The notes under the pieces are model-generated. The model was not told where the DNA came from. It was given only the letters and a program-made list of their open reading frames with translations, and did not search any database. This document shows positions 1-64,000 of a stretch of 64,000 nucleotides of DNA, one piece after another (position 1 is the stretch's first letter; every line of letters begins with the position of its first letter). This stretch comes from Roseovarius sp. A-2 (GTDB lineage Bacteria; Pseudomonadota; Alphaproteobacteria; Rhodobacterales; Rhodobacteraceae): the NCBI RefSeq assembly GCF_002072155.1, contig NZ_BDIY01000006.1, forward strand, positions 1-64,000, given 5' to 3'. The position numbers and the translations under genes are program-made.

Positions 1-2
1 TT

Positions 3-98
3 CGAGGGCCTGCCTCGAAATATCTCGAGGGGTATCTCGATTGGTTCGTGGCGCGGGTCAGTAAAGTGCAGCCAGAGGATGTTCTGCGGGCTCTGTGA
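3..98 (+). pseudogene. C-terminal end of a probable transposase (IS1595-like), cut by window edge
   Basis: An open frame runs from the window edge to a TGA at 96-98 and ends KYLEGYLDWFVARVSK followed by about 12 residues. This resembles the C-terminus of IS1595/ISXO2-type transposases, which end in a Tyr/Leu/Trp-rich helix. The DNA just after the stop (about 99-130, containing CTTACCAACACAAAATGCGG) could be the right inverted repeat of the element. Only 31 codons are visible, so the family is an inference from the ending alone. It could instead be the tail of an unrelated host gene. Confidence 0.4.
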
Positions 99-185
99 GC
101 TTACCAACACAAAATGCGGACACTACTTTTCGTTAAACCTGCGTGACAGTGTTGACGAAACCCGCCCGCAGGAGTAATCGGCACA

Positions 186-238
186 CGTGGCGATTTGTTA
201 CCGGATTGCGGGCCACGTTAAACACATCCGCTAAAAGG
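186..238 (+). promoter_or_regulatory. SAM-II riboswitch upstream of metZ
   Basis: The segment matches the SAM-II (metA motif) aptamer. A P1 stem pairs CGTGG (186-190) with CCACG (213-217), the intervening core contains GATTTG and ATTGCGGG, then comes CACGTTAAACA and the conserved pseudoknot strand GCTAAAAGG (230-238). SAM-II switches bind S-adenosylmethionine and repress methionine biosynthesis genes, typically metZ, metX or metA, in alphaproteobacteria. The aptamer lies 73 bp before metZ and is followed directly by a terminator-like hairpin. Confidence 0.9.
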
Positions 239-245
239 TCAGGAG

Positions 246-283
246 AAAGCCCCCTTTCGCTTGACCGCGTCGGGGCTTTTTTT
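246..283 (+). terminator. Intrinsic terminator between the SAM-II aptamer and metZ
   Basis: AAAGCCCC (246-253) pairs with GGGGCTTT (272-279) across an 18-nt loop and is followed by a T run to 283. The hairpin sits between the aptamer and the metZ ribosome binding site (GGAGG near 299-304), as expected of an attenuator. AAAGG of the aptamer (234-238) is complementary to CCTTT at 253-257, which touches the 5' arm, so an alternative antiterminating pairing is possible. Confidence 0.75.
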
Positions 284-310
284 GTGGGCGATTTCGCCCG
301 GAGGACGAAC

Positions 311-1495
311 ATGAGCGAGACTTGGAAACGTCGTACCAAAATGGTGCACAGCGGCAGCCGCCGCAGCCAGTATAACGAGGTCAGCGAAGCGATCTTTCTG
401 ACCCAGGGCTTTGTCTATGACACCGCCGAGGCGGCCGAGGCGCGGTTTATCAAGGCAGGCGATGACGAGTTCATCTATGCCCGCTATGGCAATCCGACCG
501 TTGCGATGTTCGAGGACCGGATTGCCGGTCTCGAGGGCACCGAGGACGGATTTGCCACCGCGAGCGGCATGGCAGCGGTGTCGGGTGCGCTGACCTCGAT
601 GCTGCGGGCGGGCGATCACGTAGTGTCGGCACGGGCGCTTTTCGGCTCGTGCCTCTATGTGCTGGAAGAGGTGCTGACTCGGTTCGGCGTCGAGGTCACG
701 TTTGTCGATGGCACCGATATCGACCAATGGCGCGCGGCGATTCGTCCCGACACCAGGGCGGTCTTTTTCGAGACGGTTTCCAACCCGACGCTCGACGTAG
801 TCGATATCCGCGCGGTGGCAGATCTGGCCCATGCGTCAGGCGCGACGGTGATCGTGGACAATGTCTTTGCCACGCCGGTCTTTTCGCGCGCGGTGGAGCA
901 GGGGGCGGATGTGGTGATTTATTCCGCGACCAAGCATATCGACGGGCAGGGGCGCGCGCTTGGCGGAGTGATCCTCGGCACGCGCGAGTTCATTCGGGGA
1001 ACAGTCGAACCCTATATGAAGCATACCGGCGGTTCGATGTCGCCCTTTACCGCCTGGATCATGCTCAAGGGGCTGGAGACGATAGATCTGCGGGTGCGCG
1101 CGCAGGCCGAGACCGCGTTGCGGATCGCCAATGAGCTGCAAGGCGATGCGCGGCTCGCGCGCGTGATCTACCCGGGCCATCCGAGCCATGCGCAGCATGA
1201 ACTGGTGACCGCGCAGATGGGACAGGGCGGCACGGTGCTGGCGCTTGATCTTGCGGGCGGGCAGGGGGCCGCGTTCCGCTTTCTCAATGCGCTCGATATC
1301 GTGGTGATCTCGAATAACCTGGGCGACGCCAAGTCCATCGCGACCCATCCTGCTACCACGACCCATCAACGCCTGCCCGACGCAGCCAAGGCGCAGCTTG
1401 GGATTACGCCCGGTCTGGTGCGCCTGAGCGTGGGGCTGGAGGATCCAGACGACCTGATCGAAGATATCACCCGCGCGCTCGACGCGAGCGGATAA
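311..1495 (+). CDS. metZ: O-succinylhomoserine sulfhydrylase
   Basis: This 394-residue PLP enzyme of the Cys/Met metabolism family makes homocysteine directly from O-succinylhomoserine and sulfide in the cytoplasm. The PLP-binding Lys208 lies in YSATKHIDG, the phosphate-binding SGMAA is at 85-89, and the aspartate that holds the PLP ring nitrogen is in IVDN (181-184). The ATG at 311 was chosen because it follows GGAGG by seven bases; longer in-frame starts would lie inside the riboswitch. The SAM-II aptamer upstream supports MetZ over cystathionine lyases, and the length is normal for the family. Confidence 0.93.
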   Translation: MSETWKRRTKMVHSGSRRSQYNEVSEAIFLTQGFVYDTAEAAEARFIKAGDDEFIYARYGNPTVAMFEDRIAGLEGTEDGFATASGMAAVSGALTSMLRAGDHVVSARALFGSCLYVLEEVLTRFGVEVTFVDGTDIDQWRAAIRPDTRAVFFETVSNPTLDVVDIRAVADLAHASGATVIVDNVFATPVFSRAVEQGADVVIYSATKHIDGQGRALGGVILGTREFIRGTVEPYMKHTGGSMSPFTAWIMLKGLETIDLRVRAQAETALRIANELQGDARLARVIYPGHPSHAQHELVTAQMGQGGTVLALDLAGGQGAAFRFLNALDIVVISNNLGDAKSIATHPATTTHQRLPDAAKAQLGITPGLVRLSVGLEDPDDLIEDITRALDASG

Positions 1496-1619
1496 AGCGA
1501 AATCAACGGGATAAAAATGATCCGCCGTGCCGCTTTTGTCGTAAATCCCTACGATAATAGCAATTCCTCCGGCAATGCCTTATGTAAGGGATTGGCGGCG
1601 CGGAGAGGGAGCCTTTGCC

Positions 1620-2720
1620 ATGAACATGCATCCGTCCGAGATGAACCCCACGCCTGACCGCGATGCGGCGCAAGCGGCGCTCGATCTGCTGCGTGAGTGG
1701 GCGCGGGCGGCAAGCCCCGAAGAAGTGGCCTACCTCGATCCCGCGATCGCGCGCCTGCTGCCCGAGGCTGAGATGTCGAACTATCCGGCCCCGTCGCGCG
1801 CCTATCCCGACGGGTTCGAGGTGACCGACGCCTATCGCGCGTCGTTGCCGGACCTTCAGAATGGTCCGGCGTCGCTGATCCGTGGCACAAAGCAGCAGTT
1901 GCAGCATGTGGGGATTTCCAATTTCCGCCTGCCGATCCGTTTTCATACCCGCGACACCGGTGACCTGACGCTCGAGACCTCGGTCACCGGCACTGTCAGC
2001 CTCGAGGCGGGCAAGAAGGGCATCAACATGTCCCGGATCATGCGCAGCTTTTACAAGCACGCCGAAGAGACCTTCAGCTACGAGGTGATGGAGGCCGTGC
2101 TTGCGGATTACATCACCGATCTCGACAGCGTGGATGCCCGCCTTCAGATGCGGATTTCCTACCCGATGAAGGTGCAGTCCCTGCGCTCGGGGCTGGAGGG
2201 GTATCAATATTACGATATCGCGCTTGAGCTGGTCGAACAGGATGGGATCAAGCGCAAATTCATGCACCTGGACTTCGTCTATTCCTCGACCTGCCCCTGT
2301 TCGCTGGAACTGAGCGAGCATGCGCGCGCGACGCGCGGGCAGCTGGCTACTCCGCATTCGCAACGCTCGGTCGCGCGCATTTCCGTGGAACTGATCGAGG
2401 GCGATTGCCTGTGGTTCGAGGACTTGATCGAACTGGCGCGCCGCGCTGTTCCCACGGAAACGCAGGTCATGGTCAAGCGCGAGGACGAACAGGCCTTTGC
2501 CGAGTTGAACGCCGCTAACGCGATTTTCGTCGAGGATGCTGCGCGGCTGTTCTGCGAGCAGCTTCTGGCCGATCCGCGCATCGGCGATTTCCGCGTGGTG
2601 GCTAGCCATCAGGAAAGTTTGCACAGCCATGACGCGGTCAGCGTTCTGACCGAAGGCGACACCTTTGATGCGCAGAGCCTCGATCCGCGTCTCTTTCAAA
2701 CGCTGGTTCACGGTCGCTGA
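1620..2720 (+). CDS. folE2: GTP cyclohydrolase I type IB (FolE2)
   Basis: A 366-residue protein of the FolE2/MptA family converts GTP to dihydroneopterin triphosphate, the first step of folate synthesis, using a metal other than obligate Zn. Recognisable family blocks are DTGDLTLETSVTGTVSLE, the following GKKGINMSR, and the metal-ligand cysteine region STCPCSLELSEHAR. The ATG at 1620 follows GGAGAGGGA. An ATG at 1575 is also in frame but has no ribosome binding site. FolE2 is often induced by zinc starvation, but I could not see a Zur box in the 124-bp gap after metZ. Confidence 0.93.
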   Translation: MNMHPSEMNPTPDRDAAQAALDLLREWARAASPEEVAYLDPAIARLLPEAEMSNYPAPSRAYPDGFEVTDAYRASLPDLQNGPASLIRGTKQQLQHVGISNFRLPIRFHTRDTGDLTLETSVTGTVSLEAGKKGINMSRIMRSFYKHAEETFSYEVMEAVLADYITDLDSVDARLQMRISYPMKVQSLRSGLEGYQYYDIALELVEQDGIKRKFMHLDFVYSSTCPCSLELSEHARATRGQLATPHSQRSVARISVELIEGDCLWFEDLIELARRAVPTETQVMVKREDEQAFAELNAANAIFVEDAARLFCEQLLADPRIGDFRVVASHQESLHSHDAVSVLTEGDTFDAQSLDPRLFQTLVHGR

Positions 2721-2912
2721 TCGGCGCGATCTGTGCTGAGTGCCCGATTTTCGGGCGTTCAGGCCGTATTTTCAGCGGATATCTGCGCACAGCCCCTTTT
2801 GTGATTTGACCTTTGGGCGAATTGCTGCAACGCAGCATGGTGCGCACTTTATACTCGTGTCACCTGCCTGCGGTATCGTGGGCGGTACTCGGATTTGAAA
2901 AGGAAACCGACC

Positions 2913-3575
2913 ATGCTTGCACCCGATCTGCCGCTCAAACTCTCCGCTGCCGGGATTAGGCTGACCGGCTACATGATCGAAAGCAATCTGCGCGTGGCGC
3001 AGATCTTTGGCGAGGCAGCCATGCGGTCAGGCCGCCTGTCGATGCCGGAGAAACCGGTTACTGCGGCCTCGGTCAAACCCGCAGCCAAGGCGACCGCCAG
3101 CCCGAAACCGGCCAAGCTGGTCGACGCCCCCGCCGGCGGCCGCGCGAAGACAGTGGCGAAAACGGCCACGACGAAAGCCGCGCCCAAGCGAACCGCGCGC
3201 AAGGCACCCGTGGCACCCGCAGGCAAAGTTGAAAAACCAGCGACGCCGAGCGCTGCGCCGTCGACGGCCACGCTTGCTGCAAAACCGACGCCTGCCACAG
3301 CGGCAAAACCTGCTCAGCCAAGTCCCGCAGCGGCCACGGCGGCAAAACCCGCTCAGCCAAGCCCCGCAGCGGCCAAGGCGGAAAAGCCCGCACAGCCTGC
3401 CCCGGCACCGGCCAAACCCGCCGAGGACAAGGCGGCCAACCCGGCACCGATACCAGAAAAAGCACAGCCCGCAGCCAGCAACAAAGCCGCCGCCCCGGCC
3501 CCGGCAAAGCGTCCGCGCGCGCCGTCCAACCCGCCAGCCATGCCCGGCTCGTCGAAAAAAAATAACGCGAAATAA
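2913..3575 (+). CDS. Phasin/AlgP-like protein with a Lys-Pro-Ala repeat tail
   Basis: The 220-residue protein has a short folded N-terminus (about 1-45, amphipathic helix around LKLSAAGIRLTGYMIESNL) and a long low-complexity tail of Ala, Pro and Lys. The tail includes near-identical units such as AKPAQPSPAAATA, repeated around residues 130-160. The N-terminus resembles phasins, which coat polyhydroxyalkanoate granules, while the tail resembles AlgP or histone H1-like DNA-binding tails. No catalytic motif is seen. The ATG at 2913 follows AAAAGGA by eight bases. Function is not established, and the phasin link is inference. Confidence 0.55.
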   Translation: MLAPDLPLKLSAAGIRLTGYMIESNLRVAQIFGEAAMRSGRLSMPEKPVTAASVKPAAKATASPKPAKLVDAPAGGRAKTVAKTATTKAAPKRTARKAPVAPAGKVEKPATPSAAPSTATLAAKPTPATAAKPAQPSPAAATAAKPAQPSPAAAKAEKPAQPAPAPAKPAEDKAANPAPIPEKAQPAASNKAAAPAPAKRPRAPSNPPAMPGSSKKNNAK

Positions 3576-3701
3576 GGGCTTAGAGGTCGGGATGCGTCAC
3601 GCGCAACCCGGCCATTCCGATTTGACGCTAGTAATGTCAACGGCGCTGACCTAGTTTTGACATAGGGAGGAAACAGATCACTTAGATTGTGAGGTTTCCA
3701 A

Positions 3702-3923
3702 ATGGCGAATATCACCACGAACATCACCGCATCGCCTCTGCGCGAGGGCTGGAAGCGGTTTGTTGCGGCGCTGGAGCGCGGCTTTGACTCGCAAATCCGG
3801 GTCTGCGCCCGGCGTAACCAGATCGAGGCGCTCGAGGCGAAGACGGACGAAGAACTGGCCCGGATGGGTATCCGGCGCGACGAGATCGCCTATCACGTCT
3901 TCAAGGATCTGTTTTATACCTGA
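3702..3923 (+). CDS. DUF1127 family small protein
   Basis: A 73-residue basic protein. Its C-terminal half (RNQIEALEAKTDEELARMGI, then RRDEIAYHVF) is the YjiS-like DUF1127 domain, which has an arginine-rich start and an L-x-x-[IM]G-[IL]-xRxxI ending. Members of this family are small regulators; some bind RNA or small RNAs and affect phosphate or carbon metabolism in alphaproteobacteria. The gene is monocistronic and ends in a strong terminator at 3947. A second, divergent member follows at 4090. Confidence 0.8.
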   Translation: MANITTNITASPLREGWKRFVAALERGFDSQIRVCARRNQIEALEAKTDEELARMGIRRDEIAYHVFKDLFYT

Positions 3924-3946
3924 CAAAGACGCGGCAGAGCCCTGAG

Positions 3947-3975
3947 CCCCGCCGGACCTGGTTCGGCGGGGTTTT
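3947..3975 (+). terminator. Intrinsic terminator after the DUF1127 gene
   Basis: CCCCGCCG (3947-3954) pairs with CGGCGGGG (3964-3971) around a nine-base loop and is followed by TTTT. It ends the transcript of the gene at 3702. Confidence 0.85.
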
Positions 3976-4089
3976 GCTGCGTTGCAGCAACACCTCGCGC
4001 ATTCCGGATTTGGTGCCGCGCAATCCGAGACGTGATGCGTTAAGGTGCAGGCAGGGAGGGGACCCGTTCGATCCAAGAAAGGGCACCCA

Positions 4090-4317
4090 GTGGCCGAGAC
4101 CGACCTGACACCCCGATTTCTACCCGCCGGGTGGCGGCGTGATCTGGATTTATTCATGGCAGAGCGCGCGCCGGGCATGAACGCCTACATGCTGACGCGA
4201 CGGCGTCTGCTGAGCGTGGCGCAGATGCACAGCCTGAGCGATTCGGAGCTGGCCGCGATGGGGCTGCGCCGTGCCGATATCCCGGCTTTCGTCTTCGAAG
4301 ACCTGTTGTCCGACTGA
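4090..4317 (+). CDS. DUF1127-like small protein
   Basis: A 75-residue protein whose C-terminus (MHSLSDSELAAMGLRRADIP) repeats the DUF1127 pattern of the gene at 3702 but with a more acidic, diverged N-terminus. GTG at 4090 was chosen because AAGAAAGGG lies six bases upstream; another in-frame GTG at 4045 lacks a ribosome binding site. The two genes are probably diverged paralogues. Their role is unknown. Confidence 0.65.
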   Translation: MAETDLTPRFLPAGWRRDLDLFMAERAPGMNAYMLTRRRLLSVAQMHSLSDSELAAMGLRRADIPAFVFEDLLSD

Positions 4318-4382
4318 TGTCGCACGCTGCGTCTCTCTATCGTGCTTGACAGTCTCGCGAAGCACCGCCAACTCTGCGCGTC

Positions 4383-5831
4383 ATGTTTGATGTGCGACCC
4401 GTCGGATATCTGGTTGGCCTGATGGTCACCGCCATGGGTGCGACCATGGCGCTGCCGCTGCTCGTGGATATTGCCGAGGGGCGCGGACACTGGCCTGTGT
4501 TCGCCGAGAGCATGATCGTGACCTGCCTGATGGGTGCGCTGGTGGCGCTCGCGTGCAAGAACGCCGCGGGCAAGGGGCTGACCATTCAGCAGGCGTTTCT
4601 TCTGACAACGCTGGTCTGGGTGATGCTGCCGCTTTTCGGGGCGCTGCCCTTGATGCTGGGTGAAACCAACCTGCGGTTCATCGACGCTTTTTTTGAAGCG
4701 ATGTCGGGTGTGACGACCACCGGATCGACGGTGATCGCGGGGCTGGACGATCTGCCCAAGGGCCTCTTGCTGTGGCGCGGTATCCTGCAATGGCTGGGCG
4801 GGCTCGGGATTGTGATCGTGGCGCTTGTGTTCCTGCCCGAGATGCGGGTGGGGGGCATGCAGTTCTTTCGTTCCGAAGGGTTCGACACCTTCGGCAAGGC
4901 CCTGCCGCGCACCATGGACATCTCAAAGGGGGTGCTCAACGTCTATCTGGGCCTGACGCTGATCTGCACGCTGACCTATTTGGTGCTGGGGATGGGTGCG
5001 TTCGAGGCGACGGTGCATGCGCTGACCACCGTCTCCACCGGCGGGTTCTCCAGCAAGGACGCCTCCTTCGCTGCCTTTCCCGGTGCGCCGCAATATGCCT
5101 GCGTGGTCTTCATGATCCTCGCGACCCTGCCCTTTGTGCGGATGATGCAGGGGGCGCAGGGGCATATCCGCCCGATCCTGCATGACACGCAGGTGCAAAC
5201 CTATCTGCGCTGGATCTTCTACGCCGTGGCGCTTGTCGCGGCCTATGATTTCGTGGTCAACGGCCGTTTCGACGAGGACAGCCTGCGGCTGCGGTTGTTC
5301 AATGTCGTGTCGATCTTTACGGGCACCGGCTATGGCGATGGCGATGTTACCGCCTGGGGCAATTTTCCCTTTGTCATCCTGATTGTCGTGGGCGCGATTG
5401 GCGGCTGCACCGGCTCGACCGGCTGCGCGATCAAGATTTTCCGGTACCAGCTGATGTTACGCGCGCTCGGCCAACAGGCGCGGCGGATTTTTCACCCCTC
5501 CAGCGTCATGGTCCTGCGCCATGAGGGGCGGCGCGTCGAGGATGAGGTGCTGCAATCGGTGATGCTGCTCTTTACCTGCTACATCCTGTCGCTCGGCTTT
5601 TTCTCGGTGGCGCTGGAGATGACCGGCCTGCCGCTGGTGGAATCGGTGACTGCGGCCTGGACGGCGATTTTCAACGTCGGCCCGGCGTTCGGGGAAACCG
5701 TGGGTGTGACGGGATCGCTTGCGGCGTTTCCCGACGCGGCCAAGGCGCTGATGATCCTTGCCATGCTGATGGGGCGGTTGGAGGTTCTGGCGGTGATCGT
5801 GCTTCTGGTGCCGGCCTTCTGGCGGGCGTGA
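4383..5831 (+). CDS. trkH: Trk/Ktr potassium uptake membrane subunit TrkH
   Basis: A 482-residue polytopic protein of the TrkH/TrkG/KtrB family forms the membrane pore of a K+ uptake system. The four pore-loop repeats are visible as SGVTTTGSTVIAG, LTTVSTGGFSS, FTGTGYGDG and NVGPAFGETVG, each with the glycine used in the selectivity filter. It starts with ATG at 4383, needs a cytoplasmic TrkA-type NAD-binding partner, and no trkA is adjacent. The length is as expected for TrkH. Confidence 0.92.
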   Translation: MFDVRPVGYLVGLMVTAMGATMALPLLVDIAEGRGHWPVFAESMIVTCLMGALVALACKNAAGKGLTIQQAFLLTTLVWVMLPLFGALPLMLGETNLRFIDAFFEAMSGVTTTGSTVIAGLDDLPKGLLLWRGILQWLGGLGIVIVALVFLPEMRVGGMQFFRSEGFDTFGKALPRTMDISKGVLNVYLGLTLICTLTYLVLGMGAFEATVHALTTVSTGGFSSKDASFAAFPGAPQYACVVFMILATLPFVRMMQGAQGHIRPILHDTQVQTYLRWIFYAVALVAAYDFVVNGRFDEDSLRLRLFNVVSIFTGTGYGDGDVTAWGNFPFVILIVVGAIGGCTGSTGCAIKIFRYQLMLRALGQQARRIFHPSSVMVLRHEGRRVEDEVLQSVMLLFTCYILSLGFFSVALEMTGLPLVESVTAAWTAIFNVGPAFGETVGVTGSLAAFPDAAKALMILAMLMGRLEVLAVIVLLVPAFWRA

Positions 5832-5937
5832 GGATGGGTTTTGGCCTGGAGCGAATCTTTGCCGTTATTCTCCTGCGTGGAGTCAGGGCCTAAGGCCGCC
5901 AAGGTCCGCTCCGGGCTAAAACGCGCGCCCACCACAG

Positions 5938-7248
5938 TTACAGCTTTCGAATCTTCAGCTTCGTGATCCGGTTGTCCTTGCGCGCCACGACCTGAAAGCG
6001 GAAGCCGTGAAATATGAAGGCCTGATCGATCGCTGGGATCATCTGCGCCTCGTGAATCACCAACCCTGCCACGGTATTCGCCGCGTCGTCCGGCAGGGTC
6101 CAGTCGGTCGCGCGGTTGAGATCGCGAATCGTCATCGCGCCGTCGACGAGAAACTGGTTGTCCTCGGTCTTGCGAATCGGGTGTTCGGCGTCGGGGTCGA
6201 ACTCGTCGGTGATCTCTCCGACGATCTCTTCCAGAATATCCTCCAGCGTGATCAGCCCCTGCAGCGTGCCATATTCATCCACGACCAACGCGAAATGGCT
6301 GCGCATGCGCAGGAATTGCCGCATCTGGTCGTCGAGCGTCGTGGTTTCGGGCACGAAATAGGGCTCGCGGGCGATGCTCTGGACGTCAAAGGCGCGCAGC
6401 GCCTCGGCGGCGCCTTCCTCGGACGAGGTGACAAGGCCGTGCATTGCCCGCAAGAGATCCTTGGCATGGACCACGCCGACGATGTTGTCGGGATCGTCGC
6501 GATAGAGCGGCAGGCGGGTGTGGTTGCTCCTGAGACATTGATCGAGAATCGCGTCGGGCTCCGCCTCGGCGTCGATCATCTCGATGCGGGAACGGTGCAG
6601 CATGATTTCCTCGACCGCGCGTTCGCCCAGATCGAGCGCGCCGAGGATGCGGTCTCGGTCCTCCTTCTCGACGACGCCTTCGGATTGGCCCAGATAGAGC
6701 GCGCCCGCGATCTCGTCGCGCACCGCGAGAATATGGCTGTCGGGATCGGTCTGTACGCCAAAGGCGCGCAGGATCAGCCGCACCAGCCAGCGCACTGCCG
6801 AGACGACGGGCGAGAACACCTTGACCACCCAGACGATGATCGGCGCGGTCCGCGAGGCGGCGGCTTCGGCATTGGTGATGGCGTAGGTCTTGGGCAGTAC
6901 CTCGGCGAAGATCAAGACCAACAGCGTCATCACCAGCGTCGCGAGCGCCACGCCGCTTTCGCCGAAGAGCCGGGTGAAAAGCGCGGTGGCGAGCGAGGCG
7001 GCGAGGATATTGACCAGGTTGTTGCCCAGAAGCACTGAACCGATCAAACGCTCGTTATCCTCGGTTATGAAAAGCGCGGTATCGGCCCCGCGCGAGCCCT
7101 TTTCGGCCTGCGCGCGCAGTTTGCCGCGCGATGCGGCGGTGAGAGCGGTCTCGCTCCCCGAGAAAAAGCCCGAGAGCACGAGAAGGCCGAGAATGGCCCC
7201 GGTGGTAATCCAGAATGTCAGGTCGAAGGTCGCGGCTGTCGCATCCAT
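5938..7248 (-). CDS. CNNM-CBS-CorC_HlyC transporter family protein
   Basis: The 436-residue protein has an N-terminal DUF21/CNNM membrane domain (about 1-190, helices starting at ITTGAILGLLVLSGFFSG, with SETAL after it), a CBS pair (about 205-330, with DEYGTLQGLITLEDILEEIV in the second CBS), and a C-terminal CorC_HlyC domain (about 350-436). This is the YfjD/HlyC/CorC family, implicated in Mg2+ or Co2+ efflux and often misnamed hemolysin. It is divergently placed from no close partner. The next gene upstream on the same strand is separated by 76 bp from xerD's stop. Confidence 0.88.
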   Translation of the reverse strand: MDATAATFDLTFWITTGAILGLLVLSGFFSGSETALTAASRGKLRAQAEKGSRGADTALFITEDNERLIGSVLLGNNLVNILAASLATALFTRLFGESGVALATLVMTLLVLIFAEVLPKTYAITNAEAAASRTAPIIVWVVKVFSPVVSAVRWLVRLILRAFGVQTDPDSHILAVRDEIAGALYLGQSEGVVEKEDRDRILGALDLGERAVEEIMLHRSRIEMIDAEAEPDAILDQCLRSNHTRLPLYRDDPDNIVGVVHAKDLLRAMHGLVTSSEEGAAEALRAFDVQSIAREPYFVPETTTLDDQMRQFLRMRSHFALVVDEYGTLQGLITLEDILEEIVGEITDEFDPDAEHPIRKTEDNQFLVDGAMTIRDLNRATDWTLPDDAANTVAGLVIHEAQMIPAIDQAFIFHGFRFQVVARKDNRITKLKIRKL

Positions 7249-7324
7249 TTGCGTAATGATCCTTGTGACTGACGGGGTTATGGGGACTTAAGGCCCTGTA
7301 ATCAAGAGACCCCCGCGTTCCTGG

Positions 7325-8290
7325 CTAATGCTCGTCGGTGTTGCCGCCGGTCTTGCGCCGGGCGGCGGCAGCCAGCGGGTGGTGCTCCTCTACCAGCGCC
7401 TGCAATCGCGCCTCGAGCACATGGGTGTAGATCTCGGTCGTGGCCACATCGGCATGGCCCAGAAGCGTCTGGATCACCCGCAGATCGGCCCCGTTGGCCA
7501 AGAGATGCGTGGCAAAGGCATGCCGCAGCGTGTGCGGGGTCACCTTGTCTGGATCGACATGAGCATCGACCGCCAAGCTCTTGATCAATTGATAAAACCT
7601 GTGGCGCGTCAGGTGCCCGGACTTGCCCCCGGAGGCAAAGAGAAAAGCCGAGCCGGGCCGCCCCTTGGCGCGGGCTGCCTCCTCCTCGGCGTCGCGCAGA
7701 GAGAGCCATTCGGCCAGCGCCGCGCGCGCAGGCGGCGAGAGCGGCACCATGCGTTCCTTGCCCCCCTTGCCGCGCACCAGCAGCATGTTGGGGTCGCCCC
7801 GTGCGGCCGATAGCGGCAGCGCGACCAATTCGCTCACCCGCATGCCGGTGGCATAGAGTAGCGCCATCAGGCAGGTGTTGCGGCAGCGATCCGCCTTGCT
7901 GCGCCCGAACTGTGGCGCGGTGTCGAGCAGTCGGGTCACCTCGTCCTCGCTCAGCGTTTTGGGCAGGCGCTGCGCGCGCCCCGGCCCCTTGATGCGGATC
8001 GCCGGGTTTTCAGCGCGCAGCCGTTCCTCGAACGCGAAGCGGTAAAATTGCCGGATCGCCGAGAGCCGACGTGCCCGGGTCGATTGTGCAAGGCCCTGCG
8101 CCTCGCAATGAATAAGGTAGGATTCAATATCGGTTTGCGTCGTTGTCACCGGATCCTGCGCGTGGTCGGCCATCCAGTCGGCATAGGCACAAAGGTCGCG
8201 CTCATAGGCCGAGAGCGTGTTGGCCGCCGCACCCAATTCGGCAGCCTGAGCTTCTAGAAACATTGAAATCCAACGGGTTACGAGGCTCAA
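7325..8290 (-). CDS. xerD: Tyrosine recombinase XerD
   Basis: A 321-residue site-specific recombinase that, with XerC, resolves chromosome dimers at dif. The N-terminal SAM-like domain carries NTLSAYERDL. The catalytic residues are in TGMRVSEL (Arg), GKGGKER (Lys), HTLRHAFATH (His-x-x-Arg), GHADV (His) and IYTHV (Tyr). The TTG start at 8290 overlaps the upstream stop codon as TTGA, which implies translational coupling. An ATG at 8263 (MFLEAQ) is the alternative start and would remove nine residues. Confidence 0.92.
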   Translation of the reverse strand: MSLVTRWISMFLEAQAAELGAAANTLSAYERDLCAYADWMADHAQDPVTTTQTDIESYLIHCEAQGLAQSTRARRLSAIRQFYRFAFEERLRAENPAIRIKGPGRAQRLPKTLSEDEVTRLLDTAPQFGRSKADRCRNTCLMALLYATGMRVSELVALPLSAARGDPNMLLVRGKGGKERMVPLSPPARAALAEWLSLRDAEEEAARAKGRPGSAFLFASGGKSGHLTRHRFYQLIKSLAVDAHVDPDKVTPHTLRHAFATHLLANGADLRVIQTLLGHADVATTEIYTHVLEARLQALVEEHHPLAAAARRKTGGNTDEH

Positions 8291-9825
8291 TTGAGGCGTT
8301 CCAGCAACAGAATCTGGAGGGCTGCACGGCGCGCGGTATCCTCCAGCCCGACGGCGCGCAACGTCGCAAGGGCCTCGCTCAGCGTGTCGCGCGCGCTGCC
8401 CGCGCTCTGGTCCAGCTCGCGCGCGGCGTCGAGAATGGCCTCGCCCAGGCGGCCCTCGTCGATCAGCGTCTGATGTTCGGGTGTGGCTGCGCTTCGGGCA
8501 AAGCCGCGCGCTATGGCCTCTGCCACGGGGCCGGTCGGGGTGGCTTCCGACGGGGTGCCCCGGGCAAGCGCCGCCGCGAAGTCCTGCCGGGCGTCATCGG
8601 GGGCAAGGCTCTGCGCGGCCGTCTCATACCGGCTCGAGAGAAGTGCAATGTCGAAGGCTTGGGCGGCGACCTCGGGCGGCAGATCAGCCTCGATCAACCG
8701 TTCGGCGAAAAGCTCGGCATAAACGGTTTCGAGCTGCAGGGCACGCGCGGCGCGCCACGCGTCGGGCAGGCTGCGCCCGATTGCCGCAGGGTCGCCCCGG
8801 CTGAGCGCGCGGTCAAGCGCCTGTACCGCCGCGACCCGGTCCCAGACCCCGCCCGAGGCTGCGGGATCCCGCGCCGTGTAAAGCCCCAGAAGCCGCGCGC
8901 CGGGAACGGCACCCGTGCGCGCCAGCCGCTCGGCGGCCTCTAGCTCTGCCTTCCATCCGGCGGTGCCGCGCAGATCGGCCATGGCGAAGGCGCGCGGCAG
9001 GTTGCGGGTGGGCAGCGGCGCGCCGATCGCCTCGAACAACCGGAACCGCAGCGGGGTGACCCGTGCGGGGGGATCGGGAGGCGCGATCTCCTCGATCAGC
9101 GACGGGTCGAGAAAGAGCGCGAGCAGGGTCGCATCGGGCTCTGGCAACCCGCCGGTGGCGGTGGCCCCGTGATAGGTCAGCGCCGCGGTGTCCCAGTCGC
9201 CCTGTCGCGCGGTGCAATAGATCCGCGCGGCAAGACTGTCGCTGAGATGCGGCTCGGTGCTGAGCGCGGCGCAGGCTGCCTCCTCGCTGCCGTTGAGCAG
9301 TGCCAGATCGAACCAGTGCTCAAAAAGTTCGGGCGTCGCACCACCCGCCCGCTCGACCAGGGCGAGCGCGGGCTCGACCGCCCCGAATCGCCGCAGTGCC
9401 GCAATGCGGGCGGAAAGGAATTGCGCACTTGGGCCGGAATCCGTCGGTGCCTCGGCCTCAGCCAGAAGCAGCGTGTAGTAAAGCGCCTGCACCGCTGGCA
9501 GTGGCACCTCCGGTAGCGCGCGCAGACGTTGCAAAAGCGCGGCCTCGCTGCTGTCCCGCCAGAGCGTACCGGGCAGGCCGGTGGTTGAGGATGGTAGCAA
9601 GCCAACGGCGTCGGCGCGGGGTGCGTCGAGGGCGGTGACGACCACGTCCGGCGTCTCGACGCGGTCGGCGGCGGGTGGCTCGGTTTGCGGTGCATAGGGA
9701 CTGCCGCGCACTGCGGTGTCTGCCTCGTCAAGCCAGTCGATCGCCGAGAGCGGTGCCTGCGCGGCACCTTGCACCGCCCAGAACGTGGCTACAACCACAA
9801 GGCTACTCGGTTTCAAGAATGACAT
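8287..9825 (-). CDS. Exported hypothetical protein upstream of xerD
   Basis: The 512-residue protein starts with a typical signal peptide (hydrophobic LVVVATFWAVQGAAQA, cleavage likely after AQA) and is otherwise Ala/Leu/Arg-rich helical sequence that resembles a helical-repeat (TPR/solenoid) fold, with no catalytic motif that I recognise. The ATG at 9825 was chosen because it sits directly before the signal peptide. The gene overlaps the small membrane-protein gene upstream by 23 bp and xerD downstream by 4 bp, so the three form an operon. Such proteins accompany xerD in roseobacters, but the function is unknown. Confidence 0.75.
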   Translation of the reverse strand: MSFLKPSSLVVVATFWAVQGAAQAPLSAIDWLDEADTAVRGSPYAPQTEPPAADRVETPDVVVTALDAPRADAVGLLPSSTTGLPGTLWRDSSEAALLQRLRALPEVPLPAVQALYYTLLLAEAEAPTDSGPSAQFLSARIAALRRFGAVEPALALVERAGGATPELFEHWFDLALLNGSEEAACAALSTEPHLSDSLAARIYCTARQGDWDTAALTYHGATATGGLPEPDATLLALFLDPSLIEEIAPPDPPARVTPLRFRLFEAIGAPLPTRNLPRAFAMADLRGTAGWKAELEAAERLARTGAVPGARLLGLYTARDPAASGGVWDRVAAVQALDRALSRGDPAAIGRSLPDAWRAARALQLETVYAELFAERLIEADLPPEVAAQAFDIALLSSRYETAAQSLAPDDARQDFAAALARGTPSEATPTGPVAEAIARGFARSAATPEHQTLIDEGRLGEAILDAARELDQSAGSARDTLSEALATLRAVGLEDTARRAALQILLLERLN

Positions 9826-9952
9826 CTTGGCGAATCTCGGTTTGCGGCGGCGAGAAATCGGCACCAAAAAAGGGCCCGATATACGCATAGGCCACAAGGG
9901 CGACGAAACCCAGAATGGCCAGATAAAATAGCCATTTGATCAATCGGAACAT
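9803..9952 (-). CDS. 49-residue membrane protein, first gene of the xerD operon
   Basis: A short frame encodes MFRLIKWLFYLAILGFVALV followed by AYAYIGPFFGADFSPPQ and an acidic end. It has one membrane helix (about 5-25) and a short polar tail. A ribosome binding site (AGGGGA) precedes the ATG. Its 3' end overlaps the start of the exported-protein gene by 23 bp. The clean N-in single-pass pattern and the overlap support a real gene. Its function is unknown. Confidence 0.65.
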   Translation of the reverse strand: MFRLIKWLFYLAILGFVALVAYAYIGPFFGADFSPPQTEIRQDVILETE

Positions 9953-10064
9953 GGAATCCCCTGCCTGCCCGCTACGATGTTTTACCTAAGTTATAACTGG
10001 CGTTTTGCGCAAGATCACGTCATTGAGTGAAAAACTGTGTGAATTGGGCGGGGGAGCGCCGAGC

Positions 10065-10625
10065 GTGTCGGCAGAAACGGATTGGAAACTGAAGAAAACC
10101 GTCGTGCTCGTGGGCATGATGGGAGCAGGCAAGACAGCCGTGGGCAAGGCGTTGGCCGCCCGGCTTTCTGTGCCGTTTCTGGATTCCGATACGGAAATCG
10201 AGAAAGCCGCCAATATGACGATTTCAGAGATATTTCAAAGGGATGGCGAGACATTCTTTCGTGCGCGCGAAAGCGAGGTGATCGAGCGCCTGCTCGACAC
10301 GCAGCGTGGCATTCTGTCTACGGGTGGTGGTGCCTTCTTATCCGGAAAAAACCGGAAGATGATGTCCGATAAGGGGATCTCGGTCTGGTTGAATGCCGAT
10401 CTTGGCTTGTTGTGGTCACGGGTAAAAGGAAAGAATACCAGGCCCTTGCTACGCACAGCTCATCCTTATGAGACGCTGCGAGAGATCTATGAGGCACGCG
10501 CGCCGATCTATGCACAGGCGGATTCGAGCGTGGCGGCGGACCCGGGCTATTCGATTGACGACATGGCCGCACGGGTCGAGGCGGCGCTGGCCACGCGGCG
10601 TGATGTTTTGGAGGCAGTGAAATGA
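10065..10625 (+). CDS. aroK: Shikimate kinase
   Basis: A 186-residue P-loop kinase phosphorylates shikimate in the fifth step of aromatic amino acid synthesis. The Walker A motif GMMGAGKT is at 17-24. DSDTEIE supplies the shikimate/Mg-binding aspartate, STGGGAF the glycine-rich shikimate loop, and KNTRPLL the lid arginine. GTG at 10065 follows GGGGGAG by nine bases. Its stop overlaps the aroB start as ATGA. Confidence 0.94.
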   Translation: MSAETDWKLKKTVVLVGMMGAGKTAVGKALAARLSVPFLDSDTEIEKAANMTISEIFQRDGETFFRARESEVIERLLDTQRGILSTGGGAFLSGKNRKMMSDKGISVWLNADLGLLWSRVKGKNTRPLLRTAHPYETLREIYEARAPIYAQADSSVAADPGYSIDDMAARVEAALATRRDVLEAVK

Positions 10626-11740
10626 GTGAGATCGTGCATGTGGGCCTGGAGGGGCGGGCCTATGACATCCATATCGGGCCGGGCCTTTTGGCGCGCGCAG
10701 GGGAACTGATCGGCCCGCTGCTGCGGCGTCCGCGCGTGGCAATCATAACCGACGAGACGGTCGCGACGCTGCATCTCGAAACGTTTTGCAACGGATTGGA
10801 AGCGAACGGAATTTCCTCGGTCGCAATGCGTCTGCCGCCGGGCGAGGCGACGAAGTCCTGGCCGCATTTCGAGCGGGCGGTCGAATGGCTGCTGGAGCAG
10901 AAGGTCGAGCGCAACGACGTGGTTGTCGCCCTGGGCGGCGGCGTGATCGGCGATCTGGTGGGCTTTGCCGCCGCCGTGCTGCGGCGCGGGGTGCGGTTCG
11001 TGCAGGTGCCGACAAGCCTGCTCGCGCAGGTCGACAGTTCGGTCGGTGGCAAGACCGGGATCAACGCGCCGCAGGGCAAGAACCTGATTGGCGCGTTCCA
11101 TCAGCCGAGCCTGGTGCTCGCCGATACCGCGGTTCTGGACAGCTTGCCGGAGCGCGATTTTCTGGCGGGTTACGGCGAAGTCGTGAAATACGGGCTTTTG
11201 GGAGATCGTGAATTTTTCCAATGGCTTGAAGGCCACGCCTCACGTGTTGCAGAGGGTGATATGGCGGCGCGGATCCATGCCGTGAAACGCTCGGTCGAGA
11301 TGAAGGCCGAGATTGTGATGCGCGATGAAACCGAACAGGGCGAGCGGGCGTTGCTCAATCTTGGACATACATTTTGCCACGCTTTGGAAGCCGCCACGCG
11401 ATATGACGGGACGCGGCTCGTGCATGGCGAGGGAGTGGCGATCGGATGCGCGCTGGCTTTTGAGTTGTCGGCGCGGCTCGGGCTGTGTGCACAGGAGGAA
11501 CCGAGCCGCGTGCGCGCGCATCTGCGTGACATGAGGATGAAGGTTGATTTGTCGGATATTGATGGAGAATTACCAGACCCGGAGGGGCTCATTGCGCTGA
11601 TGGCGCAGGACAAGAAAGTCGTCGATGGCAGGTTGAGCTTCGTCCTCGCGCGCGGCATCGGTGAGGCGTTCATCACCGCTGACGTGCCGTCCGAGACAGT
11701 ACGTGAAGTGCTAGAGGATGCGCTCGCCATGCGGGCCTGA
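10622..11740 (+). CDS. aroB: 3-dehydroquinate synthase
   Basis: A 372-residue NAD- and metal-dependent enzyme converts DAHP to 3-dehydroquinate, the second step of the shikimate pathway. Diagnostic blocks are ALGGGVIGDLVGFAAA, QVPTSLLAQVDSSVGGKTGI, GYGEVVKYG and the metal-ligand histidine segment LNLGHTFCHALE. It is translationally coupled to aroK through a 4-bp overlap. Length and motif order are normal. Confidence 0.96.
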   Translation: MSEIVHVGLEGRAYDIHIGPGLLARAGELIGPLLRRPRVAIITDETVATLHLETFCNGLEANGISSVAMRLPPGEATKSWPHFERAVEWLLEQKVERNDVVVALGGGVIGDLVGFAAAVLRRGVRFVQVPTSLLAQVDSSVGGKTGINAPQGKNLIGAFHQPSLVLADTAVLDSLPERDFLAGYGEVVKYGLLGDREFFQWLEGHASRVAEGDMAARIHAVKRSVEMKAEIVMRDETEQGERALLNLGHTFCHALEAATRYDGTRLVHGEGVAIGCALAFELSARLGLCAQEEPSRVRAHLRDMRMKVDLSDIDGELPDPEGLIALMAQDKKVVDGRLSFVLARGIGEAFITADVPSETVREVLEDALAMRA

Positions 11741-11821
11741 GATGTACGGCGTTCGCGCCTCGCTGCCCCGGGCCGATTCAGGATGATACCGCAGAACACC
11801 GCACATCGGGCGGCGGTCGGG

Positions 11822-11915
11822 GAAAGGCGTTTGTAAACGCCTTTCAACGCGGTTTCCAAACCGCGTTGCAAGCCGCTTGAGAGCGGCTTGCCCAAGGGAT
11901 TTCAAAATCCCTTGG
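11822..11915. repeat. Array of four abutting perfect hairpins
   Basis: Four different perfect inverted repeats follow one another without a spacer base: 11822-11845 (11-bp arms GAAAGGCGTTT), 11846-11867 (10-bp AACGCGGTTT), 11868-11891 (10-bp GCAAGCCGCT) and 11892-11915 (11-bp CCAAGGGATTT). Loops are 2-4 nt. The array lies between the convergent genes aroB and tyrS, so it can end or protect transcripts from both sides, but no T run follows it. Confidence 0.9.
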
Positions 11916-11928
11916 GCGCGCGATCCTC

Positions 11929-13182
11929 TTAGGGGATGAGCTTGACCAGTGCGTGACGTTTCTTGCCCGCCGAAAGCTTGATCGGCGCGGCGAGGGCGGC
12001 GGCGTCGATCATCAACCCGGCATCGGTCAGCGGCGCGTCGTCGAGGCGCGCGCCGTTCTCGGCGATAAGGCGTTTCGCCTCCTTACCGGACTTGGCGAGG
12101 CCACTGCGCACGATCAATTGCACGATGGAAATCCCGTCGCCCAGGTCCTCGGCGCCCAGTTCAACTGTCGGCAGATCATCGCCCACACCGCCCTTTTCGA
12201 ACACCTCGCGCGCGGTGGCTTCGGCGGTCCGTGCCGCCTCTGCCCCGTGCAGCAGCGTCGTTACTTCATTGGCGAGGATGATCTTGGCATCGTTGATCTC
12301 GGAGCCTTGCAGGCTGCCCATGCGCTCGCACTCCTCGACGGGCAATTCGGTATAGAGTTTCAGGAAGCGCCCGGTATCGGCATCGGTGGTGTTGCGCCAG
12401 AATTGCCAGAATTCGTAGGGGCTGAGCATGTCGCCATCGAGCCACATCGCGCCGCCCGCGGATTTGCCCATCTTGCGCCCGTCCGAGGTGGTCAGCAGCG
12501 GTGAGGTGAGGCCGTACACCGGCGTGTCGATCACCCGGCGGGTGAGGTCGATGCCGTTTACGATATTGCCCCATTGATCCGAGCCCCCCATCTGCAACAC
12601 GCAGCCGTGGCGCCGGTTGAGTTCAAGGAAATCATAGGCTTGGAGGATCATGTAGTTGAATTCGAGAAAGCTGAGCGATTGCTCGCGGTCGAGCCGGGAT
12701 TTCACGCTCTCGAAGGACAGCATCCGGTTGACCGAGAAATGCCGCCCGATATCACGCAGGAAGTCGAGATAGTTCAGCCCGTCGAGCCATTCGGCATTGT
12801 CGAGCATCAGCGCGTCGCTCTGCCCCTGACCATACGCAAGGTAGCGCGCGAAGACGCGTTTCATGCCAGAGATGTTCTCGGCGATCTGATCAGGGCCGAG
12901 CAGGGGCCGTTCATCCGAGCGGAACGATGGATCACCCACCTTGGTCGTGCCGCCGCCCATCAGCGTGATCGGGCGGTGCCCGGTCTTTTGCAGCCAGCGC
13001 AGCATCATGATGTTCAGCAGGTGCCCAACATGCAGCGATTTCGCCGTGGCGTCATAGCCGATATAGGCTGTGACCGTGCCTTTGGTCAGCGCCTCGTCCA
13101 GCCCCTGGTAATCGGTGCAATCCGCGAGATAGCCGCGCTCGATCATCACGCGCATGAAATCTGATTTCGGGTGGTAGGTCAT
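11929..13182 (-). CDS. tyrS: Tyrosyl-tRNA synthetase
   Basis: A 417-residue class I aminoacyl-tRNA synthetase charges tRNA-Tyr. The HIGH-like motif is HVGHLL, the tyrosine-binding segments include AYIGYDAT and [11 protein letters not shown], the KMSKS-like motif is GRKMGKS, and the C-terminal S4 RNA-binding domain begins around [20 protein letters not shown]. The ATG at 13182 begins [10 protein letters not shown]; longer in-frame upstream sequence is not homologous to the family. Length is normal. Confidence 0.95.
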
Positions 13183-13245
13183 AAGGCTTGTCCCGCTTGT
13201 CGTTGCGCGGCATGTATATGCAGTCATTGGGCGAAGGAAAAGGCC

Positions 13246-14346
13246 ATGTTGAAGGCGGGGCGGCTCTGGGCCTTGGGGGCGATGTCGGGCACCTCGCTTG
13301 ACGGGGTAGATGCGGCCATGGTCGAAACCGATGGCGAGGTGATCACCGGCTTTGGCCCTTCCGCCTATCGCGCCTATTCGACGGTCGAGCAGGCGATTCT
13401 GGCCGCCGCCCTTGGAAAATGGCCCGGAGAGGAACTGGCCGAGGCCGAGGCGCTGGTGGAGCGTGCGCATCTGGAGGTGCTCCGCAGCTTTGACGGGGCC
13501 GCGCTGGTGGGCTTTCACGGTCAGACGCTGGCGCATGAGCCACAGGGGCGCGGCACGCATCAATTGGGCGATGGCGCGCGGCTGGCCGAGGCTTTGGGTC
13601 TGCCGGTGGTCTGGGATTTTCGCAGCGCTGATATCCGTCTGGGCGGCGAGGGTGCTCCGCTGGCACCGTTCTTTCATTTCGCCTGTGCCAAGTGGATCGG
13701 GGCCGAGGCGCCGCTGGCCTTTCTCAATCTCGGCGGGGTGGGCAACCTGACCTGGGTCGATCCGCGCCGCGCGCGGCCCGAGGAGGAGGGCGCTCTACTG
13801 GCGTTCGACACCGGCCCGGCCAATGCCCCGATCAACGATTTGATGATGGCGCGGCGGGGAGAGCCGTATGACCGCGACGGCGCACTTGCGCGGTGCGGGC
13901 AGGTGGTGCAGGGCGCGCTGGAGCTGTTCCTGGACGAGTCGTATTTCCTGCGCATGCCACCCAAGTCGCTGGATCGCGACACGTTTTCCGAGATGATCGG
14001 GCTGGTTTCGGAACTGGCCGATGCCGATGCCGTCGCGACGCTGACCGGCATGGCCGCAGCGGCGGTGTTGCGCGGAATGGAACATTGTCCGGAGCCGCCT
14101 GTGCGTCTGCTGGTGACGGGGGGCGGGCGGCACAACCCGGTGATGATGCGAATGCTTGCCGCTTCGCTCGATTGCCCGGTGGCACCGGTGGAGGCGGTGG
14201 GGCTTGACGGCGACATGCTGGAGGCGCAGGCTTTCGCGCATTTGGCGGTGCGGGTGGCGCGGGGATTGCCCACGTCCTGTGCCGGTACGACGGGCGTGCG
14301 CGCCGCCGTGTCGGGCGGAACGATCAGCCGTCCAGAGGGGGGATGA
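13246..14346 (+). CDS. anmK: Anhydro-N-acetylmuramic acid kinase
   Basis: A 366-residue kinase that recycles murein-derived anhydroMurNAc to MurNAc-6-phosphate. The family signature [17 protein letters not shown] is near the N-terminus, followed by [20 protein letters not shown] and [10 protein letters not shown]. The ATG at 13246 follows GAAGGAAAAGG. It is divergent from tyrS with a 63-bp gap and overlaps the next gene by 4 bp. Confidence 0.93.
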
Positions 14347-15095
14347 TGGAGTATGAGCTTGACCAGGGTGCCGGGGCCGGGCGGCGGCTTGGCCTGATCG
14401 TGCTGAGCACCGACGAAACATTGGAATACGAGGCGCGCGGCGTGCTGGCAGGGCGCGATGTGAACCTGCTGCACACCCGCATTCCGGCGCAGGCCGATGT
14501 CACGCCCGAAGATTTGCAGGCCATGGCCCCCGAGATGACGCGCACCGCCGCGCTCTTGCCGCAGGGGTTGTCGGTGCTTGGTTACGGCTGCACCTCTGCC
14601 AGTGCCGTGATCGGCCCTGACGAGGTGGCGCGGCGCATGCAGAAGGCACAGCCTGCCACGCCCGTGACCAACCCGCTGAGTGCCGTGATCGCCGCGCTCA
14701 ACGCATTTGGGGCGACGCGCGTGGCGATGGTCACGCCCTACGTGGCCGAGGTGAATGGCCCGCTGCGCCATGCGCTGGCCGGGGCGGGGATTACAGTGGT
14801 GAGCGAGGCGAGCTTCAGCCAGAAAGAGGATTGGACAGTGGCGCGAATCGCCGAGAGTTCGACCTGGGCCGCGATGGTGCAGGCGGGGCGTGCGGCGGAT
14901 GTTCAGGCGGTCTTTACAAGCTGCACCAATTTGCGCACTTTCGGGATCATCGAGGCGGTCGAGCAAGTGCTCGGGTTGCCGGTAATCAGTTCCAATCAGG
15001 CGCTATTGTGGGACATGTTGCGGCACGCCGGGATCGCGGCGCGCGGCTGGGGGCCGGGGCGGCTGTTTGATCTAGAGGGGCGGAAAGAGGACTGA
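14343..15095 (+). CDS. Asp/Glu racemase / maleate isomerase superfamily protein
   Basis: The 250-residue protein fits the maleate cis-trans isomerase/arylmalonate decarboxylase branch of the Asp/Glu racemase superfamily. Two cysteine sites are visible, GYGCTSAS in the first half and [10 protein letters not shown] in the second, and [10 protein letters not shown] and VMVTPY-like segments ([12 protein letters not shown]) match the fold. The substrate is not determined by the sequence. It overlaps anmK and abuts metC, so it lies in an anmK-metC operon, which hints at amino-acid or cell-wall related chemistry. An ATG three bases downstream is equally possible. Confidence 0.75.
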
Positions 15096-16238
15096 ATGAC
15101 CAAGAAACACCAAAAGCCCGCGACCATCGCCGCACAGGCGGCAGGCGCGGTGGACGCGCAGACCGGAGGCGTGGTGCCGGGGATCAACCTGGCCACGACC
15201 TATCTGCGCGATGCCGACTATGGGCTGATGCGGCCCGACAATGTCTATGGCCGCGATCAGAACGATACGGTGCGGCAGTGCGAGGAGGTTTTGCGTGCAT
15301 TGGAAGGCGCGGCGGCAAGCCTGCTGTTTCCAAGTGGCATGGCGGCCATTGCGGCGGTGTTCCGGGCGCTGCCCTCGGGGGCGCGGGTGGTGATGCAGTC
15401 CGGAATCTACTGGGGCACGTTGAAATGGGTGCGCGATTATTGCGTGCGGCGTGCGATCATCCTCGATGAGATCGACGCGGCGGACCCCGGTGCCTTGGCC
15501 GAGGCGTGCCGGTCCTCCGCGGACATGGTCTGGATCGAGACGCCGTCGAACCCGTGGCTCAAGTCCGTTGACATCGCGGCGGCGGCGGGTATCGCGCACA
15601 AGGGGGGCGCGGTGCTCGTGGTCGATGGCACGGCGGCGACGCCGGTGCTGACCCGGGCGCTTGATCTGGGGGCCGATGTCGTGATGCATTCGGCGACCAA
15701 GGCGCTGAACGGGCATTCTGATGTGTTGGCGGGCGTCTTGTCCTGCCGCGAGCCGGGGCAGGCGATGTGGCAGGAAATAGCCACCGATCGCCATGACGCG
15801 GGGGCCATTATCGGGCCGTTCGAGGCGTGGCTTTTGATGCGGGGGATGCGGACATTACCGCTGCGGATGGAGCGGATGTGCCAGAACGCGATGGACGTTG
15901 CCGAATACCTGGAGGGGCGCGCCGATATCGAGGCGGTCTATTATCCGGGGCTGGCCAGCCATGCCGGGCACGCAATCGCGGCGCGTCAGATGCAGGGTGG
16001 CTATGGCTACCTGCTCTCTGCGCTGGTCAAGGGCGACAAGGCGCGCGCGCTCGATGTGGTGGGGCGGTTGCGGTTGTTCCATCGGGCCACGTCCCTTGGG
16101 GGTGTCGAGAGCCTCGTCGAGCACCGCCACACCATTGAGCCGCACACCGGCATCCCCGAGACGCTTATTCGCCTGTCGGTGGGGATCGAGGATGCGGGCG
16201 ACTTGATCGCCGATCTCGCGCAGGCGCTGGACGGCTAG
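15096..16238 (+). CDS. metC: Cystathionine beta-lyase
   Basis: A 380-residue PLP enzyme of the Cys/Met metabolism family that most likely cleaves cystathionine to homocysteine, pyruvate and ammonia. The PLP lysine is K202 in HSATKALNGHSD, SGMAA is at 80-84 and VVDG supplies the ring-nitrogen aspartate. Its N-terminus and the GHSDVLAG segment fit beta-lyases better than the MetZ type at 311. The ATG directly follows the upstream TGA. Distinguishing beta-lyase from gamma-synthase by sequence alone is not certain. Confidence 0.8.
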   Translation: MTKKHQKPATIAAQAAGAVDAQTGGVVPGINLATTYLRDADYGLMRPDNVYGRDQNDTVRQCEEVLRALEGAAASLLFPSGMAAIAAVFRALPSGARVVMQSGIYWGTLKWVRDYCVRRAIILDEIDAADPGALAEACRSSADMVWIETPSNPWLKSVDIAAAAGIAHKGGAVLVVDGTAATPVLTRALDLGADVVMHSATKALNGHSDVLAGVLSCREPGQAMWQEIATDRHDAGAIIGPFEAWLLMRGMRTLPLRMERMCQNAMDVAEYLEGRADIEAVYYPGLASHAGHAIAARQMQGGYGYLLSALVKGDKARALDVVGRLRLFHRATSLGGVESLVEHRHTIEPHTGIPETLIRLSVGIEDAGDLIADLAQALDG

Positions 16239-16584
16239 GGCTGGTTTGAACCGGGCATCCGATTGAAGCTCTTGCGCGAAACGCGGACGTAAGGCCGCCG
16301 CGCATTGCCATGCCAGAGGTATGCCTTCGGCATGACGCCGCCCCCGGCGCGGCGATTTGGCTGCAACCCGCTCTGCGCTCGGATGTTTTTCGGGCGCGGC
16401 TGGCATAAAACACTGCCAAACCAGTCTAAGATCGCCACACTGCCGCGCGACGATGCGCGGCTTAGTCCACCGGCAGTCGCCGACCGAAATTGATCGCCCT
16501 CGATCTCTAGCGATCAGAAAGCCCGTTTCGAATCGGCCATCGGTAGAAACTTGCTGAGCACCGCAAGGCAGTATCCTTCAGAGC
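16239..16584. other. Noncoding gap between metC and gltA
   Basis: This 346-bp stretch between convergent genes holds no convincing reading frame. It includes small inverted repeats (ATGCCTTCGGCAT near 16321) and a CCGCGCGACGATGCGCGG hairpin around 16443. No IS ends, tRNA or riboswitch pattern was recognised. A gltA terminator lies at its right end. Confidence 0.5.
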
Positions 16585-16609
16585 AAAATCCCGGCGCGAG
16601 GCCGGGATT
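16585..16609 (-). terminator. Intrinsic terminator of gltA
   Basis: AATCCCGGC (16587-16595) pairs with GCCGGGATT (16601-16609) across GCGAG. Read on the minus strand the hairpin ends in TTTTGC, 25 bp after the gltA stop. Confidence 0.75.
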
Positions 16610-16633
16610 CTGAAAGCAAGCGACACCGGCGCC

Positions 16634-17929
16634 TCAGCGATTCTCGATATCCACGTAATCGCGCAGCGTTTCGCCCTGATAGAGCTGCCGTGGACGACCG
16701 ATCTTCATCTGCGGATCGCTGATCATTTCCTTCCACTGCGAGATCCAGCCGATGGTGCGTGAGACCGCGAAAATCGGTGTGAACATCGAGGTCGGAAAGC
16801 CCATCGCTTCCAGAATGATGCCGGAGTAGAAGTCCACATTCGGGAAGAGTTTCTTGTCGGTGAAATAATCATCCGCGAGCGCCTGTTTCTCCAACTCCTT
16901 GGCGACTTGCAGCGTCGGATTGTTCTCGACGCCCAGAAGTTCCAATACCTCGTCGGCGGATTGCTTCATCACCTTGGCGCGCGGATCGAAGTTCTTGTAG
17001 ACCCGATGGCCAAAGCCCATCAGGCGGAACGGATCGTCCTTGTCCTTGGCCCGCGCGATGAATTCGGGGATGCGGTCGGGCGTGCCGATCTCGCGCAGCA
17101 TTTCGAGGCAGGCCTGGTTTGCGCCGCCATGCGCCGGCCCCCAGAGGCAGGCAATGCCCGCCGCGATGCAGGCAAACGGGTTTGCCCCCGACGACGACGC
17201 CAGCCGCACGGTCGAGGTCGAGGCGTTCTGTTCGTGATCCGCATGCAGCGTGAAAATCCGGTCCATCGCGCGGCTCAGGATCGGGTTGACCTCGTAATCC
17301 TCGGCGGGCACCGCAAAGCACATGCGCAGGAAATTCGACGCATAGTCGAGGTCGTTGCGCGGATAGACGACAGGCTGCCCGATCGAATACTTGTAGGCCC
17401 AGGCGGCAATCGTCGGCATCTTGGCGATCAGCCGGATCGAGGCCACTTCGCGCTGCCACTCGTCGCTGATATCGGTGCTGTCGTGATAGAAAGCCGACAT
17501 CGCCCCCACGACACCGACCATGATGGCCATCGGATGCGCGTCGCGGCGGAACCCGCGGAAGAAATACACCATCTGCTCGTGTAGCATGGTGTGATTGGTC
17601 ACCCGGCTCTCGAAATCCTCCAACTCGGCGGGCGAGGGCAGTTCGCCATAGAGCAGCAGGTAGCAAACTTCGAGGAAATGCGATTTCTCGGCCAGTTGAT
17701 CAATCGGATAGCCACGGTGCAGCAACTCACCCTTGTCACCGTCAATAAAGGTGATGGTGCTGTCGCAGCTTGCGGTCGAGGTAAAGCCGGGATCGTATGT
17801 GAAAACGCCCGCCGTGCCATAGAGCTTGCGGATGTCGACCACGTCGGGGCCCACCGTAGGCGAAAAGATCGGCAACTCGTAGGTTTTGCCGTCGATCTCC
17901 AGCTTCGCGGCTCTGTTGCTTTCTGACAT
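16634..17929 (-). CDS. gltA: Citrate synthase
   Basis: A 431-residue type II citrate synthase, the TCA cycle entry enzyme that condenses oxaloacetate and acetyl-CoA. The N-terminal beta domain (about 1-60) is typical of Gram-negative hexameric enzymes. The catalytic residues lie in [25 protein letters not shown] and [14 protein letters not shown], and the catalytic aspartate region is PNVDFYSG. Start ATG 17929. Length is normal and it is monocistronic. Confidence 0.96.
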
Positions 17930-18003
17930 CAGGGGTCCTCCCTCTCAACGCCCGCATGGCCATAGCGCCCCGGGCTGGATAAACGTAAGACTGCGTCGGG
18001 GCG

Positions 18004-19416
18004 TCAGGCCCCGCCGCAGGCGGCGTCGGTCAGTCGGGCGATGCTTTCATCGCGCCCGAGAACCAGCATCATGTCGAACACGCTCGGTGTTGCGCTGCGA
18101 CCAGCAAGCGCGGCCCGGATCGGACCCGCCAGCTTGCCGAATTTCATGCCGTGGGTTTCGGCGAATTGGGTTGCGAGGGTTTCGATACCGTCGCGCGTCC
18201 AGTTAGCATTTTGCAACTGCGGCGTCAATTCGTTCAGTATACCACGGGATACACCGTCAAGCTGCGCTGCCGCCTTCTCCTCTGGGACGATGGGCCGCTC
18301 AGAAAGTATAAATTCCGCCTTATCAAGCAGTTCCGGAAATGTCTTCGCGCGCTCTTTCAGGCAGTACATACCCCGTTCCATGAGGGTCACCTTTGCGTCA
18401 GACAGCGGCGTCTGACCGGTCACGGCCAAGAATCCCTGCAATTCATGCAGCAGTGCAGCATCATCCATCGCCGCGATATGCTGCCCGCAGAGATTTTCCA
18501 GCTTCTTGAAATCGAGCCGCGCAGGCGATTTGCCGATACCGGTGATGTCGAACCAGTCCTGCGCCTGCGCGTCGGTAAAGAACTCGTCATCACCATGGCT
18601 CCAGCCAAGTCGTGCAAGGTAATTACGCATGCCCGCCGCCGGATAGCCCATCTTGTGATACTCCTCGACGCCTAGAGCACCGTGACGTTTCGACAACTTC
18701 TTGCCGTCGGGCCCGTGGATCAAGGGGATATGGGCGTAAGCAGGAAGGGGCCAGCCCATGGCCTGATAGATCAGCATCTGGCGCGCCGCGTTGTTGAGGT
18801 GATCGTCGCCCCGGATGACATGGGTTACCCCCATGTCGTGATCGTCTACCGCAACTGCCAACATGTAGACCGGTGTGCCATCGCCGCGTAACAGCACCAT
18901 GTCGTCCAACTGGTCGTTGCGGATGGTGATGTCGCCCTGCACAACGTCACGGATCACCGTCACGCCCTCGCGCGGGGCCCTGATGCGGATCACATAGGCA
19001 CTGTCATCTGGGTGCTGCTCAGGTGTGGCGTCGCGCCACGGGCTGCGAAAGAGCGTGGAGCGGCCCTCGGCGCGGGCGGTATCGCGGAACGTCTCGATCT
19101 CGTCCTGCGTGGAAAAGCATTTATAGGCATGGCCCTCGGCCAGCAATTGATGCGCCACCTCGCGGTGCCGCTCGGCGCGGGCGAACTGGCTCACCGCCTC
19201 GTCGTCATGGTCAAGCCCCAGCCAGGCCAGCCCGTCGAGAATCGCCTGCGTGGCCTCGGGGGTCGACCGGGCCCGGTCCGTATCCTCGATCCGCAACAGG
19301 AATTTGCCGCCCCGGCCGCGCGCATAAAGCCAGTTGAACAGCGCCGTGCGCGCCCCGCCGATATGCAGGAAGCCGGTGGGCGATGGGGCGAAACGAGTCA
19401 CGACTGGGGTAGCCAT
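18004..19416 (-). CDS. gltX: Glutamyl-tRNA synthetase
   Basis: A 470-residue class I synthetase charges tRNA-Glu. The N-terminal [20 protein letters not shown] gives the HIGH-like motif (HIGG), and KKLSKRHGA is the KMSKS-like loop. ATG at 19416 was chosen because the homologous region starts with [13 protein letters not shown]; 16 extra upstream codons are not conserved. It is divergent from comEC across 77 bp. Alphaproteobacteria often have two GltX paralogues, and which one this is cannot be decided here. Confidence 0.94.
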
Positions 19417-19493
19417 AGGGCGGATTAACCTTTCGGTAACGATGCAAGGGCTAGGATTTGACACTGTCTATCGGTCCGCCGGGAGGGACACAA

Positions 19494-21512
19494 GTGGCGC
19501 GCGTCTGGCATCTGATCGAACACGGATGGCTGTCGCAGCGCGGCGCGCTGTTCCCTTGGGTGCCGGTCTGGCTCGGCTGCGGCGTGGGGTTTTACTTTGC
19601 GCTGCGGGTGGAACCGTCTGCGCTGCTTCTCTGGGCCTGCGGTGCGGGTGCCGTGATGCTCGGGTTGCTGTCCCTGCGTGGACGAGAATGGGCCGGGCCG
19701 CTCCTGCTTCTTTGTGCGCTTGTGCTGGCAGGCGTTGCCGTCGCAGGTGCGCGCGCGCATCTGGTGGCGGGGCCGGTTCTGGGGTGGCGCTATTATGGCC
19801 CTGTCGAGGGGCGCATCGTTGCCATCGACCGCTCGGCCTCGGACGCGCTGCGCCTGACTCTCGATCACGTTGTGCTAGATCGGATGGACCCGGCCAGGGT
19901 GCCTGACCGCGTGCGCGTTTCGCTGCACGGTGACCAGGGTTTCGTCACGCCGCGACCGGGGTTGCGGGTGATGCTGACCGGCCATCTCAGCCCGCCCTCC
20001 GGCCCGGTGGAGCCGGGCGGGTTCGACTTTCGCCGCCATGCGTGGTTTCTCGGGATCGGTGCCGTGGGCTACACGCGCACGCCGGTCCTGACCGTGGCCG
20101 AGGCCCAGGGCGCGCAGGCGCTCTTCAAGGCGCGCATGGCGCTTTCGACCCATGTCCAGGCGCGGTTGCCGGGGCAGGTCGGGGCCTTTGCTGCCGCGAT
20201 CATGACCGGCGACCGTGCGGGCCTGTCGCAAGATACGTTGCAGGCGATGCGCATTTCCAATCTCGCGCATCTGCTGGCCATATCCGGGCTGCATATGGGG
20301 CTTCTGGCGGGGTTCGTCTTTGCGGCCTGCCGCCTTGGCCTTGCCGCGCTTCCGGGCCTCGGGTTGCGCTGGCCGATCAAGAAGATCGCGGCGGGTGTCG
20401 CGATCCTCGCAGGTGCCGGCTATCTCGGTCTCTCGGGCGGCAATGTCGCGACCGAGCGTGCCTTTGTCATGGTGGCTGTGATGCTGGTCGCGGTGATGCT
20501 CGACCGGCGTGCGCTCAGCCTGCGGGCGGTGGCGGTGGCGGCGGTGATCGTGCTCTGCCTGCAACCCGAGGCGTTGCTTGGCCCGGGTTTCCAGATGTCC
20601 TTTGCCGCCACGGTGGCGCTGGTCGCGGTGTTCGGCTGGCTGCGCGATGCACGGGTGCCGCTTGGGCCGCGCTGGTTGCGCCCCGCGCTCGCCGTGGTGA
20701 TCTCGTCGGCGGTGGCCGGGGCGGCGACGGCCCCGGTGGCGGCGGCGCATTTCAACCAGATCGCGCAATATGGATTGCTTGCGAACCTGATGAGCGTGCC
20801 ACTGATGGGCGTTCTGGTGATGCCCGCTGCGGTGGTCGCGGCGCTGCTCTTGCCGCTCGGTCTCGACTGGGTGCCTCTCTGGGCGATGGGGCAGGGGTTG
20901 GAGTGGATTCTCGGCGTGGCGACGCGTGTCTCCTCCTGGGAGGGCGCGCGCGGTCTTGTCGTGACGCCAGGGCCTATGGTGCTGCCGCTCGTCGCCTTGG
21001 GCGCGCTCTTTCTCGTGCTCTGGCAGGGGCGGGCGCGGCTGGCCGGGCTGGTGCCGGTGGTTTTCGGGTTCTGGCTTTGGTCCGGGGCGGAGCGGCCGAC
21101 GGTTCTGGTGTCGGATAACGGCGGGCTGGTGGGTGTGCTCACGCCCGAGGGCCGCGCTCTCAACAAGCCGCGCGGCGGCGGGTTCGTGGCGCTAAACTGG
21201 CTGGAGAATGACGGCGATGCCGCCACGCAGGAGGCCGCGCACGCACGTTGGCCGGGAGATATGCCCCTGGAGCAGTCGCTACGCGTCGTCACCGGGGCGC
21301 GGGCTGCGCGTGATATCACCGACTGCGGCACCGCCTCACTCGTTGTATTCACCGCCGAGCCCGAAACCCTGACCCGGGATATCGGCTGCCGCACGATCAC
21401 TCCAACGTCCTTGTTTGAAACCGGATCGCTTGCCATTTACGACGAGCCCGCAGATCTGCTTATCGTCACCGCAAGATCCGTGACCGGCACTCGGCTCTGG
21501 TCCGGTCAATAG
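19494..21512 (+). CDS. comEC: ComEC/Rec2 family competence protein
   Basis: A 672-residue polytopic inner-membrane protein. Domains in order are N-terminal membrane helices with the DUF4131 region (about 30-200), then the Competence domain (about 225-500) with [20 protein letters not shown], then a C-terminal region without the zinc-binding HxHxDH motif of the metallo-beta-lactamase domain. ComEC forms the channel for single-stranded DNA uptake. GTG 19494 follows GGGAGGGA by five bases. The 3' end overlaps the lexA 3' end by 7 bp. Lack of the nuclease domain is common in this order. Confidence 0.85.
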
Positions 21513-22204
21513 CTGCGGATCAGCCCGACAAGCCGACCCTGAACCCGGACCTGATCGTCTGGCAGGATGCGGGTCTCGTAGGCCGCGTTCGCGGCTTCCA
21601 GCGCGATGGCGTTGCCCTTGCGGAAAAACCGTTTGAGTGTCGCCTCTTCCTCGGCGATCAGCGCCACCACGATATCGCCGTTATCGGCTGTTGCGGTCTC
21701 GCGGATGATGACCACGTCGCCATCATTGATCCCGGCCTCGATCATCGAGTCGCCCTTGACTTCTAGCGCGTAATGCTCGCCTTTGCCCGAGATCATGCCG
21801 CTCGGCACGCCGACATGGCCGCTGGTATGGGCGATCGCCTCGATCGGGACACCGGCGGCGATGCGGCCCATCAGCGGCACATCGATCGCGCCTGCCGCCA
21901 CCGGCTGCGCATTGGCGGGCTGCGGGGCCGACGGGCGATCCCCCTCGATCACTCGCGGGGTAAATCGGTGCGTCGCCTCGCCGCCGAGGCTCTCAGGCAG
22001 CTTGACGATTTCCAGTGCCCGCGCGCGATGCGCCAGCCGCCGGATAAAGCCACGTTCCTCAAGCGCCGTGATCAGGCGGTGAATGCCGGATTTGGAGCGA
22101 AGGTCGAGCGCCTCTTTCATTTCGTCGAAACTGGGCGGTACGCCATCACGCTGAACGCGCTTGTGGATGAATTTGAGCAGATCGAGCTGTTTCTTGGTAA
22201 GCAT
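21506..22204 (-). CDS. lexA: SOS repressor LexA
   Basis: A 232-residue LexA. The winged helix-turn-helix is at 1-65 ([20 protein letters not shown]), the self-cleavage site is Ala117-Gly118 in GRIAAGVP, and the Ser153/Lys191 catalytic dyad is in KGDSMI and ATLKRF. LexA represses DNA-damage genes and cleaves itself when stimulated by RecA. A LexA box (22237-22251) lies 33 bp upstream of the start, so the gene is autoregulated. Confidence 0.96.
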
Positions 22205-22236
22205 ACGCCGACACTCCGCAGGGACACAGGTATTTT

Positions 22237-22251
22237 GTTCTACTCATGTTC
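22237..22251 (-). promoter_or_regulatory. LexA box of lexA
   Basis: GTTC-TACTCAT-GTTC is an exact match to the alphaproteobacterial LexA operator GTTC-N7-GTTC. It is placed in the lexA promoter region, consistent with autorepression. Confidence 0.88.
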
Positions 22252-22275
22252 CCGTTTTGTGTCAAGCGCGGCGCG

Positions 22276-23286
22276 TCAGGCGCGACGGCGGCGTGTTCGG
22301 CGTGGGGGGGCAACATCGTCGCCGGTGCCATCGGCCGCCGAGGAGAACGCGCCGATCGCATCGGTGATCTGGTCAAGCGTCGGGCGCGGCCCCTTGGGGC
22401 GCTCTTCCAGTGCCGCGCGCATCTTGGAAAGGTGCTCGGGCATGGTGCCGCAGCAACCGCCGATGATCGTGGCACCCGCGTCGCGCGCCAGCACCGCGTA
22501 GTCCGCCATCAGATCGGGCGTGCCGTCGTAATGGATGTGGCCGTCGTGATATTTCGGGATCCCGGCATTGCCCTTTGCGATGATCGGCCGTTCCGAGCCC
22601 TGCGCGACAAAGCCGAGCACGGTGCGCAAAAGGTCCGAGGCACCAACGCCGCAATTGGCGCCATAGGCCAGCGGGGGATTGCCCAGCTTCTCCACCATCG
22701 TCGCCATGTCGGCGGAGGTCAGGCCCATCATCGTGCGGCCCGCCGTGTCGAAACTCATGGTGCCGCACCACGGCATGTCGGCGAGCTTGAACGCCTCGGC
22801 GGCGGCCTTGTATTCTTCTTGCGCGGAAATTGTCTCCAGCCAGAGCACGTCGGCCCCGCCTTCCTTGAGCCCCTCGGCTTGCTCGTGAAAGATCTCGACG
22901 GCCAGTTCGTGCGTGAGCGCGCCCATCGGGGCCATGATCTCACCGGTCGGGCCGACCGAGCCTGCCACGATCACCGGTCGGTCGTAACGGTCCGCCACCT
23001 CGCGGCCGATCTCGGCGGAGATGCGCGACAGTTCGCGCGCGCGCTTTTGTGCGCCGTGCAGTTTGAGCCGCGCCGCGTTGCCACCAAAGGAATTGGTCAG
23101 AAACAGGTCGCTGCCCGCGTCCACCGCCTCGCGGTAGAGCCGTTCGATGCGATCGGGGTGCTCTTCGTTCCACATCTCGGGGGCGTCGCCGGATTGCAGC
23201 CCCATGTTGAACAGGTTTGTGCCCGTGGCCCCGTCGGCCAGGATCCAGTCGCGTGTGGCCATGAGTTTGGTGAGGGCGTTGGTCAT
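22276..23286 (-). CDS. bmt: Betaine-homocysteine S-methyltransferase
   Basis: A 336-residue zinc-dependent methyltransferase of the homocysteine S-methyltransferase family. It transfers a methyl group from betaine (or a related donor) to homocysteine to make methionine. The substrate-binding N-terminus is ILADGATGTNLFNMGL and the zinc cysteines lie in YGANCGVG and GGCCGTMPEH. Residues after about 320 form a basic tail (RRTRRRRA). With the BCCT transporter at 40284 it suggests use of glycine betaine or DMSP. A 175-bp upstream region holds one hairpin near 23315-23330 but no known riboswitch was recognised. Confidence 0.88.
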   Translation of the reverse strand: MTNALTKLMATRDWILADGATGTNLFNMGLQSGDAPEMWNEEHPDRIERLYREAVDAGSDLFLTNSFGGNAARLKLHGAQKRARELSRISAEIGREVADRYDRPVIVAGSVGPTGEIMAPMGALTHELAVEIFHEQAEGLKEGGADVLWLETISAQEEYKAAAEAFKLADMPWCGTMSFDTAGRTMMGLTSADMATMVEKLGNPPLAYGANCGVGASDLLRTVLGFVAQGSERPIIAKGNAGIPKYHDGHIHYDGTPDLMADYAVLARDAGATIIGGCCGTMPEHLSKMRAALEERPKGPRPTLDQITDAIGAFSSAADGTGDDVAPPRRTRRRRA

Positions 23287-23462
23287 GTTTGTATCCCACG
23301 TTTATGACCGCACAGACCTCGCACCGAACGGGTGCGCTGCGCAAACTCATAATTTTCATGTAAATGGTGAGGCGCGTTTGATTGTTATCCCGCTGGCCCC
23401 ATGAACCCATGAGAAAGGCACGCATCGCAGCGGATGCCTCCCTTCATGTTGGTTCGGTCCGG

Positions 23463-23777
23463 TCAGGTTTCCTTGACCAACTGACCTTTGGCGATCTTGA
23501 GAAGCTCGCCCATCTTGGCGCGGATCGTGTCGGTATCTGCGATATCGCCCAGATCGCCCGCGACTTTGCGCACCACATCCTCGTGGCCGGCCTCCTCGAA
23601 ATCGGCCTTCACAACTTCGCGGGCATAGGTTTCGGCATCCTCGCCGGTCTTGCCCATTAGCTCGGCGGCCCAGAGACCCAGGAGCTTGTTGCGCCGGGCC
23701 ACGGCACGGAACGCCATTTCCTCGTCATGGGCGAATTTGTTCTCGAATGCGCTTTCGCGGTCGTCAAAGGTGGTCAT
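23463..23777 (-). CDS. DUF1476 protein (F1Fo-ATPase zeta-type inhibitor)
   Basis: A 104-residue four-helix protein (MTTFDDRESAFENKFAHDEE start) of the DUF1476 family. In Paracoccus this family is the zeta subunit that inhibits reverse rotation of the F1Fo ATP synthase. The ATG at 23777 begins the conserved region. Distance to the ATP synthase genes is unknown here. It is divergent from purC across 161 bp. Confidence 0.85.
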   Translation of the reverse strand: MTTFDDRESAFENKFAHDEEMAFRAVARRNKLLGLWAAELMGKTGEDAETYAREVVKADFEEAGHEDVVRKVAGDLGDIADTDTIRAKMGELLKIAKGQLVKET

Positions 23778-23938
23778 GGGCCGGTCCCCTTGCATGCGTT
23801 GCCGTTTCACCTGATATGCAATCTGGCGGGCAAAAGGGCAAGGGGCCAACGCCATCTTGCGACGTGTTGGCCCATGCACTATGAGAGCGCATCGGCATGG
23901 GGGGACTCACGCCCCCAACCCTCAGCGACGGAGTTATC

Positions 23939-24700
23939 ATGGCGCGGCGCAAGAAAATCTACGAAGGCAAGGCCAAGACGCTTTACGAAGGGCCGGAACC
24001 GGGCACCATCATCCAGTATTTCAAGGATGACGCCACCGCCTTCAATGCCGAGAAGAAGGCCACGATCGACGGTAAGGGTGTGCTCAACAACATGCTCTCG
24101 GAATATTTCATGACCGGGCTGAACAACGTGGGCGTGCCCACGCATTTCATCAAGCGCATCAACATGCGCGAGCAGCTGGTGCGCGCCTGCGAGATCATCC
24201 CGCTGGAGGTGATCGTGCGCAACTATGCCGCCGGGTCGATGGCCAAGCGGCTTGGCATCGAGGAGGGCACGCAATTGCCGCGCCCGATCGTGGAATACTG
24301 CCTCAAGGATGACAAGCTGGGCGACCCGCTGGTGACCGAGGAACATATCGCCGCCTTCGGCTGGGCCAGCCAGCAGGACATGGACGATATCCTCAGCCTC
24401 GCGCTGCGGGTCAATGATTTCATGGCCGGTGTGATGTTCGGAGTGGGCATTCGGCTGGTCGATTTCAAGATCGAGGTGGGCCGCGTCTATGATGGCGATT
24501 TCCAGCGCCTGATCGTGGCCGACGAGATCAGCCCCGACAGCTGCCGCCTGTGGGATATCGAGACCGGGCAAAAGCTCGACAAGGACGTGTTCCGCCGCGA
24601 TCTGGGCTCGCTCACCGATGCCTATACCGAGGTCGCCACCCGTCTGGGCGTGATGCCCAAGTCGAGCGCGCCCGTCACCCGCCCGACGCTGATCAACTGA
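23939..24700 (+). CDS. purC: Phosphoribosylaminoimidazole-succinocarboxamide synthase
   Basis: A 253-residue SAICAR synthetase, the purine pathway step that joins aspartate to CAIR. Motifs include [12 protein letters not shown] (ATP-binding), [11 protein letters not shown] and [13 protein letters not shown] 23939 starts [10 protein letters not shown]; an upstream in-frame GTG/ATG would add an unconserved N-terminus. It begins a purC-purS-purQ operon. Confidence 0.95.
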
Positions 24701-24714
24701 AAGGGACCTCACTG

Positions 24715-24954
24715 ATGAAGGCACGCGTGCACGTCATGCTCAAATCCGGCGTTCTCGACCCGCAGGGCGAGGCGGTGCGCCACGCACTCGGATCGCTCGG
24801 GTTCGAGGGGGTCGAAGGGGTGCGGCAGGGTAAGGTTATCGAGATCGACCTCGCGGAGGCAGATGCGACCAAGGCTGAGGCGGTCGTCACCGAGATGTGC
24901 GAGAAGCTGCTGGCGAATACCGTGATCGAGAGCTACTCGGTGGAGTTGGGCTGA
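24715..24954 (+). CDS. purS: Phosphoribosylformylglycinamidine synthase subunit PurS
   Basis: A 79-residue small subunit ([20 protein letters not shown]) that forms the ammonia-channel dimer linking PurQ and PurL of FGAM synthase. It lies 14 bp after purC and overlaps purQ by one base, so the operon is translationally coupled. The large subunit purL is not in this window. Confidence 0.93.
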
Positions 24955-25622
24955 TGCATGCCGCCGTCATCGTCTTTCCCGGCTCCAACTGTGACCGCGA
25001 CCTTGCCGTGGCGTTCGAGCGTGCGGGTGCGCGCGTTTCGATGGTCTGGCACAAGGACACGTCGATGCCTGAAGGCGTCGATATCGTCGGTGTGCCGGGC
25101 GGATTTTCCTACGGCGATTACCTGCGCTGCGGGGCGATCGCCGCCAATTCGCCGATTTGCCGCGCGGTCGTGGCGCATGCTGACAAGGGCGGCTATGTGC
25201 TTGGTGTGTGCAACGGCTTTCAGATACTGACCGAGACAGGCATCCTGCCCGGTGCGCTGTTGCGCAATGCGGGGCTGAAATATGTCTGCAAACCGGTCGA
25301 CCTTCGTGTCACCACCGATCAGAGCGTCTTTACCCAAGGGTACAAGGCGGGCAGTACCATCACCGTGCCCATTGCCCACCATGACGGCAATTATTTCGCG
25401 GATGAGGCGACGCTCGACCGGCTTCAGGCAGAGGATCGCGTCGCTTTCACTTATGTCCAAAACCCCAACGGCTCGGCCCGCGACATCGCCGGGGTCCTGT
25501 CGGAAAATCGCCGCGTGCTCGGCATGATGCCGCATCCCGAACGTATGGCCGAGCCGCTGCATGGCGGAAGCGACGGGGCGGCGATGTTCGCGGGGCTTGT
25601 GCGACAGCTTGCCGACGCCTGA
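24954..25622 (+). CDS. purQ: FGAM synthase glutaminase subunit PurQ
   Basis: A 222-residue class I glutamine amidotransferase subunit that supplies ammonia to PurL in the fourth purine step. The nucleophile cysteine is in [10 protein letters not shown] and the His/Glu pair is in [11 protein letters not shown] 24954 shares one base with the purS TGA. Length is normal. Confidence 0.95.
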
Positions 25623-25667
25623 ACCGCGGCGCTTGAGGGCAGGGGCCTCTCGGCCTAAGCTTCTCAT

Positions 25668-27428
25668 ATGAGCAATCTGCCAACCAAACCCAATGTGCCA
25701 CGTGCGCGGGCCATATCGTGGCGCGCGCGGCTTGTGCTTCTGGGGTTGTTCCTGATCGCGGTGATCGTGGTTTTTACCACCAATCGCCTGCTCACCGATC
25801 GCTTTACCGAGAACACCCGGAATCGGGCTGAACTGCGTCTCGTCCTCTATTCCGGCAACCTTCTTTCGGAACTTCGGCAGAACGCAATCGTGCCGCAGCT
25901 TCTGGCGCGCGATCCGGCGCTCATTTCGGCCCTTAATACGCAGGATTACGCGCAATCGACACAGCGCCTGATCTCTTTTCTCGAAGAGATCGGTGCCGCC
26001 TCGCTCACGCTGCTCGACAAGGACGGCCGCGCGGTGGCCGCGACCGAGCGCAACCGGCTGGGCGAGAACCACAAGCAGGCCGCCTATTACGTCGATGCGC
26101 TGCGCTCGCGCGATACGGTTTTCAAGGTGCTGCAGGATGAGGCCGGGCAATACAACTTTACCTATTCGCGCCGGATTGAGACCCAGAACGGTGTGCTCGG
26201 CGTGATCGTCGTCGAGGTCGATCTGCGCAAATATGAACGGGCCTGGGCGGGGATCTCGGACGCGGTGATGGTCACCGATTCCGAAGGCCGGATCATCCTT
26301 GCGACCGAACCGCGATGGCGTGGGCTGACCGAAGCGGAGGCGCTCACGCGCGAGCCGGCGAACAGCGCCATCCAGCGCGCCATTCAGGCCACCTCGGACT
26401 GGACCGCGCTTCCGGCTGATGCCTATGTGCGCGGCGAGGCAGTGATGCGCGTCGAGGGGCGGGTGGCGTTTCGCGGCTGGCGCATCGCCAGTTTCACCAC
26501 CTACGCCACGGTGCGCGACAAGGTGAATGGGTATCTTGCGCTCGAAATTATGGGATTCGCGATTCTGCTCGCGCTCGCCTTTTACTTTCTCAACCGCAAG
26601 GCGGCGCGGCGGGTTGCGCTCTTTCAGCGCGAGTCAGCGGAGCTTCGCGCATTGAACGCTCGGTTGCAGCGGGAAATCGCCGAACGCCAGAGGGTGCAGG
26701 AGAACCTCGCCCAAGCCGAACAGACGCTGCAGCAAAGTTCCAAGCTTGCCGTGCTGGGCGAGATGTCGGCTGCGGTGAGCCATGAGCTCAACCAGCCGCT
26801 TGCGGCAATGAAAACCTATCTCGCGGGGGCGCGTATGCTGCTGACCCGCAATCGCCCCGACGAGGCGCTGACCTCGTTCCAGCGGATCGACGATCTGATC
26901 GAGCGGATGGGCGCGATCACCAAGCAGCTCAAATCCTACGCCCGCCAGTCGGGCGACACGTTTTCACCTGTAAACATGGGCGATGCGGTGGCCTCGGCAC
27001 TTGCCATGATGGAGCCGCAACTGCGACAGCGCAAGATCACCATCACCCGCACCCTGCCGGATCAGCCGGTGATGATCATGGGCGACCGGGTGCGCGTGGA
27101 ACAGGTGATCATCAACCTGTTGCGCAACGCTATCGATGCAACCGAGACGGTGCCCGATGCCGGCATCGACATTCTGCTCGCGGCGGGCGAGACGGCGGTG
27201 CTGACGGTGCGCGACAACGGCCACGGCATCGGCGACTTCAAAAACCTGTTCGAGCCCTTCTACACCACCAAGCAACCCGGCGACGGGGTCGGGCTGGGGC
27301 TTGCCATTTCCTCGGGGATCGTGAACGACCTTGGCGGGCGTCTGGTGGCGCGCAATGCGCCGGACGGGGGGGCTGTATTCGAGGTCCAGCTTCCCATATT
27401 ACCCGAAGAGACCCGAGCAGCGGAGTGA
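25668..27428 (+). CDS. dctB: C4-dicarboxylate sensor histidine kinase DctB-like
   Basis: A 586-residue membrane histidine kinase. The first helix is at about 20-40 and a second near 285-305 (LEIMGFAILLALAFYFLN). Between them a periplasmic double-PAS (PDC) sensor contains DLRKYERAWAGISDAVMV. A cytoplasmic coiled coil follows, then the DHp His in AAVSHELNQPLAAMKTY, an N-box (NLLRNAIDATE) and a G-box (GDGVGLGLAIS). DctB senses succinate-type C4 acids and controls their uptake. It is followed by the cognate regulator at 27434. The TRAP genes it may control are outside this window. Confidence 0.86.
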   Translation: MSNLPTKPNVPRARAISWRARLVLLGLFLIAVIVVFTTNRLLTDRFTENTRNRAELRLVLYSGNLLSELRQNAIVPQLLARDPALISALNTQDYAQSTQRLISFLEEIGAASLTLLDKDGRAVAATERNRLGENHKQAAYYVDALRSRDTVFKVLQDEAGQYNFTYSRRIETQNGVLGVIVVEVDLRKYERAWAGISDAVMVTDSEGRIILATEPRWRGLTEAEALTREPANSAIQRAIQATSDWTALPADAYVRGEAVMRVEGRVAFRGWRIASFTTYATVRDKVNGYLALEIMGFAILLALAFYFLNRKAARRVALFQRESAELRALNARLQREIAERQRVQENLAQAEQTLQQSSKLAVLGEMSAAVSHELNQPLAAMKTYLAGARMLLTRNRPDEALTSFQRIDDLIERMGAITKQLKSYARQSGDTFSPVNMGDAVASALAMMEPQLRQRKITITRTLPDQPVMIMGDRVRVEQVIINLLRNAIDATETVPDAGIDILLAAGETAVLTVRDNGHGIGDFKNLFEPFYTTKQPGDGVGLGLAISSGIVNDLGGRLVARNAPDGGAVFEVQLPILPEETRAAE

Positions 27429-27433
27429 ATGAC

Positions 27434-28768
27434 ATGCCGGCAGCCATGAAGATCGCCATTGTCGATGATGAAAAGGATATGCGCCAGTCGATCAGCCAGT
27501 GGCTGGCGCTGTCGGGCTATGACACCGAGGCGTTTCCCTCGGCCGAAGAGGCGCTCAAGGCGCTCGGCCCCGATTATCCGGGCATCGTGGTGACGGATAT
27601 CAAGATGCCCGGCATGGACGGGATGCAGTTCCTGAAAAAACTGATGGGCTCGGACAGCTCATTGCCGGTGATCATGATCACCGGGCATGGTGACGTGCCA
27701 ATGGCGGTCGAGGCGATGCGCATCGGGGCGTTTGATTTTCTGGAAAAGCCGTTCAACCCCGACCGCATGACGCAGCTGGCGAAAAAGGCCACCAATGCGC
27801 GGCGCATGGTGCTGGATGCGCGCGCGCTGCGCCGCGACCTGTCGGATGGCGGCCAGCTGATGAAGAAGCTCATCGGCACCTCCGGCGCGATGGAGAGGCT
27901 GCGCGAGGATATCCTCGATCTGGGCCAGGCCGATGGTCATGTGCTGATCGAGGGTGAGACCGGCACCGGCAAGACGCTGGTGGCGCATGCGCTGCATGCC
28001 GTGGGCGCGCGCGCGGGCAAGAAATTCGTCTCGGTTTCCTGCGCCGCCCTTGGCGAAGAGGCGCTGTCCGCGCGGCTCTTCGGCCCGGTTCAGCCCGAGG
28101 ATCCGCACCTGCCTGCGGTCGAGGAAGCGCGCGGCGGTACGCTCGTGCTCGAGGATGTCGAGGCGCTGTCCGATGCCGCGCAGGCGCGGCTTCTGACCTT
28201 CGTCAACGACGAGGGCACCCCGCCCGAAACCCGCATCATCGCGATCTCCAACATGCAGGACGAGGGCCGCACCTGCGAGGACGCGCTGCGCTCGGATCTG
28301 TTTTACCGGTTGGCCAGCCTGCGCATCACCGTGCCGCCACTGCGCCAGCGCGGCGAGGATATCCTGACGCTGTTCACCTCGTTCTCGGACCAGTTCGCCG
28401 AGGATTACGGCTGCGACGCACCGCAGATCTCGGCGCAGGAGGCGACGCAGCTATTGCAGGCGCCATGGCCGGGCAATGTCCGCCAGCTCTTTAACGTGGC
28501 CGAACGCGCGGTGCTGCAATCGCGGCGCGGTTCGGGCACGCTGACCTCGCTGCTGATGTCGGATCATGACGAAATGCAGCCGGTGATGACCACTGAGGGC
28601 AAGCCGCTAAAGGAATATGTCGAGGCGTTCGAGCGGATGCTTATCGACAACACCATGCGCCGTCACAAGGGTTCCATCGCGGCGGTGATGGAGGAACTCT
28701 GCCTGCCGCGCCGCACCCTCAACGAGAAGATGGCCAAGTACAACCTGCAACGCTCGGATTATCTCTGA
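27434..28768 (+). CDS. dctD: DctD-like response regulator lacking the GAFTGA loop
   Basis: A 444-residue NtrC-family regulator. The receiver (1-120) has Asp11-Asp12, phospho-Asp55 (TDIKMPG) and Lys105 in LEKPF. The AAA+ domain has a good Walker A, GETGTGKT (174-181), but the GAFTGA loop after LFG (about residue 218) is replaced by an acidic stretch, PVQPEDPHLP. Walker B reads GGTLVLED where sigma-54 activators have a DE pair. A Fis-type HTH ends the protein. ATG 27434 has GGAG eight bases upstream; a GTG at 27425 overlaps dctB. It may not activate sigma-54 directly. Confidence 0.85.
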   Translation: MPAAMKIAIVDDEKDMRQSISQWLALSGYDTEAFPSAEEALKALGPDYPGIVVTDIKMPGMDGMQFLKKLMGSDSSLPVIMITGHGDVPMAVEAMRIGAFDFLEKPFNPDRMTQLAKKATNARRMVLDARALRRDLSDGGQLMKKLIGTSGAMERLREDILDLGQADGHVLIEGETGTGKTLVAHALHAVGARAGKKFVSVSCAALGEEALSARLFGPVQPEDPHLPAVEEARGGTLVLEDVEALSDAAQARLLTFVNDEGTPPETRIIAISNMQDEGRTCEDALRSDLFYRLASLRITVPPLRQRGEDILTLFTSFSDQFAEDYGCDAPQISAQEATQLLQAPWPGNVRQLFNVAERAVLQSRRGSGTLTSLLMSDHDEMQPVMTTEGKPLKEYVEAFERMLIDNTMRRHKGSIAAVMEELCLPRRTLNEKMAKYNLQRSDYL

Positions 28769-28809
28769 GTCCCGGCTGCGGTCTGCGCCCTAACCCTGCC
28801 GCTCGTCAA

Positions 28810-28880
28810 ACGGAATTTTCAAAGAATTCCGTTCCTGAAAACTCTGGGTTTTCCTGTCCGTTTTCTTCCGAAGAAAACGG
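28810..28880. repeat. Two perfect palindromes after dctD
   Basis: ACGGAATT (28810-28817) pairs with AATTCCGT (28825-28832), and CCGTTTTCTTC (28858-28868) pairs with GAAGAAAACGG (28870-28880) around one base. There is no T run, so a terminator is unlikely from these alone. They could be operator-like sites or RNA stems in the dctD-rne gap. Confidence 0.55.
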
Positions 28881-29086
28881 CGGTGCACTGAAAACGGACG
28901 GTCTCCCCTGGGCTGAAAATAACTGCGGATTTCTGACCGCGCAGGGCTCATGACCTGCCACCGCGCATTTTCTCCATTGTAATCCCCGCCACCAACGCTT
29001 TAGTGTGACAATGCGGCGACGGGCGAGGATTTCCACGCCCGGCCTCGAGAAATTCGCTGTTACAGCCCCCTGTCGGAACGACAAAT

Positions 29087-29190
29087 CCGTGAGGGCCGGA
29101 CAGACCGATTGGGCCCCGGACCGGGGCCGCATACACGCCTGATACCCCGACAAGGTGCCTCAGGCCTTGAATTGGCCCGTGAGGGCCGGA
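29087..29190 (+). promoter_or_regulatory. Repeat-bearing part of the rne leader
   Basis: The same 14-nt sequence CCGTGAGGGCCGGA occurs at 29087-29100 and 29177-29190, 90 bp apart. It lies inside the 585-bp region before rne, and long RNase E leaders are known to be self-targeted for autoregulation. The rest of 28769-29353 has no supported gene, only the palindromes at 28810-28880 and short hairpins such as GGCCCCGGACCGGGGCC near 29113. Confidence 0.55.
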
Positions 29191-29353
29191 GAAGAAGAAC
29201 CGCGATGAAGCGCGCGAGACTTGACAGCGTCATACAGGCAGGGAGCACATGCATCCCGCCCATACGCACGCCCGCCATCGCCCCTATCAGACATCAGCCG
29301 CAACGCGCCGCCCCCCCGGGGGTGTGCGCTGCGCCGCGATGCACATGGAAAAC

Positions 29354-32032
29354 ATGGCCAAGAAAATGCTCATTGATGCCACCCACGCGGAGGAAACCCG
29401 CGTCGTGGTGGTCGACGGAAACAAGGTCGAAGAATTCGATTTCGAATCCGAGAACAAGCGCCAGCTTGCTGGCAACATCTATCTCGCAAAGGTAACCCGG
29501 GTAGAGCCGTCGCTTCAGGCGGCGTTCATTGATTACGGCGGCAACCGGCACGGCTTTCTCGCCTTCTCGGAAATCCACCCTGATTACTATCAGATTCCGG
29601 TCGCCGACCGCGAGGCGCTGATGGCCGAGGAAGAGGCGCTCGCGCAGGCCCAGCAGGAGGAAGAGGAAAAGCCAAAGCGCACCTCTCGCTCCCGCTCACG
29701 CTCGAAATCCAAACCGGAAAAGACCTCGTCGGATGACGCCGTGACTACCGGCGATATCTCCGGCATGGAAACCATCGACCTCGCCGAGGACGAGGAGGAA
29801 GGCACGTCGCCGATGGAGCGCGTGGCCGAGACCCCGGTCGAGGAACCCGCCGACGACAGCGCCGCCGTGCAGGGTGCCGAAAACACCACGCCGGAGGGTG
29901 ACGAGCAAGAGACCGACACCCGCGATCACGCCAGCCACGATGACAGCATCGAATCCGTCGCCGATGAGGATGATAGCGAGGATCTGCGCCCGGTCCGCAA
30001 GCCGCGCGCGCGGCGCTACAAGATCCAAGAGGTGATCAAGGTCCGCCAGATCATGCTCGTGCAGGTCGTCAAGGAAGAGCGCGGCAACAAGGGCGCAGCG
30101 CTGACCACCTATCTCAGCCTTGCCGGGCGTTACTGCGTGCTGATGCCCAACACCGCGCGCGGCGGTGGCATCTCCCGCAAGATCACGCTTGCTGCCGACC
30201 GCAAGAAGCTAAAGGAAATCGCCACCGAGATCGACGTGCCCAAGGGCGCGGGGCTGATCATTCGCACGGCGGGGGCCAAGCGCACCAAGGCCGAGATCAA
30301 GCGCGATTACGAATATCTGCAACGCTTGTGGGAGCAGATCCGCGAGTTGACGCTGAAATCCATCGCGCCCGCCAAGATCTACGAGGAAGGCAACCTGATC
30401 AAGCGCTCGATTCGTGATCTCTATAATCGCGAGATCGACGAGGTTCTGGTCGAGGGTGAGATGGGCTACCGGATCGCCAAGGACTTCATGAAGATGATCA
30501 TGCCGTCCCACGCGAAGAACGTGAAACACTATGTCGATCAGCAGCCGCTGTTCGCGCGCCACCAGGTCGAAAGCTACCTCAGCGGTATGTTCAACCCCAC
30601 GGTGCAGCTCAAATCCGGCGGCTATATCGTGATCGGTGTGACCGAGGCGCTTGTCGCCATCGACGTCAACTCTGGCCGGGCCACGAAAGAAGGCTCGATC
30701 GAGGAAACCGCGCTCAAGACCAATCTCGAGGCGGCTGACGAGGTCGCGCGTCAATTGCGCCTGCGCGACCTTGCCGGGCTGATCGTGATCGACTTCATCG
30801 ACATGGACGAGCGACGCAACAACGCCTCAGTTGAAAAGCGGATGAAGGACCGGCTCAAAACCGACCGCGCCCGCATTCAGGTGGGGCGCATCTCGGGCTT
30901 TGGGCTGATGGAAATGTCGCGCCAGCGTCTACGCCCCGGCATGATCGAGGCAACCACGCAGCCATGCCCGACCTGCCACGGCACCGGACTCATTCGCTCG
31001 GATGACAACCTTGCGCTGTCGATCCTGCGTCAGGTCGAGGAAGAGGGGGTGCGCCGTCGCTCGCGCGAGGTGCTGCTGAAATGCCCGGTGGGCATCGCCA
31101 ACTACCTGATGAACCAGAAACGCGACCATGTGGCCCAGATCGAGGCGCGTTACGGCCTTTCTGTCCGGATCGAGGGGGAACCGACGCTTGTCAGCCCCGA
31201 TTTCACGATGGAGAAGTTCAAGACGGCGACGCGTACCGTGCCCGAGCCAGACGCCGCGCAATTCGTCTCTGCCGGGGCGGCGCTGATGGTCGAAATCGAC
31301 GAGACCGAGGAAGACGTGATCGCCGACGAGGTCGAAACCACCCCCGAGGCCAATGGCGACGAGGGCGACAAGCCCAAGAAAAAGCGCCGCCGCTCGCGCA
31401 GCCGCAGCCGTCGCAAGCCCAAGAACGGGAGCAACGGCCAGTCCGATAATGGCCAGACCGATAACGGCCAGTCGGACAGCACCCAGAGTGAGAACGCCGA
31501 GGCGCAGCCGCAAGACGATGCGCGCAGCGATCAGGCCGAGACCGCTCAGCCCGCCGTGGCAGAGGCAGTCAACGCACCGTCGCAGACCGAACACTCCGAA
31601 CTTGCGGCCGAGGCTCCCGAGCCAAAGCCCAAACCGAAAAGCTCCAGCCGCTCGCGCAAGAAGACCCCGGTCAAAATCGAAGGCGAGGCCGAGACCCCGG
31701 CAGAGGCAGAGGCCCAGAGCGGTGCGTCACTGGCCGAAAAACCCAAGCCTAAACCGCGCTCGCGCACCGTCTCGCGCAAGAAAGAGACCGAGGAGACCCC
31801 GGTCGTGGAAGAGGCCGCCGGTGCGGCAGGCCCCATCCCCGAGCCGGAACCGGCACAACCGGCACCCGCGCCAGTTGCTGAGGCAGAGGTCCAGTCGCAA
31901 CCGGAGCCGACCCCCGCGCCGGTTGCGGAAGAGCCCGCCAAGGCCCCTGAGCCCGAGCCGAAAACCGAAACCGTCACCGAAGACCCGGCGCCTGCCAAGC
32001 CCAAGCGGCGCGGCTGGTGGTCGCTCGGCTAA
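29354..32032 (+). CDS. rne: Ribonuclease E
   Basis: An 892-residue RNase E/G endoribonuclease, core of the RNA degradosome. The S1 domain begins near residue 40 and is interrupted by a long acidic/Ser-Arg insertion (about 90-220). The catalytic core contains EALVAIDVNSGR and IDFIDMD, and the zinc link has CPTCHGTG. Residues after about 640 are low-complexity Lys/Pro/Arg scaffold. ATG 29354 (MAKKMLIDATHAEE) was chosen from homology, since no strong ribosome binding site is present. ATGs at 29339 and 29345 are alternatives. It is convergent with the tusA-like gene. Confidence 0.93.
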   Translation: MAKKMLIDATHAEETRVVVVDGNKVEEFDFESENKRQLAGNIYLAKVTRVEPSLQAAFIDYGGNRHGFLAFSEIHPDYYQIPVADREALMAEEEALAQAQQEEEEKPKRTSRSRSRSKSKPEKTSSDDAVTTGDISGMETIDLAEDEEEGTSPMERVAETPVEEPADDSAAVQGAENTTPEGDEQETDTRDHASHDDSIESVADEDDSEDLRPVRKPRARRYKIQEVIKVRQIMLVQVVKEERGNKGAALTTYLSLAGRYCVLMPNTARGGGISRKITLAADRKKLKEIATEIDVPKGAGLIIRTAGAKRTKAEIKRDYEYLQRLWEQIRELTLKSIAPAKIYEEGNLIKRSIRDLYNREIDEVLVEGEMGYRIAKDFMKMIMPSHAKNVKHYVDQQPLFARHQVESYLSGMFNPTVQLKSGGYIVIGVTEALVAIDVNSGRATKEGSIEETALKTNLEAADEVARQLRLRDLAGLIVIDFIDMDERRNNASVEKRMKDRLKTDRARIQVGRISGFGLMEMSRQRLRPGMIEATTQPCPTCHGTGLIRSDDNLALSILRQVEEEGVRRRSREVLLKCPVGIANYLMNQKRDHVAQIEARYGLSVRIEGEPTLVSPDFTMEKFKTATRTVPEPDAAQFVSAGAALMVEIDETEEDVIADEVETTPEANGDEGDKPKKKRRRSRSRSRRKPKNGSNGQSDNGQTDNGQSDSTQSENAEAQPQDDARSDQAETAQPAVAEAVNAPSQTEHSELAAEAPEPKPKPKSSSRSRKKTPVKIEGEAETPAEAEAQSGASLAEKPKPKPRSRTVSRKKETEETPVVEEAAGAAGPIPEPEPAQPAPAPVAEAEVQSQPEPTPAPVAEEPAKAPEPEPKTETVTEDPAPAKPKRRGWWSLG

Positions 32033-32050
32033 TCAGCGGGACATTCCTAG

Positions 32051-32084
32051 AAAAGCCGCGCCCCGTTTCACGGGCGCGGCTTTT
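32051..32084. terminator. Bidirectional terminator between rne and tusA-like gene
   Basis: AAAAGCCGCGCCC (32051-32063) pairs with GGGCGCGGCTTTT (32072-32084) around CGTTTCAC. With runs of A and T on both sides it can end both converging transcripts. Confidence 0.9.
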
Positions 32085-32097
32085 GCATGTCGCGGCC

Positions 32098-32328
32098 TTA
32101 GACCGCCTTGCGGATGAGATAGGTCTGCACCCCGGCCTCGTCGCTGGACGAGATCAGTTCATGGCCGGATTCGGCACAGAAATGCGGTACGTCGATCACT
32201 GCCGCCGGATCATCGGCATGCAAGGCGATCACCTCACCAAGGGCCAATGATTTCAAGCGCTTGCGCAGCTTGAGAACGGGCAGTGGGCACAAGAGGCCAC
32301 AGGCGTCGAGCGTGTCATTCGGGGTCAT
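32098..32328 (-). CDS. TusA/SirA-like sulfur-carrier protein
   Basis: A 76-residue protein of the TusA fold with the motif CGLLCPLPVLKLRK (Cys10 and Cys14) in the position of the TusA active-site CPxP. Such proteins pass sulfane sulfur in tRNA 2-thiolation or other sulfur pathways. No linked tus genes are visible. The extra cysteine at 10 is common in this branch, so the exact role is not decided. Confidence 0.8.
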   Translation of the reverse strand: MTPNDTLDACGLLCPLPVLKLRKRLKSLALGEVIALHADDPAAVIDVPHFCAESGHELISSSDEAGVQTYLIRKAV

Positions 32329-32410
32329 GCCCGATCAGATAGCGGGCTTGTTACAGCCTGTCCACAAGGATGTGACCCTTTGCTGCGTGACGCGGCGGGG
32401 TGGACGGGTT

Positions 32411-33175
32411 ATGTGTGATCCCATGTTCGGAATCGAAATCATAGACGCCGCTTTGCTGCCGGCCATGCTCGTGGCCTTAGTTGCTGGAACCATATCATTT
32501 TTGAGCCCCTGTGTGTTGCCCATCGTGCCACCATACCTCGCCTATATCAGCGGTGTCAGCCTCAATGACCTGACCGAGAGCGGCATCCACCGCGCCCGCG
32601 CCGTGGTGCCCGCGCTGTTCTTCGTGCTGGGGCTGTCGACGGTGTTTTTGTTTCTGGGCTTCACCGCGTCAGCCATCGGCACGGTGTTTCTGCAATATCA
32701 AGGCTATTTCAACACGGTAGCGGGCATACTTGTGATGGTCTTCGGGGCGCATTTCGTCGGTGTTTACCGCTTCAAGTTCCTCGACCGCGAGGCGCGGCTT
32801 GATGCGGGCGACCGGGGTGGGTCGTCCTTTGGGGCCTACATCCTTGGCCTCGCCTTTGCGTTTGGCTGGACGCCTTGCATCGGCCCGCAACTGGGCGCGA
32901 TCCTGTCGCTTGCCGCCTCCGAGGCGAATGTTGCGCGGGGCACCTCATTGCTGGCGGTCTATGCCATCGGGCTGGGTGTTCCCTTCATTCTGGTGGCGGC
33001 ATTCCTGCCGCGTCTTCAAGGCCTTATGGGGTGGATGAAGCGCCACATGGAGCAGATCGAGCGGGTCATGGGCCTGCTGTTGTGGACGATCGGTCTGCTG
33101 ATGCTGACCGGCGGTTTCTCGGCGTTTTCGTTCTGGCTTCTGGAGGTGTTTCCGGCCCTAGCCGTGCTTGGATAA
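32411..33175 (+). CDS. ccdA: Cytochrome c biogenesis protein CcdA
   Basis: A 254-residue polytopic membrane protein of the DsbD/CcdA family that carries reducing power across the membrane to the heme-ligation thioredoxin and other periplasmic thiols. The two redox cysteines are in FLSPCVLPIVPPYLAY and GWTPCIGPQLGA. ATG 32411 has GGGTGG seven bases upstream; an ATG at 32423 (MFGIEIID) matches homologues and is the other likely start. No cytochrome c genes are adjacent. Confidence 0.87.
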   Translation: MCDPMFGIEIIDAALLPAMLVALVAGTISFLSPCVLPIVPPYLAYISGVSLNDLTESGIHRARAVVPALFFVLGLSTVFLFLGFTASAIGTVFLQYQGYFNTVAGILVMVFGAHFVGVYRFKFLDREARLDAGDRGGSSFGAYILGLAFAFGWTPCIGPQLGAILSLAASEANVARGTSLLAVYAIGLGVPFILVAAFLPRLQGLMGWMKRHMEQIERVMGLLLWTIGLLMLTGGFSAFSFWLLEVFPALAVLG

Positions 33176-33229
33176 CGCCTTACGCTCGCCCGAATTTCGC
33201 GCTAGGCTCTGGCCGTCAAGAGGTTGGTC

Positions 33230-34444
33230 ATGAGCAGCAACGCCCCCGTTCACGCCCCTGTGCGCCGCAGGCGCGTGTTTTATATCCCCGGCTATGATCC
33301 GATTCCGCCGCGCCGCTACCGCGAGCTTTATCGCAAGGAAAGCGCTGTGCAGGCGGATATTTCTGATTATGAAATCAATATCTTGCCGAGCGAAGCTAAA
33401 GCGAGATTCGGTTGGGGCGTGCAGGGCCGGATAGGTAGGGCCGAGGTGGATGCCCAAATCGAGGTGCTGGTCTGGTCCGATATCGTCAAGCACAGCATGG
33501 ATCAGGGCATTCTGGCAACCTATGCACAACTGATCCGCACCGCCGCCACCTATATCGGTACCGGTGCGCTGTTTCGGTTGATGCGTCTGCGCAAGGGCCC
33601 CGTGATTGCAGCGCTTTACCCGGTGGGCTTTCTACTGGCGCAACTGGGTTTGGCGCTGCTGGCGGCGTGGATACTGGGGCAAGGTCTTTCCCTGCTACAT
33701 CCGCTGGCGGGTTGGGGAGGTTTGGTCGTGGTGCCGCTCATCCTGGAATGGTTTCGACGCATGGATGGCCGGTTCTTCGCCTATTACCTCATGCATGACT
33801 ACGCCTACTCGGCGCGGCATCTGGGGGCCAATCCGCCGGAATTGGAGGCGCGGATGGCCGAGTTCACATCCGAAATTGCAATTTCTTTACAAGAAGATAG
33901 CGATGAGGTCCTGATCGTCGGGCATTCCTCGGGCGCGCATCTGGGCGTGTCAATCCTTGCCGATCTGATCCGCGCCGGGGACGTGCCCAAACATGGCCCC
34001 GCGCTCTCGTTTCTCAGTCTCGGGCAGGTGGTGCCGATGGTGTCTTTCCTGCCGCGCGCGCACCGGTTGCGCGCCGATCTGGCCTATCTGAGCACGCGCG
34101 AGGAGCTTTTCTGGCTTGACGTGACCGCGCCGGGCGATGGCTGCGCATTTGCGCTGTGTGATCCGGTGAGCGTAAGCGGTGTGGCCCCTGAGGGTAAACG
34201 CTGGCCGCTGGTGATCTCGGCGGCATTTACGCAAAGCTTAAGTGCCGAGCGGTGGCGCGCCCTGCGCTGGCGGTTTTTCCGGCTGCATTTTCAGTATCTT
34301 TGCGCCTTCGACCGGCCCAAGGATTACGACTATTTCCAGATCACTGCCGGGCCGCAAACCTTGGCACAACGCTTTACCGGGCGCCCCCCCTCCAAGAGCC
34401 GGATCGAGCGGGCGACCTCGGGTTATACGAGCCTTGCGCCATGA
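33230..34444 (+). CDS. Predicted alpha/beta-hydrolase-like protein with membrane helices
   Basis: A 404-residue protein with FYIPGYDP near the start, two membrane helices near 120-165, and a GHSSGAHLGVSIL segment that fits the GxSxG nucleophile elbow of alpha/beta hydrolases. Its downstream neighbour, a cytochrome P450, overlaps by 4 bp (ATGA), so the two are co-translated. The substrate is unknown. Start ATG 33230 follows a GAGG. Confidence 0.65.
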   Translation: MSSNAPVHAPVRRRRVFYIPGYDPIPPRRYRELYRKESAVQADISDYEINILPSEAKARFGWGVQGRIGRAEVDAQIEVLVWSDIVKHSMDQGILATYAQLIRTAATYIGTGALFRLMRLRKGPVIAALYPVGFLLAQLGLALLAAWILGQGLSLLHPLAGWGGLVVVPLILEWFRRMDGRFFAYYLMHDYAYSARHLGANPPELEARMAEFTSEIAISLQEDSDEVLIVGHSSGAHLGVSILADLIRAGDVPKHGPALSFLSLGQVVPMVSFLPRAHRLRADLAYLSTREELFWLDVTAPGDGCAFALCDPVSVSGVAPEGKRWPLVISAAFTQSLSAERWRALRWRFFRLHFQYLCAFDRPKDYDYFQITAGPQTLAQRFTGRPPSKSRIERATSGYTSLAP

Positions 34445-35802
34445 CGCCGCCCAAGCCGCCTGCGCGGCCGGATCGTGTCTCTTTGTGGCGCTACATGCGG
34501 CTGTTTCGGGCCGATATCCTGTCGGCACAGCCTGCGCGGCTCTACCGCGCGTGGATGGCCGAGTTTCGCACGCCGTTCTTTCGCTCTTATCTGTGCAATC
34601 AGCCCGAACTGGTCGATCTGGTGTTGCGCGCGCGGCCAGGTGATTTCCCGAAATCCGCGCGCGTGTCCGAAGGATTACGGCCGCTTCTGGGGCAATCGGT
34701 GTTCGTCACCAACGGCGAGACGTGGAAGCGGCAGCGACGGATCATCGACCCCGCCTTCGAGGGCGGTCGGCTGCGCGATACCTTTGCGGCGATGGTCAGG
34801 GCCGGGCAGGGTGCTGTGGCACGGCTTGGGCCCCTGGCCGATGGCACACCGCGTGATATCGAGCCGCAGACGAGCCATGCCGCCGCCGATGTGATCTTTC
34901 GCACGCTGTTCTCGATCCCGATCGAGAACGCGACCGCGAGCGCGGTGTTCGAGCAGTTCAAGGCGCATCAGCGCACGCAGCCGGTGCTGAACCTCGCGGC
35001 CTTTGTCCCGCTGCCGCGCTGGTTTCCGCGCTTTCACCGCAGGGAAACGCGAGAGACCGCCCGCACCATCCGCGCGCTGATCACGCAGTTGACGGCGCAG
35101 CGCATGGGGGAGATCGAAGCCGGGACCGCGCCCGACGATCTGGCCACCAAGATCATGACCACCGCCGACCCGCAGACCGGCGCGCGGTTCGACACGCGGG
35201 AAATGGTCGATCAGGTGGCGATCTTCTTTCTTGCGGGCCATGAGACGAGTGCGTCTGCGCTGGCCTGGGCGTTGTATCTGCTGGCGCTCTACCCCGAGTG
35301 GCAGGACAGGCTTGCCGAGGAGGCCGAGGCGGTGTTCGGCAGCCGTGTGCCCGAGTTCGCCGACATGTCGCGCCTGCGCGTGGCGCGGGATGTATTTCGC
35401 GAGACGCTCCGCCTTTATCCGCCCGTGCCGATGATGGTGCGCGAGAGCACATGCCCCGAGCGCTTTCGCAATCGTGACGTCAAACCCGGTGCACAGGTGG
35501 TGATCAGCCCGTGGCACCTGCACCGGCATGAACGGCTGTGGGACGACCCCGACGGCTTTGATCCTGCGCGCTATGGCACCGAGAATGGCAAGACCTGCCT
35601 GCGCAACGCCTATATCCCGTTCTCCGCCGGGCAGCGGGTCTGCACCGGGGCGGGGTTCGCGATGATCGAGGGGCCGCTCTTGCTCGCGATGCTGCTCCGG
35701 GCCTACCGCTTTGGTGCGGTGCCGGAGCGCCCCGCGATGCCGGTGGCGCATCTGACAGTGCGCGGGCGCGATGGGATCTGGCTGTCGATTTCGCCGCGCT
35801 GA
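34441..35802 (+). CDS. Cytochrome P450
   Basis: A 453-residue heme-thiolate monooxygenase. The I-helix carries AGHETSA with the O2-activating Glu-Thr, the K-helix ExxR is in FRETLRLYPP, and the heme loop is FSAGQRVCTGAGFA with the ligand cysteine. Substrate cannot be told. No ferredoxin or reductase gene is nearby, so its redox partners are unknown. It is translated with the upstream hydrolase through an ATGA overlap. Confidence 0.9.
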   Translation: MTPPKPPARPDRVSLWRYMRLFRADILSAQPARLYRAWMAEFRTPFFRSYLCNQPELVDLVLRARPGDFPKSARVSEGLRPLLGQSVFVTNGETWKRQRRIIDPAFEGGRLRDTFAAMVRAGQGAVARLGPLADGTPRDIEPQTSHAAADVIFRTLFSIPIENATASAVFEQFKAHQRTQPVLNLAAFVPLPRWFPRFHRRETRETARTIRALITQLTAQRMGEIEAGTAPDDLATKIMTTADPQTGARFDTREMVDQVAIFFLAGHETSASALAWALYLLALYPEWQDRLAEEAEAVFGSRVPEFADMSRLRVARDVFRETLRLYPPVPMMVRESTCPERFRNRDVKPGAQVVISPWHLHRHERLWDDPDGFDPARYGTENGKTCLRNAYIPFSAGQRVCTGAGFAMIEGPLLLAMLLRAYRFGAVPERPAMPVAHLTVRGRDGIWLSISPR

Positions 35803-35807
35803 CCCCT

Positions 35808-35835
35808 TTGCAAGCCCGGCCAAAGCCCCTATGTA
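35808..35835 (+). promoter_or_regulatory. Possible ssrA promoter
   Basis: TTGCAA (35808-35813), a 16-bp spacer and TATGTA (35830-35835) give a loose sigma-70 pattern, placed 7 bp before the expected 5' end of the acceptor RNA. The -10 match is weak. Confidence 0.35.
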
Positions 35836-35842
35836 TGGGGTG

Positions 35843-36167
35843 TTCCCGGCAACGGGGACTATGGACATAAACGCGCTCGTAATAAGCGGATCGGACCCGG
35901 GGGCGGTACCCGGCGGCTCCACCAAACATCCTTCATTTGGGGATCATGGGGCCGAAACAGGATCGACGAACGTCTAAAGGGGTTATGCTTTGTCCCGGTG
36001 AGGTACCACCGTTATCGGTCCGAAACGTACAGTTGCAAATGACAACCGTGCTCCGGTCGCCGTTGCTGCGTAAGCAGTAACAAGACCGAAACTTAAGTCC
36101 TTGCCTCTAGCCAGGTAAGGCGGGGTTCGCAGGCACCTGGCAACAGAAGCCTGCACTTCCCTTTTTT
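35843..36167 (+). ncRNA. ssrA: Permuted two-piece tmRNA (ssrA)
   Basis: This is the alphaproteobacterial permuted form. The acceptor piece comes first and ends in CTCCACCA (to 35924). After a removable loop (about 35925-35947) the coding piece begins GGGGCCG (35948-35954), which pairs with the acceptor end CGGCTCC, and continues AAACAGGATCGAC. The tag frame at 36035-36073 reads ANDNRAPVAVAA followed by TAA, close to the Rhodobacter tag. The tmRNA rescues stalled ribosomes and marks proteins for ClpXP. The 5' end at 35843 is estimated. Confidence 0.92.
36129..36167 (+). terminator. ssrA terminator
   Basis: GCAGGC (36129-36134) pairs with GCCTGC (36149-36154), followed by T6 at 36162-36167. 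It gives the 3' end of the tmRNA precursor. Confidence 0.7.
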
Positions 36168-36236
36168 GAAAGACACTGTGCCGCGCGTCATGGAACTATG
36201 ACTTGCGCAAGTCGTGCGCGCGGGAGACAAACCCGC

Positions 36237-37481
36237 ATGACCGGGCCACCCCTCTCCGACATCATCCGCAGCTTTCTGCGCATTGGCCTTTTGTCCTTTG
36301 GCGGGCCGGCAGCGCAGATCTCGATGATGCATGCGGAACTGGTCGAGCGGCGTGGCTGGCTGGAAGAGCGGCAATTTCTGGGCGCGCTGTCGCTCTGCAT
36401 GCTGTTGCCGGGGCCGGAGGCGATGCAGTTGGCCACTTATGCGGGTTGGCGGCTCCGGGGGGTGCCGGGGGGGCTGATTGCGGGGCTGTTGTTCGTGGTG
36501 CCGGGTGCACTGGTGATCCTGGCGCTTGGCCTTGGCTATGCGCTTTATGGCGGGGTGCCTCTGGTGCAGGCGTTGTTTGTCGGGGTTAAGGCGGCCGTGG
36601 TGGCGATCGTTTTGCAGGCGCTGTTGAACCTCGCGCGCAAGGCGCTGACCGACCGGGCAAGCTGGGTGCTGGCCGGGCTCGCCTTTGTGGCGATGTTCGT
36701 GCTGTCGGTGCCCTTTCCCGTCATCATCGCGCTGGCGGCGCTCTGGGGCTATCTGAGCGCGCGCGGTGAGGCCGAGACCGCGCTGCCCGCCGTCGTGCCC
36801 CTGCGCGGCACGCTGGTCACCGTCGCCATCTGGGGTGCGCTCTGGGCTGCGCCGGTGCTGGTGGCGTGGGCGGCTGGGGCCGATTTTCTTACCGATCTTG
36901 CACTGTTCTTCGGCAAGCTGGCTGTGGTGACCTTTGGCGGGGCCTATGCGGTGCTGGCCTATATGACCGAGACGGTGGTGGTGACCAAGGGCTGGCTGAG
37001 CACGGCGCAGATGATCGACGCGCTCGGGCTGGCCGAGACGACACCGGGGCCGCTGATTCTGGTGACCGAGTTTGTAAGCCTTCTGGCGGGCTATGCGCAG
37101 GGCGGGGTGGGGATGGCCGTCCTTGCCGCCGTGTTGACCCTGTGGGTCACCTTTACCCCTTGCTTTTTATGGATATTCACCGGTGCGCCATATATCGCGC
37201 ACATCCTGGCGCGGCCCCGGCTCAAGGGGGCGTTGGCCGGTATTTCGGCGGCCGTGGTGGGGGTGATCCTCAATCTTTCGGTCTGGTTCGCGTTGCATGT
37301 GCTCTTTGGCCGGGTGCGCGATTCGGGATTCGGCCCGGTGCCGGACTGGCAGACATTCAGCCCGCTCAGCCTTGTTTTTGTGCTGTTGGCCGCGGCCCTG
37401 TTGCTGTGGGTGCGGCTGTCGATGGTCTGGGTTCTTGTGTGGCTTGCGGCGCTCGCGGGGGCGTGGCATCTATTGATCTAA
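36237..37481 (+). CDS. chrA: Chromate transporter ChrA
   Basis: A 414-residue membrane protein with two tandem CHR domains, as in long-chain ChrA chromate efflux pumps. The first domain holds FGGPAAQISMMHAE and LLPGPEAMQL, the second FGGAYAVLAYMTE and ETTPGPLILVTEF, which are the FGGP and PGP signatures of the family. ATG 36237 follows CGGGAGA; a 13-codon longer start exists at 36198. No chrB regulator is seen next to it. Confidence 0.87.
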   Translation: MTGPPLSDIIRSFLRIGLLSFGGPAAQISMMHAELVERRGWLEERQFLGALSLCMLLPGPEAMQLATYAGWRLRGVPGGLIAGLLFVVPGALVILALGLGYALYGGVPLVQALFVGVKAAVVAIVLQALLNLARKALTDRASWVLAGLAFVAMFVLSVPFPVIIALAALWGYLSARGEAETALPAVVPLRGTLVTVAIWGALWAAPVLVAWAAGADFLTDLALFFGKLAVVTFGGAYAVLAYMTETVVVTKGWLSTAQMIDALGLAETTPGPLILVTEFVSLLAGYAQGGVGMAVLAAVLTLWVTFTPCFLWIFTGAPYIAHILARPRLKGALAGISAAVVGVILNLSVWFALHVLFGRVRDSGFGPVPDWQTFSPLSLVFVLLAAALLLWVRLSMVWVLVWLAALAGAWHLLI

Positions 37482-37554
37482 CGTGCGTATTGCGGGTCTT
37501 TTGTTTTGTCCCGAATCCCCTATGCTGAATGCCGGAACTCACCCGAGGTAAAGA

Positions 37555-38010
37555 ATGTCGCGCTCGATCGATTACGGAAACCTGATGCATCGCGCCATGC
37601 GTGGCCTCATTCAGGAGGTTCTGACCGACGTGCAGATGAACGGGCTGCCCGGCGCGCATCACTTTTTCATCACCTTTGACACCACCCACCCCAAGGCGGA
37701 ACTCGCCGATTGGTTGCGCGACCGCTACCCGTCCGAGATGACCGTGGTCATGCAGCATTGGTATGACGGGCTCGAGGTGACGGATGACGGGTTTAGTGTC
37801 ACGCTGAATTTCGGCGATGCGCCGGAGCGGCTTTATGTGCCCTATGATGCGATCCAGACCTTTGTCGACCCGTCGGTGGAATTCGGCCTGCGCTTCGAGA
37901 CGCAGGAGGTCGGGGGCGAGGGCGACGAGGAGGATACCGACGATCTGGAGGCCGAGGATGACACGCCCACCGAGGCGGATGTGGTCAGCCTCGACAGCTT
38001 TCGCAAATAG
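37555..38010 (+). CDS. sspB: ClpXP adaptor SspB
   Basis: A 151-residue SspB-alpha type protein that binds the tmRNA tag and delivers substrates to ClpXP. The substrate-binding fold is at about 1-105 ([29 protein letters not shown]), then an acidic linker ([15 protein letters not shown]), then the ClpX-binding tail [11 protein letters not shown]. Its position 1.4 kb after ssrA fits the pathway that joins them, since tag and adaptor act together. Confidence 0.85.
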
Positions 38011-38111
38011 GGCTGGGTGCGCGTCGCAAGCATCGGTATTCCATTGTATACAGTATTGATCTTTTGCCCGGCTTCGCTATGAACGGGGCAAACCGTCAAG
38101 GAGATTCCGCA

Positions 38112-39503
38112 ATGACCGCCACCCGCACCGAATCCGACAGTTTCGGACCTCTTGAAGTGCCCGCCGACAAGTATTGGGGCGCGCAGACGCAGCGCTCGAT
38201 CATGAATTTCCCGATCGGCTGGGAGAAACAGCCGGTGGCCATCGTGCGCGCCCTCGGCGTGATCAAGCAGGCCTGCGCGCAGGCCAACAAAGCCTCTGGT
38301 AAGCTCGACTCGCGGCTGGCGGATGCGATCATTCAGGCGGCGGGCGAGGTGATCGAGGGCAAGTTCGACGACAATTTCCCTCTGGTGGTCTGGCAGACGG
38401 GGTCGGGCACGCAGTCCAACATGAATTCCAACGAGGTGATCGCCAACCGCGCCATCGAGATCCTCGGTGGTGAGATCGGCTCCAAGGATCCGGTGCATCC
38501 AAACGATCATTGCAACATGGGGCAGTCGTCAAACGACACCTTCCCAACGGCCATGCATATCGCCACCGCGATGAGCGTGCGCGATGTGCTGCTGCCCGGA
38601 CTGGACAAGCTGGCGGCGGGGCTGGAGGCGAAGGCCGCCGAGTTCAAGGACATCATCAAGATCGGTCGCACCCACACGCAGGACGCCACGCCGCTGACGC
38701 TGGGGCAGGAGTTCTCGGGCTACGCACATCAGGTGCGGCAGGGGATCGCGCGGGTCCAGGCCTGCATGCCCGGCATTTACGAGTTGGCACAGGGCGGCAC
38801 CGCCGTGGGCACCGGGCTCAACACCGCGCATGGCTGGGGCGAGACGGTCGCCGCCAACATGGCCGAGATCACCGGTCTGCCGTTTGTCACCGCGCCCAAC
38901 AAGTTCGAGGCGCTCGCCGCGCATGACGCGATGGTGTTCCTGTCGGGGGCTTTGGCCACGGTGGCCGGCTCCTGCTACAAGATCGCCAACGATATCCGCT
39001 TTCTGGGCAGCGGGCCGCGCTCCGGCCTCGGCGAATTGATCCTGCCGGAAAACGAGCCGGGCAGCAGCATCATGCCCGGCAAGGTCAACCCGACGCAGGC
39101 CGAGGCGCTGACACAGGTGGCAGCCCATGTCATGGGCAACGATGCGGCGATCAAGTTCGCAGGCTCCCAAGGGCATTTTGAGCTCAATGTCTACAATCCG
39201 ATGATGGCCTATAACCTGTTGCAATCCATCCAGCTTTTGGGGGATGCCAGCGACAGCTTTACCGAGCGGATGCTGATGGGCACCCGCGCCAATGAGGAGC
39301 GCATCGAAAAGCTGATGCGGGAGTCGCTGATGCTGGTGACGGCGCTTGCGCCCACCATCGGTTATGACAATGCCACCAAGGTCGCCAAGACCGCGCACAA
39401 GAACGGCACCACGCTGAAGGAAGAGGCGATCGCGCTCGGCTTCGTAGATGCGGAGACGTTTGACCGCGTGGTGCGCCCCGAAGACATGATCGGCCCGAAA
39501 TGA
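38112..39503 (+). CDS. fumC: Class II fumarate hydratase
   Basis: A 463-residue fumarase that interconverts fumarate and malate in the TCA cycle. Signatures are [48 protein letters not shown] and the signature loop [19 protein letters not shown] 38112 follows AAGGAGA, and a small DUF4169 gene overlaps its end by 4 bp. Confidence 0.96.
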
Positions 39504-39682
39504 GCGACGCGCCGGTCAATCTGAACCGGGTGCGCAAGCAAAAGGCGCGGGCTGAGAACAAGGCCCGCGCCGACGAGAATTCGGCGCGGTTTGGACGCAC
39601 CAAGGCGCAGAAGACCCTTGAAGAGACGCAGGCCGAAAAGGAGCGCCGCATCCTCGACCTGCATCGCCGCGAGGATGACTGA
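39500..39682 (+). CDS. DUF4169 family small protein
   Basis: A 60-residue, highly charged helical protein ([20 protein letters not shown]) of a family found in alphaproteobacteria. It overlaps fumC by ATGA. It is likely a coiled coil, and its function is unknown. Confidence 0.75.
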
Positions 39683-39764
39683 TGCGAGGTTCATCTTGCG
39701 ATAAATATCCCGGGGGATTCGCCGCTTGCGGCGATGGGGGCAGCGCCCCCTTGCACGGCCAGCC

Positions 39765-39992
39765 ATGAGTGCGCGCCCCGTCAAGCATTCGCTGACGCTG
39801 CGCGGCCATCGCACCAGCGTCTCGCTGGAGGAAGAATTCTGGCGCGCGTTTCGCGAGATTGCCGCCGAGGAGGGCATCGCGCTGAACGCGCTTGCGGCCC
39901 GGATCGACGCGGAGCGCGGCATCGAGACGGGTCTTGCCTCGGCGATCCGGGTGCATGTTCTGCGCCACTATCGCGCGAAACACTCCGGTTGA
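39765..39992 (+). CDS. Ribbon-helix-helix domain protein
   Basis: A 75-residue protein with the pattern RPVKHSLTLRGHRTSVSLE then EEFWRAFREIA and IALNALAARI, which fits an RHH_4-type DNA-binding ribbon-helix-helix domain. It starts at ATG 39765 after a GC-rich stretch. The target is unknown. It is probably the last gene of the fumC transcript or has its own promoter. Confidence 0.7.
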   Translation: MSARPVKHSLTLRGHRTSVSLEEEFWRAFREIAAEEGIALNALAARIDAERGIETGLASAIRVHVLRHYRAKHSG

Positions 39993-40283
39993 TCTTTGCC
40001 TCGAACGCGCGAATTCGAATCGTTTTCAATTTTCAGCCCCTTCCGATGTGTCGCTTTTCACACCCAATCCTCCGCTGACTGGTTGTGTTTTCACAACTGG
40101 GCTTGTTACCCTAAGGGGGCGAATGGGATCGGGGGCCTTCATCTGAAGACGTCCCGGGAAAGGGTGCTTTCCGGTTCTGAATGCTGAAAATGCCAGTGCG
40201 CCGCCCGCGCCCGCGCCCGTCCGAAAAAGGGTGGCCGGGTTCAGGTGCGGCGCGACATGGCGAAGGGACAAGGGAGAGCCTCA
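39993..40283. other. Noncoding region before the BCCT transporter gene
   Basis: This 291-bp stretch holds the transporter promoter. A GGTTGTG-TTTT-CACAACT hairpin is at about 40081-40098. I found no riboswitch, IS or tRNA pattern. The ribosome binding site GGGAGAG lies just before the gene start at 40284. Confidence 0.5.
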
Positions 40284-41987
40284 ATGGCCGACGAATTAGA
40301 GAATCAGGGTATCCCTGCGCCCACGGGCGACTCGGATATCATCGCGACCGATTACGAGATCGGTCAGGACAACATCACGACAAGGATCGGGCCATTCGGG
40401 CTCGACATTCACAATCCCGTCTTCATGATCTCGGGCCTCGCGGTCGTGGCCTTCGTGTTCTACACGCTGGCATTGCCGGAGCAGGCGTCGAACGTGTTCA
40501 GCTGGCTCTTTTCGGCGGTGACCAAGGGCTTTGACTGGTTTTTCCTCGGGGCCGCGAATATTTTTGTGATCTTCTGCCTGCTGCTGATCGTGACGCCCTA
40601 TGGCTCGGTCCGGCTGGGCGGCACCGAGGCCAGGCCGGATTACAGCTATGTTGGCTGGTTCGCGATGCTATTTGCGGCGGGCATGGGGATCGGCCTTTTG
40701 TTCTTCGGGGTCTCTGAGCCGATGAGCCACTTCTCGTCGTCGCTCGGTGGCACCGCGATGGAAGAGGGCGCGCGCACCGACTGGGCACCGCTTGGTGCGG
40801 CAGCAGGTGACGAGGCGGCGGCACAGCGGCTTGGCATGGCGGCAACGATCTTTCACTGGGGTCTCCACCCTTGGGCAATCTATGCCGTGGTGGCGCTGGC
40901 GCTGGCGCTGTTCTCCTACAACAAGGGTCTGCCGCTGACGCTGCGCTCGGCGTTCTACCCGCTTCTGGGCGAGCGTGTCTGGGGCTGGTGGGGCCACATC
41001 ATCGACACGCTGGCGGTGTTCGCCACGCTCTTCGGTCTGGCCACCTCGCTCGGCTTTGGTGCGGAGCAGACGGCTTCGGGTCTGACCTTTCTCTTCGGGT
41101 CGGGTGACGCGGCGGAGGGCACACGCGCCTTCATGGGCATCACCTATGGCAACAGCGACGAGTCGGGCGTGGCGAACAATCCGCTTCTGCTGGTCATCCT
41201 GATTTCCGGGATTACCGCTGTCGCGCTGGTCTCGGTCGTGCGTGGCCTCGACGGGGGCGTCAAGGTGCTCTCGGAGATCAACATGGGGCTGGCCGCGATC
41301 CTGCTCTTGTTCGTGTTCTTCGTGGGTGGACCGATCTTCCTGCTGACGCTTTTCTTCGACAGCATCTGGGCGTATTTCCAGAACCTCGTTGCACTGAGCA
41401 ATCCGTTTGGGCGTGAAGACACTAACTTCATGCAGGGCTGGACAGCGTTCTACTGGGCTTGGTGGATCTCCTGGTCGCCCTTCGTGGGCATGTTCATCGC
41501 GCGCGTCAGCCGCGGTCGTACCGTGCGCGAGTTCATCATCTGCGTGCTGATCATCCCGACGACGGTCTGTATCCTGTGGATGACCGTCTTTGGCGGCACC
41601 GCGCTCAATCAGGTGGTGGTCGATGGCTATACCGGGGCGCAGGATGCGGCGCTTGAACTCAAGCTGTTCCAGATGCTTGCGGAACTGCCACTGGCGACGA
41701 TCACTTCGGTGATCGGGATCATTCTGGTTGTCGTGTTCTTCGTCACCTCGTCGGACTCGGGCTCGCTCGTGATCGATACGATCACGGCGGGTGGCAAGGT
41801 TGACGCACCGATTGCGCAGCGTGTGTTCTGGTGCATCTTCGAAGGCGCAGTCGCGGTTGTGCTGCTGATCGGCGGGGGCCTTGCGGCGCTGCAATCGGCG
41901 GTGATCTCGACCGGTCTGCCGTTCACGCTGGTGCTGTTGGTGATGTGCTACGCGATCTGGAAGGGGCTGGCGTCCGAGAAACGCTGA
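40284..41987 (+). CDS. BCCT family betaine/DMSP-type transporter
   Basis: A 567-residue polytopic secondary transporter of the betaine-carnitine-choline family. A glycine-rich segment GMGIGLLFFGVSEP and the aromatic signature AWWISWSPFVGMFIARVSRG mark the substrate path. Substrates in this order include glycine betaine, choline and DMSP, and sequence alone does not decide. Start ATG 40284 follows GGGAGAG. Confidence 0.88.
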   Translation: MADELENQGIPAPTGDSDIIATDYEIGQDNITTRIGPFGLDIHNPVFMISGLAVVAFVFYTLALPEQASNVFSWLFSAVTKGFDWFFLGAANIFVIFCLLLIVTPYGSVRLGGTEARPDYSYVGWFAMLFAAGMGIGLLFFGVSEPMSHFSSSLGGTAMEEGARTDWAPLGAAAGDEAAAQRLGMAATIFHWGLHPWAIYAVVALALALFSYNKGLPLTLRSAFYPLLGERVWGWWGHIIDTLAVFATLFGLATSLGFGAEQTASGLTFLFGSGDAAEGTRAFMGITYGNSDESGVANNPLLLVILISGITAVALVSVVRGLDGGVKVLSEINMGLAAILLLFVFFVGGPIFLLTLFFDSIWAYFQNLVALSNPFGREDTNFMQGWTAFYWAWWISWSPFVGMFIARVSRGRTVREFIICVLIIPTTVCILWMTVFGGTALNQVVVDGYTGAQDAALELKLFQMLAELPLATITSVIGIILVVVFFVTSSDSGSLVIDTITAGGKVDAPIAQRVFWCIFEGAVAVVLLIGGGLAALQSAVISTGLPFTLVLLVMCYAIWKGLASEKR

Positions 41988-42014
41988 TCCCAGCCTGACC
42001 TAACCCAATGAGAG

Positions 42015-42045
42015 GCCCCCCGGGTGTTGCACCCCGGGGGGCTTT
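42015..42045 (+). terminator. Intrinsic terminator after the BCCT gene
   Basis: GCCCCCCGGGTG (42015-42026) pairs with CACCCCGGGGGGC (42030-42042) with one bulged base, and a short T run (TTT) follows. Confidence 0.8.
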
Positions 42046-42085
42046 GCTGTTTGCTGTGGCAAAATCATGATGGGGGACCGGTGAC

Positions 42086-43306
42086 GTGATACTGGATAAT
42101 GAATTTGTACGCGCGCAATTTCCGGCCTTTGCCGAGCCGTCGCTTGCGGGCCAGGCGTTTTTCGAGAATGCGGGTGGATCGTATGCATGCGCGCCGGTGA
42201 TTGCCCGGCTGGAGCGCTATTACCGGCAGCGCAAGGTGCAGCCTTATGGCCCTTACGAGGCCAGCCGTCTGGCCGGTGAAGAGATGGATGAGGCGCGGGC
42301 GCGGCTTGCGGCGATGATGGGTGTGGCGACGGATGAGGTCAGCTTTGGCCCCTCAACCACACAGAACACCTATGTTCTGGCGCAGGCGTTCCGGCAATGG
42401 ATGCAACCGGGCGACGCGATCATCGTCACCAATCAGGATCACGAGGCCAATTCCGGCCCGTGGCGGCGGTTGGCCGATGAGGGATTTGAGGTGCGCGAGT
42501 GGCGGATCGATCCCGAGAGCGGGTTGCTTGACCCTGCCGATCTGGAAAACCTGCTGGATGAGCGTGTCCGGCTGGTGTGTTTTCCGCATTGCTCCAACGT
42601 GGTGGGGGCGATCAACCCGGTGGTCGAGATCACAGCGCTTGCCCATGCGGCGGGGGCGTTTGTCTGCGTCGATGGGGTGAGCTACGCACCGCACGGTCTG
42701 CCCGATGTGGGCGGCATGGGCCCCGATATCTACCTTTTCTCGGCCTACAAGACCTATGGCCCGCATCAGGGCATCATGGTGATGCGGCGCGAGTTGGGCA
42801 ACCTGCTGCCCAATCAGGCGCATTATTTCAACGCCGATACGCTCTATAAACGCTTTACGCCTGCCGGACCGGATCATGCGCAGATCGCGGCAAGTGCCGG
42901 CGTGGCCGATTACATCGACGCACTCGCCGCGCATCACGGGGTCGAGGGGGATGCGGGCGCGCGCAATGCGGGCGTGCATGACCTGATGCGCGCGCATGAG
43001 GTGGCGCTGTTGCAGCCGCTGCTTGATTATCTCAAGGATCGGAATTCGGTGCGCCTGATCGGGCCGACCGATGCGGCGGCCAAGGCCCCGACCGTGGCAG
43101 TTGCCCTCAATCGTCCGGGGGCCGGGGCGGCGGCCGATCTGGCCGCGCGTGGCATCATGGCGGGGGGCGGTGATTTCTACGCGGTACGGCCCTTGCAGGC
43201 CATGGGTGTGGATACGGACAAGGGCGTTCTGCGGCTGAGCTTCGTGCATTACACATCGCGCCCGGAGGTGGATAAGCTTCTGAGCGCGCTCGACGATATT
43301 CTTTGA
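42086..43306 (+). CDS. Aminotransferase class V (cysteine desulfurase-like)
   Basis: A 406-residue PLP enzyme. The PLP lysine is in SAYKTYGPHQGIMV, with FENAGGSYACAP near the start and SFGPSTTQNTYVLAQ as the cofactor-binding loop. It resembles NifS/CsdA-like and selenocysteine-lyase-like members of class V, but I see no conserved cysteine of a typical IscS mobile loop, so the reaction is not assigned. GTG 42086 follows GGGGGACC. Its stop codon overlaps the -35 region of the phrB promoter. Confidence 0.72.
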   Translation: MILDNEFVRAQFPAFAEPSLAGQAFFENAGGSYACAPVIARLERYYRQRKVQPYGPYEASRLAGEEMDEARARLAAMMGVATDEVSFGPSTTQNTYVLAQAFRQWMQPGDAIIVTNQDHEANSGPWRRLADEGFEVREWRIDPESGLLDPADLENLLDERVRLVCFPHCSNVVGAINPVVEITALAHAAGAFVCVDGVSYAPHGLPDVGGMGPDIYLFSAYKTYGPHQGIMVMRRELGNLLPNQAHYFNADTLYKRFTPAGPDHAQIAASAGVADYIDALAAHHGVEGDAGARNAGVHDLMRAHEVALLQPLLDYLKDRNSVRLIGPTDAAAKAPTVAVALNRPGAGAAADLAARGIMAGGGDFYAVRPLQAMGVDTDKGVLRLSFVHYTSRPEVDKLLSALDDIL

Positions 43307-43331
43307 TCCGGCCTCGGCGGCCCTGCGTAAG
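43304..43331 (+). promoter_or_regulatory. Sigma-E (RpoE/ChrR) promoter of the phrB operon
   Basis: TGATCC (43304-43309), exactly 18 bp, then TAAG (43328-43331, TAAGTC) matches the Rhodobacter sphaeroides RpoE consensus TGATCC-N18/19-TAAG. Photolyase and cyclopropane synthase genes are known targets of this singlet-oxygen response. It lies 24 bp before the phrB start. Confidence 0.8.
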
Positions 43332-43354
43332 TCATTCAAAGACCGGGGCAGGAA

Positions 43355-44776
43355 ATGACCGACATAACACCGAGTATCGTATGGCTGCGCCGTGATTTGC
43401 GGCTGAGCGACAACCCTGCCTTGGCAGCGGCCTGCGCGCGTGGCGGGCCGGTCATTGTCGTGTTCATTCACGATGACAGCGTTGCGCGCTTGGGTGCGGC
43501 CCCGAAATGGCGGCTTGGGCTTTCCCTCGGTGACCTAGCGCACTCGTTGTCGGCCAAGGGTAGCCGTTTGATCCTGCGCAAAGGCACGGCGTGCGATGTG
43601 CTGCTCGACCTCACCCGTGAGACGGGCGCGACGGCGGTGCATTGGTCGCGGCTCTATGATCCCGAGGCGACTGCCCGCGACAGCGCCATCAAGTCCGTGC
43701 TCAAGGAGGGTGGTGTCGAGGCGACAAGCCACAACGCACATCTGCTGTTCGAGCCCTGGACGGTTCAAACGCAGCAGGGTGGGTTTTACAAGGTTTATAC
43801 CCCGATGTGGCGCGCGGTGAAGGATCGCGATGTGCCCGCGCCCGAGAGCACGCCACAGCATATTCCCGCGCCCGAGACATGGCCCGAGAGCGAGCGTCTG
43901 GTGGATTGGAACCTTGGGGCCGCCATGCAGCGCGGGGCCGAGGTTTGCCTGCCGCATCAATGCGTGGGCGAGGCGGCGGCGCAGGGGCGTCTGGGGGCCT
44001 TTGTCGGTGAGGCCATCGCCGATTACAGCACTGCCCGCGATCTGCCCGCCAAGCCCGGCACCTCGGGCCTGTCCGAGAACCTGACCTATGGCGAGATATC
44101 CGCGCGCCAGTGCTGGCATGCCGGGCTGCGCGCGCTGCATGAGGGGGCCACAGGGGCCGAGACGTGGCTCAAGGAACTGGTCTGGCGCGAGTTCGCCTAT
44201 CACCTGATCTATCACACACCCCGCATCGCGTCTGGTAACTGGCGCGAGGAATGGGATGCGTTTCCGTGGAATGAAGATGGCGACAGGCCCGAGGTGATCG
44301 CGTGGAAACAGGGGCGCACTGGCGTGCCCTTTGTGGATGCCGCGATGCGCGAGATGTATGTGACCGGCACCATGCACAACCGCGCCCGGATGATCGTGGC
44401 GTCCTACCTAACCAAGCATCTGATGACCCATTGGAAAATCGGCCTTGAGTGGTTCGCCGATTGCCTGACCGACTGGGATCCGGCCTCGAACGCCATGGGC
44501 TGGCAATGGGCGGCGGGCTGCGGGCCCGATGCGACGCCTTATTTCCGGGTATTCAATCCTGAAACGCAGTTGCACAAGTTCGACCCTGAGGGTGCCTATA
44601 GCCGCCGCTGGATCGCGGAAGGCACGCGCAGCCCGAGCGAGACGGCACTGTCCTATTTCGATGCGATCCCGCGCGCCTGGGGGCTCTCGCCGCAGGATCG
44701 CTATCCGGCCCCGGTCGTGGATCTGAAAGAGGGGCGCGAACGCGCGCTTGCCGCATATCAAGGGCGGGGGTTCTGA
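43355..44776 (+). CDS. phrB: Deoxyribodipyrimidine photolyase
   Basis: A 473-residue light-dependent DNA repair enzyme of the CPD photolyase family. The N-terminal antenna domain starts WLRRDLRLSDNP. The FAD domain contains LKELVWREFAYH, TGVPFVDAAMREM and MHNRARMIVASYLTKHL, and ends with WDPASNAMGWQW. It is read from the sigma-E type promoter at 43304 and is followed by cfa. Confidence 0.93.
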   Translation: MTDITPSIVWLRRDLRLSDNPALAAACARGGPVIVVFIHDDSVARLGAAPKWRLGLSLGDLAHSLSAKGSRLILRKGTACDVLLDLTRETGATAVHWSRLYDPEATARDSAIKSVLKEGGVEATSHNAHLLFEPWTVQTQQGGFYKVYTPMWRAVKDRDVPAPESTPQHIPAPETWPESERLVDWNLGAAMQRGAEVCLPHQCVGEAAAQGRLGAFVGEAIADYSTARDLPAKPGTSGLSENLTYGEISARQCWHAGLRALHEGATGAETWLKELVWREFAYHLIYHTPRIASGNWREEWDAFPWNEDGDRPEVIAWKQGRTGVPFVDAAMREMYVTGTMHNRARMIVASYLTKHLMTHWKIGLEWFADCLTDWDPASNAMGWQWAAGCGPDATPYFRVFNPETQLHKFDPEGAYSRRWIAEGTRSPSETALSYFDAIPRAWGLSPQDRYPAPVVDLKEGRERALAAYQGRGF

Positions 44777-44860
44777 ATGGGCAGTGCCACAGTTGAAAAA
44801 TCTTGCCCCACCGGGGTCGAAGCCTCTAGCCTTGACGATGACGCACGAGGAAACGACCCC

Positions 44861-46066
44861 ATGATCCTGACCGACACTACCGGCCAGACCGACCTGCCGC
44901 GCTACTTCGCCCGCTCTTTTGCCGTGGCCCGCCATATCAGCGCCGGGCGGCTTGACATCGTGCTGCCCGATGGCCGCACGTTCCGTGCCGAAGGGCCGCG
45001 CCCCGGCCCGGTGGCGGTGCTGGAAATCCACGACCCGGAGGTTTTCGCGCGGCTGGTGCGCGAGGGTTACCTGGGATTTTGCGAGGCCTATCTCGACGGT
45101 GACTGGTCGACGCCTGATCTGCAATCATTCATGGATCTGCTGAACGATGATGACGGGATCTACAACGGCTATCCCGGCCAGAAGATCGCGCAGCTTTACG
45201 AGCGCATCCGCTTTTGGTTCAAGCGTAATTCCAAGGCACAGGCACGTCGCAACATCAGCTATCACTACGATCTGGGTAATGATTTCTACCGGCTGTGGCT
45301 GGATGACACGATGACCTATTCCAGCGCCCTTTTTGAGGAGGGGCGCAACAGTCTGGAGCAGGCGCAGATCGCGAAATATGCCAGCATGGTCGACCGGATG
45401 GGTGTAAAGCCCGGCGATCACGTGCTGGAGATCGGCTGTGGCTGGGGCGGCTTTGCGGAATATGCGGCGGGCGAGCGCGGCCTGCGCGTGACCGGCCTCA
45501 CGATCAGCGAGGAACAGTTGAAATATGCCCGTGAGCGCATCGCCCGCGCCGGGCTGTCGGACAGGGTGACGCTGAAATTGCAGGATTACCGCGATGAGCG
45601 CGGCACCTATGACGGCATTGCCAGTATCGAGATGTTCGAGGCCGTGGGCGAGCGCTACTGGCCGGTCTTCTTCGAGAGCCTGCGCGACCGGCTCAGCCCC
45701 GGGGCGCAGGCGACGTTGCAGATCATCACGGTTGAGGACAGCCGCTGGGACAGCTATCGCAATGACGTGGATTTCATTCAGAAATATATCTTTCCGGGCG
45801 GCATGCTGCCCAGTCCGACGGTGCTGCGCCAGCAGATCGAGCGCGCCGGCCTGATTGTCGCGAGCACCATCGAATTCGGCGAAAGCTATAGCCAGACGCT
45901 GCGCCGCTGGCACAAGAGTTTCAATGAAGCATGGGATCAGATTGCCGATAGGGGCTTTGACGAGCGGTTCCGCCGGATGTGGAATTTCTATCTGACCTCT
46001 TGCGCGGGAGCCTTCAAAGGGGGTAGTTGCGATGTGACACAGATCACCATCGCAAGGCCCGGATAG
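44861..46066 (+). CDS. cfa: Cyclopropane-fatty-acyl-phospholipid synthase
   Basis: A 401-residue SAM-dependent methyltransferase that forms cyclopropane fatty acids on phospholipids. Visible motifs are NISYHYDLGNDFYRLWLD near residue 130, the SAM site EIGCGWGGFAEY and the C-terminal active site LTSCAGAFKGG. ATG 44861 has a GAGG upstream; an 84-bp longer frame exists. In the R. sphaeroides singlet-oxygen regulon cfaA is a known target, which fits the shared operon here. Confidence 0.9.
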   Translation: MILTDTTGQTDLPRYFARSFAVARHISAGRLDIVLPDGRTFRAEGPRPGPVAVLEIHDPEVFARLVREGYLGFCEAYLDGDWSTPDLQSFMDLLNDDDGIYNGYPGQKIAQLYERIRFWFKRNSKAQARRNISYHYDLGNDFYRLWLDDTMTYSSALFEEGRNSLEQAQIAKYASMVDRMGVKPGDHVLEIGCGWGGFAEYAAGERGLRVTGLTISEEQLKYARERIARAGLSDRVTLKLQDYRDERGTYDGIASIEMFEAVGERYWPVFFESLRDRLSPGAQATLQIITVEDSRWDSYRNDVDFIQKYIFPGGMLPSPTVLRQQIERAGLIVASTIEFGESYSQTLRRWHKSFNEAWDQIADRGFDERFRRMWNFYLTSCAGAFKGGSCDVTQITIARPG

Positions 46067-46525
46067 ATGCCTGTAACCGATAGTATGCCCACGATGGGCA
46101 AGCTCGCCGCCGCCATCGGGCTCGGCATCGTGGGCTGGGTCGGGTCTGAATTGTTTCGCCCTCTCATGCCGGATGACACGAATTTTGGCTGGTTCAATTA
46201 CGTCAATGCCGGGCTCGGAATGCTGTGCGGCTGGCGGGTTACGGGCCGCAGGCTAGGATTTGGCTATGCGCAGGGCTTCAGCGCCGGTTTGACGGGCGTG
46301 GCCGCATTGGTGTTCTGGGCGGTGTTTCTCCAGAGCCTCAACGAGATGCTCAAGCGCGCGCTCGACAATCGTTATGACGGCGCGGTTGAGGGCCTCACTT
46401 CGATGGTCGAACTGGCGGCGGAATATGTTCTGACCATGCTCGACGGTACATTGATAGGCACTCTGCTTGCGGGTGGTGTTGTGGTGGGCGTGATCTCGGA
46501 ATGGGTGGCGCGCCGCTGGTCATGA
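46067..46525 (+). CDS. trgA: TrgA family membrane protein
   Basis: A 152-residue protein with about three membrane helices (IGLGIVGWVGSELF, ALVFWAVFLQSL, GTLIGTLLAGGVVVGVI). It matches the TrgA protein found beside trgB and cysK in Rhodobacter, where the group gives tellurite resistance. The start directly follows the cfa stop, and it overlaps trgB as ATGA. An in-frame ATG at 46085 is possible. Confidence 0.8.
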   Translation: MPVTDSMPTMGKLAAAIGLGIVGWVGSELFRPLMPDDTNFGWFNYVNAGLGMLCGWRVTGRRLGFGYAQGFSAGLTGVAALVFWAVFLQSLNEMLKRALDNRYDGAVEGLTSMVELAAEYVLTMLDGTLIGTLLAGGVVVGVISEWVARRWS

Positions 46526-47634
46526 CCGTCCCGCTTTTTCTTTACGGGCCGATGGCAGAGCACGATTTTCTGGAGGCGGCTCTCGGCGCGGTCGGGGCCA
46601 ATGCCGTGCCGGAGGCACTTTTGCGCGATCACAACCTGAGCGCAGAGCCCGTGTCGCTGCCGCTTCCGGGCCTCGCGAGCGGGCGTGGAGTGGTCAAGGG
46701 GCGCGCCGTGGGCGACGCGGATGCGATCGCGCGGTTGCTTTATATCGGAGAGGTGCTGGGGCTAGAACCCGTGCAGCAGGTGCGGTTGTCTTGCGAGGCT
46801 CAGGACATCTCGGCGTGCGCATTGACCGGACGACCGGGTACGTTGGCCTGGCAAGCTGATTGCTGGTCGCGGTCGTCACAGTTGACGCTATGCGAGGCGG
46901 TGCGCGAGATCGTGGAGGATATGGCACACCGTCCGGCAGCCGATCTGGTAGCCACGCGCTCGATGATCCTGTCGCGTGCCGCCGCGCGGGTCGCCGCCCG
47001 CGACGCGGTGCCTGCCGCGTTGCGCAGCGCCGCCGGAGCGGACCACGTCGAGGCACTGCAAGTCGAGACGCTCCATGCCGGGTTCTTTCGCACGCGGGGC
47101 TATCACCTGCGCCATCCGCGTTTTGACGGCACGGCCAGCCCCGTCCTGCATCGCGAGGTGTTCGTGGCGACCGACGCGGCGCTTGTTCTGCCCTATGATC
47201 CGTTACGCGACCGGCTGTTGTTGATCGAGCAGTTCAGGATGGGCCCCTATGGGCGCGGCGATCCGCGTCCCTGGATGCTGGAGCCTGTGGCGGGCCGTAT
47301 CGACGCGGGCGAAACGCCGGAAGAGACCGCCCTGCGCGAATGTCGCGAGGAAGCGCGGCTCGATCTGCGCGGGCTGGAAAAGATTTCGACGCATTACTGC
47401 ACGCCGGGCTATTCCACGGAGGTGTTTCACCTCTTTCTGGGGCTGTGTGATCTGCCGGATGTCGCGCAGTGGCAGGGCGGATTGGAGACCGAGAACGAGG
47501 ACATTCGCAGTCATGTGATTGATTTCGCTCAGGCGATGGCGCTGTTGCACAGTGGCGAGGCCAATAACGGGCCGCTGGTGCTGAGCCTGATCTGGCTGGA
47601 ACGGGAACGTGCACGGCTGCGCGCATCGGCTTGA
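46522..47634 (+). CDS. trgB: TrgB family NUDIX-domain protein
   Basis: A 370-residue protein with an N-terminal gamma-glutamylcyclotransferase-like domain (starts LFLYGPMAEHDF) and a C-terminal NUDIX hydrolase domain with the box GRIDAGETPEETALRECREE. In R. sphaeroides trgAB with cysK confers tellurite resistance. It overlaps trgA by 4 bp and precedes cysK by 58 bp. Confidence 0.85.
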   Translation: MTVPLFLYGPMAEHDFLEAALGAVGANAVPEALLRDHNLSAEPVSLPLPGLASGRGVVKGRAVGDADAIARLLYIGEVLGLEPVQQVRLSCEAQDISACALTGRPGTLAWQADCWSRSSQLTLCEAVREIVEDMAHRPAADLVATRSMILSRAAARVAARDAVPAALRSAAGADHVEALQVETLHAGFFRTRGYHLRHPRFDGTASPVLHREVFVATDAALVLPYDPLRDRLLLIEQFRMGPYGRGDPRPWMLEPVAGRIDAGETPEETALRECREEARLDLRGLEKISTHYCTPGYSTEVFHLFLGLCDLPDVAQWQGGLETENEDIRSHVIDFAQAMALLHSGEANNGPLVLSLIWLERERARLRASA

Positions 47635-47692
47635 GTTCCGTCAACTGAGGGCCTAAACCCGAGGGAACATGCCGAGCACAGGAGCAACGGAA

Positions 47693-48724
47693 ATGCGCAT
47701 TGCACAGGATCTGGCCGCCGCCGTCGGGAATACACCGCTACTCCGGCTGCGCCGCGCGAGTGAGGAAACCGGCTGCGAAATCTACGGGAAATGCGAGTTT
47801 CTGAACCCTGGCCAATCGGTCAAGGATCGCGCCGCGCTCTTTATCATCCGCGACGCCATTGCGCGCGGGGAGCTGGAGCCGGGCGGCACCATTGTCGAGG
47901 GCACGGCGGGCAATACCGGGATCGGCCTTGCGTTGGTGGGTGCCTCGCTCGGTTTCAAGACGGTGATCGTCATTCCCGAAACGCAGAGCCAGGAAAAGAA
48001 GGACATGCTGCGTTTGGCGGGGGCGGACCTTGTTCAGGTGCCGGCAGCGCCCTATTCAAATCCGAACAATTTTGTCCGTTACTCCGAGCGTTTGGCGAAA
48101 AAACTTGCCAAAACCGAACCTCACGGCGCGATATGGGCCAATCAGTTCGACAATGTGGCGAACCGTCAGGCGCATATTGAAACCACCGGTCCCGAGATTT
48201 GGGAACAGACCGGTGGCGAGGTCGACGGTTTCATCTGTGCTGTAGGCTCGGGGGGCACGCTGGCCGGTGTCGGCATGGCATTGCAGCCCAAGGGCGTAAA
48301 GGTCGGCATAGCCGATCCGATGGGGGCCAAGCTCTATTCGTACTACACCAGCGGCGAATTGGAGAGCGATGGGTCGTCCATCGCCGAAGGGATCGGTCAG
48401 GTGCGCATCACCGCCAATCTCGACGGGTTCACGCCGGATTTCGCCTGCCAGATCCCAGACGAGGAGGCGCTGCCCATCGTCTTTGACCTGCTGGAGCATG
48501 AAGGCCTGTGCATGGGCGCCTCGACCGGTATCAACGTCGCCGGCGCAATGCGCATGGCACGCGAGATGGGACCGGGGCATACCATCGTCACCATCCTGTG
48601 CGATTATGGCACTCGCTACCAATCCAAACTGTTCAACCCGGAATTCCTGCGAGAAAAGGGCCTGCCGACGCCTGCGTGGCTCGATCAGGCCCCGCGCTCC
48701 ATCCCCGGAGTCTTTGCGGAGTGA
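47693..48724 (+). CDS. cysK: Cysteine synthase A
   Basis: A 343-residue O-acetylserine sulfhydrylase that makes cysteine from O-acetylserine and sulfide. The PLP lysine is in NPGQSVKDRAA, the substrate loop in EGTAGNTGIGLA, the PLP phosphate site in VGSGGTLAGV and the terminal serine site in GASTGINVAG. ATG 47693 follows AGGAG. It ends by overlapping the mscS start as GTGA. Confidence 0.92.
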   Translation: MRIAQDLAAAVGNTPLLRLRRASEETGCEIYGKCEFLNPGQSVKDRAALFIIRDAIARGELEPGGTIVEGTAGNTGIGLALVGASLGFKTVIVIPETQSQEKKDMLRLAGADLVQVPAAPYSNPNNFVRYSERLAKKLAKTEPHGAIWANQFDNVANRQAHIETTGPEIWEQTGGEVDGFICAVGSGGTLAGVGMALQPKGVKVGIADPMGAKLYSYYTSGELESDGSSIAEGIGQVRITANLDGFTPDFACQIPDEEALPIVFDLLEHEGLCMGASTGINVAGAMRMAREMGPGHTIVTILCDYGTRYQSKLFNPEFLREKGLPTPAWLDQAPRSIPGVFAE

Positions 48725-51171
48725 CAGGGTTTCTGCGCCTCCTCTGCCTGGTTCTGACAGTGACCTTCGGTGGTATCGCGGCGATATCATCGGTGCCGGT
48801 GGCACAGGCGCAGCAATCACTGGGTGGTCCGGATTTCGAGGCCTGGGAATCGCTGGCCGATCGGGTCGAGAACGCGCTGGAAAGCGGTCGGGTCGATACC
48901 CAGATCCTGGAAGCTCTGCGTGGACTCATCGTCGATTTCCGGCAAGAATTCGTCGACGCCCAAGACACCAATGCGACCACGATCAAGACCGTTCGAGACC
49001 AGCTTTCGGCACTTGGGCCAGTGCCCGAGGACGGAAGCGAAGCAGAAGAGGTCGCGGCGCAACGCGAGGAGCTTAACCGACGGTTAACGCGGCTCGAGGC
49101 ACCGGTGCGCACCGCCGAATTGGCCCGCAGCCGCGCTGACGGCCTGATCCAGGGAATAGACCGGACCATCCGCGACCGGCAGACCGCCGAATTGCTGCGC
49201 CTCGGGCCGACGCCGGTAAATCCGCTGCACTGGCCTGCAGCACTGGGCGAGATCTACGGCTTTGTCGAGTCGATCCGGGCCGAGGTTGTGCTTGACTGGC
49301 GCAACCCGGTCGCCCGTTCCGTATTCAACGACAGCTTGCCTGCGGTGGTGGGCTGGTTGCTGCTCGGTCTGGTCCTCCTGGCACGCGGGCGATACTGGCC
49401 CCTGCGCCTGATGCGGCAACTTAGCCAGGACGAGCCGAGCGCGGGACGCTGGATCAGCACCTTTCTGATTTCGCTCGGTGAATGGTTCTTGCCCTATGCC
49501 GGGGTTTATGCGCTGCTGCGATCCGCGGAGGCGACCGGCCTCACCGGGACACATGCCGATCTTGTCCTCTCAAATCTGTTGCCTGCGGCGTTCATCTTCC
49601 TACTGGCCCGTTGGCTGGCGCAACGGGTGTTTCCGCGTCACGAACCGCGTGGCCCGGTGCTCAAGCTCGATGACCGCTGTCGCTATTCGGGTCGTCTCTA
49701 CGGGGCGCTCATGGGGCTGGTGGTGGCGGCCTTCTATTTTATTCAGGCGGTGGCCGAAGGGGCGAACTGGAGCGAACTGGCGACTAATGTGGTTGTCTTC
49801 CCGGTGATCGTGCTTACCGGGCTGTTGCTGTGGCGGCTCTCGCACCTGCTGACGTTGCATGTGTGTGCATGTGAGGCCGATTCCGACAGTGAGACCGGCT
49901 TTCGCGAACGGATCGCGCGGTTTCTGTCGCGGCTGCTGACGGCGCTTGCGTTGCTGGCGCCGGTGCTGGCGGCGATCGGTTATGTCAAGGCGGCGCAGGC
50001 GATGCTGCTGCCAACCGTGCTGTCGCTGATGCTGCTGGCCTCCCTGCTGATCCTGCAACGCCTACTGACAGAGCTCTATGTGATGATCACCGGCAATCGT
50101 CAGGGCGCGCAGGAGTCGCTCTTGCCGGTTCTGGCGGGCTTTGTTCTGATTCTGATGTCGCTGCCGGTCTTCGCGCTGATTTGGGGCGCGCGCCCGGCGC
50201 AACTGCAGGAGTTCTGGACCCGCTTCACCGAGGGCGTCAGCCTTGGCGGCACACAGATTTCTCCGGCGATCTTCCTGACCCTCGCGCTGGTCTTCACGCT
50301 TGGCTATCTGGCGACCCGGCTGTTGCAGGGGGCGTTGCGCAACACCATCCTGCCCAAGACCCGGCTCGACACAGGCGGTCGCAATGCGATCGTGTCGGGC
50401 ACGGGGTATGTGGGGATATTCCTGGCTGCGCTGATTGCGATCACGAGTGCGGGGATCGACCTCAGCTCGCTCGCTATCGTCGCTGGTGCGCTCTCGGTCG
50501 GGATCGGTTTCGGCCTGCAGAATATCGTGTCGAACTTCGTCTCGGGCATCATCCTCCTGATCGAGAGGCCGATTTCAGAAGGCGACTGGATCGAGGTGGG
50601 CGGCCAGCACGGATATGTCAAATCGATCTCGGTGCGCTCCACCCGGATCGAGACCTTCGACCGCACCGATGTGATCGTGCCCAATGCCGATTTCGTCAGC
50701 GGCACGGTGACCAACTACACGCGTGGCAACACCGTTGGTCGGGTGATTGTGCCGGTACGGGCGGCCTATGGCACGGACACGCACAGGGTCGAGAAAATCC
50801 TGCAGGAGATTGCCGAGGATCATCCGATGGTTCTGATGAACCCGCCGCCCAACGTCGTTTTTCGCGGTTTTGGCGCCAGTTCGCTCGACTTCGAGATCCG
50901 GGCGATCCTGCGTGACGTAAATTGGGTGATGACCGTGCATTCCGATATGAACCACGAGATCGCTCGCCGCTTTGTCGAGGAGGGCATCGAGATTCCCCTC
51001 CCGCAGCAGGATGTGTGGTTCCGCAACGCCACGCCCGCTTCGATGGCGGGCGGGGCCGATGTGCCCTCGATCCCGCCGGTGCAGAAGACTTCGCCGAGCT
51101 CGGCCCCCGTCCAGAAGACCGAGGCGGATTTCGACGCCGATGCGGCGGGCGGCGAGGGCGACGGGCGATGA
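48721..51171 (+). CDS. DUF3772-type mechanosensitive ion channel (MscS family)
   Basis: An 816-residue protein. A signal peptide (LLCLVLTVTFGGIAA, cut after AQA) precedes a periplasmic DUF3772-type helical domain (about 40-190), then many membrane helices (about 200-560), then the MscS pore helix and beta domain with GVSLSIGIGFGLQNIVSNFVSG-like sequence (GALSVGIGFGLQNIVSNF) and EGDWIEVG. It should open under osmotic down-shock. GTG 48721 overlaps cysK. Confidence 0.87.
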   Translation: MTGFLRLLCLVLTVTFGGIAAISSVPVAQAQQSLGGPDFEAWESLADRVENALESGRVDTQILEALRGLIVDFRQEFVDAQDTNATTIKTVRDQLSALGPVPEDGSEAEEVAAQREELNRRLTRLEAPVRTAELARSRADGLIQGIDRTIRDRQTAELLRLGPTPVNPLHWPAALGEIYGFVESIRAEVVLDWRNPVARSVFNDSLPAVVGWLLLGLVLLARGRYWPLRLMRQLSQDEPSAGRWISTFLISLGEWFLPYAGVYALLRSAEATGLTGTHADLVLSNLLPAAFIFLLARWLAQRVFPRHEPRGPVLKLDDRCRYSGRLYGALMGLVVAAFYFIQAVAEGANWSELATNVVVFPVIVLTGLLLWRLSHLLTLHVCACEADSDSETGFRERIARFLSRLLTALALLAPVLAAIGYVKAAQAMLLPTVLSLMLLASLLILQRLLTELYVMITGNRQGAQESLLPVLAGFVLILMSLPVFALIWGARPAQLQEFWTRFTEGVSLGGTQISPAIFLTLALVFTLGYLATRLLQGALRNTILPKTRLDTGGRNAIVSGTGYVGIFLAALIAITSAGIDLSSLAIVAGALSVGIGFGLQNIVSNFVSGIILLIERPISEGDWIEVGGQHGYVKSISVRSTRIETFDRTDVIVPNADFVSGTVTNYTRGNTVGRVIVPVRAAYGTDTHRVEKILQEIAEDHPMVLMNPPPNVVFRGFGASSLDFEIRAILRDVNWVMTVHSDMNHEIARRFVEEGIEIPLPQQDVWFRNATPASMAGGADVPSIPPVQKTSPSSAPVQKTEADFDADAAGGEGDGR

Positions 51172-51887
51172 CCGAGCGTCTCTTTCTCACCGACCCCTAT
51201 CTGGCCGAGGCCGAGGCGTGCGTGGTTGGGCATACGCCCGAGGGTGGCGTCGTGCTCGACCGGACGATCTTTTATCCCGCCGGGGGCGGTCAGCCGGGCG
51301 ACAGCGGACGGCTCGACTGGGGGCGGGGCGGTCTGAGCGTCGCCACCAGCGTCAAGGCGGAAGGCGCGCAGATCGCCCTTGTTCCCGCAGAGCCGCAGAC
51401 CCTGCCGCCGATAGGAACCGAACTGCGCCAGATTCTGGACTGGGAGCGGCGGCACCGGCATATGAGGATGCACACGGCCTTGCATCTGCTGTCGGTGGTC
51501 ATTCCGTTGAAGGTCACGGGCGGTGCCATCGGCGAGACCCGGTCACGGCTTGATTTCGACATGCCCGATGCGCCCGAGGATCGGGCCACGCTCGAAGAGC
51601 ATCTCAACCTGCTGGTGGATCGCGATTTGCCGGTGAGCGAGGACTGGATCACCGAGGCCGGTCTCGATGCGGATCCCGGTCTCGTCAAGACAAAGTCGGT
51701 GCGCCCGCCGAGGGGTGGGGGCCGGGTGCGGCTGATCCGGATCGGGCAGGGCGAACGCGAGGTCGATCTGCAACCCTGCGGCGGCACCCATGTCGCGCGA
51801 ACCGGCGAGATTGGTGCGCTGCGGCTTGGGAAATTCGAGAAGAAAGGCCGCCAGAACCGTCGCGTTTACCTGAATCTGGAAGGGTAG
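51168..51887 (+). CDS. Alanyl-tRNA editing protein (AlaX-type)
   Basis: A 239-residue free-standing editing domain that hydrolyses mischarged Ser- or Gly-tRNA-Ala. The zinc-binding HxxxH is in MRMHTALHLLS and the Cys-x3-His in PCGGTHV. It overlaps mscS as ATGA. It is the last gene before the IS-remnant region and the hydrogenase locus. Confidence 0.85.
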   Translation: MTERLFLTDPYLAEAEACVVGHTPEGGVVLDRTIFYPAGGGQPGDSGRLDWGRGGLSVATSVKAEGAQIALVPAEPQTLPPIGTELRQILDWERRHRHMRMHTALHLLSVVIPLKVTGGAIGETRSRLDFDMPDAPEDRATLEEHLNLLVDRDLPVSEDWITEAGLDADPGLVKTKSVRPPRGGGRVRLIRIGQGEREVDLQPCGGTHVARTGEIGALRLGKFEKKGRQNRRVYLNLEG

Positions 51888-51936
51888 GGGCCGGCACAAG
51901 AGATGCTCTGTAGGGCGAGGAATGCCCGATTGACAT

Positions 51937-52032
51937 GCCGGTCGCCTCGAAGCCGACCCTCACCGGCAGCACCGAGCTGGCAAGAGCAGCACGCAGCCGC
52001 TGGAAATCCTCCGGTGTGTTCGTGATCGTCAT
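51937..52032 (-). pseudogene. Remnant of an IS110-like transposase
   Basis: On the minus strand a short frame from ATG 52032 reads NTPEDFQRLRAALASSVLPV followed by RVGFEATG, which resembles the N-terminal DEDD domain of IS110-family transposases that contain GFEATGNY. The following codons (MSIGHSSPY) no longer match. Only about 32 codons remain, so it is a broken copy. Confidence 0.5.
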
Positions 52033-52091
52033 ACGACGGCATCGCGTCTTTCCGGGGATGCGGATCAGATCGCATCACGCTGAGGTCCTTA

Positions 52092-52232
52092 GAACGCATC
52101 GAGGAGGCCCAGGGCCAGGCCACGCAATCGCTATGGACCTGTAACAACGACCGCCCCAACATGGCCATCGGCGGCATCCCCCCCGCCATGAGACTGAAAG
52201 TGGCTGCACAATTTCATGCCTCCCGCCCGTAA
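52092..52232 (+). pseudogene. Remnant of an IS3-family transposase (OrfB C-terminus)
   Basis: The frame reads ERIEEAQGQATQSLW then TCNNDRPNMAIGGIPPAM and RLKVAA, ending at a TAA. This is the C-terminal part of an IS3-family OrfB transposase, where the sequence NNxRPxxAxGGxTP lies after the last acidic catalytic residue. The upstream part is missing, so it is a relic. Only 84 bp separate its stop from GTG 52317, the earliest plausible start of the hydrogenase regulator. Confidence 0.7.
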
Positions 52233-52322
52233 CAAGATCTTTCAGTTGCCATTTCAGCGCGTCTACTGGCGTGGAAACCGGGTAAGCACGATAAAAACCG
52301 ACGCACAGAGGTCTCGGTGAGG

Positions 52323-53888
52323 ATGTTGCAGCGCCCCTTTGGCTTTGAAGCAATACCTAATCTTGCCAAACTTGTTACCGTTATGCAAATTAGGTTTGCG
52401 AACGTCGATTGTCACTATCATCGCGTGAACGGAGAAACGAATAAATTGTCTGCAATCTCGACTGTCCTGCTGAAATCGAAGGATGAGGCGGTCATCAATG
52501 CCGCGTCGCAGGCACTGAGCGAGTTGGACGGCTATCGGCTGATCTTTTGCGCCGATGACGAGGCGGCAAAGAGCAGGCTTGATGAGTTGAAGGTCGATTT
52601 GATCCTGTATGATTTTGACAAGGGCGATTTCGGGCCGGAGAATGCGCTGCTTCGATCCCGCCTCTCACATGCCGCTTGCTGGCGTATCGTGATTTGTGAC
52701 GAAGACGACGTGAGCGCCGGGGCGCAGCTTTGCGAGGATACCGCGTCCTATCTCTATCTGGCCAAACCGCTGCAACACCAGCAGCTTCGCATCGTCGTCA
52801 AGCGCGCGCTGGAACATGCGGAACTGTCGCGCCGGCACCGGATCCTGAGCCGCGAGCTGAAGCTGTCGCTGGATGACGAGATCTTCGGCGGGGAAGAGGC
52901 AGGATCGGTTCAGGGGGGCGTTTCGCGCTTTGAACGGCTGGTCTATGCCAGCCCCAAGATGGCCGATCTGGTGGCCGAGGCCAAGGTCGCGGCGACAACA
53001 GACATGCCAGTGCTGATCCGTGGGGAAACCGGGACCGGCAAGGAGCTTCTGGCGCGCGCGATCCACTTCAACTCGCATCGCGTGAACTCTCCGATGCACA
53101 GCCAGAATTGTGGGGGCGTGTCCGACGATGCCCTTTATTCGGAATTCTTCGGCCATGTGCGCGGTGCCTTTTCCGGTGCCATCGCTGATCGGCTGGGGCT
53201 GTTTCGCGCGGCTGATGGCGGCACTGTCTTCCTTGATGAGGTGTCAGAGGTCTCGCCGCATTTTCAGGTGGCGCTGCTGCGGTTCTTGCAGGAGGGCGAG
53301 GTCAAGCCGTTGGGCTCGGACAAGACGCTGCACAGCAATGTCCGTATAATTGCGGCGTCGAACCGCTCGATTGACGAGATGGTGGAGCAGGGCACGTTCC
53401 GGCGCGATCTCTATTATCGGCTCAGGGGGTTTCAGCTCGATCTGCCCGCGCTGCGGGAGCGATCCGAGGATATCCCGGTGCTGACGCAGTTCTTTGTGGA
53501 GAAATACGCGGGCGTGGTGGGGCGGCGGGTGCTCGGGGTGACGTCGGACGTGCTCAAGCGGCTAGAGCATTACCCGTTTCCGGGTAATGTACGGGAGCTT
53601 GAAAGCGAGGTTCAGCGCATGGTCGCGGTGGCGGAGCAGGGCGGCTATGTCGCCCTGCGGCACCTCTCCGAGAAGATCGCGCGCACGCCGGTTGAAACCA
53701 ACGGAAACGCGAGTCTCGCGGTTGCGGGGGCGACCCTGAAGGACAAGGTGGAGACCCTTGAAAAGGACGTTCTGAGGCAGGCGCTCACGACCTTCCACTG
53801 GAACCAGAGCAAGGTCGCGGAGGATCTGGGCCTGTCGCGCGTCGGTCTGGCCAACAAGATCAAACGCTATGGGCTGCGCAAGGTGTGA
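52323..53888 (+). CDS. NtrC-family sigma-54-type regulator of the hydrogenase locus (HoxA/HupR-like)
   Basis: A 521-residue regulator. Residues 43-170 form a degenerate receiver: DLILYDFD (Asp97) and LAKPL (Lys148) remain, but the N-terminal acidic pair is missing (LLKSKDE). The AAA+ domain has Walker A GETGTGKE (234-241), GAFSGA (281-286) and GGTVFLDE (299-306). A Fis-type HTH ends it. HoxA and HupR proteins are of this build and activate hydrogenase genes. The start is unsure: GTG 52317 or TTG 52446 (preceded by GGAGA) are alternatives. It may act without phosphorylation. Confidence 0.8.
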   Translation: MLQRPFGFEAIPNLAKLVTVMQIRFANVDCHYHRVNGETNKLSAISTVLLKSKDEAVINAASQALSELDGYRLIFCADDEAAKSRLDELKVDLILYDFDKGDFGPENALLRSRLSHAACWRIVICDEDDVSAGAQLCEDTASYLYLAKPLQHQQLRIVVKRALEHAELSRRHRILSRELKLSLDDEIFGGEEAGSVQGGVSRFERLVYASPKMADLVAEAKVAATTDMPVLIRGETGTGKELLARAIHFNSHRVNSPMHSQNCGGVSDDALYSEFFGHVRGAFSGAIADRLGLFRAADGGTVFLDEVSEVSPHFQVALLRFLQEGEVKPLGSDKTLHSNVRIIAASNRSIDEMVEQGTFRRDLYYRLRGFQLDLPALRERSEDIPVLTQFFVEKYAGVVGRRVLGVTSDVLKRLEHYPFPGNVRELESEVQRMVAVAEQGGYVALRHLSEKIARTPVETNGNASLAVAGATLKDKVETLEKDVLRQALTTFHWNQSKVAEDLGLSRVGLANKIKRYGLRKV

Positions 53889-53891
53889 GAC

Positions 53892-54116
53892 ATGCAGAAC
53901 GATGATCCGAAAAGCAAGATCATCAGATTTCCGTTTGCCCGCTCCGGGGTGGCGATGAGCCGGGATGCCCCGCGCAACCTGGGCCTGACGCCGATGTCGA
54001 AGGCGGTAGCGACTGAGGGGCGCGGTGCCAAAGGGCATTGGTGTGCCGACTGCAAGGGCATCTGGTACAGCTACTTTCCGGAGGTGCAATGCCCGGTCTG
54101 CGGGCGGCGCGGATAA
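53892..54116 (+). CDS. Small zinc-ribbon protein of the hydrogenase locus
   Basis: A 74-residue protein with a basic N-terminus and a C-terminal ribbon, WCADCKGIWYS and QCPVCGRRG, with cysteines at 51, 54, 67 and 70 (C-x2-C-x12-C-x2-C). It begins four bases after the regulator stop, so it is in that operon, and 230 bp separate it from the hydrogenase small subunit. It does not resemble HypA. The function is unknown. Confidence 0.6.
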   Translation: MQNDDPKSKIIRFPFARSGVAMSRDAPRNLGLTPMSKAVATEGRGAKGHWCADCKGIWYSYFPEVQCPVCGRRG

Positions 54117-54166
54117 GCGCAAGAGGCGCAAACCAAGTTAGCATCGCGACAGAAAACTTGATTATC

Positions 54167-54175
54167 AGTTTACAC
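54167..54175 (+). promoter_or_regulatory. Copy 1 of a nine-base motif in the hydrogenase promoters
   Basis: AGTTTACAC occurs here, 172 bp before the hydrogenase small-subunit start, and again at 58504-58512 before the second transcription unit. It may be a shared operator or promoter element. Confidence 0.4.
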
Positions 54176-54210
54176 TTTGTTTCGGGAATTCACCGCGCCA
54201 CGCGTCAGTG

Positions 54211-54243
54211 TTGATTTGTGTCACTGCCCGTCGGGCGACACAA
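54211..54243. promoter_or_regulatory. Nested dyad with an FNR-like box before hucS
   Basis: TTGTGTC (54216-54222) and GACACAA (54237-54243) are exact inverted repeats 14 bp apart, and GCCCG-T-CGGGC (54226-54236) is nested inside. The left part TTGATTTGTGTCAC (54211-54224) matches FNR/FnrL (TTGAT-N4-ATCAA) with a perfect left half and 3 of 5 in the right. It is 104 bp from the hucS start. Confidence 0.5.
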
Positions 54244-54346
54244 TCGAATGGTCAGGCCCGAGCCATACTCGCCACAGCCAAGCCTATATCTTGGATCCCG
54301 GAGAGGAGGTTCGCGCCACGCGCGTCGATCTTTGGGAGGAAGAAAA

Positions 54347-55309
54347 ATGGCAAACCTGTTGTGGCTTCAGGGGGGGGCGTGTTCCGGCAACACGATGTCC
54401 TTTCTGAATGCCGAGGAACCAAGCGCTTGCGATCTGGTGACCGATTTCGGCATCAACGTGTTGTGGCAGCCGTCGCTCGGTCTCGAACTGGGTGATCAGG
54501 TCAAGGAGATCATCGAGAAATGCATCTCGGGCGAGATCAAGCTCGATATCTTTGTCTTCGAGGGCACGGTGATCAATGCGCCCAATGGCACCGGGGAATG
54601 GAACCGGTTCTGCGGGCGGCCGATGAAGGACTGGGTCAAGGAGCTGAGCGCTGCCGCCGATTTCGTGGTCGCGATCGGAGATTGCGCGACCTATGGCGGC
54701 ATTCCGGCTACCGCGCCCAACCCCACCGACAGCGTCGGGCTGCAATTTCTCAAGCGCGCCAAGGGCGGCGCATTGGGCGACGGCTTTACCGCAAAATCAG
54801 GCCTTCCGGTCATCAACATTCCCGGCTGCCCCGCACATCCCGACTGGGTCACGCAGATCCTTGTCGCCGTGGCGACGGGCCGCGCCGGTGATCTGACTCT
54901 GGACGAGTTCCATCGTCCCAAGACATTCTTTTCGTCCTTCACCCAGACCGGCTGCACGCGCAACATGCATTTCGCCTACAAGGTCTCGACCACGGCGTTC
55001 GGGCAGCGCAAGGGCTGCCTGTTCTATGATCTGGGCTGTCGCGGCCCGATGACCCATAGCCCCTGCAACCGGATTCTGTGGAACCGCCATTCGTCGAAGA
55101 CCCGCGCAGGCATGCCGTGCCTGGGCTGTACCGAGCCGGAGTTTCCATTCTTCGATCTGGCACCGGGCACGGTCTTCAAGACGCAGACCGTGATGGGCGT
55201 GCCCAAAGACATGCCCGAGGGCGTGGACAAGAAGGGCTACATCAAGCTGACCGCCGCCGCCAAGGGCGCGGCACCGGCCTGGGCCGAAGAAGATATCTTC
55301 GTGGTCTGA
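54347..55309 (+). CDS. hucS: Group 2a-type [NiFe] hydrogenase small subunit
   Basis: A 320-residue Fe-S subunit that carries electrons from the NiFe site. It has no Tat signal peptide, so the enzyme stays in the cytoplasm. The first motif is WLQGGACSGNTMSF: Cys12 is kept, but the usual second cysteine of CxxC is Asn15, as in cyanobacterial HupS and Huc, which fits a [3Fe-4S] proximal cluster. Further cysteines lie in GDCATYGG, PGCPAHPDW, QTGCTRNMHF, KGCLFYDLGCRGP, HSPCNRI and MPCLGCTEPEF. ATG 54347 follows GGGAGGA by six bases. It pairs with hucL 22 bp downstream. Confidence 0.9.
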   Translation: MANLLWLQGGACSGNTMSFLNAEEPSACDLVTDFGINVLWQPSLGLELGDQVKEIIEKCISGEIKLDIFVFEGTVINAPNGTGEWNRFCGRPMKDWVKELSAAADFVVAIGDCATYGGIPATAPNPTDSVGLQFLKRAKGGALGDGFTAKSGLPVINIPGCPAHPDWVTQILVAVATGRAGDLTLDEFHRPKTFFSSFTQTGCTRNMHFAYKVSTTAFGQRKGCLFYDLGCRGPMTHSPCNRILWNRHSSKTRAGMPCLGCTEPEFPFFDLAPGTVFKTQTVMGVPKDMPEGVDKKGYIKLTAAAKGAAPAWAEEDIFVV

Positions 55310-55331
55310 CCGCGATTTGGGAGAGAGAAAC

Positions 55332-56930
55332 ATGTCTACAGCAGTCGAAACACTCGACATTTCACCGGTCGGCCGCGTCGAGGGCGATCTGGATGTGCGG
55401 GTCGATATCGAAAACGGCGTCGTCACCAATGCCTGGACCCATGCGGAGATGTTCCGCGGCTTCGAGGTGATCCTCAAGGACAAGGACCCGCAGGCCGGGC
55501 TGGTCGTCACGCCACGGGCCTGCGGCATCTGCGGCGCGTCGCACCTGACCTGCGCGGCCTGGGCGCTCGATACCGCCTGGGGCACGACGGTGCCGCGCAA
55601 CGCCATTCTGGCGCGCAACCTCGGGCAGATCGTGGAATCCCTGCAATCACTGCCCCGACACCATTACGGGCTGTGGATGATCGACTATACCAATGACAAC
55701 TACGCGATGAGCCCGTTCTACGAGGAAGCCGTCAAGCGCTATTCGCCCTTCACCGGGACCTCTTACGAGGCTGGGGTGACGATTTCGGGACGTCCGGTTG
55801 AGATCTACGCGCTTTTGGGTGGGCAGTGGCCGCATTCGTCCTTCATGGTGCCGGGCGGCGTGATGTGTTCGCCGACGCTGACCGATATCACCCGGGCCTG
55901 GTCGATCCTGGAGCATTTCCGCCAGAACTGGATCGAGCCGCTGTGGTTTGGCTGTTCGATGGAACGCTACGAGGAAATCCAGACACTGGAGCAGTTCGAG
56001 GCGTGGCTGGATGAGAAGCCCGAACACGCCAATTCGGATCTCGGCCTGTTCTGGCGCATGTCCAAGGATATCGGCCTCGACAAATACGGCAAGGGTCACG
56101 GTCGGTTCACGACCTGGGGCTACCTGCCACATGAGGACAAGTATCAAAACCCGACCATCAATGGCCGCGCCGATGCGGTGATCATGAAATCGGGCATCTA
56201 TGACGGGGCGAGCGACACGTTCAGCCCGATGGATCAATCCTTCGTGCGCGAAGACACGCAGCACGCCTGGTATGACGAGGGCGGGGCGGTGCATCCCTTC
56301 GACCGCACCACCAACCCGGTGGCCAAGAACACCATCGACCCGGCGGGCAAATATTCGTGGTCGACGGCGGTATCGCATGCCGAGGCCGGGCGGCTGGAGG
56401 CCGGGCCGCTGGCGCGCCGGCTGATCGCGGGCAACGAGGCGGGCCATGATTTCCAGCACAAGGATGGGCTGGTGCTCGATATGTATCGCAAGATGGGCGG
56501 GGCCTCGACCATGCTGCGCCATTTCGCGCGGATGCATGAGCTGTGTATTCTCTACCGCGAGGCCGAGCGTAACCTGCGTGAATTCAGGCTTAACGACGAA
56601 TGGTACATCAAGCCCACCGAAAAGGATGGTCAGGGTTGGGGGGCGACCGAGGCGATCCGGGGGGCGCTGTGCCACTGGATCGACGTGCGCGACGGCAAGA
56701 TCGCCAACTACCAGATCATCGCGCCGACCACCTGGAATGTCGGTCCGCGCACCGCCGAAGGCACGCGCGGCCCGATCGAAGAGGCGCTGATCGGCACCCC
56801 GATCAAGAACACCGCCGACCCGGTCGAGGTCGGCCATGTCTGCCGGTCCTATGACAGTTGCCTTGTGTGCACGGTTCATGCGCATGATGCAAAATCCGGT
56901 GACGAACTGGCCCGCTTCCGAACCGCCTGA
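55332..56930 (+). CDS. hucL: Group 2a-type [NiFe] hydrogenase large subunit
   Basis: A 532-residue catalytic subunit that splits H2. The N-terminal NiFe ligands are in RACGICGASH (Cys64, Cys67), after RVEGD, and the C-terminal ones in DSCLVCTVH (Cys510, Cys513, His516). A 16-residue extension (517-532) follows His516 and must be cleaved by a maturation protease, which excludes the sensor HupV type that lacks it. ATG 55332 follows GGGAGAGAGAA. Together with the Asn15 small subunit this fits the high-affinity group 2a enzymes. Confidence 0.92.
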   Translation: MSTAVETLDISPVGRVEGDLDVRVDIENGVVTNAWTHAEMFRGFEVILKDKDPQAGLVVTPRACGICGASHLTCAAWALDTAWGTTVPRNAILARNLGQIVESLQSLPRHHYGLWMIDYTNDNYAMSPFYEEAVKRYSPFTGTSYEAGVTISGRPVEIYALLGGQWPHSSFMVPGGVMCSPTLTDITRAWSILEHFRQNWIEPLWFGCSMERYEEIQTLEQFEAWLDEKPEHANSDLGLFWRMSKDIGLDKYGKGHGRFTTWGYLPHEDKYQNPTINGRADAVIMKSGIYDGASDTFSPMDQSFVREDTQHAWYDEGGAVHPFDRTTNPVAKNTIDPAGKYSWSTAVSHAEAGRLEAGPLARRLIAGNEAGHDFQHKDGLVLDMYRKMGGASTMLRHFARMHELCILYREAERNLREFRLNDEWYIKPTEKDGQGWGATEAIRGALCHWIDVRDGKIANYQIIAPTTWNVGPRTAEGTRGPIEEALIGTPIKNTADPVEVGHVCRSYDSCLVCTVHAHDAKSGDELARFRTA

Positions 56931-56940
56931 TGTTGCGTAT

Positions 56941-56967
56941 CGGTCGGCGGGTCAGGCCTGCCGACCG
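56941..56967. other. Stem-loop after hucL
   Basis: CGGTCGGC (56941-56948) pairs with GCCGACCG (56960-56967), 10 bp after the hucL stop and before the next ribosome binding site. There is no T run, so it may set transcript stability rather than end it, keeping hucSL RNA more abundant than the downstream genes. Confidence 0.5.
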
Positions 56968-56998
56968 TGTGCCATGCGGCAATCAGGGAGGAAGCTGA

Positions 56999-57385
56999 AT
57001 GTCAAAGGATTCAGAGACGACTTTCGGAGAGGAGCAGCGCCGGGCCTATCTCGAACGATACGGGTTGACGCCCGCCGAGGCGGGGCATGACATGTTGATC
57101 CAGATGATCGAGGACATGTTCAAGGAGGGCCTGACCACCGAGGTCGAGCCGTTTCCCGAAACCGACCGCGAATTCGGGGCCCTGCTGGACAAGCTTCGGC
57201 CCCTGAGCGCGGATCAGCTGCGCGAGAAGCTGGTGATCTCGGGCTGGCTCTTGCAGCCCTATGGCGAGGACCAGATGCGGTGTCAGGAATGCATGTATTA
57301 CCTTGTGCACAAGCGCTGGTGCGACCTGCCCGAGCTTGATCTTCCGGCCAAGCCGGAATGGTGGTGTCGCCTGTGGCGGATTTGA
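56999..57385 (+). CDS. Four-cysteine protein 1 of the hydrogenase operon (HiPIP-like spacing)
   Basis: A 128-residue soluble protein. The N-terminal two thirds are helical, and the C-terminus is RCQECMYYLVHKRWCDLPEL followed by a Pro/Trp-rich stretch ending CRLWRI. Cysteines 95, 98, 108 and 123 give C-x2-C-x9-C-x14-C, with an aromatic pair after the second cysteine and Trp before the fourth, as in high-potential iron-sulfur proteins. No signal peptide is present, so it would act in the cytoplasm. A zinc site is the alternative. ATG 56999 follows GGGAGGAAG. Confidence 0.6.
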   Translation: MSKDSETTFGEEQRRAYLERYGLTPAEAGHDMLIQMIEDMFKEGLTTEVEPFPETDREFGALLDKLRPLSADQLREKLVISGWLLQPYGEDQMRCQECMYYLVHKRWCDLPELDLPAKPEWWCRLWRI

Positions 57386-57398
57386 AGGGAGCGCCGAA

Positions 57399-57710
57399 AT
57401 GGACGACGATCAGATGCGCGCGACGATAGCCGGGATGCTGGCCTGTGGCCTCGAAACCGAAGTCTGGCCCCGTGCCGGCACCAGCGAGGAGGTCAATGCC
57501 ATCGTGGCGCGGTTGCAGGTCGAGGCAGGTGATAATCTGGAGAGAAAACTGGTGATCGCCGGGTTCACCGATCACACCATCGAGGCCGACGGGATCGAAC
57601 AGCCGTGCGAGACCTGTATGTATTACAAGGTCCATGCGAGGTTCTGCGATCTGCCGGAGCTGATGCTGCCGGTCGAGCCGGAGTGGTCCTGCCGCCTGTG
57701 GCGCATCTGA
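57399..57710 (+). CDS. Four-cysteine protein 2 of the hydrogenase operon, paralogue of the preceding gene
   Basis: A 103-residue paralogue of the gene at 56999, 13 bp downstream. The shared C-terminus has CETCMYYKVHARFCDLPEL and EPEWSCRLWRI, with cysteines 70, 73, 83 and 98 at exactly the same spacing. The N-terminal halves share only the pattern GLxTEVxP and LVI[SA]G. The duplication followed by divergence suggests two sites for the same cofactor or partner. Its stop overlaps the protease ATG by one base. Confidence 0.6.
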   Translation: MDDDQMRATIAGMLACGLETEVWPRAGTSEEVNAIVARLQVEAGDNLERKLVIAGFTDHTIEADGIEQPCETCMYYKVHARFCDLPELMLPVEPEWSCRLWRI

Positions 57711-58183
57711 TGCCCCCCGACGTCGTGGTGATCGGCTGTGGCAACCCGAACCGGAGCGATGATGGCGCAGGCCCCCATCTGATCGCGCGGATGCGGGAAC
57801 ATGGTGTGCCCGAGCATACCCGCATTTTCGATGGTGGCACCGACGGCATGTCGGTGATGTACAGCGCCCGGGGGGCCACGCATCTGATCATTGTCGATGC
57901 GCGTGTCCCCGACGGCAATCCCGGCGCCATCTTCGAAGTGCCGGGCGAGGTGCTGGAGGCGCCGCCGAAGCAAAGCCTCAACTTGCATGATTTCCGTTGG
58001 GATCACGCGCTTTTTGCCGGGCGTCGCATCTATGGCGAAGATTTTCCCGGCGATGTGTCGGTGTTCCTGATCGAGGCCGCCACACTAGAGCTGGGCCTTG
58101 GCCTTAGCGCGGCGGTGTCGCACGCCACCGAGGCGGTCGAGACGCGGATCCGCGAGCTGATCAAGGGCTGGAGCTGCGCATGA
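57710..58183 (+). CDS. Hydrogenase large-subunit maturation endopeptidase
   Basis: A 157-residue protein of the HycI/HupD/HoxW family that trims the C-terminal extension of HucL after nickel insertion. Key motif IGCGNPNRSDDGAG carries the first nickel-binding aspartate, followed by VDARVPDG and an HDFRWDHAL region with histidine. It overlaps the upstream stop by one base and the next ATG as ATGA, fitting a tight maturation operon. Confidence 0.85.
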   Translation: MPPDVVVIGCGNPNRSDDGAGPHLIARMREHGVPEHTRIFDGGTDGMSVMYSARGATHLIIVDARVPDGNPGAIFEVPGEVLEAPPKQSLNLHDFRWDHALFAGRRIYGEDFPGDVSVFLIEAATLELGLGLSAAVSHATEAVETRIRELIKGWSCA

Positions 58184-58494
58184 CCTGCATCGCTGTCAGG
58201 GAGGGTGCGATCTATCTGCCCCGCGCCGTGGTCGACACCTATTTCAGCGGGATTGATGCGGTCATCGTACTGATCGAAGAGGGCGAGCTGATGGTGATCC
58301 CGGTGCATCAGGCCACTGCCGGGGGCTGCCTGCTCAAGATCAGGAATGCCGCCGGGGACAGGGTGGTGCAGGCCCGCGACGTGTTTCAGGACCGCGATCT
58401 TTTGGGGTTTGCGACCGAGGCCCTGGCGGTTGGGTGGCAGGCCGACAAGGGCGCGCTTTGCGCCAAACTGCCGCCCGTGTCGCAAATAAAATAA
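58180..58494 (+). CDS. Hydrogenase-associated hypothetical protein
   Basis: A 104-residue protein, VDTYFSGIDAVIVLIEEGEL and HQATAGGCLLKIRNAAGDRV, with beta-rich predicted structure. It overlaps the protease gene by ATGA. I do not recognise its family. It lacks the N-terminal Met-Cys of HypC and the cysteine motifs of HypA, so it is not one of the common accessory proteins. Confidence 0.6.
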   Translation: MTCIAVREGAIYLPRAVVDTYFSGIDAVIVLIEEGELMVIPVHQATAGGCLLKIRNAAGDRVVQARDVFQDRDLLGFATEALAVGWQADKGALCAKLPPVSQIK

Positions 58495-58503
58495 AGCAAA
58501 TTA

Positions 58504-58531
58504 AGTTTACACAAAACTAAGATTGTTGACA
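58504..58531 (+). promoter_or_regulatory. Copy 2 of the nine-base motif and a possible -35 box of the second hydrogenase unit
   Basis: AGTTTACAC (58504-58512) repeats the motif at 54167. TTGACA at 58526-58531 is a perfect -35 hexamer, but the region 16-17 bp downstream has only a weak -10 (TACTCC). It lies before the TPR gene, in a 104-bp gap. Confidence 0.4.
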
Positions 58532-58598
58532 GGTTTCGCGGCGGCTGTACTCCGGAGAGAGGGAAGTAGGATGTTGATTGATTCGAGGGAGGGGTGGC

Positions 58599-59600
58599 GT
58601 GAGTAGCGTCAGTCGCGCAGAGCAGCAGGTTCAGGCCGCCATGAAAGCCGTCGAGACGGCAGCGGCGAGCGAGGCCGAGAAGGCCGAGATGCTGATGGAG
58701 ATTGCGATGGGGCTGCAACAAAAGCCCGAGCGTGCCGAAGATCTCCATGCCGCGGTCGATCTGTACGAGCGTGCGATGGATCTTGCGCCTGCGGATGAGG
58801 TGCTGGGCATCGCCCGCATCCGCGCCCGTCTGGCCACCGCCCTGATGGCGCTGCCCGCCGAAGATGCGGCACCTCTGAAACGGGCGAAGGCGGAAATCGA
58901 GTTGGCGCTGGCGACCCTGACCGCCGAAGGCTCGGATGCCGAAGTGGCCGAGGCGGAGATGAATCTCGGTCTGATCTGCCAGACGCTCGCGGGGATGCGT
59001 CTTTTGCCCATCCAGCCTGCGATCAGCGCCTATCAGCGCGCGGCGCGGACCTTTGACAAGCTAGGCTACCCCAAGGAATTCGCGATCCTGCAAAACAATC
59101 TGGCCACAGCGTTTCTGTCGATGCCGTTCACCGACCAGAGTGGCAAGATGCGTGAGGCGCTGGCGGTACAGGCCTTCGAAGAGGCATTGGGTGTAGTCAA
59201 CCTGATCGACCATCCCAGCGAATACGCGATGCTGCAAAACAACCTCGGCAACGCGCTGCAATATGTCTCGTCGTCACATCGGCTGGAGAACGGCTACCGC
59301 GCGCTGGAGGCCTATGACGAGGCGCTCAAGGTGCGCACGCCCCGCGACACGCCCGAGGAATACGCCAATACCATCGCCAACAAGGCGAACTGCCTGTCCA
59401 ACCTGCCGGATGATCCGTCGAACCCCGATGGCGGCAATTTCGGCAACCTGACCGAGGCGGTGCGCCTGCTGGAGGAGGCGCGGGGCGTGTTCACGGCGCG
59501 CGGGGCATCTGACAAGGCGCAGGCGGTGGCGGAGGCCATTGCCGAGTTTACGACGGCGCTTGGGCCGTCGACAATTCTGGAACGGAGTGGACTGCAATGA
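58599..59600 (+). CDS. TPR-repeat protein of the hydrogenase locus
   Basis: A 333-residue soluble helical-repeat protein. Repeats are visible around DLYERAMDLAPADEV, AEMNLGLICQTLAG, EFAILQNNLATAFL and EYAMLQNNLGNALQ, the latter two nearly identical in their cores. Huc-type clusters in other phyla also encode a TPR protein, probably a scaffold for assembly. GTG 58599 follows GAGGGAGGGG by about five bases. It begins the second transcription unit. Confidence 0.8.
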   Translation: MSSVSRAEQQVQAAMKAVETAAASEAEKAEMLMEIAMGLQQKPERAEDLHAAVDLYERAMDLAPADEVLGIARIRARLATALMALPAEDAAPLKRAKAEIELALATLTAEGSDAEVAEAEMNLGLICQTLAGMRLLPIQPAISAYQRAARTFDKLGYPKEFAILQNNLATAFLSMPFTDQSGKMREALAVQAFEEALGVVNLIDHPSEYAMLQNNLGNALQYVSSSHRLENGYRALEAYDEALKVRTPRDTPEEYANTIANKANCLSNLPDDPSNPDGGNFGNLTEAVRLLEEARGVFTARGASDKAQAVAEAIAEFTTALGPSTILERSGLQ

Positions 59601-59616
59601 GAACTGGAGATTTGAG

Positions 59617-59811
59617 GTGATCGGATTGATCGTGATCATGGCCCTGGTGCTGGGCCTACTGGCCGCGCTTGGAGCCGGGGCCGTATCGGGTCTGCGCATC
59701 GGCAAGGCGGCGCTTGGCGCGGACCTGGCCGCGTATATGGGCGCGCTTTACGGCGTGCTGGCAGGCAGTATTTCGGTCGTCGTGACGACGCTCATCCTGT
59801 TGATAATTTGA
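59617..59811 (+). CDS. 64-residue membrane protein 1 of the hydrogenase locus
   Basis: A short protein almost wholly of two membrane helices (about 2-24 and 42-64, GLIVIMALVLGLLAALGAGA and VLAGSISVVVTTLILLII) with a small polar loop. GTG 59617 has GGAGA six bases upstream. It lies 16 bp after the TPR gene. A companion membrane protein follows at 59821. They may anchor the soluble hydrogenase near the membrane or quinone pool; that is inference. Confidence 0.65.
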   Translation: MIGLIVIMALVLGLLAALGAGAVSGLRIGKAALGADLAAYMGALYGVLAGSISVVVTTLILLII

Positions 59812-59820
59812 GGTGCTATC

Positions 59821-60042
59821 ATGCTTGAAATGGTCATGAATTCCGCCCGGCAGTTTTTCGCGGGCACACTGTTCAAGGACAACAAGGCCGCGATACGGCA
59901 GCTTATGATCGCGGCGGCTCTGGGTGTTGTCGCCGGGGTTCTGGTCGGACTGGTGGCGCCGGTCTGGGCCGGTGCGATTGCGGCGGGTGCGGTGAGCGGG
60001 GCCGCTCTTCCGGTCCTCTACAAAGACCTGAAATACGCCTGA
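59821..60042 (+). CDS. 73-residue membrane protein 2 of the hydrogenase locus
   Basis: A short protein with a charged N-terminus (NSARQFFAGTLFKDNKAAIR) and two Ala/Gly-rich helices (MIAAALGVVAGVLVGLVA and AGAIAAGAVSGAALPVL). It sits 9 bp after membrane protein 1 and 3 bp before the NifU-Rieske gene. Gly-Ala helical hairpins such as these can form oligomeric membrane scaffolds. Its function is unknown. Confidence 0.65.
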   Translation: MLEMVMNSARQFFAGTLFKDNKAAIRQLMIAAALGVVAGVLVGLVAPVWAGAIAAGAVSGAALPVLYKDLKYA

Positions 60043-60045
60043 CCG

Positions 60046-60915
60046 ATGACCGACGCCTCGCCCCATGACGCGCAACGCCCGACGCTCGATCATCTGATCG
60101 GCGAATTGACCGCGTTGGAGATGCTGGCCGAGGGCTGGGACGAGGCGGCGCAGGGCGGCGCGCGGGCAAGGGCCGAGGCGGTCGATGCGCTCAACAGGGA
60201 GGCGTTCCGCCGCCTGATCCGTGCGCTGAAGGATCAGCCTGGCTTTGGCGCGGCCTTGAAGGAGGCGGCGCGCGACGAGGTGGTCTATGCGGTACTGCGC
60301 CGACACGGTATCCTGCGCCCATCGCTGTATGAACGGGTCGAGGCGGCGCTTGACAGCGTGCGTCCCGGTCTTGCCAGCCATGGCGGCGATGCTGAGGTTG
60401 TATCGGTGACGGGCAACCGGGCGGAAATCAGGTTCCTCGGTGCCTGCGATGGCTGCCCGGCGTCGCAACTGACCTTCTATGCCGGGGTCAAGAAAGCGAT
60501 CCAGGATCAGGTGCCCGAGGTCACCGAGGTGAAACAGGCCAAGGGGCTGGGCGGTGGCGGCTCTGATACGGTGCAATTCACCTCGCCTTTCGCCAATTAC
60601 GCCGAGACTGAATGGATCACGGCGCTGCCTCTGAGCGATCTGGCCGAGGGCGAGACCCGGTTTGTCGAGATCGCAAACCATTCCGTGATCCTGACGCGTT
60701 TTGCCGAAAAGGTCAGCTGTTTCCGCAATGCCTGTGCGCATATGGCGCTGGAGATGACGCAAGGAGAGATCCGCGACACGATCCTGACCTGTCCGCATCA
60801 CGGCTTTCGCTACGCGCTGGACAGCGGTGAATGCCTGACCGCGCCCGAGGTTCAGCTGCAACCCCATGCAGTGCGCGTCAAGGGCGCGAATATCGAAGTG
60901 AGGCTGATCGCATGA
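60046..60915 (+). CDS. NifU-Rieske fusion protein (HucE-like)
   Basis: A 289-residue protein. The N-terminal helical region (1-90) precedes a NifU C-terminal type domain (95-160) with CDGC (Cys134, Cys137), a Gly-rich linker (167-173), and a Rieske domain (175-289). The Rieske [2Fe-2S] ligands are CAH (Cys230, His232) and CPHH (Cys249, His252). In the mycobacterial Huc system a protein of this kind (HucE) is a candidate electron acceptor. It overlaps the NHL gene by 4 bp. Confidence 0.85.
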   Translation: MTDASPHDAQRPTLDHLIGELTALEMLAEGWDEAAQGGARARAEAVDALNREAFRRLIRALKDQPGFGAALKEAARDEVVYAVLRRHGILRPSLYERVEAALDSVRPGLASHGGDAEVVSVTGNRAEIRFLGACDGCPASQLTFYAGVKKAIQDQVPEVTEVKQAKGLGGGGSDTVQFTSPFANYAETEWITALPLSDLAEGETRFVEIANHSVILTRFAEKVSCFRNACAHMALEMTQGEIRDTILTCPHHGFRYALDSGECLTAPEVQLQPHAVRVKGANIEVRLIA

Positions 60916-62090
60916 GGGTCTCTCTGTCGCGTTCGTTCACCCCGCAAAAGGCACCGGGCACGGCCATTCCCGGCGCGCCCTTGTTGGAGGGGCAGGGCGC
61001 GCGGGTCATTCTGGGCAGTGACGGCGGCGCGCTGGTGCAGGCAATCACCCCGGCGCGGCACCTGATGTTCGGGCCGCGCGGCGTGTGCCTGCATCCTGAC
61101 GGCTCGCTCTGGGTCAGCGATACCGGGCATCACCGCGTTTTGGGGTGGAAGACAGTGCCGACCGGCGATGATACGCCCGCCGACATCCTGATGGGTCAGC
61201 CCGCATTTGGCCGTGAGGGCCGCAATGCCAAGGGTGCGGTCGCGGCCAACACGCTGAACGTGCCCACCGGGATCACCGCCTTTCGCGGCGGGCTGGCGGT
61301 GGCCGACCCGTGGAACCACCGGGTGCTGATCTGGCGCGAGACGCCGACAGGCCCGGATCATGGCGCGGATATCGTTCTGGGCCAACCCGATGCCGCAAGT
61401 GCGCAGGCGAATGCGGGCCTGGCCCATGCGCGGGCGGACAGCCTGCACTGGCCTTACGGGGTGTCGGCGGATGGTGACCGGCTGATCGTTTGTGACACCG
61501 GGAACCGCCGTGTGCTGATCTGGAATGATCCGCAATCCACCGGTCAACCGGCGGATCTGGTTCTGGGGCAGCGCGATTTTACCTGCCGAGATGAGAACGC
61601 GGGCGAAGCGGTGTCGGAATTCTCGATGCGCTGGCCGCATATGGCGCTGGTCTGGCGGGGCGGGTTGGCCGTGGCGGATGCGGGCAACAACCGCGTGATG
61701 ATCTGGGAGGGCTTTCCCAAGGAGAACGGCGCGCCCTGTCAAAGCGTGTTGGGGCAGGCCGATATGGCGGCCTGCGACCACAACATGGCGGCCTATTACC
61801 CAAGCGCACAGGCGATGAACATGCCTTATGCTCTGGCGGTTCTGGGCTCGCGGCTGGTGGTGGCGGACACGGCCAATTCTCGGTTGCTGGGGTTCGGGAC
61901 GACGGCGATGGCCGAACCTGCCGACCGGCTGAGCGCGCAGCCCGATTTTGCCGCCAAGGGTGACAACCGTTGGGGCATCGCGGGGCGCGACACGCTGTGC
62001 TGGCCTTACGGTCTGTCGGCGCTCGGCTCGACGCTGGCCATCGCCGACAGCGGCAACAACCGCGTTCTGATCTGGGAGGCGGCCCTATGA
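60912..62090 (+). CDS. NHL-repeat beta-propeller protein of the hydrogenase locus
   Basis: A 392-residue propeller built of about six NHL repeats, each with a pattern like VSDTGHHRVLGW, VADPWNHRVLIW, VCDTGNRRVLIW, VADAGNNRVMIW, VADTANSRLLGF and IADSGNNRVLIW. NHL proteins accompany group 2a hydrogenase operons in several phyla, where their role is not settled; scaffold or assembly is likely. Overlaps the Rieske and hypF genes as ATGA. Confidence 0.85.
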   Translation: MRVSLSRSFTPQKAPGTAIPGAPLLEGQGARVILGSDGGALVQAITPARHLMFGPRGVCLHPDGSLWVSDTGHHRVLGWKTVPTGDDTPADILMGQPAFGREGRNAKGAVAANTLNVPTGITAFRGGLAVADPWNHRVLIWRETPTGPDHGADIVLGQPDAASAQANAGLAHARADSLHWPYGVSADGDRLIVCDTGNRRVLIWNDPQSTGQPADLVLGQRDFTCRDENAGEAVSEFSMRWPHMALVWRGGLAVADAGNNRVMIWEGFPKENGAPCQSVLGQADMAACDHNMAAYYPSAQAMNMPYALAVLGSRLVVADTANSRLLGFGTTAMAEPADRLSAQPDFAAKGDNRWGIAGRDTLCWPYGLSALGSTLAIADSGNNRVLIWEAAL

Positions 62091-64000
62091 CCGGCGCGCG
62101 CATCACCGTGTGCGGTCAGGTGCAGGGCGTCGGCTTTCGCCCCACTGTCTGGCGGCTGGCGCAGGAGATGGGACTGACCGGCGATGTGAGCAATACCGGT
62201 GAGGGGGTGGTCATCCGGCTGTGGGGTGAGGGGGTGGCGACATTCCCCGATAAGCTGCACGGCGCGCTGCCGCCGCTGGCGCGGATCGAACGGCTCGATA
62301 TGACCCCGCTGAGCGACCCGGCCCCGTGCCGTTTCGAGATAACCGCCTCGCAGGGTGGCGAGATGCGTGGCAGCGTTACGCCCGATGCCGCGACCTGCGC
62401 CGACTGTCTGGCAGAGATTCGCGATCCCTTCGCGAGGCGCTATCGCTATCCCTTCGCCAATTGCACCAATTGCGGCCCGCGTTTTTCCATCGTGCGCGCG
62501 GCCCCCTATGACCGCGACAAGACAACCATGGCCCCATTCGACATGTGCACGCCCTGTGCGGCCGAATATGGCGATCCGGCCGATCGCCGGTTTCATGCGC
62601 AGCCCATTGCCTGCGGTCGCTGCGGGCCAAATATCTGGATCGAGAAGCTGGGGTGTGGTGCCGTCAATCTCGAAGCGTTTTCGATGCTCGATGATGTGGA
62701 TGCCACAGGCGGCATGATCCTGAACGGGCATATCGTCGCGATCCGGGGGCTGGGCGGGGTGCATCTGGCCTGTGATGCGACCAATTCCCGGGCGGTGGCC
62801 GAGTTGCGCCGACGCAAGGCGCGCGCGGGCAAGGCCTTTGCGCTGATGGTGCGCGATCTCGACGTGTTGCGCGCCTATTGCGAGGTGTCGGATGTCGAGG
62901 CGGACATACTTTCTGGCCCGGCGGCCCCCATTGTTCTGCTCAAGGCGCGCCCCAACAGCCTGCCCGAGGGAATCGCGCCGGGGCTGGACCGGTTGGGCGT
63001 TATGCTGCCTTACACGCCGTTCTATCATATGATCCTGCGGCGCATCGGACGCCCGGTGGTGATGACCAGCGGCAATCCGTCCGGGCAGCCGCAATGCACC
63101 GACAACCACGACACCCGCACGCGGCTGGCCGGGATCGCGGATTTCGCCTGCCTGCATGACCGCGACATCGCCAACCGGATCGACGACAGTGTTGTCCGCG
63201 TCGATCTGGGCCGGGCGCGGGTGCTGCGCCGGGCACGGGGCTATGCGCCGCAAGCGCTCGAATTGCCCGACGGCTTTGCCACTGCGCCGGATATTCTGGC
63301 GCTCGGGGCGGAGCAGAAGAACACGTTCTGCCTGATCAAGGACGGGCGCGCGATCCTGTCCCAGCATATGGGCGATCTGGAGGATGCGGCGACGCATGCG
63401 GATACGGCGCGCAACCTCGATCTCTATGCAAACCTTTTCGATCATGCGCCGGCGGTGGTCGCCGTGGACCTGCACCCGGCATATCTCTCGACGCAGCGCG
63501 GGTTCGAGATGGCGGATGGCCGCCCGGTGATCGAGGTGCAGCATCACCACGCGCATATTGCCGCCTGCCTGGCCGAGAACGCGCGTCCACTCGCGGCTGC
63601 GCCGGTGCTCGGAATCGCGCTCGACGGGACCGGGATGGGCGATGACGGCACGATCTGGGGCGGTGAATTCCTGATCTGCGACTATCGCGGATATCGGCGG
63701 GCGGGATGTCTGAAGCCGGTGGCCTTGCCCGGCGGTGCGGCGGCGGTGCGCGAACCGTGGCGCAATGCCTATGCCCATTTGATGGCCGAGATGGGCTGGG
63801 CGGAGTTTGCGATGAACTTTGCCGAACTGCCGCTTTTCGAGCGGATGCAAGCGCTGCCCCGTGACACGCTCGACGCAATGATCCGGTCGGGTACCAATGC
63901 GCCCTTGGCCTCGTCCTGCGGGCGGTTGTTCGATGCGGCGGCGGCCATCGCGGGCTTGGCCTGGGATCGGCAGGATTACGAGGGCGAGGCGGCGATGCGG
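62087..64000 (+). CDS. hypF: Hydrogenase maturation protein HypF, cut by window end
   Basis: The first 638 codons of a carbamoyltransferase that makes the CN ligands of the NiFe site. It starts with an acylphosphatase domain (GQVQGVGFRPTVWRLAQE), then four zinc-finger cysteine pairs (CADC, CTNC, CTPC, CGRC), then a YrdC-like domain, and a Kae1/HypF C-terminal part with HHHAHIAACLAE. The ATG at 62087 overlaps the NHL stop. The remaining C-terminus and other hyp genes lie past position 64000. Confidence 0.9.
   Translation, partial: MTGARITVCGQVQGVGFRPTVWRLAQEMGLTGDVSNTGEGVVIRLWGEGVATFPDKLHGALPPLARIERLDMTPLSDPAPCRFEITASQGGEMRGSVTPDAATCADCLAEIRDPFARRYRYPFANCTNCGPRFSIVRAAPYDRDKTTMAPFDMCTPCAAEYGDPADRRFHAQPIACGRCGPNIWIEKLGCGAVNLEAFSMLDDVDATGGMILNGHIVAIRGLGGVHLACDATNSRAVAELRRRKARAGKAFALMVRDLDVLRAYCEVSDVEADILSGPAAPIVLLKARPNSLPEGIAPGLDRLGVMLPYTPFYHMILRRIGRPVVMTSGNPSGQPQCTDNHDTRTRLAGIADFACLHDRDIANRIDDSVVRVDLGRARVLRRARGYAPQALELPDGFATAPDILALGAEQKNTFCLIKDGRAILSQHMGDLEDAATHADTARNLDLYANLFDHAPAVVAVDLHPAYLSTQRGFEMADGRPVIEVQHHHAHIAACLAENARPLAAAPVLGIALDGTGMGDDGTIWGGEFLICDYRGYRRAGCLKPVALPGGAAAVREPWRNAYAHLMAEMGWAEFAMNFAELPLFERMQALPRDTLDAMIRSGTNAPLASSCGRLFDAAAAIAGLAWDRQDYEGEAAMR

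Follow-up and report, generated by a model that had tools for sequence, protein, structure and literature searches.

We analyzed a window of 64,000 nucleotides (positions 1 to 64,000 of contig NZ_BDIY01000006.1) from Roseovarius sp. A-2, which ends inside a [NiFe] hydrogenase operon (Table 1). An earlier interpretation made from the letters of the window, here called the sequence-only reading, had described the locus as complete. It is not, since hypF is cut by the window end and the remaining hyp genes and hupE follow on the same contig. The accessory genes named at that time (protease, TPR, NifU-Rieske, NHL and hypF) are all present, including the NifU-Rieske gene hucE expected for group 2a. 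Pfam supports the TPR call weakly (E 0.0095, below the cut-off), and the assignment combines that score with homology to annotated TPR proteins. The earlier list lacked the 74-aa ORF, CysA/CysB, the 104-aa protein and TM1/TM2, all of which we found at the locus. The 74-aa ORF has conserved counterparts ahead of hucS in many huc loci of proteobacteria, and TM2-like ORFs occur in 71 of 99 huc locus sequences, including cyanobacterial hup loci.

Table 1. Features of the hydrogenase locus (window coordinates unless marked as contig positions).
Feature	Position	Strand	Remarks
NtrC/HoxA/HupR-type regulator, degenerate GAFTGA loop (GAFSGA)	52317..53888	+	AAA+ and Fis-type HTH domains
74-aa zinc-ribbon-like ORF (CADC...CPVC)	53892..54116	+	no Pfam match
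hucS upstream region	54117..54346	+	sigma-54 -24/-12 promoter absent; best core match 6/12
hucS, group 2a small subunit	54347..55309	+	CSGN, no Tat signal
hucL, group 2a large subunit	55332..56930	+	
codons of the HucL 16-aa C-terminal tail AHDAKSGDELARFRTA	56880..56927	+	presumed cleaved at maturation
CysA, 128-aa Cys4 protein	56999..57385	+	CX2CX9CX14C..W, HiPIP-like
CysB, 103 aa, CysA paralogue	57399..57710	+	AF2 model pLDDT 96.7
hucD, hydrogenase maturation protease	57710..58183	+	
104-aa conserved protein	58180..58494	+	
TPR-like protein	58578..59600	+	alr0691 counterpart by type and neighbourhood (PMC2408588)
TM1, small hydrophobic protein	59638..59811	+	asr0689-family match weak (E 0.023, below cut-off)
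TM2, small hydrophobic protein, 73 aa	59821..60042	+	
hucE, NifU-Rieske protein	60046..60915	+	PMC6883350
NHL-repeat protein	60912..62090	+	
hypF	62087..64000, continues to contig 64,432	+	cut by window end
hypC, hypD, hypE, hupE, hypA, hypB	beyond window, same contig, after hypF		hypB ends at 68,667
zinc-less hypA, 80 aa	contig 67,580-67,822		beyond window

HucS begins with MANLLWLQGGACSGNTMSF. As had been noted earlier, it has no Tat signal and carries CSGN at the CxxC position, and the HucS chain of Mycobacterium smegmatis in the PDB also reads CSGN at the aligned site. The HucL tail noted before is likewise borne out: it extends 16 residues past DSCLVCTVH, and the PDB chain stops at that His. 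HucL contains the NiFe-site CxxC pairs CGIC at 64 and CLVC at 510. The best PDB matches of both proteins are M. smegmatis Huc (entries 7utd, 7uur, 7uus and 8dqv, codes tied to the Huc paper), and chance is not an issue given E values of 1e-159 for HucS and 2e-177 for HucL. HucL is 84.7% identical to the Sphingopyxis alaskensis protein, 73.6% to that of a Nostoc linckia locus and 54.6% to mycobacterial HucL.

One could read the locus as that of an H2-sensing enzyme (group 2b) or of a membrane-bound one (group 1), as an NtrC-type regulator gene adjoins it, just as one lies beside the pHG1 sensor hydrogenase. However, HucL shares only 33.6% identity with HoxC (group 2b) and 26.5% with HoxG (group 1d), the scanned operon proteins gave no cytochrome b or histidine kinase family match, and the HucL tree places the enzyme inside group 2a, in its proteobacterial part. 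Because the single 1d and 2b rows used as outgroups sit on very long branches (length 10 each), we give the pairwise identities more weight than the tree in assigning the class. The sensor or membrane enzyme is thus hardly conceivable here. The Huc/HupSL class proposed by the sequence-only reading agrees with both tree and identities, and the placement with group 2b or group 1 named beforehand as refuting it was not seen. On sequence grounds, the earlier assignment of both subunits to the group 2a [NiFe] hydrogenases is right.

The regulator resembles the sigma-54 activators HoxA and HupR in its domains, and is 37% identical to Cupriavidus necator HoxA over 484 columns. In contrast to these activators, it reads GAFSGA for GAFTGA and its operon has no -24/-12 promoter upstream of hucS, so that neither of the two marks of a sigma-54-dependent activator is found. 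Neither RpoN nor a sensor hydrogenase was found in the genome. Across 60 loci, a sigma-54 promoter precedes hucS in all 39 with the threonine of GAFTGA and in none of the 21 without it. This count leaves out loci with no regulator match or too little DNA upstream of hucS, as well as L073, whose aligned piece stops short of the motif and whose promoter match is 11. On the HucL tree the switch provides three independent contrasts (sign test, p 0.25). RpoN is retained in 8 of the 19 distinct genomes without the threonine, and 5 of the other 11 are MAGs. As the contact motif is lost, the -24/-12 box is absent and RpoN was not found, we propose that the activator most likely works at a sigma-70-type promoter. 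We found no earlier description of this joint switch of motif, promoter and RpoN in a limited literature search. It would offer a compact case of an activator and a promoter that gave up sigma-54 jointly, some of the hosts having no RpoN.

The only HypA above the cut-off in the genome is 80 aa long and lacks the zinc-finger loop (CxxC-Xn-CxxC). It shares with canonical HypA the MHE motif, the predicted nickel-domain fold and the hypB neighbour, and scores 50.1 bits against the Pfam HypA cut-off of 28.9. Unlike canonical HypA, it has no CxxC...CxxC and reaches 39.7 bits against the NCBIfam hypA equivalog cut-off of 88.1. Its AF2 model has a pLDDT of 92.8, and the top 14 Foldseek PDB matches are all HypA. 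The HypA model search found no second full-length copy elsewhere in the genome; six weaker matches cover the zinc part of the model only, with at most 18.6 bits against the 28.9 cut-off. We therefore describe the protein, as far as its sequence and model allow, as a HypA-derived zinc-less variant and not as a canonical HypA.

In a census that took 50 of 80 named huc loci, 47 genomes were HypA-positive and the HypA form was bimodal among them, with a zinc-less protein as the only HypA in 21. The alignment shows a gap of about 33 columns at the zinc loop, with the last strand kept, and CxxC is absent from all 23 short copies fetched (L144-L166, 20 distinct). These genomes are at odds with a review according to which the zinc site is present in every HypA (PMC7055735). 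In Helicobacter pylori, mutating the zinc-site Cys of HypA leaves hydrogenase activity at 9-15% of the wild type in four mutants and at 36-60% in four others (PMC7055735), which means that the zinc-less form could be impaired. On these grounds one might see a decaying gene in a disappearing operon, in which HypB would insert Ni unaided or Ni insertion would fail. However, the 23 short copies keep intact reading frames of 77-81 aa despite an identity to Roseovarius HypA of only 33-83% where aligned, MHE is invariant in all 44 rows of an alignment that leaves out three GTG-start rows (L027, L122 and L137), and S. alaskensis, which does take up H2, has the same 80-aa form of HypA in its plasmid operon. 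We consider decay very improbable and keep to a zinc-less variant.

The HucL tree would place at least two losses of the zinc finger, and on it a single zinc-less clade is rejected (p-AU 2e-45); the HypA alignment itself (80 columns) tolerates one (p 0.22). This combination favours independent losses of the loop in Rhodanobacter (L083) and in a betaproteobacterium (L092), with hypA transfer as a possible alternative. A split HypA, with the upstream zinc-ribbon-like ORF as its simple complement, was rejected, because that ORF is also present beside full-length HypA (L026, L027). A limited literature search gave no earlier description of a zinc-less HypA. Since it is the only HypA found in some huc genomes, the role of the zinc finger becomes testable with natural variants from non-pathogens.

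CysA and CysB form a tandem of HiPIP-like four-cysteine proteins directly downstream of hucL, and occur in the same 4 of 385 genomes of the class as HucL. Whether they carry electrons or help the small subunit to mature as zinc-binding chaperones is finely balanced. The adjoining genes are mostly maturation genes, and the pair of the window matches no Pfam family at E 0.1, HIPIP (PF01355) included. A scan of 70 family members gave HIPIP matches for 2 of them (lowest E 0.66) alongside matches to 21 unrelated families, the strongest at E 0.0064. Searching the PDB by sequence with CysB gave no match at E 10, and profile A2 in the same search retrieved only designed helical repeats (E 0.43-2.3). 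On the other side, the first two of 12 Foldseek matches are HiPIPs (E 0.28 and 2.1), albeit with low TM-scores of 0.32-0.37 on the query, and the Cys and Trp spacing resembles that of HiPIPs. A HiPIP candidate has also been named independently in an Acidithiobacillus hup operon (PMC7735108). The chaperone role is a serious contender that falls a little short of an even chance.

The published quinone-tube model of Huc depends on HucM (PMC10017518). The M. smegmatis enzyme (HucSLM) and ours share the HucS/HucL family, CSGN and the tail site, and the plasmid locus of M. intracellulare, used as a stand-in, has HucE, NHL and TPR-like neighbours. In contrast, we could find no Roseovarius counterpart of HucM, which in M. 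smegmatis forms the scaffold and the proposed quinone tube (PMC10017518): the Roseovarius genome gave no DUF1641 (PF07849) match at E 1, with a model of 39 positions that matched 5 of 14 controls, three over the cut-off. Among the 99 locus sequences, several of them incomplete, ORFs of the DUF1641 type, which we took for HucM from their position and annotation, were found only in L028-L030 (phmmer, E 0.01), and a profile search added two weak matches (E 0.021 and 0.051). At a threshold of E 0.01, none of the scanned loci from proteobacteria and cyanobacteria showed a HucM-like ORF. Candidates for the quinone link in this branch would be CysA/CysB, TM1/TM2 and HucE. A missing HucM together with a HiPIP-like pair after hucL is partly in print (PMC7735108).

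Near-identical operons lie on plasmids of Octadecabacter, Roseovarius indicus and S. alaskensis, and a Novosphingobium plasmid has near-identical gene order plus a SIS-domain gene. The Octadecabacter and R. indicus operons differ from that of Roseovarius sp. A-2 in the nickel permease, and the HucL of Octadecabacter sp. SW4 and of R. indicus DSM 26383 is 96% identical to its HucL. The plasmid operon of S. alaskensis RB2256 keeps nearly the same order from regulator to hypB, the CysA/CysB pair and the zinc-less HypA, and its HucS is 91% identical. Unlike Roseovarius sp. A-2, S. alaskensis has GAYTGA with a sigma-54 promoter (11/12). Its operon also contains a SIS-domain gene that Roseovarius lacks, and its permease is NicO-like where that of Roseovarius is of the HupE type. 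Around truA, 11-kb neighbourhoods from the same genus, found in 8 of 29 other genomes, gave no matches to the other flank or huc queries (the DUF3445, serS and usp flank queries were uninformative). This synteny is too poor to support an empty-site argument for insertion.

In the mechanism that we propose, HucL would split H2 and HucS would relay the electrons through clusters that probably resemble the three [3Fe-4S] clusters of M. smegmatis Huc, as suggested by the aligned Cys and shared CSGN. HucE, CysA/CysB, TM1/TM2 and the TPR and NHL proteins may serve small-subunit assembly or the link to quinone. From their family roles, HypF, HypC, HypD and HypE would make the Fe(CN)2CO group, while Ni insertion would fall to HypB and the 80-aa HypA, which keeps MHE and the predicted nickel-domain fold but lacks the loop. 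HucD would then cut off the HucL tail, and the HupR-type activator without its sigma-54 contact motif would drive a sigma-70-type promoter. Taken as a whole, a rewired marine alphaproteobacterial Huc, in which a zinc-finger-less HypA inserts Ni, CysA/CysB and TM1/TM2 replace the HucM tube for HucS electrons, and activator and promoter left sigma-54 as the plasmid operon entered RpoN-less roseobacters, is a tentative picture that we rate slightly below the balance point.

The sequence-only reading took the gene set as the hallmark of high-affinity hydrogenases. This was overstated, as N2-fixing cyanobacteria have the same TPR, two-TM, NifU and NHL block (PMC2408588); the extended set is a mark of group 2a, not of high affinity. 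The cyanobacterial HupSL operons with extended hyp genes (asr0689-alr0693) share the two small membrane proteins, TPR, NifU, NHL and hyp genes (PMC2408588), but CysA/CysB were undetected in Nostocales-type and related loci, and a regulator match was absent at E 1e-40 in the loci scanned, some of them incomplete in each case. That shared operon, and a HucL nearer to Nostoc linckia than to mycobacterial Huc, would suit an enzyme for internal H2 recycling or of medium affinity that leaves atmospheric H2 unused. We find this unlikely, because genome searches found no nitrogenase component (Oxidored_nitro) and no second NiFe large subunit, and the much closer S. alaskensis enzyme reaches sub-atmospheric H2 during growth on organic medium (PMC10305171). 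We favour with good confidence a horizontally spread group 2a operon with which trace H2 would be oxidised in the cytoplasm of an organotrophic marine rhodobacterian, its electrons passing to the respiratory chain. The lithoheterotrophic lifestyle suggested earlier fits a genome that also yielded no RuBisCO match, and fits S. alaskensis as the closest tested relative (PMC10305171). Atmospheric H2 use by Roseovarius sp. A-2 itself would be predicted by homology to S. alaskensis (PMC10305171). The Huc class and its marine bacterial role are already in print (PMC10305171); what is added here are the HypA and control variants and the HucM-less loci. Marinovum algicola, a rhodobacterian with a group 1l hydrogenase, showed no substantial H2 consumption (PMC10305171); the hydrogenase is a different one, and we counted this result against the trace-H2 reading of the operon.

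Over its whole length HucS matched Mycobacterium smegmatis HucS (E 1e-159), and the alignment bears out the CSGN that the sequence-only reading had noted in place of CxxC. HucL matched its M. smegmatis counterpart (E 2e-177), and this match fits the proposed cleavable C-terminal tail: the PDB chain ends where the cut had been placed, and 16 more residues remain in the window's HucL. The entry codes of the matched chains are those stated in the consulted excerpts of the Huc paper (PMC10017518). HucL was 84.7% identical to the S. alaskensis protein, 73.6% to that of Nostoc, 71.1% to that of Acidithiobacillus and 54.6% to a mycobacterial HucL. Identities to other classes were far lower (HoxC of group 2b, 33.6%; HoxG of group 1d, 26.5%). 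The phylogenetic check proposed for group 2a membership was run, and in the HucL tree (98 rows) the sequence from the window groups with Roseobacteraceae and Paracoccaceae, inside the proteobacterial part. At the sequence level these matches, identities and tree settle the class of the enzyme as group 2a; its high affinity is a prediction. A genome search found one NiFe large subunit and no match for RuBisCO or nitrogenase. Unlike this genome, plasmids of Mesorhizobium huakuii (L027) and Mycobacterium intracellulare (L028) carry Calvin-cycle genes, including RuBisCO subunit genes, adjoining the huc operon.

The operon core is of an already known kind. According to excerpts of earlier work, group 2a enzymes oxidise atmospheric H2 during growth and HucL occurs in Alphaproteobacteria too (PMC7784904); in exponential phase S. 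alaskensis, whose group 2a enzyme is encoded on a plasmid, draws H2 down to a sub-atmospheric level, and Marinovum algicola (Rhodobacteraceae, group 1l) shows no substantial consumption (PMC10305171). Since this operon type has already been shown to use atmospheric H2, the headline is not new. HucE is treated in PMC6883350, and a role in small-subunit maturation was proposed for the Nostoc block of TPR, two-TM, NifU and NHL genes (PMC2408588; both from excerpts). The variant features merit further study, the zinc-less HypA most of all.

Features of the huc operon, on one strand from the regulator to hypF, on a 181,928-bp contig (the window being its bases 1-64000) of a 4.58-Mb draft genome (126 contigs, 99.98% complete)
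Feature	Position	Remark
Regulator	from 52317	NtrC/HoxA/HupR-type
Zinc-ribbon-like ORF	53892-54116	74 aa
hucS		small subunit
hucL		large subunit
CysA	56999-57385	Cys4 protein
CysB	57399-57710	Cys4 protein
hucD	57710-58183	maturation protease
p104		104 aa
TPR-like protein		
Two small hydrophobic proteins		
hucE		NifU-Rieske
NHL protein		
hypF		
hypC, hypD, hypE		beyond window
HupE/UreJ permease	L003:4897-5517	beyond window; L003, own hyp-gene stretch
hypA		beyond window; 80 aa
hypB	to 68,667 (contig)	beyond window

At E 1e-100, HucL turned up in 4 of 390 genomes of the order and 4 of 385 of the class, own genome included in both counts, and was absent at this threshold from the 11 further genomes of the genus that the order-wide search listed. 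It is identical among the Octadecabacter, R. indicus, Nioella, Aestuariivita, Thiosulfatihalobacter and Brevirhabdus loci, and those of Octadecabacter and R. indicus lie on plasmids typed as conjugative. Our operon sits alongside ordinary housekeeping genes such as truA.

The single HypA above cut-off in the genome covers only model positions 1-65 of 112. From the 80 named huc loci we took 50 and searched their genomes, some of which share an identical hypA sequence; HypA was found in 47 and not in the other 3. Short matches only were present in 21 of these 47, ending at position 64-70 in 19 genomes and at 95-96 in two, through stop read-through; one genome had one full and one short copy, and 25 had full-length HypA only. 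All 23 short copies retrieved, 20 of them distinct, have lengths of 77-81 aa and contain no CxxC. In the alignment they keep an initial MHE and the final beta strand, and a gap of about 33 columns removes the CxxC-CxxC loop. The predicted model of our HypA (pLDDT 92.8) had HypA structures as its top 14 Foldseek PDB hits. The zinc site is stated to be common to all HypA proteins, and H. pylori Cys mutants kept 9-15% or 36-60% of hydrogenase activity (excerpts of PMC7055735; general background in parts of PMC12134894 and PMC3287977). The S. alaskensis plasmid hypA is likewise 80 aa, and that strain, which may have another hypA on its chromosome, is active. A few wordings tried in the open-licence full-text literature returned no description of a zinc-less HypA.

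Mapped onto the HucL tree (57 rows), the short form requires 4 changes, 2 of them forced by starred branches, and its placement as one clade was rejected (p 2e-45). HypA's own tree needs 3 changes, and a single origin was not rejected there (p 0.22). Separately, two distinct zinc-less hypA genes lie on different contigs of one Parvularcula MAG (L157, L158), which perhaps has two huc operons.

The GAFTGA loop of such regulators has a known role with sigma-54, and because of this role the window's activator, whose loop reads GAFSGA, probably no longer works with it. We compared 60 loci, near-copies included, having both the regulator motif and DNA upstream of hucS. Of these, 39 have the loop GAFTGA, GAYTGA or GSFTGA, every one with a -24/-12 box (9-12 of 12 matches) 63-141 bases upstream of hucS; the threonine is substituted in the other 21, none with a box of that quality there. 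As a benchmark, each of the 91 upstream regions (330 bases) was shuffled 50 times; of these 4,550 simple shuffles, 196 reached a score of 9, 32 reached 10 and none went higher. RpoN (PF04552) was present in all 33 threonine genomes examined and not found in 11 of 19 distinct non-threonine genomes (G023 and G777 being one), including our own and G182 (3 contigs, completeness 100); 5 of these 11 are MAGs, in which a missing gene says little. Tree contrasts of motif against promoter gave 3 independent cases that agree in direction, a number too small for significance (p 0.25), and those of motif against RpoN mostly showed no difference (0.6 of 3 the same way). We infer that the activator most likely drives a sigma-70-type promoter. 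A limited literature search found no paper describing such a departure from sigma-54.

Of the 99 locus files scanned, 77 contain the Cys4 protein (CX2CX9CX14C plus a conserved Trp), 67 of them with a pair of ORFs and 10 with a single one; the files include partial loci and duplicates of one organism, and the single ORFs may come from the end of a locus, a fusion of frames or genuine loss. Across these files it was not found in 5 actinobacterial, Thermus, Sulfobacillus and Bacteroidota files, most cyanobacterial files, L077, L087, L107 or our own hyp-gene file, and was present in one cyanobacterial MAG (L095) and Nitrospirales. Within the class sample, the 4 of 385 genomes that have HucL are also the ones with this protein, two copies apiece. 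The CysB model (pLDDT 96.7) gave HiPIPs as the first two of 12 Foldseek hits, both weak (E 0.28 and 2.1, TM 0.32-0.37), and Pfam HIPIP gave no convincing match to Cys4 proteins. In A. ferrooxidans, NifU-Rieske and a putative HiPIP near hupLS are candidate electron links (excerpts of PMC7735108). A HiPIP-like role for CysA and CysB is a lead that we regard as evenly balanced between right and wrong. The Huc structure includes HucM (PMC10017518, in part), and HucM-type (DUF1641) ORFs appeared only in L028-L030 among the locus files (E 0.01). Our reading is that the window's huc branch uses a scaffold or exit route other than HucM.

Three smaller observations concern individual genes. The zinc-ribbon-like ORF has matches in 62 of 99 locus files and is missing from the gene tables that PLSDB gives for several plasmid records. 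HucD is 45% identical (126 aa aligned) to the protease of plasmid operons sharing a 96% identical HucL, far below CysB (88%) and p104 (79%) in the same comparison; it may have been replaced, or be fast-evolving. From hypE to hypA, the place of the nickel permease is taken here by the HupE/UreJ family and in relatives (L022:25573-26325, L024:22403-23122) by a NicO-like protein annotated as HflD, the L022 match lying just under the Pfam cut-off.
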